Origin: Bacteroidota bacterium
GTDB lineage: Bacteria > Bacteroidota > Bacteroidia > Sphingobacteriales > Sphingobacteriaceae
Length of the DNA stretch: 34,371 bases
Assembly (NCBI GenBank): GCA_013286325.1
Contig: JABDFZ010000024.1
Location: 1-34,371, forward strand
Reading direction: 5' to 3'
Part shown: one piece after another, positions 1-34,371 of the stretch
How the letters are laid out: each line of letters starts with the position of its first letter
Numbering within the stretch: position 1 is the stretch's first letter
Translations under genes and position numbers: made by a program
The notes under the pieces: generated by a model
Databases searched by the model: none
Told to the model about the DNA's origin: nothing
What the model saw: only the letters and a program-made list of their open reading frames with translations

Positions 1-1031
1 AACTCCAGCTTTACACCTTCATACTCAAACAATTTTTTGTATTGCTTAAGCAATGAGTTTTTAGGCTCGGTTAAAATATTGTGTAGCGCCTCACGATCTA
101 ACGGATTCAAATAAGTAAGTACAGGTAAGCGACCAATTAACTCAGGAATCAATCCAAATGATTTCAAATCCTGTGGTGTAATATACTTATATAAGTTCTT
201 CAGGTCGATTTCGCTATCATCACGTTTCATTTTATAACCAACAGTTTGCGTACGTAAACGATTGGCTATCTTTCTTTCAATACCGTCAAACGCACCGCCG
301 CATATAAAAAGAATATTATTGGTATTTACAGTGATCATTTTCTGATCCGGGTGTTTACGGCCACCCTGTGGGGGTACGTTAACATTAGTGCCTTCCAATA
401 TTTTTAATAATGCCTGTTGAACACCTTCGCCGGATACATCACGGGTGATGGAAGCATTGTCGCTCTTGCGGGCAATTTTATCAACCTCATCGATGTAAAC
501 AATGCCTCTTTCGGCAGTAGCCACATCATAATCTGCAGATTGCAGTAAACGAGTAAGGATACTTTCAACGTCCTCGCCCACATAACCGGCTTCTGTTAGT
601 ACAGTAGCATCGCAGATACAAAATGGAACATTTAATATTTTAGCAAGAGTTTTTGCAAGCAGGGTTTTCCCGGTACCGGTTTCTCCCACCATAATGATGT
701 TCGATTTTTCTATCTCCACATCATCCTTATCTATCCGCTGGTTTAAACGTTTGTAGTGGTTATAAACAGCTACAGATAATATTTTTTTGGCATCATCCTG
801 GCCAATAACATATTGGTCGAGATGGCTTTTCATTTCAGCCGGCTTTAATACTGCAGGCGTAATTGGTGATGTTTTCACCTTCCTTACCTTCAATTCCTCG
901 GCAAGTATTTCATTTGCCTGGTTTACGCACTTATCGCATATATGCGCATCAAGCCCCGCTATCAGCATCAGGGAGTCCTGTTTACCTGCCCCACAAAACG
1001 AACACCTGATCTCCTTGCTGTTTTTATTCAT
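1..1031 (-). CDS. clpX: ATP-dependent Clp protease, ATP-binding subunit ClpX (3' end beyond window)
   Basis: ClpX is the AAA+ unfoldase that selects substrates and feeds them to ClpP in the cytoplasm. About 343 N-terminal codons are present and the C-terminus lies left of base 1. Translation from the ATG at 1031 gives an N-terminal zinc-binding domain with two CxxC pairs (C10/C13 and C32/C35). Next come the Walker A motif GETGTGKT at residues 116-123, a Walker B stretch (VYIDEVDKI), a sensor region ([12 protein letters not shown]) and the IGRLPVL stretch typical of ClpX. No stop interrupts the frame. It lies downstream of clpP on the same strand, separated by 149 bases containing a hairpin, in the classic tig-clpP-clpX order. 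Identification is secure. Confidence 0.97.
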
Positions 1032-1097
1032 TTGATTTCTTTCTTATTCAAATTTAATTAAAAAGTCGGAATTAGTCAACCACAGATTAGTTAATTA

Positions 1098-1154
1098 GAG
1101 ATCAGAGACTGGGGATTAGTTTTTTCTGATCTCTAACCTCCAGTCTCTGATCTC
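1098..1154. repeat. 15-bp inverted repeat between clpP and clpX
   Basis: The arms at 1098-1112 and 1140-1154 are perfect inverted copies (GAGATCAGAGACTGG and its complement) around a 27-base loop. It could fold into a strong hairpin in the clpP-clpX transcript. There is no long T-run directly after either arm, so it is better read as an intergenic repeat or RNA-processing site than as a simple terminator. Confidence 0.6.
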
Positions 1155-1180
1155 CAATCACAAGTCTATAGTCACCGGCC

Positions 1181-1882
1181 TTAAGCCTTATTTCCTCTTA
1201 AAATTTCGTCAACCATACCAAATTCTTTAGCCTCTTCGGCAATCATCCAGTGGTCACGATCAGAAGCATCCCATACTTTTTCATAAGACGTGCCGCTGTG
1301 ATCAGCAATTATCTGGTATAATTCCTTTTTAAGCTTAGTTATTTCGTGATACGTAATTTCTATATCACTTTGTTGCCCTTGTGCGCCACCAGATGGCTGA
1401 TGGATCATTACCCTTGCATGTGGTAATGCCGCTCTTTTGCCTGCTGCGCCTGCACATAATAATACTGCACCCATTGAAGCAGCCATACCGGTACAAATTG
1501 TTGCAACGTCGTTTGATATAAATTGCATGGTATCATAGATACCTAAACCTGCATAAACTGACCCACCAGGTGAGTTTATATAGATCTGAATATCGCGCTT
1601 ACTATCAGCCGATTGCAGGAACAGCAATTGAGCCTGGATAATGTTTGCAATATTTTCATAAATCGCATCACCAAGGAAGATGATACGGTCCATCATCAAA
1701 CGCGAGAATACGTCCATTTGTGCTACGTTTAGCTGGCGTTCCTCAATAATATAGGGTGTCATACCGGTTGGCAGTTTACTTCTGTCAACCCCTGCAATAA
1801 ATTTATCTACATAAATACTGTTAATACGATGGTGTTTAACAGCATATTTCCGGAATTCATTTTTATCGATGTTACTACTCAT
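1181..1882 (-). CDS. clpP: ATP-dependent Clp protease proteolytic subunit ClpP
   Basis: ClpP is the serine peptidase core of the ClpXP/ClpAP protease, forming a cytoplasmic tetradecameric barrel. The 233-residue product shows the full catalytic triad: Ser136 in GMAASMGA, His161 in VMIHQPSGG and Asp210 in ASDRD. Their spacings (25 and 49 residues) equal those of the E. coli enzyme. The oxyanion/substrate-binding strand INSPGGSVYAGLGIYD is at about residues 102-117. An N-terminal extension of roughly 25-30 residues precedes the region corresponding to the mature enzyme, as is common where a propeptide is cleaved. The gene lies between tig (upstream) and clpX (downstream), the usual order, but is separated from tig by 311 bases rich in repeats. 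Confidence 0.97.
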   Translation of the reverse strand: MSSNIDKNEFRKYAVKHHRINSIYVDKFIAGVDRSKLPTGMTPYIIEERQLNVAQMDVFSRLMMDRIIFLGDAIYENIANIIQAQLLFLQSADSKRDIQIYINSPGGSVYAGLGIYDTMQFISNDVATICTGMAASMGAVLLCAGAAGKRAALPHARVMIHQPSGGAQGQQSDIEITYHEITKLKKELYQIIADHSGTSYEKVWDASDRDHWMIAEEAKEFGMVDEILRGNKA

Positions 1883-2014
1883 GGTTTTTTTGTTAAGATG
1901 CGGGTTTTAATCGCGATAAATATAGTTGTTACTTAAATACAATTACTACCAGAAAGTTTGTTAAAAGTAAATTTATTTGGCAAAAGTCCGGAAGTTTAAA
2001 CTGACATCACCCCG

Positions 2015-2112
2015 CGTGTCATGCTGAACTTGTTTCAGCACCTCACTTGTTAAGCCGGCATCTTGCCGGCGACATGTCCAATGAGATGCCGAAACAAGTT
2101 CGGCATGACGTG
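2015..2112. repeat. Long imperfect inverted repeat, REP/MITE-like intergenic element
   Basis: The arms at 2015-2045 and 2082-2112 are about 31 bases each with roughly five mismatches; the conserved core is GAAACAAGTTC. Inside the loop a second small hairpin, GCCGGC at 2054-2059 and 2065-2070, is nested. The element fills most of the 311-base clpP-tig gap (1883-2193), has no coding capacity, and is flanked by the 9-base direct repeat AAAAGTCCG at 1982-1990 and 2130-2138. It resembles dispersed intergenic hairpin repeats rather than a gene-specific regulator. Confidence 0.65.
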
Positions 2113-2130
2113 TAGGGGCTTTAGAATATA

Positions 2131-2171
2131 AAAGTCCGAAAGCAGAAGCTATTCTCCCACTTTCGGACTTT
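2131..2171 (-). terminator. Hairpin downstream of tig
   Basis: A perfect 12-base inverted repeat (AAAGTCCGAAAG at 2131-2142, its complement at 2160-2171) begins 23 bases past the tig stop codon on the minus strand. It probably terminates or stabilises the tig mRNA. There is no strong U-run, so the terminator call is tentative. Confidence 0.45.
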
Positions 2172-2193
2172 CTGTCTTTACTGACTTTCAGAC

Positions 2194-3546
2194 TTACTGT
2201 GCAAACTGCTTAGTAAACTCGGTATATAATATTTCCTTTTTATCTAAAGTAATTACGCTTTTAATGTAATCAAATACCCTGAATGCTTTTACATCCTCAA
2301 ATATTTTGTTCGCATTTTCTTTATTCTGCAAGTACTGAACAGTATATTGACTCAATTGCTCGTTATCAATACCCTGCGGGCTATACATTCTGAATTGTTG
2401 CTCCAAACGCAATTTAGCAAGCTCAAAAACTTCTTCGTATTTTATTTCGATGTTGTTTTCTTTAATGATCTTGTTTTCAATCAGTGTCCATTTAAGGTTT
2501 TTAGCAAAATCGCTGTATCCGCCTGCCAGTTCTTCAGCAGTCAGTTTTTCGTTGGTTGCTTTTAACCAGCGTTTTAAAAACTCATCAGGCAATTCAAATT
2601 GAACTTTGTTTAAACCATACTGATAAATATCATCCTGTAATTTGCGTTCAGCATCCTGAACCATCATGGCTTCAATTTCTTCAGTTATTTTGGTCCTGAA
2701 CCCTGCTTCGTCAGTTACTGCACCTTCACCAAATAATTTGTCAAAGAACTCCTGGTTCAGATCACTCTCTTCTAAACGGTTAACGTTTTTAACAGTTAAG
2801 CGGAAGTTCGATTTCAGATCTGCTGCTGTTTCTTCATCAATTTTTAATAAACCAGCAACCTTTGCTGTATCGTTATCAAACGCTTTCTGAATATCAAGCA
2901 CTACCTCATCACCTTTTTTCAAGCCGATCAATGATTTTTTAATTTTCTCATCCTTGATCTGATCTAAACGGACAGATGCGGTATTGCTTATTCCATCCTC
3001 AAAAACAGAACCATCCGGCGAAAGCTGCACTAAATCTGAATAAAGCACATCGTCATCTGCCGATACGTCAGGATTTGTCATTTTGCCATAACTACGGCGG
3101 ATACTTTTGATACGTGACGCCAATGTTTCGTCATCAACCTTAATAACGTATTGGGTTATTTTATCTTTCGATGAAAAGTCAATAGCAAACTCAGGGGCTA
3201 AACCAACTTCATAGTTAAATTCAAAGTTATCGGCAAAATCCCAGTTATATTCTTTTTCAGCATCAACCTTTGGTAACGGCTGACCTAAAACTTCCAGCTG
3301 CTCGTCCTCTAAATATTTATTCAAAGTATCCGAAAGCATATTGTTAATCTCGTCAACCAAAATGCTTTTGCCATACATTCTTTTTATGTGCGAAGCTGGC
3401 ACCATACCAGGGCGAAACCCTGGTATCTTAGCTTTTTTTGCGTGATCCTTAATTGCTTTATCAACACGTGGCTGATAGTCTTCTGGATTAATATTGATTT
3501 TTACAACTGCATTCAGGTTATCAATTTTTTCCTGTGATATATTCAT
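2194..3546 (-). CDS. tig: Trigger factor, ribosome-associated chaperone
   Basis: Trigger factor binds the ribosome exit tunnel and shields nascent chains. The 450-residue product has the ribosome-docking signature in IPGFRPGMVP (residues 41-50; loop G43-F44-R45-P46-G47) within the N-terminal domain. A middle region corresponding to the FKBP/PPIase position is divergent, and a long, charged, helix-rich C-terminal chaperone region follows. Length fits the family (about 430-450 residues). Position upstream of clpP and clpX on the same strand matches the widespread tig-clpP-clpX order. The ATG at 3546 is followed by MNISQEKIDN, a normal start for Bacteroidota homologs. Confidence 0.95.
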   Translation of the reverse strand: MNISQEKIDNLNAVVKININPEDYQPRVDKAIKDHAKKAKIPGFRPGMVPASHIKRMYGKSILVDEINNMLSDTLNKYLEDEQLEVLGQPLPKVDAEKEYNWDFADNFEFNYEVGLAPEFAIDFSSKDKITQYVIKVDDETLASRIKSIRRSYGKMTNPDVSADDDVLYSDLVQLSPDGSVFEDGISNTASVRLDQIKDEKIKKSLIGLKKGDEVVLDIQKAFDNDTAKVAGLLKIDEETAADLKSNFRLTVKNVNRLEESDLNQEFFDKLFGEGAVTDEAGFRTKITEEIEAMMVQDAERKLQDDIYQYGLNKVQFELPDEFLKRWLKATNEKLTAEELAGGYSDFAKNLKWTLIENKIIKENNIEIKYEEVFELAKLRLEQQFRMYSPQGIDNEQLSQYTVQYLQNKENANKIFEDVKAFRVFDYIKSVITLDKKEILYTEFTKQFAQ

Positions 3547-3665
3547 CTTTTACCGGTATTTTAATCTTAAATGTGTACGCACAAGCGGCCTTAAAATTAT
3601 AGACACATAAGCGCCTGCTTTTGGAGGGGCAAAGGTATGAAAAAAGTACGAAAGTTTTAAAACAG

Positions 3666-3712
3666 GAAGTCCGAAAGTGAAAAAGCAATGATCTTTCCCA
3701 ATTCCGGACTTC
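3666..3712 (-). repeat. AGTCCG-type hairpin downstream of the first DUF2807 gene
   Basis: GAAGTCCG at 3666-3673 and its complement at 3705-3712 form an 8-base stem with a 31-base loop, between the stop at 3731 and the tig start at 3546. The arm is the same short phrase (AAGTCCGAAAG) found in the hairpin at 2131-2171, so it belongs to a local family of intergenic repeats. It may end the upstream transcript. Confidence 0.45.
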
Positions 3713-3730
3713 AAAGTTTTAAATTATAGA

Positions 3731-4393
3731 TTAGCTGATCTTTGTAACTGTTGATGAGCCTTTATTATCATTAGTTATGGTAGGATTGCCCTCATATTTT
3801 ACAACCGATTTTCCTGTTGTATGTAAAGTCATGGTAGTAGAAACATTTACTTGATAGGTGCCTGAACCTGATGTTTGGGTGGTAAAGCTTTGTACAGGGA
3901 AACCAAGCGCGTTAAGTGTGCCCTGCCCACTAACGTTAATGCTGTGTGAAGTAGCCGATCCTGTTAAATTGAAGGTACTTTGTCCGCTGATATTACTGTT
4001 AACGCTTGTTGCAGTAAGGCTTAAAGTGATGGTATCATGCCCGGATGATTGAATAGAGATAGTCTCGGCAGTTAAAGTTCCGGATACGGTATCCTGTCCT
4101 GCTACCTGCAGGCTTGTAAGTGTACCCACACCTATTGTAATTGATATTGAATCAGACCCACAAAGGTTATCAGTGGTAGAAATTGAAAGCGTGCCATTAC
4201 TTACGTTTGTAGCAATGTATTGCATCAGGTTGTCATCGGCAGTAATGCTAACTAAGTAAGAACTATCCTGGGTTAGCGTAACGGTGTAGTTGCCCAAAAT
4301 ATTCACTTTGGTAAAGCTTGCCATTTGACGTTTTACGGTAGTTGAGTTGCCAGAACCTTCAATGCAACCCGATTTGGATGAGGTACTTTTCAT
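3731..4393 (-). CDS. Head-GIN (DUF2807) protein lacking a signal peptide
   Basis: The 220-residue protein is a paralog of the products at 5603 and 6461. All share a C-x-x-GSG start, F(T/S)(K/R)(V/I)N, QDSS, ITAD-(D/T)-NL, and repeated beta-strand units rich in Ser, Thr and Gly, as expected for the DUF2807 head-GIN beta-solenoid. Unlike them it begins MKSTSSKSGCIEGSG. The initiating MK is followed directly by the mature-domain Cys, with no hydrophobic stretch or lipobox. Upstream DNA is a terminator hairpin plus a leader resembling those of the paralogs, so no missed upstream exon-like segment or frameshifted signal sequence is visible. It is therefore predicted to stay in the cytoplasm or to be a decaying copy. 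The molecular role of the family is unknown; envelope or surface association is usual. Confidence 0.8.
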   Translation of the reverse strand: MKSTSSKSGCIEGSGNSTTVKRQMASFTKVNILGNYTVTLTQDSSYLVSITADDNLMQYIATNVSNGTLSISTTDNLCGSDSISITIGVGTLTSLQVAGQDTVSGTLTAETISIQSSGHDTITLSLTATSVNSNISGQSTFNLTGSATSHSINVSGQGTLNALGFPVQSFTTQTSGSGTYQVNVSTTMTLHTTGKSVVKYEGNPTITNDNKGSSTVTKIS

Positions 4394-4433
4394 AATATTA
4401 TGTGATTAAAGTTTAAGTTGGCCAAAAATAAAA

Positions 4434-4458
4434 AAAGTTTTCCCAATAAGAAAACTTT
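4434..4458 (-). terminator. Intrinsic terminator of the cytochrome c gene
   Basis: On the minus strand the 9-base stem AAAGTTTTC / GAAAACTTT (4450-4458 with 4434-4442, 7-base loop) is followed by a T-rich run, 40 bases beyond the cytochrome stop at 4498. This is a good Rho-independent terminator and also separates the downstream DUF2807 gene at 3731 from the cytochrome transcript. Confidence 0.75.
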
Positions 4459-4497
4459 AACTTAAAAATAACATTGCTTAGTTTAACCTGTAATAAT

Positions 4498-5496
4498 TCA
4501 CTTAGAACTTTCAGGACCAGCAAAGCTATTTGCACGAAATTTAATCACTTTATTGTTAATTGGTTTCACTGTTTTTAGGTAAGCGAACATCGCTTTCAGG
4601 TCGTTTTCACTCATTCTGCTGTAACCATACCAGGGCATAATTGTCTGCACATCAGCCGCCGATACTTTAACCGCTTTTGATTTATCATTAAACGCTTTAA
4701 ATCTTTGTACAAAAACATCAGTTGTCCAGCTGCCTATTCCGGTGGTTTTATCCGGAGTAATATTAGCAGATACTATTGTATTAAAGCCCATCCTGAATTC
4801 GCGACCTCCGGCAAATTCCATTCCTGCCAACATTTTACCGTTATTATTCTGTGTATGGCAGTCCATACATGCGGCTGCATTAACCAGGTATGCACCATAC
4901 TTAACGGTATCAGTAGTATTTGGTAATGTACCCAAGGTTGCCTTTTGCGGAAATGTGTGCACCAGTATATTAAGCGGAAAATTGTAGGTTGCCTTAGGAT
5001 AGCTGGTATTAACCGGCTTAAGAGTACGCAGGTATGCAATAATGGCATAAACATCCTCCTTGCTCATTTTTGAGTAGGATGGCCAGGGCATCAGTGGAAA
5101 TATAGCATTGCCATTTTTGCGTACCCCACAGGTAATAGCACGAAAAAGCTCACCGTCAGTCCATCCCTTTAAATTATACGGCGTAATATTAGGAACATGA
5201 ACGCTGCCCGGGAAACTCACTTTTTTATCAAAAAGTTCACCGCCCCCGCCGAGGCGGTTGTCTGATATAGGCCCGGCGAATTTAGACCAATCACGTTGCG
5301 AATGGCAATCGTTACAAAGAGCTACATTATTAGCAAGGTAATTACCCCTGGCAATGAGTTGAGGAGTCGCTTTTATGCTGATATTTTCAGCTTTACCCAC
5401 ATCAGGTAATGCCAAAGTTATATAGGATACAGCACAGATAACGATAAGTACAATTGCAATTACAGCATATAAAAGTACTTTCTTAAGTTTCTTCAT
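4498..5496 (-). CDS. Membrane-anchored diheme cytochrome c
   Basis: This is an electron carrier facing the periplasm. The 332-residue protein has an N-terminal uncleaved-looking transmembrane helix (about residues 7-29, VLLYAVIAIVLIVICAV). Two cytochrome c domains follow, with heme-binding motifs CNDCH (61-65) and CMDCH (210-214). Each domain carries a likely axial methionine in an (L/I)MPW motif (Met136 and Met287) and a following SKMSKED or SRMSEND turn, which shows the domains arose by duplication. The arrangement resembles cytochrome subunits of membrane dehydrogenases, but no dehydrogenase gene is adjacent, so its electron donor is not known. It sits between two DUF2807 paralogs and has its own terminator. 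Confidence 0.88.
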   Translation of the reverse strand: MKKLKKVLLYAVIAIVLIVICAVSYITLALPDVGKAENISIKATPQLIARGNYLANNVALCNDCHSQRDWSKFAGPISDNRLGGGGELFDKKVSFPGSVHVPNITPYNLKGWTDGELFRAITCGVRKNGNAIFPLMPWPSYSKMSKEDVYAIIAYLRTLKPVNTSYPKATYNFPLNILVHTFPQKATLGTLPNTTDTVKYGAYLVNAAACMDCHTQNNNGKMLAGMEFAGGREFRMGFNTIVSANITPDKTTGIGSWTTDVFVQRFKAFNDKSKAVKVSAADVQTIMPWYGYSRMSENDLKAMFAYLKTVKPINNKVIKFRANSFAGPESSK

Positions 5497-5509
5497 AAAT
5501 AGTGGGTTG

Positions 5510-5587
5510 GGTTGATTGAGTTACTAATATAAATAAAAATCTTTTGAAAGATTATCAACTTATTTATCTGAACCAACTCAATCAACC
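5510..5587. repeat. 13-bp inverted repeat upstream of the cytochrome c gene
   Basis: GGTTGATTGAGTT at 5510-5522 is perfectly inverted at 5575-5587. An inner stem AATCTTT/AAAGATT lies near 5538-5553. A similar GTTGATTGGATTGATTG phrase occurs at 26857-26873 after susE. The element occupies the gap between the DUF2807 gene ending at 5603 and the cytochrome start at 5496 and could end the upstream transcript. Confidence 0.5.
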
Positions 5588-5602
5588 GGCCCAACTATGC
5601 TT

Positions 5603-6343
5603 TTATTTCGCTTTTTGAACTATTGAAATACCTGAATGCTGGTTTGTAATTTTTGGATCACCCATATATTTTACATCAGATGTTCCGGATGTATGTACAT
5701 CTAATGTATTTACAGCATTAACCTGAAAGTTTCCTACCCCTGAAGTATGAGTAGTATAAGCGCCAACAACAAAATTGTAGGCTTTAAGGGTACCGGTCCC
5801 GCTGACAGTAATATCATGTGATGCAGCTTTTCCTGTTAAATTGATGGTACCTTTACCGCTAATGGTGCTGGTAAGACTAGTTGCATTAAGAGTCATGGTA
5901 ACATTATCAGCGCCTGATAACTGAAAAGCAAAACTCTGTGCATTTATTGCACTATCGGCAGTTATTACTTCTTTTCCTGAAGCTATTACAGCAGCCAGAT
6001 TACCTACACCAATATTGATATTTATAGTACTGGTGCTGCAAATACTTTGCTGGTTTGAAATAACAAGGGTACCGTTAGTTACAGTAGTTTTAATGTACTG
6101 AAACAAGTTGGTATCAGCAGTAATGGTTACACCATAAGAGCTGTCCTGTTTTAAAACTACATTGTAATCGCCCTGAAGGTTCACTTTAGTAAAAGTACCA
6201 GGGGTACGTTTTTGGGATGCTGAAGTTCCCGAACCTTTAATGCAGTTAGAACCGCCATTGTTGTTGTTGTTACCGCATGAGAATGCTCCGGCAAGCATAA
6301 AGCCTGCAGCTGTTGCCAGAATGGCTAATTGAATACGTTTCAT
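5603..6343 (-). CDS. Head-GIN (DUF2807) lipoprotein
   Basis: The 246-residue product starts with a lipoprotein signal peptide (MKRIQLAILATAAGFMLAGAFSC, lipobox Cys at 23), followed by an Asn/Gly linker (GNNNNNGGSN) and then the C-x-x-GSG start of the DUF2807 domain. Its body is a run of short beta-strand repeats with recurring SG, GTL and TTSG/HTSG elements, typical of the head-GIN beta-solenoid. It is expected in the outer membrane or periplasm. It is a paralog of the products at 3731 and 6461. Terminator hairpins lie both upstream (6389-6414) and possibly downstream, so it seems to be transcribed alone. Function within the envelope is not known. Confidence 0.85.
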   Translation of the reverse strand: MKRIQLAILATAAGFMLAGAFSCGNNNNNGGSNCIKGSGTSASQKRTPGTFTKVNLQGDYNVVLKQDSSYGVTITADTNLFQYIKTTVTNGTLVISNQQSICSTSTININIGVGNLAAVIASGKEVITADSAINAQSFAFQLSGADNVTMTLNATSLTSTISGKGTINLTGKAASHDITVSGTGTLKAYNFVVGAYTTHTSGVGNFQVNAVNTLDVHTSGTSDVKYMGDPKITNQHSGISIVQKAK

Positions 6344-6388
6344 ATTAATTAATTTTGATAAAGTTTTAGTTACATCAAAATTAAAAAA

Positions 6389-6414
6389 AAGCTATAACAA
6401 TTGCTATAGCTTTA
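6389..6414 (-). terminator. Intrinsic terminator after the 6461 lipoprotein gene
   Basis: On the minus strand the stem AAAGCTATA/TATAGCTTT (6406-6414 with 6389-6397) is followed by eight or more T residues. It starts 47 bases beyond the stop codon at 6461. This is a clear Rho-independent terminator. Confidence 0.8.
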
Positions 6415-6460
6415 AATAAAATATTTGTTAAGTTTTTTTCTGAAACGGGTTAGCAAGTAC

Positions 6461-7180
6461 TCAGTTCACCTTTTCGACAGACGAAGCCCCTGATTTATCG
6501 TTGGTAACACTTGGATTACCTTTATATCTTACTTCTGATGCACCGCTCGAATGTACATTTAAAGTATTTAAAACATTTACCTCGCTATGTCCCATGCCCG
6601 AAGTCTGGATATCACACTTGCTTACAACGAAATCAAAAGCATGAACCTTACCACTGCCACTTGTTTCAATATCATGCGAAGTGGCCTGGCCTCTCAGGTT
6701 TAGTTCTGTAACGCCGCTTCCATGAGTAGTTACGTTAGCTGCATTTAAATCCATCGTAATTTTGGTAACGCCAGCTAACCTAAGATGTAAATCGCTTGTA
6801 ATTATTTTACCATCGCCTTCTACCTCAACTGCCCCCGATGCTTTTAATTCTTCCAGGTTACGGATCCCGATATTTACAAGCATTTCTTTTGATTTACATA
6901 TATTTCTTTTTGTGTAAATACGCAATTTGCCGTCACTTACCTCTGTTTTAATATATTTAAGCAGGTTATCGTCAGCAGTTATTTTTACCGACATAGAGCT
7001 ATCCTGCTTTATCACTACTTTAAATGCCCCTGAAATATTTATGCGGCTAAAATCACCTCCTTTACGGTCTTCAGATTTTACATTACCAGAGCCATGCACG
7101 CAGTTAAACCTGCAAGACGAAAAACCACCAAGAGTAATCCCGGCAATTAGTAACAATATTAGTAAATGTATCTTTTTCAT
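6461..7180 (-). CDS. Head-GIN (DUF2807) lipoprotein
   Basis: The 239-residue protein has a lipoprotein signal peptide ending in GGFSSC (Cys23) and the same C-x-x-GSG, DFSRINISGAF, QDSS and ITADDNL elements as its tandem neighbours. The rest consists of repeated short strands with GSG, TSG and SSG turns, consistent with a DUF2807 beta-solenoid. It is more basic and less Asn-rich than the copy at 5603. It is bounded by terminator hairpins on both sides. A TGTAAC box at 7216-7221 lies 36 bases before the start and could be the -35 element of an ECF-type promoter (TGTAAC-N17-AGTC), though this copy of the motif is weaker than those at 7957, 11323 and 13355. No biochemical role is established. Confidence 0.85.
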   Translation of the reverse strand: MKKIHLLILLLIAGITLGGFSSCRFNCVHGSGNVKSEDRKGGDFSRINISGAFKVVIKQDSSMSVKITADDNLLKYIKTEVSDGKLRIYTKRNICKSKEMLVNIGIRNLEELKASGAVEVEGDGKIITSDLHLRLAGVTKITMDLNAANVTTHGSGVTELNLRGQATSHDIETSGSGKVHAFDFVVSKCDIQTSGMGHSEVNVLNTLNVHSSGASEVRYKGNPSVTNDKSGASSVEKVN

Positions 7181-7232
7181 GTTTTTATGTTTTGGACTAT
7201 TAATAATTGGGTTAAGTTACATCAAAAATAAA

Positions 7233-7259
7233 AAAAGCTGTCATATTGTGGCAGCTTTT
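7233..7259 (-). terminator. Intrinsic terminator after the 7291 gene
   Basis: The stem AAAAGCTG/CAGCTTTT (7252-7259 with 7233-7240, extended inward by a G-U and two further pairs) is followed on the minus strand by a long T-run. It lies about 32 bases past the stop at 7291. Confidence 0.8.
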
Positions 7260-7290
7260 AAATATAAGCTATGTTTACAAACCTTTCGGT

Positions 7291-7899
7291 TTAAAGATCA
7301 GCCAGATCATCTGCTTTGTAAGCAACAGGTGCTAAAGTTTGTTTTTTTACTGTGTGAGCTGCAACCAGGTCTTTATGATTAACGTTTTCTTCGAAGTTGT
7401 AATTTAAAGAGTATTCGTTTACGGTTCCGCTCAAGTTTGCTTTTGCTGCATCGTTTACAGTTACATCAGCGCTATAAGCATCTAAGTTTAGTTTAGCAGA
7501 AGCATTGTTGTGCAGGTCAACTTCAAACTCAATCTTTGAAATATTTCCGAATGATTTTACTTCTGAATTATCAAAAGCAGAGATTGAACGCAGATCATTT
7601 GCTGTAACCCATACAACCAGTTTATCTGTTTTGTATGATGAGATCCTTAACACACCATTTTTGCTTTGAACCAAAGCGCTTTCGCTATAATATTTGTTGT
7701 AAACTTTTACCTGGTCGGTTGCACCGTCAGAGATATAAAGTTCAACGTTTCCGTGTACTTCTATTTTGTTGATTGCGCTGATATCAGTTAAAATTGTATA
7801 TGTATTATCTGCATTTTTTGCAGTGGCGGCATAAGTTGAATTTGTTGCTCCCAATGCTACAACGAGCATTGTGAAGATGGTTATGATTAGAGTTTTCAT
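7291..7899 (-). CDS. Secreted head-GIN-like (DUF2807) protein, paralog 1
   Basis: The 202-residue product begins MKTLIITIFTMLVVALGATNSTYA-ATA, a Sec signal peptide with probable cleavage after TYA; no lipobox is present. The mature part contains ISAINKIEVHGNVELYISD, VYNKYYSESALVQSKNG and VVWVTANDLRSISAFDN, followed by a DLHNNASAKLNLDAYSADV repeat region, i.e. a short beta-solenoid of the DUF2807 type. It is closely related to the products at 10670 and 12692. I chose the ATG at 7899 rather than an in-frame ATG at 7923, because the signal peptide starts there and the paralogs align at that Met. An ECF-like promoter lies 58 bases upstream. The role is unknown, probably envelope-related. Confidence 0.82.
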   Translation of the reverse strand: MKTLIITIFTMLVVALGATNSTYAATAKNADNTYTILTDISAINKIEVHGNVELYISDGATDQVKVYNKYYSESALVQSKNGVLRISSYKTDKLVVWVTANDLRSISAFDNSEVKSFGNISKIEFEVDLHNNASAKLNLDAYSADVTVNDAAKANLSGTVNEYSLNYNFEENVNHKDLVAAHTVKKQTLAPVAYKADDLADL

Positions 7900-7956
7900 G
7901 ATATTTATATGTTTGATTGTCAATTAATTATTTCTAAATTTCAAATACACTAATAA

Positions 7957-7982
7957 GACGAATACAGATAAAAAACGTTACA
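7957..7982 (-). promoter_or_regulatory. ECF-sigma-like promoter of DUF2807 paralog 1
   Basis: Minus-strand TGTAAC (7977-7982) followed after exactly 16 bases by CGTC (7957-7960) matches the general ECF promoter pattern (-35 with AAC, -10 CGTC-like). The same two boxes at the same spacing occur before the paralogs at 10670 and 12692. The transcript would begin near 7950, giving a leader of about 50 bases. Confidence 0.6.
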
Positions 7983-8052
7983 GCAATATGCCCTGTATTA
8001 GGTGTGAGGGCAGTTTTACTAGGTAAATGGGCGGATTTTGTCGGTGAAAAAG
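7983..8052. repeat. Conserved block upstream of the -35 box, with TGCCCT/AGGGCA dyad
   Basis: About 70 bases directly upstream of the promoter at 7957-7982 are nearly identical to 11349-11418 upstream of the 10670 gene. The block contains the dyad TGCCCT-N12-AGGGCA at 7989-7994 and 8007-8012. It may be an operator or simply part of the duplicated unit. The rest of the gap to the kinase start at 8218 holds only an 11-base inverted repeat. Confidence 0.55.
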
Positions 8053-8076
8053 TGAAGAAAAACCCATGGTTGAGAA

Positions 8077-8163
8077 TTCATAGTTTATGGGGGAAAGGAA
8101 TGTCCAATGATTGAGTGAATTTGCCATCGTATTGGTCACAACTGTCCGGCTATAAACTATGAA
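8077..8163. repeat. 11-bp inverted repeat before the sugar kinase
   Basis: TTCATAGTTTA at 8077-8087 is perfectly inverted at 8153-8163. The right copy is followed by a nearby direct copy of ACTATGAAC (8157-8165 and 8171-8179). The repeat spans the region immediately upstream of the kinase start. It resembles the other arm-loop-arm phrases in intergenic DNA of this window. Confidence 0.45.
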
Positions 8164-8217
8164 CCCCCAACTATGAACAAGTAACTTTTCCTTATCTTGC
8201 CTTCACAAATAATAACT

Positions 8218-9699
8218 ATGAAATATGTTTTAGGGGTTGATATTGGTACTGGCAGCGTAAAGGCAGTAGCAGTAAATCTGCAATGTCAATCGTTCGAAGT
8301 TTGCCAGCAGCATTACTCTTTTAGCGCGCCAAAGCCTGGCTATCATGAACAAGATCCTGAACAGATATGGAAAGCATTTATAGCCAGTATTAAGGGAGTT
8401 ATTGATAAGATTGGTACTCAGCCTTTAGCCATCAGCTTAAGCAGCGCAATGCATAGTATAATAGCTGTAGATGAGAACTGCCGGCCATTTGCACCAATGA
8501 TAACCTGGGCAGATAACCGGAGCTCGGAAATAGCAAAGAGATTAAGGAACAGTGTTGAAGGTATGTCCATTTATAAAGCAACCGGCACACCCTTACATGC
8601 CATGTCGCCGTTATGTAAGATCATCTGGATAAAAGAGAACAATATCGAATTGTTTAATAAAACTCATAAGTTCATCGCCATAAAAGAATATATCTGGCAC
8701 AAACTTTTTCAAGAATTCAAATTAGATCAATCCAATGCTTCCTGTACAGGCCTGTTTGATATTATACAATTTAAATGGCACCATGAGTCGCTAAAGTTAG
8801 CTGGCATAACGGAGCAAAAACTTTCAGAAACTGTACCAACTGATTGTGCTAAAATATATCAGTCTGATAATCCCAGACCGGAGTTGTCCTTTTTAAAATC
8901 CGGGGTTCCTATAATCATAGGCGCAAGCGATGGTTGCTTAGCCAACCTTGGCAGTACGGCTGATAAGCCGGGTGTAGCTGCTATTACTATCGGTACCAGC
9001 GGTGCAGTAAGAGTGGCCAGCAGTAAACCGCTGCCAAACGAAAAGGCCATGACATTTAGCTATATCCTGAATAAGGGAACTTACATCTGCGGAGGGCCTA
9101 TAAATAATGGAGGTATTGCCATGCAATGGTGGCTTAAAAACATTAAACCCGAACCAACAGATGAAGATTATGAAAACCTGTTTCTGCAAATAGCCAAAGT
9201 TGAGGCAGGTGCAAACGGCCTTATCTTTTTGCCATATCTAACCGGTGAACGTGCCCCCATATGGGACAGTGAAAGCTGCGGCAATTTTTTTGGTATAAAG
9301 CTACAGCATTCCCAGGCCCATTTTTCGAGAGCAGTTTTAGAAGGCATCTGTTACGCATTAAAGGATGTGTTTGATGCTGTACAGCAAAATTCGGAGCCTA
9401 TAACCCAGATCAATGTAAGTGGAGGCTTTACACAATCTGACTTATGGGTGCAAACCCTTGCAGATATTACCAACAAAAAGATGGTAATAGTACAAAGCGA
9501 TGATGCTTCGGCTATTGGTGCGGCATTTATGGCTTTAAAAAATATTGGTATAATTAAAGAGTACCCAACATCTGATTTTGCAGCTTTAAGAACTTTTGAG
9601 CCGAATACAACCAATGTGGCAATTTATGAAAGGGGTTTTATTGTTTATAAAGAATTATATGATGGGTTAAAAGAGATTATGCATAGAACCAATTACTAA
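8218..9699 (+). CDS. gntK: FGGY-family carbohydrate kinase, gluconokinase-like
   Basis: This is a probable ATP-dependent kinase phosphorylating gluconate (or a related sugar acid/ketose) for entry into the pentose phosphate pathway. The 493-residue protein has the FGGY N-terminal nucleotide fold with GVDIGTGSVKA (Asp8), and GASDGCLANLGS with Asp238 as the likely catalytic base. It also has the phosphate-binding GTSGAVR, YLTGERAPIWD, and the C-terminal NVSGGFTQSDLWVQTLADI and DDASAIGAAFMAL motifs. The last two favour gluconokinase over xylulokinase, but substrate cannot be fixed from sequence. I chose the ATG at 8218; an in-frame TTG at 8197 would add seven residues upstream of the conserved start MKYVLGVDIG. 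It stands alone on the plus strand among minus-strand DUF2807 genes. Confidence 0.85.
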   Translation: MKYVLGVDIGTGSVKAVAVNLQCQSFEVCQQHYSFSAPKPGYHEQDPEQIWKAFIASIKGVIDKIGTQPLAISLSSAMHSIIAVDENCRPFAPMITWADNRSSEIAKRLRNSVEGMSIYKATGTPLHAMSPLCKIIWIKENNIELFNKTHKFIAIKEYIWHKLFQEFKLDQSNASCTGLFDIIQFKWHHESLKLAGITEQKLSETVPTDCAKIYQSDNPRPELSFLKSGVPIIIGASDGCLANLGSTADKPGVAAITIGTSGAVRVASSKPLPNEKAMTFSYILNKGTYICGGPINNGGIAMQWWLKNIKPEPTDEDYENLFLQIAKVEAGANGLIFLPYLTGERAPIWDSESCGNFFGIKLQHSQAHFSRAVLEGICYALKDVFDAVQQNSEPITQINVSGGFTQSDLWVQTLADITNKKMVIVQSDDASAIGAAFMALKNIGIIKEYPTSDFAALRTFEPNTTNVAIYERGFIVYKELYDGLKEIMHRTNY

Positions 9700-9730
9700 C
9701 GCTATTTCAACCACAAATTAACGCCTAGCC

Positions 9731-9750
9731 TTGGGTTGAGATTGACCCAA
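9731..9750 (+). terminator. Possible weak hairpin after the sugar kinase
   Basis: TTGGGT at 9731-9736 pairs with ACCCAA at 9745-9750 in the 213-base gap after the kinase. Further GGGTTTA phrases follow. There is no T-run, so termination here is uncertain. No other feature was found in 9700-9912. Confidence 0.3.
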
Positions 9751-9912
9751 TTAACAAAAAAGTGGGTTTACGTTGGGTTTACACAATTTAATGTTAACCC
9801 AAATATAAATACCTGTTAATCAATTACTTAACGTGATTTTTTTGAAAAAACATGGTTTACACTTTTTGTATAAATATTATTGGCTAAACATCAATTCATG
9901 AGTGACATGACC

Positions 9913-10488
9913 CTAATTCCCCGCAACATTTAAATACTTAACCCTTTTAAAATTGACTGTTTTATTAATGGTTTCTGTTTTCCCCTCATCTTCAATTGTC
10001 AGTTGAAATTTCACCTGCATATTCGGGGCAAATTTCTTGTAGCCGCTGCCCTTAAACTGATAATGAAAGTTGTAGGTAACACGGTCGTTCAAGTCAATGG
10101 TTTTTGCATTTTCAAGTGTATTTATATCCATAACTTTATTGAACATTTGTGTACTTGTATCTGCAGCATAGCTTAATCTGACGGTTTGCAGCGGGTTTGC
10201 TCTGTCACCTGTTTTACCATCTATTAATTCAACTTTTAATCCTGAAAGTTTCAATAGCTTTCCTTTTGGGATCTCAGATATTTCAAAGGCTACGCTAAAA
10301 CCATTTGGATCTTTCTTATCACTCCATAAATATGTCTTAACCGACATATTTTCAAGCTTCATCCTTTTCATCACTCCAGAATAAACATCATCACCAGGAA
10401 CAACCTCATAAGCTGCTGAACAGGAAGTTAGAATTAGCAATAACACCATAAGTGTTTTAATTACCAGCGGATATTGATTATTCTGCAT
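9913..10488 (-). CDS. Uncharacterised lipoprotein
   Basis: The 191-residue protein has a lipoprotein signal peptide (hydrophobic VIKTLMVLLLILTSC, Cys23). The mature part is probably mostly beta structure, with alternating polar/hydrophobic strands such as FSVAFEISEIPKGKLLKLSGLKVELIDGKT split by charged turns, and it ends in VNFKRVKYLNVAGN. I do not recognise a family. A role in the cell envelope is inferred only from the signal. It lies between the sugar kinase (convergent) and the DUF2807 paralog at 10670 (same strand, upstream), from which it is separated by a terminator, so it is probably transcribed independently. Confidence 0.75.
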   Translation of the reverse strand: MQNNQYPLVIKTLMVLLLILTSCSAAYEVVPGDDVYSGVMKRMKLENMSVKTYLWSDKKDPNGFSVAFEISEIPKGKLLKLSGLKVELIDGKTGDRANPLQTVRLSYAADTSTQMFNKVMDINTLENAKTIDLNDRVTYNFHYQFKGSGYKKFAPNMQVKFQLTIEDEGKTETINKTVNFKRVKYLNVAGN

Positions 10489-10598
10489 ACAAAGTTTAAT
10501 AGCTGATAACGTAAATTCAGAAATTTAATTATTTAAAAGAGCTTATGCAAAATAAGCTTTACTGCGGTGTAATCTTCAAATAATCAGTGCAATCATTC

Positions 10599-10634
10599 AA
10601 AAAAAAAAAACCACCCGTTTCAAACAGATGGCTT
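10599..10634 (-). terminator. Intrinsic terminator after the 10670 gene
   Basis: A minus-strand hairpin (about 10 pairs including G-U, arms about 10611-10620 and 10622-10632) is followed by twelve consecutive T residues (plus-strand A-run 10599-10610). It lies 36 bases beyond the stop at 10670. The flanking 10639-10658 is the same sequence as 12661-12680 after the 12692 paralog. Confidence 0.8.
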
Positions 10635-10669
10635 TCCATAATATATATTGAACTTTTGGAAAAGTTGAA

Positions 10670-11263
10670 TTAAAAACCTGCTAATTCAGCGGTTGTGTTT
10701 GCTTTGTTTTCGCTAAGGTGGGTAGCTTTAAAGTTGTTGCTATTTACGTATGTTAATACGTCCCTGCGTAAGTTAAACTCTGTTGATGTACCGCTCAGGT
10801 TAGCTTTTGCACGGTCCTGTACAGTTAAGTTAGTGCTGTAAGCATCGAGGTTTAAATTTGCTGAAGCATTGTCGTGCAAGTCAACATCAAATTCGATTTT
10901 TGAGATGTTACCAAAAGATTTTATGTCGGCATTGTCATAAGCAGAGATTGAACGCAGGTCATTTGCACTTACCCAAACTACTAATTTTTCAGCACTGTAT
11001 GAGGTGATGCGCAATACGCCATTTTTGCTTTGCACTAATGCACTTTCGCTATAGTATTTGTTATAAACCTTCACCTGGTCAGATGATGCATCAGATACAT
11101 AAAGCTCAACATTTCCATGAACTTCAATTTTATTGATTGCGCTGATGTCGGTTAATACAGTGAAAGTATTATCGTTGTTTTTTGCAGTGGCTGCATATGT
11201 TGAATTTGCTATTCCTGACACTAAAACTAGGGCTGAGAATATGGTTAAGATTGCGGTTTTCAT
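10670..11263 (-). CDS. Secreted head-GIN-like (DUF2807) protein, paralog 2
   Basis: The 197-residue product has a Sec signal peptide (MKTAILTIFSALVLVSGIANSTYA) with cleavage likely after TYA. The mature domain shares most of its length with paralogs at 7291 and 12692, including ISAINKIEVHGNVELYVSD, DQVKVYNKYYSESALVQSKNG, LVVWVSANDLRSISAYDN and DLHDNASANLNLDAYSTNLTVQDRAKANLSG. The C-terminal tail (FKATHLSENKANTTAELAGF) is shared with the 12692 copy but not the 7291 copy. The coding sequence, the 3' flank and the upstream region therefore show different closest relatives. Same ECF-like promoter as its paralogs at 11323-11348. Function unknown. Confidence 0.83.
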   Translation of the reverse strand: MKTAILTIFSALVLVSGIANSTYAATAKNNDNTFTVLTDISAINKIEVHGNVELYVSDASSDQVKVYNKYYSESALVQSKNGVLRITSYSAEKLVVWVSANDLRSISAYDNADIKSFGNISKIEFDVDLHDNASANLNLDAYSTNLTVQDRAKANLSGTSTEFNLRRDVLTYVNSNNFKATHLSENKANTTAELAGF

Positions 11264-11322
11264 GATCTTTATATTTTGATTGTCAATTAATTATATTTTC
11301 TAAATTTTAAATACACCAATAA

Positions 11323-11348
11323 GACCAATCAAATTTTAAAACGTTACA
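11323..11348 (-). promoter_or_regulatory. ECF-sigma-like promoter of DUF2807 paralog 2
   Basis: Minus-strand TGTAAC (11343-11348), 16 bases, then GGTC (11323-11326). One base differs from the CGTC box of the two paralogs. The start codon is 60 bases downstream of the -10 box. Confidence 0.55.
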
Positions 11349-11585
11349 GCAATATGCCCTGTATTAGGTGTGAGGGCAGTTTTGTTCGGTAAATGGGCAG
11401 ATTTTGTCGGTGAAAATGTCAGAAAAATTTCAACCTGATCGTTCATAGCTCATGCCGCTGTTTGTGTCAGATAAAATAAGCGGCAACAAACGTGAAGCAA
11501 AGGATAACCAGACGTTATTATTGCTGATCTCAACCGGATATATTACAGGCTAAGCCAACAAAAATCGTTTAAAAAAATCTATATA
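11349..11585. other. Non-coding gap: conserved upstream block then featureless DNA
   Basis: 11349-11418 repeats the block at 7983-8052, including the dyad TGCCCT-N12-AGGGCA (11355-11360 and 11373-11378). From 11419 to 11585, up to the stop of the DUF6624-type gene, I see no open reading frame of note, strong terminator or RNA gene. Confidence 0.5.
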
Positions 11586-12497
11586 TTATTTATAGTCATC
11601 AGGGAGCACCAGGCCTTGTTCCCTGCTTTGGCTGAGTGGCGGTAAAAAAATTTCTGCCCGTAATTTATCTACATTATTAACATCTTTAATAGTAGTTACT
11701 ATCCGTGCTTTCTTTTTGGCGTTATATTCCCAGTAGGTGCCATATATCTGGCTTTTAAATTTTGTATAGTTATACCTGTCGACAATTAACGCATAATAAA
11801 CCGGGGGGAAATTGCCTTTTAAAACCTGTTGTTTAATAAGCGGTGCAAATAGCGCCATATCCTGTGCATCATTAATACCATCCAAAGGGATATGAAGCAT
11901 TAAGGTAAATAAACTGGTAACGGCTTCATCCCCTATCTCCTTGTATCCTGGGAATCCGATCTTTTTTACAATTTCCTTTAGTTCTTCTGTATTGGCAGAA
12001 TCAACCTCACTCCCGGCAGATTCAAATACTTTTAAGTCAATCTTCCTGGTGTCATACAAGTCTCTTATTGCCTGGTCTCTTTCAAGCATTTGAAAAACTT
12101 CAATCATTTGATCCGGATATTGAATATTTGAATAATATATTTTACGCGCTTTTTGGTAACGCTGATCAAAGTTTGATTTTACCAAATAGGATTTAATTAA
12201 AGTATCACTATTTAATTGGTCAATAGTTACGCCCTTAACAATTGCTTTATAAATGTATTCATCCGCTTTTTTAAGATTTTTGAATTTTATGTTGATAAAA
12301 GCTAAGTTCCTGTCAATAAATCCATCTGTATTGTTCAATTTCTCTGCCTGAATATACAAAGACGCAGCTTTGGCAAGCTCACCCTTTTGTTTCAGGGAAT
12401 CTGCTTTATAAGAAGTTTTAAAATAAGCCTCTATTTGCTGGGCTCGGCAGTTAAATACGAGAGCGACAAAAAATAATAGAGTTAAAAACCGGATCAT
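11586..12497 (-). CDS. Secreted DUF6624-like protein with TPR-like N-terminus
   Basis: The 303-residue product begins with a signal peptide (MIRFLTLLFFVALVFNCRAQ, cleavage near RAQ; a Cys at 17 makes a lipoprotein possible). Residues about 25-85 (KADSLKQKGELAKAASLYIQ, then RNLAFINIKFKNLKKADEYI) look like two TPR helical pairs. The C-terminal half contains FPGYKEIGDEAVTSLFTLMLHIP followed by YALIVDRYNYTKFKSQIYGT. This agrees with the DUF6624 pattern (Q/LH and DR...Q.YGT) known from many Bacteroidota proteins of unknown function. It has no obvious partner: the neighbours are two DUF2807 genes. No function can be assigned. Confidence 0.7.
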   Translation of the reverse strand: MIRFLTLLFFVALVFNCRAQQIEAYFKTSYKADSLKQKGELAKAASLYIQAEKLNNTDGFIDRNLAFINIKFKNLKKADEYIYKAIVKGVTIDQLNSDTLIKSYLVKSNFDQRYQKARKIYYSNIQYPDQMIEVFQMLERDQAIRDLYDTRKIDLKVFESAGSEVDSANTEELKEIVKKIGFPGYKEIGDEAVTSLFTLMLHIPLDGINDAQDMALFAPLIKQQVLKGNFPPVYYALIVDRYNYTKFKSQIYGTYWEYNAKKKARIVTTIKDVNNVDKLRAEIFLPPLSQSREQGLVLPDDYK

Positions 12498-12632
12498 AAT
12501 GCTATAAAATAAGTTTGTAATTTACTCCATAGTTTATAATGCTACCTATATTTAACCTATTTTAACAAGCTCCTAACTTAATATCTGTTAAAGCTGCTAC
12601 CCTTATTTAAAAAATCGGCTTAAAACAAAAAA

Positions 12633-12655
12633 AGCCACCTGTTAAACAGATAGCT
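12633..12655 (-). terminator. Intrinsic terminator after the 12692 gene
   Basis: The stem AGCTATCTGT/ACAGGTGGCT (10 positions including two G-U pairs; plus-strand 12646-12655 and 12633-12642, TAA loop) is followed on the minus strand by a run of seven T. It sits 37 bases past the stop at 12692, like its counterpart at 10599-10634. Confidence 0.8.
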
Positions 12656-12691
12656 TCCCGTAATATATATTGAACTTTTGCAAAAGTCAGC

Positions 12692-13288
12692 TTACATACC
12701 GATCAATTCGTTATTGATTTGAGTAGTTGTATTCGATTTGTTTTCGCTAAGGCGTACAGCTTTAAAGTTGTTGCTGTTTACAATTGCTAAAACATCGCTA
12801 TTTAAGTTAAACTCAGTTGATGTACCGCTCAGGTTAGCTTTAGCACGATCCTGTACAGTTAAGTTGGTGCTGTAAGCATCCAGGTTTAATTTAGCAGATG
12901 CATTGTCATGCAGTTCAACATTGAATTCAATTTTCGAGATGTTGCCGAATGATTTAATGTCAGCATTATCATAAGCAGAAATTGAACGAAGGTCATTTGC
13001 ACTTACCCAGACTACTAATTTTTCATTGCTGTATGATGTGATGCGCAAAACACCATTTGAGCTTTGTACTAAAGCGCTTTCAGCGTAGTATTTGTTGTAA
13101 ACTTTCACCTGGTCTGATGATGCATCAGAAACATACAATTCAACGTTACCATGAACTTCAATTTTGTTAATTGCGGTGATGTCGTTTAAAACGGTATAAT
13201 TATTATCTTTTAATGAAGCGGCATAAGTTGTTGTTAATCCGAACATTACAACAAACATTGTGATTACGGACAAAAATTTGGTTTTCAT
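12692..13288 (-). CDS. Secreted head-GIN-like (DUF2807) protein, paralog 3
   Basis: The 198-residue product starts MKTKFLSVITMFVVMFGLTTTYA-ASL, a Sec signal peptide. The mature domain is highly similar to the 10670 copy (VHGNVELYVSDASSDQVKVY, LVVWVSANDLRSISAYDN, LNLDAYSTNLTVQDRAKANL). The tail shows LSENKSNTTTQINNELIGM. I chose the ATG at 13288. An in-frame ATG at 13348 would add 20 hydrophilic residues before the signal peptide and would lie at the predicted transcription start, just past the -10 box at 13355. Flanking terminator and promoter resemble those of the 10670 copy, so the pair probably arose by a recent duplication including flanks. Function unknown. Confidence 0.83.
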   Translation of the reverse strand: MKTKFLSVITMFVVMFGLTTTYAASLKDNNYTVLNDITAINKIEVHGNVELYVSDASSDQVKVYNKYYAESALVQSSNGVLRITSYSNEKLVVWVSANDLRSISAYDNADIKSFGNISKIEFNVELHDNASAKLNLDAYSTNLTVQDRAKANLSGTSTEFNLNSDVLAIVNSNNFKAVRLSENKSNTTTQINNELIGM

Positions 13289-13354
13289 TGTTTTATTTTT
13301 TATTATTGTGGTTCTTAATTTATTGTATTTTTCTATTTTTAAATACAACCATAA

Positions 13355-13380
13355 GACGAGGCTATTTTTAAAACGTTACA
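13355..13380 (-). promoter_or_regulatory. ECF-sigma-like promoter of DUF2807 paralog 3
   Basis: Minus-strand TGTAAC (13375-13380), 16 bases, then CGTC (13355-13358). The -35 context CTGTAACGTTTT is identical in all three paralogs, but the DNA farther upstream (13381 onward) is not similar to the other two. The two boxes are thus conserved where the surroundings have diverged. Confidence 0.62.
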
Positions 13381-13550
13381 GTAAAACTTTACTTAATAGA
13401 CCAACGCCTTATTTTCGTCTGCAAAGGTGCGGTTTTAGTCCACGAAATTTCTCATCCTATTGTAATTATTAAGCCATTCTTACAATTTGGAAATCAATCA
13501 CTTAACTATCAGATTTACAATACATTAGAGACAAAAAACACGATTACCAA

Positions 13551-15455
13551 TCAGTTTTTATCACTAATAACGAGCTTTTCTCCCGAAAATTTGATCTTTC
13601 CGGCGTCGAGTAATTGCCTTATGGTCGCAATTTTTTCTTTCTCTGTTCCGCTTTTTGCTGACGAAACTAATGAACCGAGATCGTGTGTTGAAGTACTTAG
13701 CAACTGAATAAGTTCATTGGTGATATCATCAAACACTTCGGATGTGTTTCTTTCCCGTTTTTCTTCCAGGCATACATCGCATACGCCACACTTATCGGCA
13801 TTTGGCTCATCAAAATAAGCGAGGAGCATTTGGCTCCGGCATTTTTTATGTTCGGCATAAGCAAATACAGCCTCCATCTTTTTGCGATAGGTGGCTTTCC
13901 GGTCGTCAATTGCTTTTTTATTAATATAAAGCGCTTCGCTATGCTGCCGGGGCTTTAGCCAGGTAACCTGCGGCATATCTGTTTGTTGCAGATAACTTAA
14001 TATATTAAACTCATCCAATTGCTTTAAGCCGTCAATAACCTGTTGCACATTCATATGTGTACGCCGGGCAAGATCAAACTCTCTTATCCGCACGTAGTTG
14101 TCAAATGCCCCGCCATATGATCGTAATAGCGTTTTAATAAAAGGATCCCAGCCAGGATTCTGGATCTGAAAGTTGTAAAGCTGTTCATTAAATACTTCAA
14201 ACCTGAAACGCGATGGCAAAAACACACTTTCGTTAAATGACAGGTAATCATCCTGTTCCAGAAATTTTAAAGCGTTGAGGGTTTTTATAGCGTCCAATTT
14301 AAAGCGGCTACAAAAATCGCCCAGATCAAGATCGAGGCTTATTCCCTCCCCTGCCTCATAAGCGAGCTGATAATAATTAGCCAGGTAATGATAAACCTGT
14401 TTTATCTCGGCAATGGTTGGAAAACTGAGCTCAAACTTCTTTTCCTGCTTTAACCTGTCGCTGTAGTTATATAATAATACAGCGTACGCTTTTTGTTCAT
14501 CACGCCCTGCCCTACCTGCTTCCTGATAATAAGCTTCCAAACTCTCAGGCATATCCTTGTGGATCACAAAACGTACATCTGGTTTATCTATCCCCATCCC
14601 AAATGCATTGGTGGCTACAATAATTTGTGTGTGGTTATTTTTCCAGCTTTCTTGTTTTTTAGACCGAAGACCTGCTTCGAGGCCGGCATGGTAATAGTCA
14701 GCTTTAATGCCATTGTCGGTATAAAACTTAGCTATTTCAGCAGTTTCTTTGCGACTGCGTACATAAACAATACCACTCCCCTTTACACCTTTGGCTATAT
14801 CCAATAGCTTCTTAAACTTACTCTCGTCGCTTTGTACCACATAGCTGATGTTTTTACGCTCAAAGCTTTTCTGAAAAACATTAGGGGTTTTAAAAAGTAG
14901 TTTTTGCTGAATATCTTCCCTTACTTCGGCAGTGGCAGTTGCGGTTAGCGCCAATACAGGTACATCCGGATGCAGTTCACGCAGATCGGCAATATGCAGG
15001 TATGGCGGTCTGAAATCGTAACCCCATTGCGAAATACAATGTGCTTCATCAACCGCAATCAAATTCACTTTCATGTATTTGATCCGTTCGCGTACAAGTT
15101 CGGATAATAAACGCTCCGGCGACAGGTACAAGAACTTCACCTCGTTATAGATACAGTTATCCAGCGCAATGTCTATTTCACGCTTGCTCATTCCCGATAC
15201 AATAGATACCGCTTCAATGCCTTTTGCTACCAGGTTTTCAACCTGGTCTTTCATCAAAGCGATCAATGGCGAAACTACAATACAAATCCCCTCTTTTGCC
15301 AGCGCAGGTACCTGGAAACAAACTGATTTACCACCACCAGTAGGTAATAATGCAAGTGTATCGTGACCTAATAAAACAGATTTAATGATCTCCGCCTGCA
15401 TAGGGCGAAAAGTATCATGGTTCCAATACTGTTTTAATATTTCCTGTATGGTCAT
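13551..15455 (-). CDS. recQ: RecQ-family ATP-dependent DNA helicase
   Basis: This is a 3'-5' DNA helicase acting in recombination and replication-fork repair. The 634-residue protein shows motif 0 (FRPMQAEII, residues 16-24), Walker A in LLPTGGGKS (36-44), DEAH at 136-139, and the RecQ aromatic-rich loop in HCISQWGYDFRP. Motif VI is YQEAGRAGRD. A zinc-binding site has Cys539, Cys556, Cys559 and Cys562. After the zinc site only about 72 residues remain, ending in a winged-helix-like stretch (EKIATIRQLLDAGKIKFSGEKLVISDKN), not a recognisable HRDC domain. A long inserted region (about 340-530) includes a winged-helix-like segment before the zinc site. This fits a second RecQ type common in Bacteroidota rather than the E. 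coli architecture. Confidence 0.92.
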   Translation of the reverse strand: MTIQEILKQYWNHDTFRPMQAEIIKSVLLGHDTLALLPTGGGKSVCFQVPALAKEGICIVVSPLIALMKDQVENLVAKGIEAVSIVSGMSKREIDIALDNCIYNEVKFLYLSPERLLSELVRERIKYMKVNLIAVDEAHCISQWGYDFRPPYLHIADLRELHPDVPVLALTATATAEVREDIQQKLLFKTPNVFQKSFERKNISYVVQSDESKFKKLLDIAKGVKGSGIVYVRSRKETAEIAKFYTDNGIKADYYHAGLEAGLRSKKQESWKNNHTQIIVATNAFGMGIDKPDVRFVIHKDMPESLEAYYQEAGRAGRDEQKAYAVLLYNYSDRLKQEKKFELSFPTIAEIKQVYHYLANYYQLAYEAGEGISLDLDLGDFCSRFKLDAIKTLNALKFLEQDDYLSFNESVFLPSRFRFEVFNEQLYNFQIQNPGWDPFIKTLLRSYGGAFDNYVRIREFDLARRTHMNVQQVIDGLKQLDEFNILSYLQQTDMPQVTWLKPRQHSEALYINKKAIDDRKATYRKKMEAVFAYAEHKKCRSQMLLAYFDEPNADKCGVCDVCLEEKRERNTSEVFDDITNELIQLLSTSTHDLGSLVSSAKSGTEKEKIATIRQLLDAGKIKFSGEKLVISDKN

Positions 15456-15531
15456 TTAGTTTCAGAATTTGGTAAAGATAAACCCGAAATTGAACATTAA
15501 AAATCCGGAGATGATTTTAAATTTTTATAAG

Positions 15532-15539
15532 TAAATTTG
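15532..15539 (+). promoter_or_regulatory. Bacteroidota -7 element of the toxin-antitoxin operon
   Basis: TAAATTTG is an exact match to the TAnnTTTG -7 consensus, 15 bases before the antitoxin ATG. No TTG lies at the ideal -33 distance. If used, the leader would be very short. Confidence 0.45.
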
Positions 15540-15554
15540 TTAAAACGAATCATT

Positions 15555-15797
15555 ATGCAAACTACAGTAATTAGGGAGAAATTGCATCAATATATAGATA
15601 GTAGTGATGAAAGACTATTAAAGCTTATGTTAGCCTTGATAAAAGAATATAACGACGACGATAATTTTGATTATGAATTTACTTCGGATGAAATCAAAAT
15701 CCTGGATCAGAGAAGAGAGGATAGGTTAAGCGGTAAAAGCAAAACTTATACCTGGCAGGAAGCTAAAGACATCATAATCGGAAAAAGTAAAATATGA
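15555..15797 (+). CDS. Antitoxin of a type II toxin-antitoxin module
   Basis: The 80-residue acidic protein (DNA-binding-type N-terminus, then DSSDERLLKLMLALIKEY, DDDNFDYEFTSDEIKILDQR and a C-terminal KTYTWQEAKDIIIGK) is of the RelB/ParD-like kind common in Bacteroidota. It would bind and neutralise the toxin and repress the operon. The next gene overlaps its stop by four bases (ATGA), indicating translational coupling. I chose the ATG at 15555; an in-frame TTG at 15537 overlaps the -7 element at 15532-15539. The exact antitoxin family was not resolved. Confidence 0.72.
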   Translation: MQTTVIREKLHQYIDSSDERLLKLMLALIKEYNDDDNFDYEFTSDEIKILDQRREDRLSGKSKTYTWQEAKDIIIGKSKI

Positions 15798-16084
15798 ATT
15801 TCAGGCTAATTATTCAAGATCAAGCGATACTTGAAATAAAAGATGCTTTTGAATGGTATGAAGAACAAAAAGAAGGGCTTGGATATGAATTCATTAATAA
15901 AATAGAAGATTGTTATAATAACCTTTCAAAATACCCGGAACGATATTCCTACATTAATCATTTATACAGAAGGATTAAAACAAATCGTTTTCCATATATC
16001 ATAATATATGAAATTGATGATAACACAGTCATCATTATTAGGGTGCGTCAACTTAAACAAAAACCCATCAATCTACAGGATTAA
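15794..16084 (+). CDS. ParE/RelE-superfamily toxin
   Basis: The 96-residue basic protein has the ParE/RelE pattern. It has an N-terminal strand MNFRLIIQDQAILEIKDAFEWYEEQKEGLG, a helix (FINKIEDCYNNLSKYPERY), and the C-terminal sheet with RRIKTNRFPYIIIYEIDDNTVIIIRVRQLKQKP, including the conserved R-FPY-Y-V/I-x-x-(H/R)-K-P spacing. Such toxins act on DNA gyrase (ParE) or as ribosome-dependent RNases (RelE). The W-Y-x-x-Q and FPY features favour ParE-like, but this is not proven. It is coupled to the antitoxin by the ATGA overlap. A hairpin CAGGATT-A-AATCCTG (16076-16090) overlaps the stop codon. Confidence 0.8.
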   Translation: MNFRLIIQDQAILEIKDAFEWYEEQKEGLGYEFINKIEDCYNNLSKYPERYSYINHLYRRIKTNRFPYIIIYEIDDNTVIIIRVRQLKQKPINLQD

Positions 16085-16146
16085 ATCCTGCCTATCCTTA
16101 AAATCCCATAAATCGTGTAAATTCGCGGCTGTAAACATCATACATA

Positions 16147-19100
16147 ATGAAAGTCATTTACACTACCCTCCTGTTTTTATCTCTGTCTGTTTGCTTATAT
16201 GCCCAAAAATGGAACGTGGAGAACCCTCCCGGCCCTCAAAAGAAAGTAACTATTACAACTGACGAAGGCACATGGATGAACCTGGATGTAAGTCCTGACG
16301 GCAAAACCATTGTTTTTGATTTGTTAGGTGATATTTACAGCATACCTGTTGCAGGTGGTAAGGCAACCTTACTTGCTGGTGGTAAAGCATGGGAAGTGCA
16401 GCCGCGCTTTAGTCCTGATGGTAAATCAATTTCCTATACCAGCGATAAGGACGGTGGGGATAATATTTGGATAATGAATAGTGATGGCAGTAATAAACAT
16501 GCCATTACGAAGGAAAATTTCAGATTATTAAATAATGCATCATGGACTCCAGACGGGCAATTTTTAGTAGCACGTAAACATTTTACTGCAACCCGTTCAC
16601 TTGGTGCAGGCGAAATGTGGCTATATCACAAAACCGGTGGAGACGGTATACAACTCACCAAACGTAAAAACGATCAGCAGGATGCAGGCGAGCCTATAGT
16701 TTCGCCGGATGGTAAATATATTTACTGGAGTGAGGATGTTACCCCGGGTCCTGATTTTCAGTATAATAAAGACCCCAACAAAGGCATTTATGCTATATTA
16801 AGGCTAAATCGCCAAACAGGGAATATTGAAACCGTAACTGGTGGCCCGGGTGGTGCTTGCCGTCCTCAAATATCGCCTGACGGAAAACTGATGGCGTTTG
16901 TGAAACGGGTAAGGCTAAAATCGGTATTGTTTATCCATAATTTAAATACAGGTGAAGAATGGCCGGTTTATGATGGCCTGTCTCACGATCAACAGGAAAC
17001 ATGGGCGGTTTTTGGTGTATATCCAAATTTTAACTGGACGCCTGATAATAATAACCTCATCTTTTATGCAAAGGGTAAAATATGGAAACTGGACATAACC
17101 TCGCTTAATGCAGTTCAAATTCCATTCGAGGTTACTTCGCAGCAAAGCATAACCGATGCACTCCATTTTCAGCAAAAGGTTTTTCAGGATGAATTTACAG
17201 CTAAAATGATCCGGCAGTTAACCACCTCTCCCGATGGAAAAGTAGTTGCATTTAATGCCGCAGGCTATATCTATACCAAAGGCTTACCGGATGGAAAACC
17301 AACAAGAATAACTGCTACTACCGATTTTGAATATGAGCCAGCCTTTAGCCCTGATGGTAAATCTCTGGTATATGTTGACTGGACTGACGAATTAAAATCA
17401 TCTATCAATAAAATAGACCTTACTACCTGCCAGGTAACGCGCCTTACCGCCGAGAAGGGTTACTACTACTCTCCAAAGTTTTCAAACAAGGGAGATAAAA
17501 TAATTTACAGAAAGGGAGAAGGGAATGAAACATCAGGATTTGCCTTTGGTAAAAATCCGGGTATATATAGTATTTCTGTTAATGGAGGCACTCCCAGGAT
17601 GATAATTGATAATGGTATATATCCCCAATACTCTCAGGATGACTCAAAAATATATTACCAAAGCTATGAAAGTGATAAAAAAGCCTACAAGGTAATGGAT
17701 ACCACTGGTGCAAATCAGCAAACTTTGTACACTTCCAAATACGCTACACAATTTAACCCAAGTCCCGATGGTAAATGGATGGCGTTTACCGAACTGTATA
17801 ATTGTTACATTACTCCAATGATCTATACCGGCAGTGCGCAGGAACTTTCGGCTGCTAATAAGGCTATTCCGTTAAATAAGCTTACCCGTGATGCCGGTAC
17901 TTACCTGCATTGGAGCAAAGACAGCCAGAAATTAATGTGGACGCTTGGGCCAAGATATTTTGTAAGGGACATCCGTAACGCGTTCCCGTTTGTGGATGGT
18001 GGTACAGATAAAACCCCGGCAATTGATACCGTTGGAATTGACATCAACCTTAAACTAAAAACTGATGTGCCAACCGGAGTAATTGTATTTAAAAATGCAA
18101 GAATAATTACCATGAAGGGCGATGAAGTGATAGAGAAAGGCACAATCATCATCAACCAGAACAAAATTACAGCTATTGGAAAATCAGATGCGATAGCTGT
18201 ACCTGATAGTGCAAAAGTTTATGATCTTTCCGGAAAAACTATTATGCCTGGTATAGTTGATGTGCACGGACACCTTGGTACCAGTCCTGATGGCATCTCG
18301 CCGCAACAGGATTGGCGTTACTATGCCAACCTGGCCTATGGGGTAACTACGGCACATGATCCATCGAGCAACACAGAAATGGTTTTCAGCCAGTCGGAAA
18401 TGCTAAAGGCAGGGAATATGGTTGGGCCGAGGATCTACTCTACCGGTACTATATTATATGGGGCCGATGGTGATTTTAAAGCAGTAATAAATAGCCTTGA
18501 CGATGCTATTTCCAACATCCGCAGGCTAAAAGCGGTTGGCGCATTTTCGGTGAAAAGCTATAACCAACCCCGCCGCGAACAACGCCAGCAGGTAATTGAA
18601 GCGGCACGCCAACTGCAAATGGAAGTTGTACCTGAAGGCGGCTCTACTTTTTTTACTAATATGAACATGATACTGGATGGGCATACGGGTATTGAACATA
18701 ATATACCGGTTTGGCCGGTTTATAAAGATGTAAAGACTTTATGGAACAGCAGCAAAACGGGATATACCCCAACCCTGATAGTATGTTATGGCACCCAGTT
18801 TGGCGAAAACTTTTGGTATGACCGCACCGAAGTTTGGAAAAACGATCATTTGCTAAGCTTTACGCCACAGGGAATTGTTGATGCCAGGTCAAGGCGCAGA
18901 AGTACTTCTGAATATGGCGACTATGGCCATATTGAAGTGTCTAAGTATGTGAAACAGATTGCAGATGGCGGCACTAAGGTAAACCTGGGCTCGCACGGAC
19001 AGTTACAGGGCCTTGGCGCACATTGGGAGCTTTGGATGCTTACACAAGGCGGCATGACCCCAATGCAGGCCATACGCTGTGCTACTATGAATGGCGCCTC

Positions 19101-19380
19101 CTATTTGGGAATGGATAAAGAAATTGGCTCATTAGAGTTGGGCAAGCTTGCGGATATGATTGTTTTAAATGATAACCCGCTTGATGACATCCGTAACAGT
19201 GATAAAATTAAATATGTAATGGTGAATGGCCGCTTATACGATGCCGATTCTATGAATGAGATAGGCAACCGTGAGAAACCAAGATTACGTTTTTGGTGGC
19301 AGCTAAACCGTGGTGAAATATCAAACCTTCCTGTCGGAAATACAGAAACCTATCAGTTTACCACGCAGGACGGGGATTGA
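16147..19380 (+). CDS. Secreted TolB-like propeller plus amidohydrolase fusion protein
   Basis: The 1077-residue protein has a Sec signal peptide (MKVIYTTLLFLSLSVCLYA). An N-terminal beta-propeller follows (about residues 40-600), built from repeats containing SPDGK (several copies, e.g. VSPDGKTIVF, FSPDGKSISY, ISPDGKLMAF). The C-terminal half is an amidohydrolase: leading sheet GTIIINQNKITAIGKS, the first metal-ligand pair HGH (His707, His709) in GIVDVHGHLG, HDPSS, GHTGIEHN, LGSHGQLQGLGAHWELWM and the closing GKLADMIVLNDNPLDD. The substrate is unknown; such fusions are common in Bacteroidota and are suggested to be periplasmic or surface hydrolases. It lies directly after the toxin-antitoxin pair and is probably transcribed separately. 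Confidence 0.88.
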   Translation: MKVIYTTLLFLSLSVCLYAQKWNVENPPGPQKKVTITTDEGTWMNLDVSPDGKTIVFDLLGDIYSIPVAGGKATLLAGGKAWEVQPRFSPDGKSISYTSDKDGGDNIWIMNSDGSNKHAITKENFRLLNNASWTPDGQFLVARKHFTATRSLGAGEMWLYHKTGGDGIQLTKRKNDQQDAGEPIVSPDGKYIYWSEDVTPGPDFQYNKDPNKGIYAILRLNRQTGNIETVTGGPGGACRPQISPDGKLMAFVKRVRLKSVLFIHNLNTGEEWPVYDGLSHDQQETWAVFGVYPNFNWTPDNNNLIFYAKGKIWKLDITSLNAVQIPFEVTSQQSITDALHFQQKVFQDEFTAKMIRQLTTSPDGKVVAFNAAGYIYTKGLPDGKPTRITATTDFEYEPAFSPDGKSLVYVDWTDELKSSINKIDLTTCQVTRLTAEKGYYYSPKFSNKGDKIIYRKGEGNETSGFAFGKNPGIYSISVNGGTPRMIIDNGIYPQYSQDDSKIYYQSYESDKKAYKVMDTTGANQQTLYTSKYATQFNPSPDGKWMAFTELYNCYITPMIYTGSAQELSAANKAIPLNKLTRDAGTYLHWSKDSQKLMWTLGPRYFVRDIRNAFPFVDGGTDKTPAIDTVGIDINLKLKTDVPTGVIVFKNARIITMKGDEVIEKGTIIINQNKITAIGKSDAIAVPDSAKVYDLSGKTIMPGIVDVHGHLGTSPDGISPQQDWRYYANLAYGVTTAHDPSSNTEMVFSQSEMLKAGNMVGPRIYSTGTILYGADGDFKAVINSLDDAISNIRRLKAVGAFSVKSYNQPRREQRQQVIEAARQLQMEVVPEGGSTFFTNMNMILDGHTGIEHNIPVWPVYKDVKTLWNSSKTGYTPTLIVCYGTQFGENFWYDRTEVWKNDHLLSFTPQGIVDARSRRRSTSEYGDYGHIEVSKYVKQIADGGTKVNLGSHGQLQGLGAHWELWMLTQGGMTPMQAIRCATMNGASYLGMDKEIGSLELGKLADMIVLNDNPLDDIRNSDKIKYVMVNGRLYDADSMNEIGNREKPRLRFWWQLNRGEISNLPVGNTETYQFTTQDGD

Positions 19381-19518
19381 TGTGCGGATTGAATTTAATG
19401 CGGAGTGCGGAATGGCTATTGCGGAATGTTTTAGTGAATAGTTAAAACAACAATAGCCATCTGCACAACATCTGTGTTATTTGCTCAATCAGCTAACATC
19501 AGTGATCAGTTTTTCAGA
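19381..19518. other. Intergenic gap with short degenerate repeats
   Basis: The gap between the convergent amidohydrolase and esterase genes contains a repeated phrase TGCGGA(A/G)TG at about 19381-19430. A weak terminator is possible but no clear hairpin plus T-run was found. Confidence 0.35.
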
Positions 19519-20655
19519 CTACTTCATCAACCATTCATAAAACGCAGGAAAATCTCCATTCCATTGCTTTTCGTTATGGCTGGCGCCTTTTATAAGTACT
19601 ATGGGGGCGTTACCTTCTTTTTTAACTTTGTTTTTTATTATATCAGCCATTTTTTTCATGTCGGTTACCATGTCTTCGCTTTCGGCATCACCGCAAACAA
19701 AGTAGAATCGAGAGGTGGCAGGTATTTTTTTTTGTTGGGCAAGCTGATAAATTTCAGGCGCTATCCAAAATGCCGGGGAAAATATACCCGCATTACCAAA
19801 TACATCAGGATATTTTAATGCGGCATACATTGATATCAGCCCACCCATTGAGCTTCCTGCAATGGTTGTATTAACCGGGTCTGTTTTGGTACGGTAGTGA
19901 CTGTCGATGTAGGGTTTAAGGGTCTTTACCATAAATTCAATATAATCATCTCCCCTGCCTTTTCCATATTTTGAGTTATAGGGATCATATTCGGTTATCC
20001 GGTAATCTCCTCCGTGATCAATACCCACAACAATACATTCTTTTTGCCCGGTAAGCTTATCCAATATTTCATCAATGCCCCACTCACCATAGCCTGATGT
20101 ATAGCTGTCAAATAAATTTTGCCCGTCGTGCATATAAATTACCGGAAATTTTCTTTTTGAAGATTGATAATCCACAGGCAGATATATCCATACCCTCCGT
20201 TGCCTGTTAAGCTGTGGAATGTCAAATTTTTCGCTTATAATATGTACCTGGGCGCTTGCAGTATGCACTTTTTGTTCGGCAGCAAAATTATCCTGCCAAC
20301 CTTCAACATTAATCATTATTGTGCTATCATTTAAAACGGTAAAGTTGCGGTTATCAACAGACTTGCCAAACTTGTTACACTCAACAGTTTGCCAACTCCC
20401 CCGGGTCACTTTAAAGTGGTAAATTCCCTTTGACAGATCTTTTAAAAGTCTATACTCACCTGTCTGGTCTGGCTGCAATTCCCAGGCTTTATCAGCAGGG
20501 TTCCAATTGTTAAAATCGCCGGCTAAAAAAAGGTGTTCACCAGGGGTTTTAAAGTGGGCGATATTATCCGTTTTAAAGGCTATTTTTTGCTGCCCAATTA
20601 ACAAAAAACTTTGGCTCAAAAGCAAAAACGCGCAGAAAATTTTTTTTTTCTTCAT
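19519..20655 (-). CDS. Secreted esterase with N-terminal starch/glycogen-binding-type domain
   Basis: The 378-residue protein has a signal peptide (MKKKKIFCAFLLLSQSFLLIG, cleavage near GQ). Residues about 25-120 (FLAGDFNNWNPADKAWEL and GIYHFKV) look like the isoamylase-N/CBM48 type beta-sandwich. Residues about 140-378 form an alpha/beta-hydrolase esterase (esterase D/IroE-like) with nucleophile Ser269 in GSSMGG and probable His360 in GASHNEKQ; Asp323 in CGDAES may be the acid. It likely removes acyl groups from a glucan or other carbohydrate-linked ester in the periplasm. It is divergent from susC with a palindromic operator-like site 24 bases before its start, suggesting co-regulation with glucan uptake. 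Substrate unproven. Confidence 0.85.
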   Translation of the reverse strand: MKKKKIFCAFLLLSQSFLLIGQQKIAFKTDNIAHFKTPGEHLFLAGDFNNWNPADKAWELQPDQTGEYRLLKDLSKGIYHFKVTRGSWQTVECNKFGKSVDNRNFTVLNDSTIMINVEGWQDNFAAEQKVHTASAQVHIISEKFDIPQLNRQRRVWIYLPVDYQSSKRKFPVIYMHDGQNLFDSYTSGYGEWGIDEILDKLTGQKECIVVGIDHGGDYRITEYDPYNSKYGKGRGDDYIEFMVKTLKPYIDSHYRTKTDPVNTTIAGSSMGGLISMYAALKYPDVFGNAGIFSPAFWIAPEIYQLAQQKKIPATSRFYFVCGDAESEDMVTDMKKMADIIKNKVKKEGNAPIVLIKGASHNEKQWNGDFPAFYEWLMK

Positions 20656-21000
20656 TATTAAATGTATTTTAAACAGTTATTTTCCGGGAACGTTCCCGGA
20701 AAATGGTTACGTAAAAGTAAAATCATCAATTGTGTAATTTTTACACATTGAAAAAATTAAAAGTTCGTTTTTTGCAAAATTACAGGCAAAAGCTTGAATT
20801 TTTCTTTAAAAAAACATATCAATTTAATATTTCCTTAAAGTTAATTTCAGTCAATTAAGCCTCATTAAAATTATCTTTTATATAATATTTGCTTTTATTA
20901 CTTCTAAGTGTAAATTAGTCACACGCTGTATCAGCAAAAATAACAAACCAATTGTACCCGGCATAAAAAGCCCTATTTTAATTTAAAAACTAAAAAGTAT
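20656..21000. promoter_or_regulatory. Divergent esterase/susC intergenic region with 26-bp palindrome
   Basis: A perfect palindrome with core GGGAACGTTCCC spans 20679-20704. The AACGTT centre is typical of LacI/GalR-family operators. A second stem, TGTGTAA-TTT-TTACACA, lies at 20731-20747. Upstream of susC, AATATTTG at about 20885-20892 is one mismatch from the TAnnTTTG -7 element, giving a leader of roughly 100 bases. The palindrome is 24 bases before the esterase start but about 296 bases before susC, so it most directly controls the esterase, with susC possibly through looping or a second site. I saw no reading frame of note in this gap. Confidence 0.55.
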
Positions 21001-24000
21001 ATGAGAAAAAATTACTCAAAAAAGTATGTACTCCTATGCGCATTTCTGATGATCTCGGTTATTGCATTTGCGCAAACAGGCGGCATAAAAGGTAAGGTGG
21101 TAGACGAAACCAATCTTCCCTTACCAGGATCAGCTGTTAGCATTGATGGCACCACCACAGGCGCAACCGCTGATGTTAATGGCAATTATACTATTACCGG
21201 CTTAAAACCTGGAAATTATTCAATCACAGCAAGATTTTTAGGTTATGTTGTCTTTCAAAAAACTGTAACAGTAGGAAATTCCGTAGTTACAGTTGATTTT
21301 GCTTTAAAACCGCAAAACACAAACTTGAACGAAGTGGTAGTTGTTGGATATGGCACCCAGAAAAGCAAAGACCTGACAGGATCAATTGCGACAGTTTCGT
21401 CAAAGGATTTTAACCAGGGAGCTATAACTACACCCGAGCAATTAATACAGGGCAAAGTAGCAGGTGTATCCATTATATCAAACAGCGGCGCGCCGGGAGC
21501 AGGAAGCACTATCCGTATTCGCGGCGGAGCTTCTCTATCAGGAAGCAATGATCCGCTTATTGTAGTTGATGGTGTGCCATTAAGCAATGACATGATTTCA
21601 GGCGCTGCCAACCCGCTTGATCTGATCAATCCAAATGATATTGAAAGCTTCTCCATATTAAAAGATGCCTCATCTGCGGCTATTTATGGTAACAGGGCAT
21701 CAAATGGTGTAATATTGATCACTACTAAAAAAGGCAAGGCTGGTCCACCTGTTATTAATTTCAGCACACAGCTTTCTGTATCCAAACTTCCAAAAGAAGC
21801 CCCGGTACTTTCAGCAGATCAGTTTCGTGCGTACATAAATGCAAATGATACTACTTCTACAGGCAAATACAAAGGCCTGATGGGTAACGCCAGTACCGAC
21901 TGGCAAAAGCAAATTTATCAGACTGCTATAAGTACTGATGATAATGTAAGTATCTCGGGTACTAAAGGTAATTTACCTTATCGTGTTTCCGTGGGCTATA
22001 CTGATCAGAACGGTATATTGAAAACAACCTCGATGCAGAGATATACCGGCGCTATAAATCTTAGCCCAAGCTTGTTTACTGATCATTTAAAGATCAACTT
22101 CAATTTTAAAGGAGCTGAAGTTAAACAAAGATTTGCAGGTAATGGCGGTTCAATTACTGAAAATGGTATTATTGGATCTGCAGTAAACTTTAACCCTACT
22201 GTACCTGTTACATCGACCGACTCTAAATTTGCCCCTTATGGAGGATACTGGCAATGGACAGATGCAAATTCCATTCCAAGCGGACTTAAAGGACTGGCGC
22301 CAATTAACCCGGTATCCCTGCTTGACCAGAATAATAACAGAAGCACCGTATACAGAGCCATTGCAAGTTTGGCTTTAGATTATAAATTCCATTTCCTGCC
22401 CGACCTGCATGCTAATGTAAATTTATCTTATGATGGTGCAAAAGGCACAGGATCAGATATGATACCTACAAATGCAGCAAGCAGTTTTGATATTTTACAG
22501 GATGGCACCTACCATAGCGGTAACAACAGCAGGTACAAATCAACAAATGAAAACAAGCTTTTTGAAGGATTCTTTAGCTATTTTAAAGATATTAAAAGCA
22601 TAAAGAGTCATTTTGATGCTGTAGCCGGTTATTCATGGCAGGATTTTAAAGATATCAGCTATAGCTATTTAAGCTATTTTGGTGATGGCACAGTTATTAA
22701 CGGATCAAAATTCAATTACCCTTATACTATAAATGAATATCAGCTAACTTCTGTATATGGAAGGTTGAACTATAATTATGATCAGAAATATTATTTAACC
22801 GCTAGTTTGCGTAGTGATATTTCAACCCGTTTTGCCCCGGGTATCCGCACAGGTAATTTCCCTGCGGTTGCTTTGGCTTGGAAAATAAATAATGAAGATT
22901 TTCTTAAAGGTAACAATACCCTATCAACCCTTAAATTACGCCTTGAATATGGCCAGACTGGTAACCAGGAAGGTATTGGAGACTATGAATATTTGTCAAG
23001 TTACAGTTTAAGTAATAACACTGCACAATATCAGTTAGGAAACCAGTTTTATCAGTTATACCGCCCAGGTGCTTATTATTTTGGCAGAACATGGGAAAGA
23101 ACTGCAACAAGCAATGCAGGTTTTGATTATGGTTTTTTAAATGATCGTATTACTGGTTCGATAGATTATTATTACAGAAAGACAAGCAAGCTGTTAGCAC
23201 AAATCAATCAACCTGCGGGAACTAATTTCTCAAATTCAATTGTAGGTAATGTTGGTGATATGACCGATCAGGGTGTCGAGTTTAACATAACCGGAAAGCT
23301 AATTGACAAACAGAACATTGGATGGACAGCGGGCTTTAATGCTACTTTTAACAAAAATAAAATAACAAATTTAACTGCTATTCCAAGCCCTGATTTCCCT
23401 GGTCTTCAGGTTGGCGGTATAGCTGGTGGCACTGGTAATTTTATAGAAATAAACCAGCCAGGATATGCCCGCAATACTTTTTACGATTATCAGCAGGTTT
23501 ATGGTGCTAACGGTAAACCGATTGACGGTGTATTTGTTGACCAAAACGGCGATGGTATAATAAATGATAAAGACAGACTCCATGACCACAGCCCTGAACC
23601 TAAAGCATACCTTGGCTTAAATTCTGATTTCAGGTATCAAAAATGGAATATTGGCTTTGTTGCCCGTGCCAGCCTTGGTAACTACGCTTATAATAACGTA
23701 GCTTCTTCTACAGGTGTACAACGTAACTTTATAAACCCGATTGGGATAATCAATAACGGTTCGAATAGTGTATTAACAAGCGGGCTTACCGGAAATAGTG
23801 ATAAAGATGTATTATCAGATTATTATGTTCAAAATGCTTCTTTCCTTCGTATGGATAACGTGCACGTTGGCTATAACTTCGGTAAAGTATTTAACGGTGC
23901 AGGTGATTTAAAAGTAAGTGCAAACGTTCAGAATGTATTTATCATTACTCAGTACAAAGGTATAGACCCTGAAATATCAGGCAACGGATTGGATAATAAT

Positions 24001-24054
24001 TTTTATCCACGCCCAAGGACATATGTGTTAGGCTTAAACCTGGCAGTAAAGTAA
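21001..24054 (+). CDS. SusC/RagA-family TonB-dependent outer-membrane transporter
   Basis: This is the outer-membrane pore that imports oligosaccharides by TonB energy. The 1017-residue protein has a signal peptide (about residues 1-25, ending IAFAQ). A carboxypeptidase-regulatory-like domain follows (GGIKGKVVDETNLPLPGSAV ... GNYTITGLKPGNYSI), then the SusC linker NEVVVVGYGTQKSKDLTGSI that begins the plug, and plug motifs (IRIRGGASLSG, PLIVVDGVPL, GVILITTKKG). A large 22-strand-type beta-barrel ends in YVLGLNLAVK with a terminal strand. Length is normal. The gene starts an operon with SusD-like and SusE-like genes. The substrate is probably a starch/maltodextrin-type glucan, judged from the SusE partner and the esterase domain. 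Confidence 0.95.
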   Translation: MRKNYSKKYVLLCAFLMISVIAFAQTGGIKGKVVDETNLPLPGSAVSIDGTTTGATADVNGNYTITGLKPGNYSITARFLGYVVFQKTVTVGNSVVTVDFALKPQNTNLNEVVVVGYGTQKSKDLTGSIATVSSKDFNQGAITTPEQLIQGKVAGVSIISNSGAPGAGSTIRIRGGASLSGSNDPLIVVDGVPLSNDMISGAANPLDLINPNDIESFSILKDASSAAIYGNRASNGVILITTKKGKAGPPVINFSTQLSVSKLPKEAPVLSADQFRAYINANDTTSTGKYKGLMGNASTDWQKQIYQTAISTDDNVSISGTKGNLPYRVSVGYTDQNGILKTTSMQRYTGAINLSPSLFTDHLKINFNFKGAEVKQRFAGNGGSITENGIIGSAVNFNPTVPVTSTDSKFAPYGGYWQWTDANSIPSGLKGLAPINPVSLLDQNNNRSTVYRAIASLALDYKFHFLPDLHANVNLSYDGAKGTGSDMIPTNAASSFDILQDGTYHSGNNSRYKSTNENKLFEGFFSYFKDIKSIKSHFDAVAGYSWQDFKDISYSYLSYFGDGTVINGSKFNYPYTINEYQLTSVYGRLNYNYDQKYYLTASLRSDISTRFAPGIRTGNFPAVALAWKINNEDFLKGNNTLSTLKLRLEYGQTGNQEGIGDYEYLSSYSLSNNTAQYQLGNQFYQLYRPGAYYFGRTWERTATSNAGFDYGFLNDRITGSIDYYYRKTSKLLAQINQPAGTNFSNSIVGNVGDMTDQGVEFNITGKLIDKQNIGWTAGFNATFNKNKITNLTAIPSPDFPGLQVGGIAGGTGNFIEINQPGYARNTFYDYQQVYGANGKPIDGVFVDQNGDGIINDKDRLHDHSPEPKAYLGLNSDFRYQKWNIGFVARASLGNYAYNNVASSTGVQRNFINPIGIINNGSNSVLTSGLTGNSDKDVLSDYYVQNASFLRMDNVHVGYNFGKVFNGAGDLKVSANVQNVFIITQYKGIDPEISGNGLDNNFYPRPRTYVLGLNLAVK

Positions 24055-24084
24055 TTTGAAATTGATATTGTAAAAGAAATTAAT

Positions 24085-25698
24085 ATGAAAAGAAATTCAA
24101 TTAAAATTTTATTAATCACCTGCATTATTTCCAGCGGATTAATATCGTGCAACAAGAATAAAATTCTTGCACCCAACTACCAGGTAACTGGCGGGCAGGT
24201 ATACAGCGACCCTGCCAGTTACAAAGAGTCGTTAGCTAAAGTTTACGGAAGCTATGCTTTAACAGGCAACCAGGGCCCTGCCGGCCAGGGAGACGTTCAG
24301 GGAATTGATGAAGGTACATCTGATTTTTTCAGGTTGCTTTGGTACGCTCAGGAACTGCCTACTGACGAAGCAGTAATAGCTTGGGGAGACCCCGGTGTTC
24401 CCGATTTTCACGCAATGAACTGGTCTTCAAATAATGTGATCCTTACTGGTTTATATTACCGCTCAATGTACCAGATCACATTATGTAATGATTTTATCCG
24501 TCAGTCAACCGATGCGGAAATATCAAAACGTGGTTTTAGCGGCGCTGATGCAACAAATATTCGCCATTACAGTGCCGAAGCTCGTTTTTTACGCGCTTAT
24601 CAGTATTCAGTTTTAATGGATTTATTTGCAAAACCTCCGTTTGTAACAGATGCTAATGCAGTTGGCTCTATAGTTCCACCACAAACAGATCGTAAATCAT
24701 TATTTGCTTATATTGAAAGTGAACTTAAAGCTATTGACCCTTTACTGGTAGCTCCTAAGCAAAATGAATATGGTCGTGCAGATCAGGCAGCGGCCTGGGC
24801 CCTATTGGCACGTATCTATTTAAATGCAAATGTATACACCGGTGCCGACAGATATACTGATGCTATTACTTACTCTAAAAAAGTTATTGGTGCAGGTTAT
24901 TCATTGATAAGCAAATATGATAACCTGATGTTGGCAGACAACAATCTTAACACTAACGAGTTTATCCTGACCATTAATTACGATGGTGCAAAAACACAGG
25001 GCTACGGAGGTACAACTTTCTTAACACACGCTGCCTGCGGCGGTTCAATACCTACTTCACTTTTTGGTGTTGATAGCCAATGGTCTGGTATCAGAACTAC
25101 CAGCAGCCTTGTTAGCCTTTTCCCGGCTAATACTTCAACTGATTTCCCTAACAATGGCAACCCTGATACAAGGGCAGAATTCTGGACAAAAGGGCAAAAT
25201 GAGAATATAAATGATATAACCTCATTTACAGACGGGATTGCGGTTACCAAATTCAGGAATATTAAATCTGATGGCGGCGCACCTTCAACAACAAGCTTTT
25301 CAGATGTTGATATGCCAATATTCCGTTTAGCTGAGCAATATCTTATTTATGCTGAGTCTGTTTTAAGGAATGGTACAGGTGGCGATAAAGCTACTGCATT
25401 AACTTACATTAACAACTTACGCACACGGGCTTATAGCAATACTGCAGCTGGTAATATTACAGACAGTCAGTTAACCTTGCAATTCATCCTTGATGAAAGG
25501 GCCCGTGAATTATTCTGGGAAGGTTTCAGACGTACAGACCTTATCCGTTACGGTTTATTTACAACAGCTACTTATATGTGGCCGTTTAAAGGCGGGGTTA
25601 AAAATGGTGCAAGTGTTGCCGATTTCCGCAACCTGTACCCAATTCCGGATCAGGACCGTGCTACTAATCCGAACTTAAAACAAAACACTGGTTACTAA
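24085..25698 (+). CDS. SusD/RagB-family surface glycan-binding lipoprotein
   Basis: The 537-residue partner of SusC caps the transporter and binds the glycan outside the cell. A lipoprotein signal (MKRNSIKILLITCIISSGLISC, Cys22) is followed by the SusD N-terminal region (YQVTGGQVYSDPASYKESLAKVYGSYALTGNQ), TPR-like helices (YSAEARFLRAYQYSVLMDLF), and the conserved RLAEQYLIYAESVLRNG and ILDERARELFWEGFRRTDLIRYG motifs. It ends in PIPDQDRATNPNLKQNTGY. It starts 30 bases after the susC stop. Confidence 0.95.
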   Translation: MKRNSIKILLITCIISSGLISCNKNKILAPNYQVTGGQVYSDPASYKESLAKVYGSYALTGNQGPAGQGDVQGIDEGTSDFFRLLWYAQELPTDEAVIAWGDPGVPDFHAMNWSSNNVILTGLYYRSMYQITLCNDFIRQSTDAEISKRGFSGADATNIRHYSAEARFLRAYQYSVLMDLFAKPPFVTDANAVGSIVPPQTDRKSLFAYIESELKAIDPLLVAPKQNEYGRADQAAAWALLARIYLNANVYTGADRYTDAITYSKKVIGAGYSLISKYDNLMLADNNLNTNEFILTINYDGAKTQGYGGTTFLTHAACGGSIPTSLFGVDSQWSGIRTTSSLVSLFPANTSTDFPNNGNPDTRAEFWTKGQNENINDITSFTDGIAVTKFRNIKSDGGAPSTTSFSDVDMPIFRLAEQYLIYAESVLRNGTGGDKATALTYINNLRTRAYSNTAAGNITDSQLTLQFILDERARELFWEGFRRTDLIRYGLFTTATYMWPFKGGVKNGASVADFRNLYPIPDQDRATNPNLKQNTGY

Positions 25699-25770
25699 GT
25701 AAAAAACAACTTAAAAATATATAAATCAGACCCTTAACTATTAAGTGTGTTAAATTTAAAAAACATTAAA

Positions 25771-26850
25771 ATGAAAACAGTTTTAACAAAATTCCTGGCA
25801 TTTAGCAGCTTAGCGCTGCTAATGCTGGCATCCTGTAAAAAGGATGAAACGAAAGTTGTGGCTACAAATGGTACTCCAGGCGCCTTAACAGCTTCGGCAA
25901 CCACTATTGTTTTAAGCAGCGCAACATCTGCTGATAATGCAGTATCTTTTAGTTACACTCCCAGCACTTACGGGTTTAAGGCAGCGGTAACTTATACATT
26001 GCAAATTGGTATTAAAGGAAATAATTTTGCGAATAGTAAGGATATTGGATTAACCGCTTCTTCAAAAGCTTACACAGGATTAGATTTAAACACGATGCTG
26101 CTTTCAATGGGGTTGATCCCAAATAATGCATCACAGCTTGAAACCCGTATCAAATCTGAGTTGGCTACTGGTGTTCAAACAACTTATTCAAATGTTGTTA
26201 CATTAACAGTAACCCCTTATTTCGATATCCCTGTATTCCCATCACTTTGGGTTCCGGGTGCTTATCAAACCCCTGCTCCAAATTGGAATCCTCCAACTGC
26301 TGAAAGGATATCATCTGCAAGTGGTAACAAGGTTTATGAAGGCTATGTAAACTATACTGATCCTGCTTCATTAGAGTTCAAATACACAAGCGATCCTGAC
26401 TGGAACCATACTAACTATGGAGATGGCGGCGGCGGTGCATTAAGTACTTCCGGCGGTGCTGGTAACTTAAAAGTTCCTTCACCAGGGTACTATTTATTAA
26501 AAGCTGATTTAAATGGAAGCACATGGTCGGCAACTGCAACCACATGGGGTATAATAGGCGATGCTACACCTAACGGTTGGGGCAGCAGCACCCCGCTTAC
26601 CTATAATGCAACTACTAAAACCTGGGGCGGAATTGTGCATTTAACTGCAGCAGCCCCGGGCGCAGCAGGTACTGCCTGCAAGTTTAGAGCCAATGATGCC
26701 TGGGATATCAATTTAGGCGATAACAAACCCGCAAATGGTGTGCTAAAATATGGTGGTGAAAATATTCCTGTTACTGTAACAGGCGATTATAAAGTAACCC
26801 TTGACTTAAGTCACCCTGCTTATTATTTCTATAGTATTATAAAGCAATAA
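25771..26850 (+). CDS. SusE/SusF-like starch-binding outer-membrane lipoprotein
   Basis: The 359-residue lipoprotein begins MKTVLTKFLAFSSLALLMLASCKKDE. The residues after the Cys (KKDE) resemble the Bacteroidota lipoprotein export signal, so surface exposure is likely. A SusE N-terminal Ig-like domain (about residues 30-145) is followed by two starch-binding-type modules. The first opens WVPGAYQTPAPNWNPPTAER and the second WGIIGDATPNGWGSSTPL with FRANDAWDINLGD. It helps hold starch-like polymers for SusC/SusD. I chose the ATG at 25771; an in-frame GTG at 25747 would add eight residues ahead of a normal signal peptide. It ends the operon before a strong terminator. Confidence 0.85.
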   Translation: MKTVLTKFLAFSSLALLMLASCKKDETKVVATNGTPGALTASATTIVLSSATSADNAVSFSYTPSTYGFKAAVTYTLQIGIKGNNFANSKDIGLTASSKAYTGLDLNTMLLSMGLIPNNASQLETRIKSELATGVQTTYSNVVTLTVTPYFDIPVFPSLWVPGAYQTPAPNWNPPTAERISSASGNKVYEGYVNYTDPASLEFKYTSDPDWNHTNYGDGGGGALSTSGGAGNLKVPSPGYYLLKADLNGSTWSATATTWGIIGDATPNGWGSSTPLTYNATTKTWGGIVHLTAAAPGAAGTACKFRANDAWDINLGDNKPANGVLKYGGENIPVTVTGDYKVTLDLSHPAYYFYSIIKQ

Positions 26851-26873
26851 AATAGAGTTGATTGGATTGATTG

Positions 26874-26909
26874 AAAGGCCCGTATGGTTAAAACCAGCGG
26901 GCTTTTTTA
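26874..26909 (+). terminator. Rho-independent terminator of the sus operon
   Basis: A GC-rich stem (AAGGCCCG near 26875-26882, pairing with CGGGCTT near 26898-26904; inner TGGTT/AACCA) is followed by a T-run. It starts 25 bases after the susE stop. The phrase just before it, GTTGATTGGATTGATTG, resembles the repeat at 5510-5587. Confidence 0.85.
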
Positions 26910-26919
26910 TGTAAAAGAG

Positions 26920-28530
26920 TTAAAGGGTATCGGCAGATTTGATCAGTTTGCAAAGCAGGGCCATTTTTATTCTTCCATAAATCAGCAGTTGAAAATCATC
27001 ATAAGCATTTTCCAGTTCTTCAGGATCAAATTGCTCTGCTACTTTTCCCATCAGCTCCCCGATGGTCATAGTTCTTTTTAGGAGCTTGAGTATGTACCTA
27101 TCCAGCTCATCGATACTTGCTACCGAATAGCGCTGCGCATTACATTCAGGAACAATGGCAAAATAATTTTTTAATTGATATGGCACTTGCAGTTTTTGGA
27201 ACTTCTTTTTCAGCGGCAATTCCTGCTCGTCCAATATACTCCAGTTATACTTTGAACTAATGATTTCAAATTTTGAAACAACTAATTTCTTTTCAGTGAT
27301 TTTATCTTTATTGCCAAAAATAAATTCAAGATAATTTGCGCCGAGCACGTCTCTTTGATATAAGTAATCCTTATTAATCAGTAAAAATTTCGAGTTACAG
27401 ATCCCCCCTATTTCTTCTTCAAACCTGGTGACATCTTTTTTTAACCGTTTTTCAATTACTTTCGGAATGTTCAGCTCATTTTCGCCATTCAGGAAATCGT
27501 CAACCACCCTCCTTCTCCAGTTAACAGCTATGTGATTTATTTCAGCGTCTGAATCAACCTGTTGCAGGTCCGGTTGCTTCAGAAAATGATATCTGCTTAA
27601 TAAGTCATATTCAGTTTTTGATGGCAGGTGTGAATAATGATCTTGTTCAAGCTTAATGTTATTATCATAACACAATTGTATGATGCGATAATAATACTCC
27701 GGAAAATCATGACGGAGGCGGCTTGCCATGTCGGCACAGATTTGCTTATGTCTTTTAAATGTTCCTAATAAGTGCAGGTAATCCCGTTCATAAGGCACTT
27801 CGCAAAAATTGCCAAAGCCACTATAGCCATAATCTTCATAAATTTTATCGAAGAGTACAGAAATCTTCTTCTCCTGATGTTTTGACAAGCAATAAAAAAG
27901 ATACTGTTCAAAAAAGATATTAAAGTCCGAAACGTTTATTTTATGTAGCTGGTTGGTGTTCTTTTCTATAAAATAAAAAGCCTTTGAAGTGTATTCTTTA
28001 AAAAAAGCAATATCGCTTCCGCCAAAAATACCGGCATTGTAGGCCTCAATATTCCCCTGCTTTTTTCTTTCCGCAATTATTTCCTCAGGAAAGTATGTTA
28101 ATTCATTCTCCAGCGAACGCATAATATTTTCATAATATCCGGTGGCTGTTTCTTTGTTTTGTGTTATAAGTCCCTGACTTAAAAGTTCATCATCAAATCT
28201 TTTCCAGATAAAAACATCACCGTCAATATGCAGGAATGGCTCTTCTTGCTCGGAGTATACTTGTATTTTGGGTATTGCCCATAAATCGGGATGGTAGTTA
28301 TTAATTTTATCAAGGCTACATACTACATTAGTATACGGGAGCTGTAATTTATCAATTAATATCCGTGCAGAAACTGAATCTGTGTATAGGGTTAACTCGT
28401 CGTGAAATTTTCTTAATTGCAGGCTGCTTAAGGCCCAGCCCATCAAATGATATTCAGGTGCGAGCCAGCCAGCGTTGGACGATAAAAAACTTTTTTGATT
28501 ACGGGACCAACAACTTTGGACAATTTGCAT
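26920..28530 (-). CDS. Glycosyltransferase-like protein with C-terminal RRE-like segment (putative RiPP enzyme)
   Basis: The 536-residue protein has no signal peptide and should be cytoplasmic. Its N-terminal half resembles GT-A nucleotide-sugar enzymes: MGWALSSLQLRKFHDELTLY at 30-49, the DxD metal site in FLHIDGDVFIW (Asp103, Asp105), and NAGIFGG at 165-171, a motif typical of family-8-like glycosyltransferases. I believe this corresponds to the DUF6734 group. The last 70 residues (about 467-536; SIDELDRYILKLLKRTMTIG, then a helical stretch with FDPEELENAYDDFQLLIYGR) look like a PqqD/RRE winged-helix that recognises RiPP leaders. The gene is directly downstream of a double-glycine precursor with only a hairpin between. 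I infer that it glycosylates the precursor; this is not proven. Plain surface-polysaccharide glycosyltransferase is the main alternative. Confidence 0.68.
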   Translation of the reverse strand: MQIVQSCWSRNQKSFLSSNAGWLAPEYHLMGWALSSLQLRKFHDELTLYTDSVSARILIDKLQLPYTNVVCSLDKINNYHPDLWAIPKIQVYSEQEEPFLHIDGDVFIWKRFDDELLSQGLITQNKETATGYYENIMRSLENELTYFPEEIIAERKKQGNIEAYNAGIFGGSDIAFFKEYTSKAFYFIEKNTNQLHKINVSDFNIFFEQYLFYCLSKHQEKKISVLFDKIYEDYGYSGFGNFCEVPYERDYLHLLGTFKRHKQICADMASRLRHDFPEYYYRIIQLCYDNNIKLEQDHYSHLPSKTEYDLLSRYHFLKQPDLQQVDSDAEINHIAVNWRRRVVDDFLNGENELNIPKVIEKRLKKDVTRFEEEIGGICNSKFLLINKDYLYQRDVLGANYLEFIFGNKDKITEKKLVVSKFEIISSKYNWSILDEQELPLKKKFQKLQVPYQLKNYFAIVPECNAQRYSVASIDELDRYILKLLKRTMTIGELMGKVAEQFDPEELENAYDDFQLLIYGRIKMALLCKLIKSADTL

Positions 28531-28555
28531 TAAGCGACAAATTTAAAATTGTCAG

Positions 28556-28592
28556 ATAGCACACCACCCTTAAATAAGGTATGGTGTGCTAT
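28556..28592 (-). terminator. Hairpin between precursor and enzyme (attenuator-like)
   Basis: ATAGCACACCA (28556-28566) is perfectly inverted at 28582-28592, with an inner CCTT/AAGG pair in the loop. It lies between the precursor stop at 28678 and the enzyme start at 28530. There is no strong T-run on the minus strand, so it probably lowers or processes read-through rather than ending transcription fully. Confidence 0.6.
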
Positions 28593-28677
28593 TTTAACAT
28601 GATAAGTTTTAATGATTTTATGCTGGATAGATACCTGGTATTGAATTCTACTAAAAATCCAGGCCATTATTAATAAA

Positions 28678-28935
28678 TTAGCAATCTTGTGCAGGTGGGT
28701 TTGGAGTATATCCAATTAATGTACAAGTTGTACCAGCGCCATATCTCGGACCCGGACCACAGCACCAGGCAGTTGTCCACGGAGAATATCCGGGGGCTGA
28801 ACAAGAGTAAACCGGGGTACCCGAAGGGCAGCTAAAACCACCACCGCCACCACCGCTACCGCCTCTGATCTGTTTCATCTCATCTCTACGCAGCATTTCT
28901 TTTAACCGGGTAAATTTTGCAGGATTTGTTTTCAT
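28678..28935 (-). CDS. Putative RiPP precursor with double-glycine leader
   Basis: The 85-residue peptide has a leader ending in the classic pattern LKEMLRRDEMKQIRGG (Gly25-Gly26), as in the GG-type precursor families of Bacteroidota (for example the TIGR04149-like group). The tail of 59 residues starts with a Gly-rich run, is rich in Ser, Thr, Pro and Gly, and has six Cys: 36, 45, 58, 59, 71 and 85 (the final residue). Cleavage after GG by a C39-type peptidase/ABC exporter is expected; none is in the window. Promoter elements at 28966-28994 and the following hairpin and enzyme make a compact unit. No other precursor copy was found nearby. Activity and structure are unknown. Confidence 0.75.
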   Translation of the reverse strand: MKTNPAKFTRLKEMLRRDEMKQIRGGSGGGGGGFSCPSGTPVYSCSAPGYSPWTTAWCCGPGPRYGAGTTCTLIGYTPNPPAQDC

Positions 28936-28965
28936 ATGATTTTGATTTTAAGTTTAAAGGTTAAG

Positions 28966-28994
28966 TAAATATATAAACTTTTATCAATTTTCAA
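28966..28994 (-). promoter_or_regulatory. Bacteroidota-type promoter of the RiPP precursor
   Basis: On the minus strand TTG (28992-28994), 18 bases, TATATTTA (28966-28973) is one mismatch from the TTG-N19-TAnnTTTG consensus. It starts transcription about 25 bases before the precursor ATG. Confidence 0.55.
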
Positions 28995-29098
28995 AAGAAA
29001 ACGCAATATAATTTTAACCCTGGTTTAGGGTAATTTAACAGCTTAGAAAATCGGTGATTTTAATTGCGTAGCAATCCGTTGTTGCCACAAGCTATTAC

Positions 29099-30385
29099 CT
29101 ATCTGTTCTTTATATCAACATATTCCCTGTTCACAGCACCAACATAAATCTGACGCGGGCGACCAATAGGTTCTTTATTTTCCTTCATTTCTTTCCACTG
29201 GGCAATCCATCCTGGCAGGCGGCCAAGTGCAAATAATACAGTAAACATATCTGTTGGGAAACCAAGTGCCCGGTAAATAATGCCCGAGTAAAAATCAACG
29301 TTAGGATAAAGCTTACGCTCAACGAAGTATGGATCTTTTAAGGCAACTTCTTCCAGTTTTTTAGCAATCTCAAGCACTTCATCATTAATGCCCAATTTTT
29401 CTAAAATATCATCGCATGCTTTTTTAATGATCTTTGCACGCGGATCGAAGTTTTTGTATACGCGATGCCCGAATCCCATTAAGCGGAAAGGGTCGTTTTT
29501 ATCTTTAGCTTTAGCTATCCATTTGTCGGTATCTCCGCCATCGGCTTTTATTTTCTCAAGCATTTCAATTACAGCCTGGTTTGCTCCGCCATGAAGCGGG
29601 CCCCATAAAGCCGAGATGCCTGCAGATACCGAAGCATAAATATTCGACTCGGACGAGCCTACAATACGTACAGTTGAGGTAGAGCAGTTTTGTTCGTGAT
29701 CGGCATGTAATATAAGCAATGTGTTCATTGCACTTACAATTACGGGATCTATTTCAATATCTTCTGTACGTTGCCCAAAGGTCATGTGCAGAAAATTGGT
29801 TACATAATCATATTTATTTTGAGGGTAGATAACAGGATGTCCTAATGATTTTTTATAGATCCATGAAACAACCGTAGCCATTTTGGCAAGCATCTTAATA
29901 ATGCTTAAATGAAGTTCTTCCTCTGTTTGTAATGACTTTAACGATTCTGGATAAAACGCCGATAAGGCACAAACCAATGAAGATAATTGACCCATTGGGT
30001 GAGATTTTGATGGAAAGCCATCAAAAAACTTTTTCATATCCTCATGTACCAATGTGTGCCTGCTTATTTCATATTGAAAATTGCTTAGCTCCTTTTCACT
30101 TGGTAATTCCCCATGTATCAGCAAATAGGCGACCTCAATAAAGCTTGATTTTTCTGCAAGCTGTTCTATAGGGTAACCGCGGTATTTAAGTATCCCCAAC
30201 TCTCCATCTAAAAAAGTAATAGCGCTTTTTGTTGCGCCGGTATTTTTATAGCCAATATCGAGTGTTACATACCCGCTTAAGTCCCTTAGTTTCGAAATAT
30301 CAATAGCTTTTTCACCCTCGGTACCTTCAATTACGGGAAGATCATAAGTTTTATCGCCAATCTTTAATTGTGCTGTCTCGGACAT
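29099..30385 (-). CDS. gltA: Citrate synthase
   Basis: Condenses oxaloacetate and acetyl-CoA to citrate, the entry step of the TCA cycle. The 428-residue protein shows the catalytic region HADHEQNCSTSTVRIVGSSE and the substrate-binding WGPLHGGANQAVIEML, FGHRVYKNFDPRA and DFYSGIIYRALGFP, and the N-terminal small domain typical of the type II hexameric enzyme. I chose the ATG at 30385: the next upstream ATG at 30454 would add 23 non-conserved residues and would lie upstream of a perfect -7 element (TACATTTG on the minus strand, 30407-30414). Normal length is about 427. It is monocistronic and divergent from the histidine kinase. Confidence 0.96.
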   Translation of the reverse strand: MSETAQLKIGDKTYDLPVIEGTEGEKAIDISKLRDLSGYVTLDIGYKNTGATKSAITFLDGELGILKYRGYPIEQLAEKSSFIEVAYLLIHGELPSEKELSNFQYEISRHTLVHEDMKKFFDGFPSKSHPMGQLSSLVCALSAFYPESLKSLQTEEELHLSIIKMLAKMATVVSWIYKKSLGHPVIYPQNKYDYVTNFLHMTFGQRTEDIEIDPVIVSAMNTLLILHADHEQNCSTSTVRIVGSSESNIYASVSAGISALWGPLHGGANQAVIEMLEKIKADGGDTDKWIAKAKDKNDPFRLMGFGHRVYKNFDPRAKIIKKACDDILEKLGINDEVLEIAKKLEEVALKDPYFVERKLYPNVDFYSGIIYRALGFPTDMFTVLFALGRLPGWIAQWKEMKENKEPIGRPRQIYVGAVNREYVDIKNR

Positions 30386-30406
30386 AGGAAAATATTTTAT
30401 TTGCAA

Positions 30407-30414
30407 CAAATGTA
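30407..30414 (-). promoter_or_regulatory. -7 element of gltA
   Basis: Minus-strand TACATTTG matches TAnnTTTG exactly, 22 bases before the gltA start chosen here. No TTG stands at the usual -33 distance. Confidence 0.45.
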
Positions 30415-30537
30415 ACGAAATCTGCGTATTAATAGCCCTTAAGGTGATTGACAATTTGTAAAAATTTTATAGAATATTTTTTTGATCTGATACAATTTTT
30501 GATACAATTCACTAAAACTCACTAAAAAAATCCTGGT

Positions 30538-33500
30538 ATGTCCTTTAGAAGCAGGCTGCTATCATTTATACAGAACGATAATACCATATACCAGTTATTA
30601 CTGATCGGTTTATTCATTGCAAGTCCTTCTCTCCATTATCTGTGTTTTTACAATTCTTTCGATCCGCTGTGGCTCCGTTTAATTAACAGTGCCCTTTGTT
30701 TAATTGCATTCGTCTTTTCGTTCTATCCTTATAAATCCTTCAGCAATGCAAGTAAATACCTTACTGTTCTCGCTTTTTTAGTTATTAATAACGGCATTTT
30801 ATTAAGTAAAAATGGCTTCGAACATGTGTATTTATTTAGTTCAATAACCGTATTTATAGCATTAACCCTGGTTTGTAAAAAAAGGTGGGAGTTTATTTCA
30901 CTCTGTCTGCTTAACTTATTAGCTACTGTTGTAGCTTACATTACAGCACCGCAGTTATACATATCCATAACCGTATTAGGGATTTTGTTGCTGACTTTTA
31001 CATTTATTGCTTATATATCATTCCTGGTGATGATGGCTTACGATATAAGGTTTAAAAAAGCAGTAAGCAATGTGGTGGATCTTAACAAAAGCCTTATAGT
31101 TAATGATGAAATGCTGCGCCAAAACAGCAAAAAAATGGATGCCCTTATCAATTCGTTAAATGATATAATTTTTGAATTTGATGAGAACAAAGTTTGCCTT
31201 AATACATGGTTCAGTAGAATAGAGGGCAGAGTAATTGATCCGGAAGTATGCCTGGGCAAAACACTTGTTGAGGTTTTAGGTCCAGAAAAAGCTAAAAAGT
31301 TTGATGACGCTTTAGATCATGTAATAAAACATCGTGAGGCAGTTTCCATAACTTATCCTTCTGACTTTGGAACGGGAAGTTGGTTTGTAGCTAAACTTGC
31401 CCCGGTATATGATCGTTATGGGAACTATACTTCACGTATATCAGCATCAGTAAGTGATATATCCGAACAAAAAAAATATGCAGATGCCCTGAAACAAAAT
31501 GAAGCTTTATTGCTTGAAGCACAAGCTATTGCAAAAACAGGCAACTGGTGGTACGATCATAACACAAAGGAAACTTATTGGTCCCAGAGTTTATATGCCA
31601 TTTTAGAAATTGAAAATATTCCTAAAGGTGTAGATAAGTTTGACTACTATTTAAGTATGGTCCACCCTGATGACCGGGAAAATGCCTTTAATTATTTTAC
31701 AAATGTTGATAAAGCAGTTAAGGACCAGTTTGAACATAAGTTAATTACCCCAAACGGCAATTTAAAGTATTTTAAAGCCTTAAAAGGCGAGCTTATAACT
31801 GATGGTGAAGGAAATAGTAAACGAAGCTTTGGAGTATTACAGGATATTACTGAAACCAAACTTTCGGAAAAAATAATAAAAGTTAGCCAGGCCGAATTGC
31901 TGGAAGCACAGATTATTGCCAAAATAGGAAACTGGAAATGGGACATCACCATGAATAAATTGTCATGGTCCGACGAAATAAACAACATTTTTGAGATCGA
32001 TAAAAAAATCAATGCCGAAAATAGCTTTATCAAAATATTAGTAAAATACTGCCATCCAAATGACAGGGACATACTGAAACAACACCTGAAAGATATATCA
32101 AACATCACTAATACTTCATACGAATATCGGATCATTACGCCAAACGGAAATGTTAAGTATCTGAGTATTATAGTAGGTAAGTTATTAAAACGCGATGATG
32201 GCAGCGTACGTAAGGTTATTGGCACCATACAGGATATCACTGACCGTAAACAGGCAGAAATTGATTATCAGCGAACAGAAAGCAAGTATAAGCTTGTTTT
32301 GGAAACCATTAAATTGCCAGCCATATCAGTAGATAAAAAGGGAAATCTTATTTTTTGCAACAGGCATATGGCCGATATGCTTGGTTACAGTCAGAATGAA
32401 ATATTAGGTTTAAACTGGTTAGAGAAATTTGTCCCTGAAAATTTCAGGAATGATCTGTACAAGTGGTTTATCAATGGTTCCTTTGAAGCACAGTTCACCA
32501 GCCCTGTAATATGCCGTAATGGCGATGAACGTATAATAAGCTGGCAAAATACCGTTAGCTATGACGAAAATGGCCTGATAGAAGAAGTTACCGGCATCGG
32601 TGAAGATATTACTGATAGGCAAAAAGCAACGCAGGCATTAATTTCGGCAAAAGAACAGGCTGAAAAATCTTCGCATTTTAAATCGGAATTCTTATCTATC
32701 ATGAGTCATGAGATCAGGACACCGATGAACGCAGTGATCGGCACTACTAATCTGCTATTAAGCGAAGACCCTAAACCCGATCAGCTTGAGTACTTAAACA
32801 TTCTCAAATTTTCAGGCGAAAACCTGCTCGCCATTATCAATGATATTTTAGATTATAACAAAATTGAGGCCGGAAAATTGGAGCTTAATGCATTGCCATT
32901 CAACATTTTCAATCTTGCACAAAAAATCAAACAATCATTCTATGCCAGGGCCGTTGAAAAAGATCTTGAAATTGATTTAAATATTGATGCTTCCATTCCT
33001 GAATATTTAACAGGAGACCAGGTAAGGCTTGGCCAGGTATTGAACAACCTACTAAGCAATGCCATTAAATTTACACATACCGGAAAAGTAAGCATTAAAA
33101 TAAACAAGGAAAATGCAGATACAAACCAGGCTACCATTAAATTTACCATTACCGATACAGGGATAGGCATAGCTTCTGAAAACCTCAAGCTTATTTTTGA
33201 TCCGTTTATGCAGGAATCACAAACCCATGATAATGATTATGGCGGCACAGGCTTAGGGCTTGCTATTACAAAACGCCTGATAGAACTTCATCAGAGTAAT
33301 ATTTCTGTAATGAGTGAACCAGGAAAAGGCACACAATTTACATTCTCAATTACATTTAATATAGCGCAGCAGACGCAAACAAATGACAATGCCCCCCTAT
33401 CAGCCACAACGATAAGCCCTTCGCGTAATTTACAGGGAATGAGAGTATTGGTTGTAGATGATAATAAAATGAATTTAATGATAGCCTCAAAATTCCTGAA

Positions 33501-33810
33501 AAAGTGGAATGTTGAAGTTGATGAGGCTATAAGCGGAGAGCTTGCCATTGAAATGGTTAAAAGCAACAGCTATGATTTAATTATAATGGACTTGCAGATG
33601 CCTGTAATGGATGGCTTTGAAACCACCATTATAATAAAAAAGACCCATCCGTTTATACCCATTATAGCGCTTACGGCTGATGCCATGCCTGAAACGCACA
33701 ATAAGGCCCTGACTGCAGGAATGTGTAATTACTTAACCAAACCATTTGTGCCAGATACCTTGTTTGATAAGGTGGCAAGGTATTATACCCCTGTTGAGGT
33801 AATTAGATAA
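30538..33810 (+). CDS. Hybrid sensor histidine kinase with multiple PAS domains
   Basis: The 1090-residue protein has an N-terminal membrane domain (about six helices, residues 17-170). About four PAS/PAC units follow (roughly 203-310, 325-450, 450-575, 585-700; the second and third look like a duplicate pair, each with GNW and PNGN(L/V)KY). Next are HisKA with phosphoacceptor His724 in SHEIRTPMN, HATPase with NNLLSNAIKFT, DTGIGIA and GGTGLGLAI, and a C-terminal receiver with Asp1018 in IIMDLQMP and the acidic pair in VLVVDDNK. No HPt domain or DNA-binding output is fused, so a partner phosphotransfer protein or regulator must lie elsewhere. The signal sensed is unknown. Confidence 0.93.
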   Translation: MSFRSRLLSFIQNDNTIYQLLLIGLFIASPSLHYLCFYNSFDPLWLRLINSALCLIAFVFSFYPYKSFSNASKYLTVLAFLVINNGILLSKNGFEHVYLFSSITVFIALTLVCKKRWEFISLCLLNLLATVVAYITAPQLYISITVLGILLLTFTFIAYISFLVMMAYDIRFKKAVSNVVDLNKSLIVNDEMLRQNSKKMDALINSLNDIIFEFDENKVCLNTWFSRIEGRVIDPEVCLGKTLVEVLGPEKAKKFDDALDHVIKHREAVSITYPSDFGTGSWFVAKLAPVYDRYGNYTSRISASVSDISEQKKYADALKQNEALLLEAQAIAKTGNWWYDHNTKETYWSQSLYAILEIENIPKGVDKFDYYLSMVHPDDRENAFNYFTNVDKAVKDQFEHKLITPNGNLKYFKALKGELITDGEGNSKRSFGVLQDITETKLSEKIIKVSQAELLEAQIIAKIGNWKWDITMNKLSWSDEINNIFEIDKKINAENSFIKILVKYCHPNDRDILKQHLKDISNITNTSYEYRIITPNGNVKYLSIIVGKLLKRDDGSVRKVIGTIQDITDRKQAEIDYQRTESKYKLVLETIKLPAISVDKKGNLIFCNRHMADMLGYSQNEILGLNWLEKFVPENFRNDLYKWFINGSFEAQFTSPVICRNGDERIISWQNTVSYDENGLIEEVTGIGEDITDRQKATQALISAKEQAEKSSHFKSEFLSIMSHEIRTPMNAVIGTTNLLLSEDPKPDQLEYLNILKFSGENLLAIINDILDYNKIEAGKLELNALPFNIFNLAQKIKQSFYARAVEKDLEIDLNIDASIPEYLTGDQVRLGQVLNNLLSNAIKFTHTGKVSIKINKENADTNQATIKFTITDTGIGIASENLKLIFDPFMQESQTHDNDYGGTGLGLAITKRLIELHQSNISVMSEPGKGTQFTFSITFNIAQQTQTNDNAPLSATTISPSRNLQGMRVLVVDDNKMNLMIASKFLKKWNVEVDEAISGELAIEMVKSNSYDLIIMDLQMPVMDGFETTIIIKKTHPFIPIIALTADAMPETHNKALTAGMCNYLTKPFVPDTLFDKVARYYTPVEVIR

Positions 33811-33830
33811 GGTAAACGATGTTAGAAAGC

Positions 33831-34371
33831 TTATTTTTTGTTGAGCTTGGCTAAGTATTTATTTTTCAATTCATCTAATGCTGCATCATATCCTTTTTGA
33901 TCAATAAACGCCTCTGGCCGATAATTGTCACTGGGCTTATGTTTTTGATGAAGGTTAAACTGGCTTGCATGTGAGGAAAGCCAGATATCAAACTTCAGTT
34001 TTTTCATTTCATTAAATGTATAAGCATAATCTTCCGTCAGATTAGGATAAGTGGGCATACCCGGTTTAGCTTCATCCAGGATAGATGGCATGTTTGCTAT
34101 TAATACACGGTACGAACGGTTTTGATCCTTAACATTAAACAGAAAACTACACGCACCTTTTGTATGCCCCGGATGATGAAGCACAGTGATCTGCATATCA
34201 CCTAATTTAACTATATCACGGTCGTGTAGTAACCTATCAGCTTTAACAGGTTCAAATGAGCTGCCTTTCCCACCAAATAAATAGTCTGAATTTCCGCCAT
34301 CAGCTAATACCTGTGCATCTTTTTCATCAATCATCATTTTGGCGCCTGTAATTTTCTTTACTTCGGCCATT
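33831..34371 (-). CDS. Subclass B3-like metallo-beta-lactamase (5' end beyond window)
   Basis: The C-terminal 179 or so residues match subclass B3 metallo-beta-lactamases: the AEVKKITGAKMMIDEKDAQV stretch, HPGHTKGACSF (zinc-ligand histidine), SSHASQFNLHQK (last zinc ligand and adjacent loop), and the C-terminal FIDQKGYDAALDELKNKYLA helix. The HxHxDH metal site would lie further upstream on the minus strand, outside the window. The ATG at 34370 is therefore probably an internal methionine. Such genes may confer beta-lactam resistance or have another hydrolytic role; activity is not proven. It is convergent with the histidine kinase gene, with only 20 bases between the stops and no obvious terminator. 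Confidence 0.82.
   Translation of the reverse strand, partial: MAEVKKITGAKMMIDEKDAQVLADGGNSDYLFGGKGSSFEPVKADRLLHDRDIVKLGDMQITVLHHPGHTKGACSFLFNVKDQNRSYRVLIANMPSILDEAKPGMPTYPNLTEDYAYTFNEMKKLKFDIWLSSHASQFNLHQKHKPSDNYRPEAFIDQKGYDAALDELKNKYLAKLNKK

What the first reader, a model, noticed from the sequence alone, without database searches (positions are those of the whole stretch)
26920..28994. Candidate glycosylated RiPP system: GG-leader peptide plus GT-A/RRE-like enzyme
An 85-residue precursor with an EMKQIRGG double-glycine leader and a six-Cys, Gly/Pro/Ser/Thr-rich tail is followed by a cytoplasmic 536-residue protein. That protein combines a DxD and an NAGIFGG motif (glycosyltransferase GT-A) with a C-terminal segment that looks like a PqqD/RRE leader-binding domain. 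Known GG-precursor clusters in Bacteroidota usually have radical-SAM enzymes; none is present here. An attached sugar on Cys, Ser or Thr would make it a glycocin-like product. The pairing of this enzyme type with such a leader is not one I know as characterised.
Basis: partly seen in the sequence, partly recalled or inferred. Interest (0 to 1): 0.85.

Follow-up and report, generated by a model that had tools for sequence, protein, structure and literature searches.

The report
Leader-guided peptide glycosyltransferase and its peptide
Next to a gene for a small cysteine-rich peptide with a double-glycine leader sits an enzyme gene, a pairing that recurs across the Bacteroidota, and the enzyme is predicted to grip the leader with one domain and likely attach a sugar to the peptide with the other, which would make this an uncharacterised family of sugar-decorated bacterial peptides.

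The parts
28678..28935 (-). Precursor peptide gene, 85 aa
   Evidence: ORF; 4 homologues besides itself with E <= 1.4e-28, aligned; only classical GG-leader ORF of 160 small ORFs in the window
28858..28935 (-). Leader, residues 1-26, ending ..MLRRDEMKQIRGG (double-glycine type)
   Evidence: a leader profile built from 15 leaders of other loci hits it at E 6.9e-5
28681..28857 (-). Core, residues 27-85: SGGGGGG.. start, six Cys, rich in Gly/Pro/Ser/Thr/Tyr
   Evidence: the six Cys and Ser27 invariant in 5 of 5 aligned sequences
26920..28530 (-). DUF6734 enzyme, 536 aa, predicted RRE-guided glycosyltransferase
   Evidence: PF20508 E 1.9e-113; model mean pLDDT 90.4, pTM 0.89
27673..28530 (-). GT-A domain, residues 1-286
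28216..28224 (-). DGD (DxD) motif, residues 103-105
   Evidence: both Asp 78 of 78
28018..28038 (-). NAGIFGG motif, residues 165-171
   Evidence: N 77 of 78; G167, G170, G171 78 of 78
27754..27774 (-). HxxGxxK motif, residues 253-259 (metal/phosphate motif of GT8 enzymes, recalled)
   Evidence: H and K 78 of 78, G 72 of 78
27310..27672 (-). Linker, residues 287-407, mostly helical, variable in length among relatives
26923..27309 (-). RRE-like domain, residues 408-536
28556..28592 (-). Strong RNA hairpin between precursor and enzyme, candidate attenuator or processing site
   Evidence: the 147-nt gap folds at -36.3 kcal/mol, z -4.2 against shuffles; not listed by the terminator scan
28964..28996 (-). 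Candidate Bacteroidota-type promoter (TTTTG ... TATATTTA), read by eye, consensus recalled
   Evidence: sequence printed; untested

Best explanation
The cassette encodes a double-glycine-leader peptide and a DUF6734 protein that is predicted to be a GT-A glycosyltransferase with a C-terminal leader-binding (RRE) domain and that likely attaches one or more sugars, most probably O-linked to Ser or Thr, to the peptide's core. Steps: (1) the precursor is made [shown only as a conserved gene]; (2) the RRE-like domain would clamp the leader (conserved L-12, M-7, I-4) as an added strand [predicted from fold]; (3) the GT-A domain would bind a nucleotide sugar through metal at DxD/His253 and move the sugar to a core side chain [inferred from fold and invariant residues]; (4) a C39-peptidase ABC transporter would cut after the double glycine and export the core, where its six Cys would form disulfides [inferred; this genome's C39 transporters lie on other contigs]. 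The product's role is open; a secreted inter-bacterial or signalling peptide is the likeliest guess.
Confidence: 0.72

Rival explanations
1. The same enzyme and precursor, but the sugar is put on Cys (S-linked), making a true glycocin-like S-glycopeptide.
For: The core is Cys-rich; known glycocin enzymes S-glycosylate Cys, and one glycocin precursor with eight Cys carries two S-sugars plus three disulfides (OrgA, passages of PMC12457901), so an even Cys count does not exclude it.
Against: 5 of 57 cores have no Cys (first 150 residues counted; one, in L014, may be a fragment of a longer protein) and 44 of 52 with Cys have an even number; disulfide-forming VKOR-C39 or TlpA neighbours suggest the Cys are paired. 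The same paper says earlier characterised glycocins all have five Cys.
Confidence: 0.12
2. The enzyme glycosylates something else (a carrier, lipid or surface glycan) and the peptide is an unmodified C39-exported bacteriocin or pheromone that happens to be neighbouring.
For: GT-A enzymes mostly act on glycans (recalled); 41 of 78 loci show no leader ORF; leader peptides also occur beside C39 transporters without DUF6734, in 10 of 39 control loci.
Against: RRE-like domain; transporter-free enzyme-peptide pairs in six Mucilaginibacter genomes; DUF6734-C39 fusions; LanB/LanC neighbours of the short forms.
Confidence: 0.1
3. DUF6734 is a GT-A-fold protein that moves a group other than a whole sugar, or is only a scaffold.
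For: Fold similarity is remote: 10-15% identity in the rows, no sequence-level match to solved GTs.
Against: Asp, Asp, His and Lys of the expected donor site are invariant in 78 of 78.
Confidence: 0.06

Closest known systems
Glycocins (sublancin, glycocin F, thermoglycocin; SunS-type enzymes)
   Same: GG-type leader, small Cys-rich core, glycosyltransferase, and in many relatives a C39 transporter and thiol-disulfide proteins
   Different: DUF6734 instead of a GT2 (PF00535, recalled) enzyme; fused RRE-like domain; mostly even Cys counts; Bacteroidota; here no transporter next door
RRE-glycosyltransferase fusions flagged by RRE-Finder (PMC7470986; PMC12710340 names PF00535)
   Same: RRE joined to a glycosyltransferase
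   Different: the passages seen name PF00535 or no family; DUF6734/PF20508 is named in no paper of the library searched; here precursors and cluster logic are shown across many loci
TIGR04149 / leader_Chryseo GG-leader peptides of Bacteroidota
   Same: same style of leader (matches below cut-off)
   Different: TIGR04149 is titled rSAM-modified; a radical SAM protein was hit in only 2 of 77 DUF6734 loci, with one query
GT8 glycosyltransferases (glycogenin, LgtC)
   Same: GT-A fold, DxD, HxxGxxK (motif recalled)
   Different: no sequence-level match; extra linker and RRE-like domain
Class I lanthipeptide dehydratases LanB (MibB, MadB)
   Same: a region of MibB (188-287) is the top structural match of the C-terminal domain
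   Different: no dehydratase here; in most short DUF6734 cases a LanC or LanB sits nearby and the RRE-like domain is absent

Membership tests
RRE-containing RiPP enzyme | winged-helix domain structurally like leader-bound RREs | tested here: met
RRE-containing RiPP enzyme | binds a precursor leader | not testable with these tools
   needs a binding assay
RRE-containing RiPP enzyme | precursor gene nearby | tested here: met
   window pair; 37 of 78 named loci; 11 of the 12 genus loci fetched, out of 18 other genus genomes with a match
Glycocin | GT2/SunS-family glycosyltransferase | tested here: not met
   Pfam gives only DUF6734 for the enzyme; no GT2 match among the 27 members of A1 at E <= 1
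Glycocin | double-glycine leader and Cys-rich core | tested here: met
Glycocin | C39 transporter in the cluster | tested here: not met
   none hit in the window; three C39 transporters on other contigs of the genome
Glycocin | O- or S-linked sugar on the core | not testable with these tools
   needs mass spectrometry
GT-A glycosyltransferase, GT8-like | GT-A fold with DxD and a conserved His for the metal | tested here: met
   (by predicted fold)
GT-A glycosyltransferase, GT8-like | sequence-level membership of GT8 | tested here: inconclusive
   profile search against PDB sequences finds no GT
TIGR04149 rSAM-modified RiPP | leader over the model's cut-off and a radical SAM partner | tested here: not met
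   7.6 bits against 25; no rSAM hit in the window with one query
Class I lanthipeptide | LanB and LanC in the cluster | tested here: not met
   no hit in the window

The most novel reading that the evidence does not exclude
DUF6734 is a Bacteroidota-wide leader-guided O-glycosyltransferase family: one GG-leader tag routes very different cargo (disulfide-rich minipeptides, Cys-free Ser/Thr/Gly-rich peptides, lanthipeptide precursors, and whole toxins with lysozyme or lipase-like domains) to a transferase that sugars the segment after the cleavage site before C39 export. The leader reader would be interchangeable: a fused RRE, a fused C39 peptidase domain, or a separate LanB.
Probability: 0.35. 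Interest if true: 0.88.

Novelty: new variant of a known kind. Interest (0 to 1): 0.73.

Why it matters
Few glycosylated RiPPs are known: glycocins with GT2 enzymes (Bacillota, recalled) and some actinobacterial lanthipeptides such as cacaoidin (PMC8068269, seen only as a search listing). This would add an unrelated enzyme family, in another phylum, with its own leader-reading domain, widening natural-product mining and giving a leader-programmable tool for sugaring peptides. It gives a testable function to a family of unknown function (497 homologues at E <= 0.001 in one search) and suggests that some peptides labelled rSAM-modified are something else.

Tried and rejected
Sequence-only routes: profile searches against PDB sequences found neither the GT nor the RRE; one of 27 members touched PqqD at E 0.017. 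Ser at +1 as a GT-specific mark: 27 of 57 cores against 3 of 13 leader peptides in control C39 loci without DUF6734; no significance claimed. Mantel test for leader-RRE co-variation: the GT domain correlates as well, so it does not single out the RRE. VKOR in own genome: none (genome 61% complete). Promoter/terminator scan: no better than shuffles. Literature: DUF6734, PF20508, DUF6625 and PF20330 occur in no held paper; the other searches were made; subscription papers are mostly not held.

Limits of counts: the 78 loci are the distinct ones among the best 80 of 99 relatives found with two peptide patterns. L025 (enzyme split over two ORFs) was left out of the 77-locus alignment. Several loci end near the gene; Flavobacterium loci are partly redundant. 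'Short' and 'long' enzymes were split at 320 aa, not by a tested RRE. The 57 cores are a non-redundant subset of 68, picked by a motif, so the motif positions are conserved by construction; cores were counted over their first 150 residues. L032's leader protein was missed by that filter and seen by eye. first gave 43 loci with a C39 transporter, but that count included plain ABC transporters; one search recounted 39 of 77 with an N-terminal C39 match. In one search the 8 short copies include one fragment of the split L025 gene; without it 5 of 7 have LanB/LanC within 4 kb. One Foldseek job, two VIA-align jobs and one homologue search were left unused.

Full report
What is there. On the minus strand, an 85-aa double-glycine-leader peptide (28678-28935) lies 147 nt upstream of a 536-aa protein (26920-28530). 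The gap holds a strong hairpin at 28556-28592 (z -4.2 for the gap), compatible with making more peptide than enzyme, though the terminator scan does not list it. The neighbours are a predicted citrate synthase upstream and a SusC/SusD-type operon on the other strand (names by eye). No transporter, oxidoreductase, LanB/LanC or radical SAM protein was hit in the window. The genome (61% complete) has three C39-peptidase ABC transporters on other contigs and no VKOR match. Its genus is Mucilaginibacter by inference: G430 contig C8, in the same genus, has the length of the Mucilaginibacter sp. L196 contig.

The pairing. In 78 loci from named Bacteroidota genomes, an a-priori double-glycine motif was found in 38 same-strand small ORFs within 4 kb (24 of 685 at 0-2 kb, 14 of 603 at 2-4 kb), in 2 of 1897 at 4-10 kb, and in 1 of 4138 opposite-strand ORFs outside the enzyme; shuffled same-strand ORFs within 4 kb gave a mean of 0.15. 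25 of 78 loci have one; 37 of 78 with a relaxed motif and 4.5 kb. Of the 24 full-length loci most like the window's, 18 have one. In the genus, 19 of 149 genomes hold the enzyme, the own genome included. I fetched 12 of the 18 others; 11 carry a GG-leader peptide within about 2.5 kb, and the contig of the twelfth ends just after the gene. Six of these (L152, L153, L154, L155, L157, L159) are pairs without a C39 transporter in the 13-14 kb read; four lie near tsaD and two of those also near recA (names by eye). Their seven peptides are alike (QTYC...IGC.PxYC...HG..LYCA), with dN/dS 0.05-0.29 in the 8 of 21 pairs where dS could be computed; the other 13 gave no usable dS. The window's own precursor has four homologues with all six Cys and Ser27 invariant, though three read AG or GA for GG. 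Two of them, P0123 and P0124, list longest contigs of the same length as enzyme homologues P0003 and P0006, so probably the same contigs.

The cluster logic. Within up to 10 kb, a C39-ABC transporter occurs in 39 of 77 loci, HlyD in 33, VKOR-C39 in 32, TlpA-type thioredoxin in 15, radical SAM (one query) in 2; representatives were identified by Pfam. For background, 37 of 149 whole genomes of the class hold any C39 peptidase. Four enzymes of 646-659 aa (L069, L071, L076, L085) are DUF6734 fused to a C-terminal C39 peptidase domain: nature has joined the transferase to the very domain that reads GG leaders. Six DUF6734 proteins of 291-306 aa lack the C-terminal extension. LanC lies in the locus of 4 of them, against 2 of 71 longer ones (p 1.6e-4); LanC was confirmed by Pfam in L050, L064 and L090, LanB in L064 and L090. 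A seventh short copy, in L037, also sits beside LanC. LanB carries its own RRE (established knowledge), so this is what one expects if the C-terminal domain's job is leader capture. Exceptions: L062 and L065 have no LanB/LanC; L036 has LanB and LanC with longer copies; L030 and L049 have LanB 6-9 kb away.

Acceptor. Among 57 non-redundant cores, Ser is present in 56, Cys absent in 5, and 44 of 52 Cys-containing cores have an even count (p 4e-7; one per locus 32 of 39). Characterised glycocins had five Cys before a seven- and an eight-Cys precursor were described; six Cys are disulfide-bonded and the spare ones are sugared (PMC12457901, passages). Even counts therefore favour O-linkage, but two S-sugars would also leave an even number. 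Tyr is possible too, since glycogenin sugars Tyr (recalled).

Known or new. RRE-Finder (PMC7470986, passages) reported RRE-glycosyltransferase fusions; the passages seen describe no product. A 2025 paper (PMC12710340, passages) names glycosyltransferases PF00535 and defines RREs as three strands then three helices. A Bacteroidales mining paper (PMC10352776, passages and section 13) lists glycosyltransferases in two clusters, one with LanC and radical SAM, one with LanM. None of what I saw of them names DUF6734, and full-text searches for DUF6734, PF20508, DUF6625 and PF20330 found no paper. The family and its precursors therefore look undescribed in that library, while the concept is partly anticipated: a new variant of a known kind.

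Shown: genes, conservation, neighbourhoods, fusions, invariant residues. Predicted: both folds. Inferred: leader capture, sugar transfer, O-linkage, export in trans, bioactivity.

Noticed in passing
L043 (11657-13006), L017 (11656-13005), L025, L032, L014: Downstream of DUF6734 in these Flavobacterium-group loci, 396-460 aa proteins carry the same kind of GG leader and a Gly/Ser/Thr-rich stretch (in L014 leader and rest are separate ORFs of 46 and 272 aa). L043 ends in a phage lysozyme domain PF00959 (E 4.5e-12); L032 and L014 have Lipase_3 at E 0.06-0.08 (below cut-off) and L017 a GHSLGG by eye only. A roughly 200-aa ORF follows, then C39 transporter and HlyD in L014, L017, L032, L043. Looks like GG-leader polymorphic toxins with a glycosyltransferase.
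   Followed up: partly
L069, L071, L076 (Flavobacterium), L085 (Bacteroidales MAG): DUF6734 fused to a C-terminal C39 peptidase domain, 646-659 aa.
   Followed up: partly
L032:9178-9990, also L037, L038, L040-L042, L073: DUF6625 (PF20330), a second family of unknown function, sits beside DUF6734 in 7 of 77 loci.
   Followed up: no
L150 (own genome, contig C12): A separate cluster with LanB (Pfam), three radical-SAM-like proteins, a C39 transporter and a short HlyD-like ORF (by eye).
   Followed up: no
L149 (own genome, contig C107): C39 transporter beside four tandem related 277-303 aa proteins (SINSG motif) of unknown function; possibly another modification system.
   Followed up: no
window 3731-7923, 10670-11263, 12692-13348: Several similar secreted-looking paralogues (INKIEVHGN in three of them; possibly DUF2807, recalled) on the minus strand.
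   Followed up: no
window 33831-34370: ORF at the window end resembling a metallo-beta-lactamase-fold hydrolase (HHPGHTKGACSF), by eye.
   Followed up: no
NCBIfam TIGR04149: DUF6734-linked leaders score up to 21.9 bits against the cut-off of 25 of this 'rSAM-modified RiPP' model (8 peptides scanned), so its title may mislead for relatives.
   Followed up: partly
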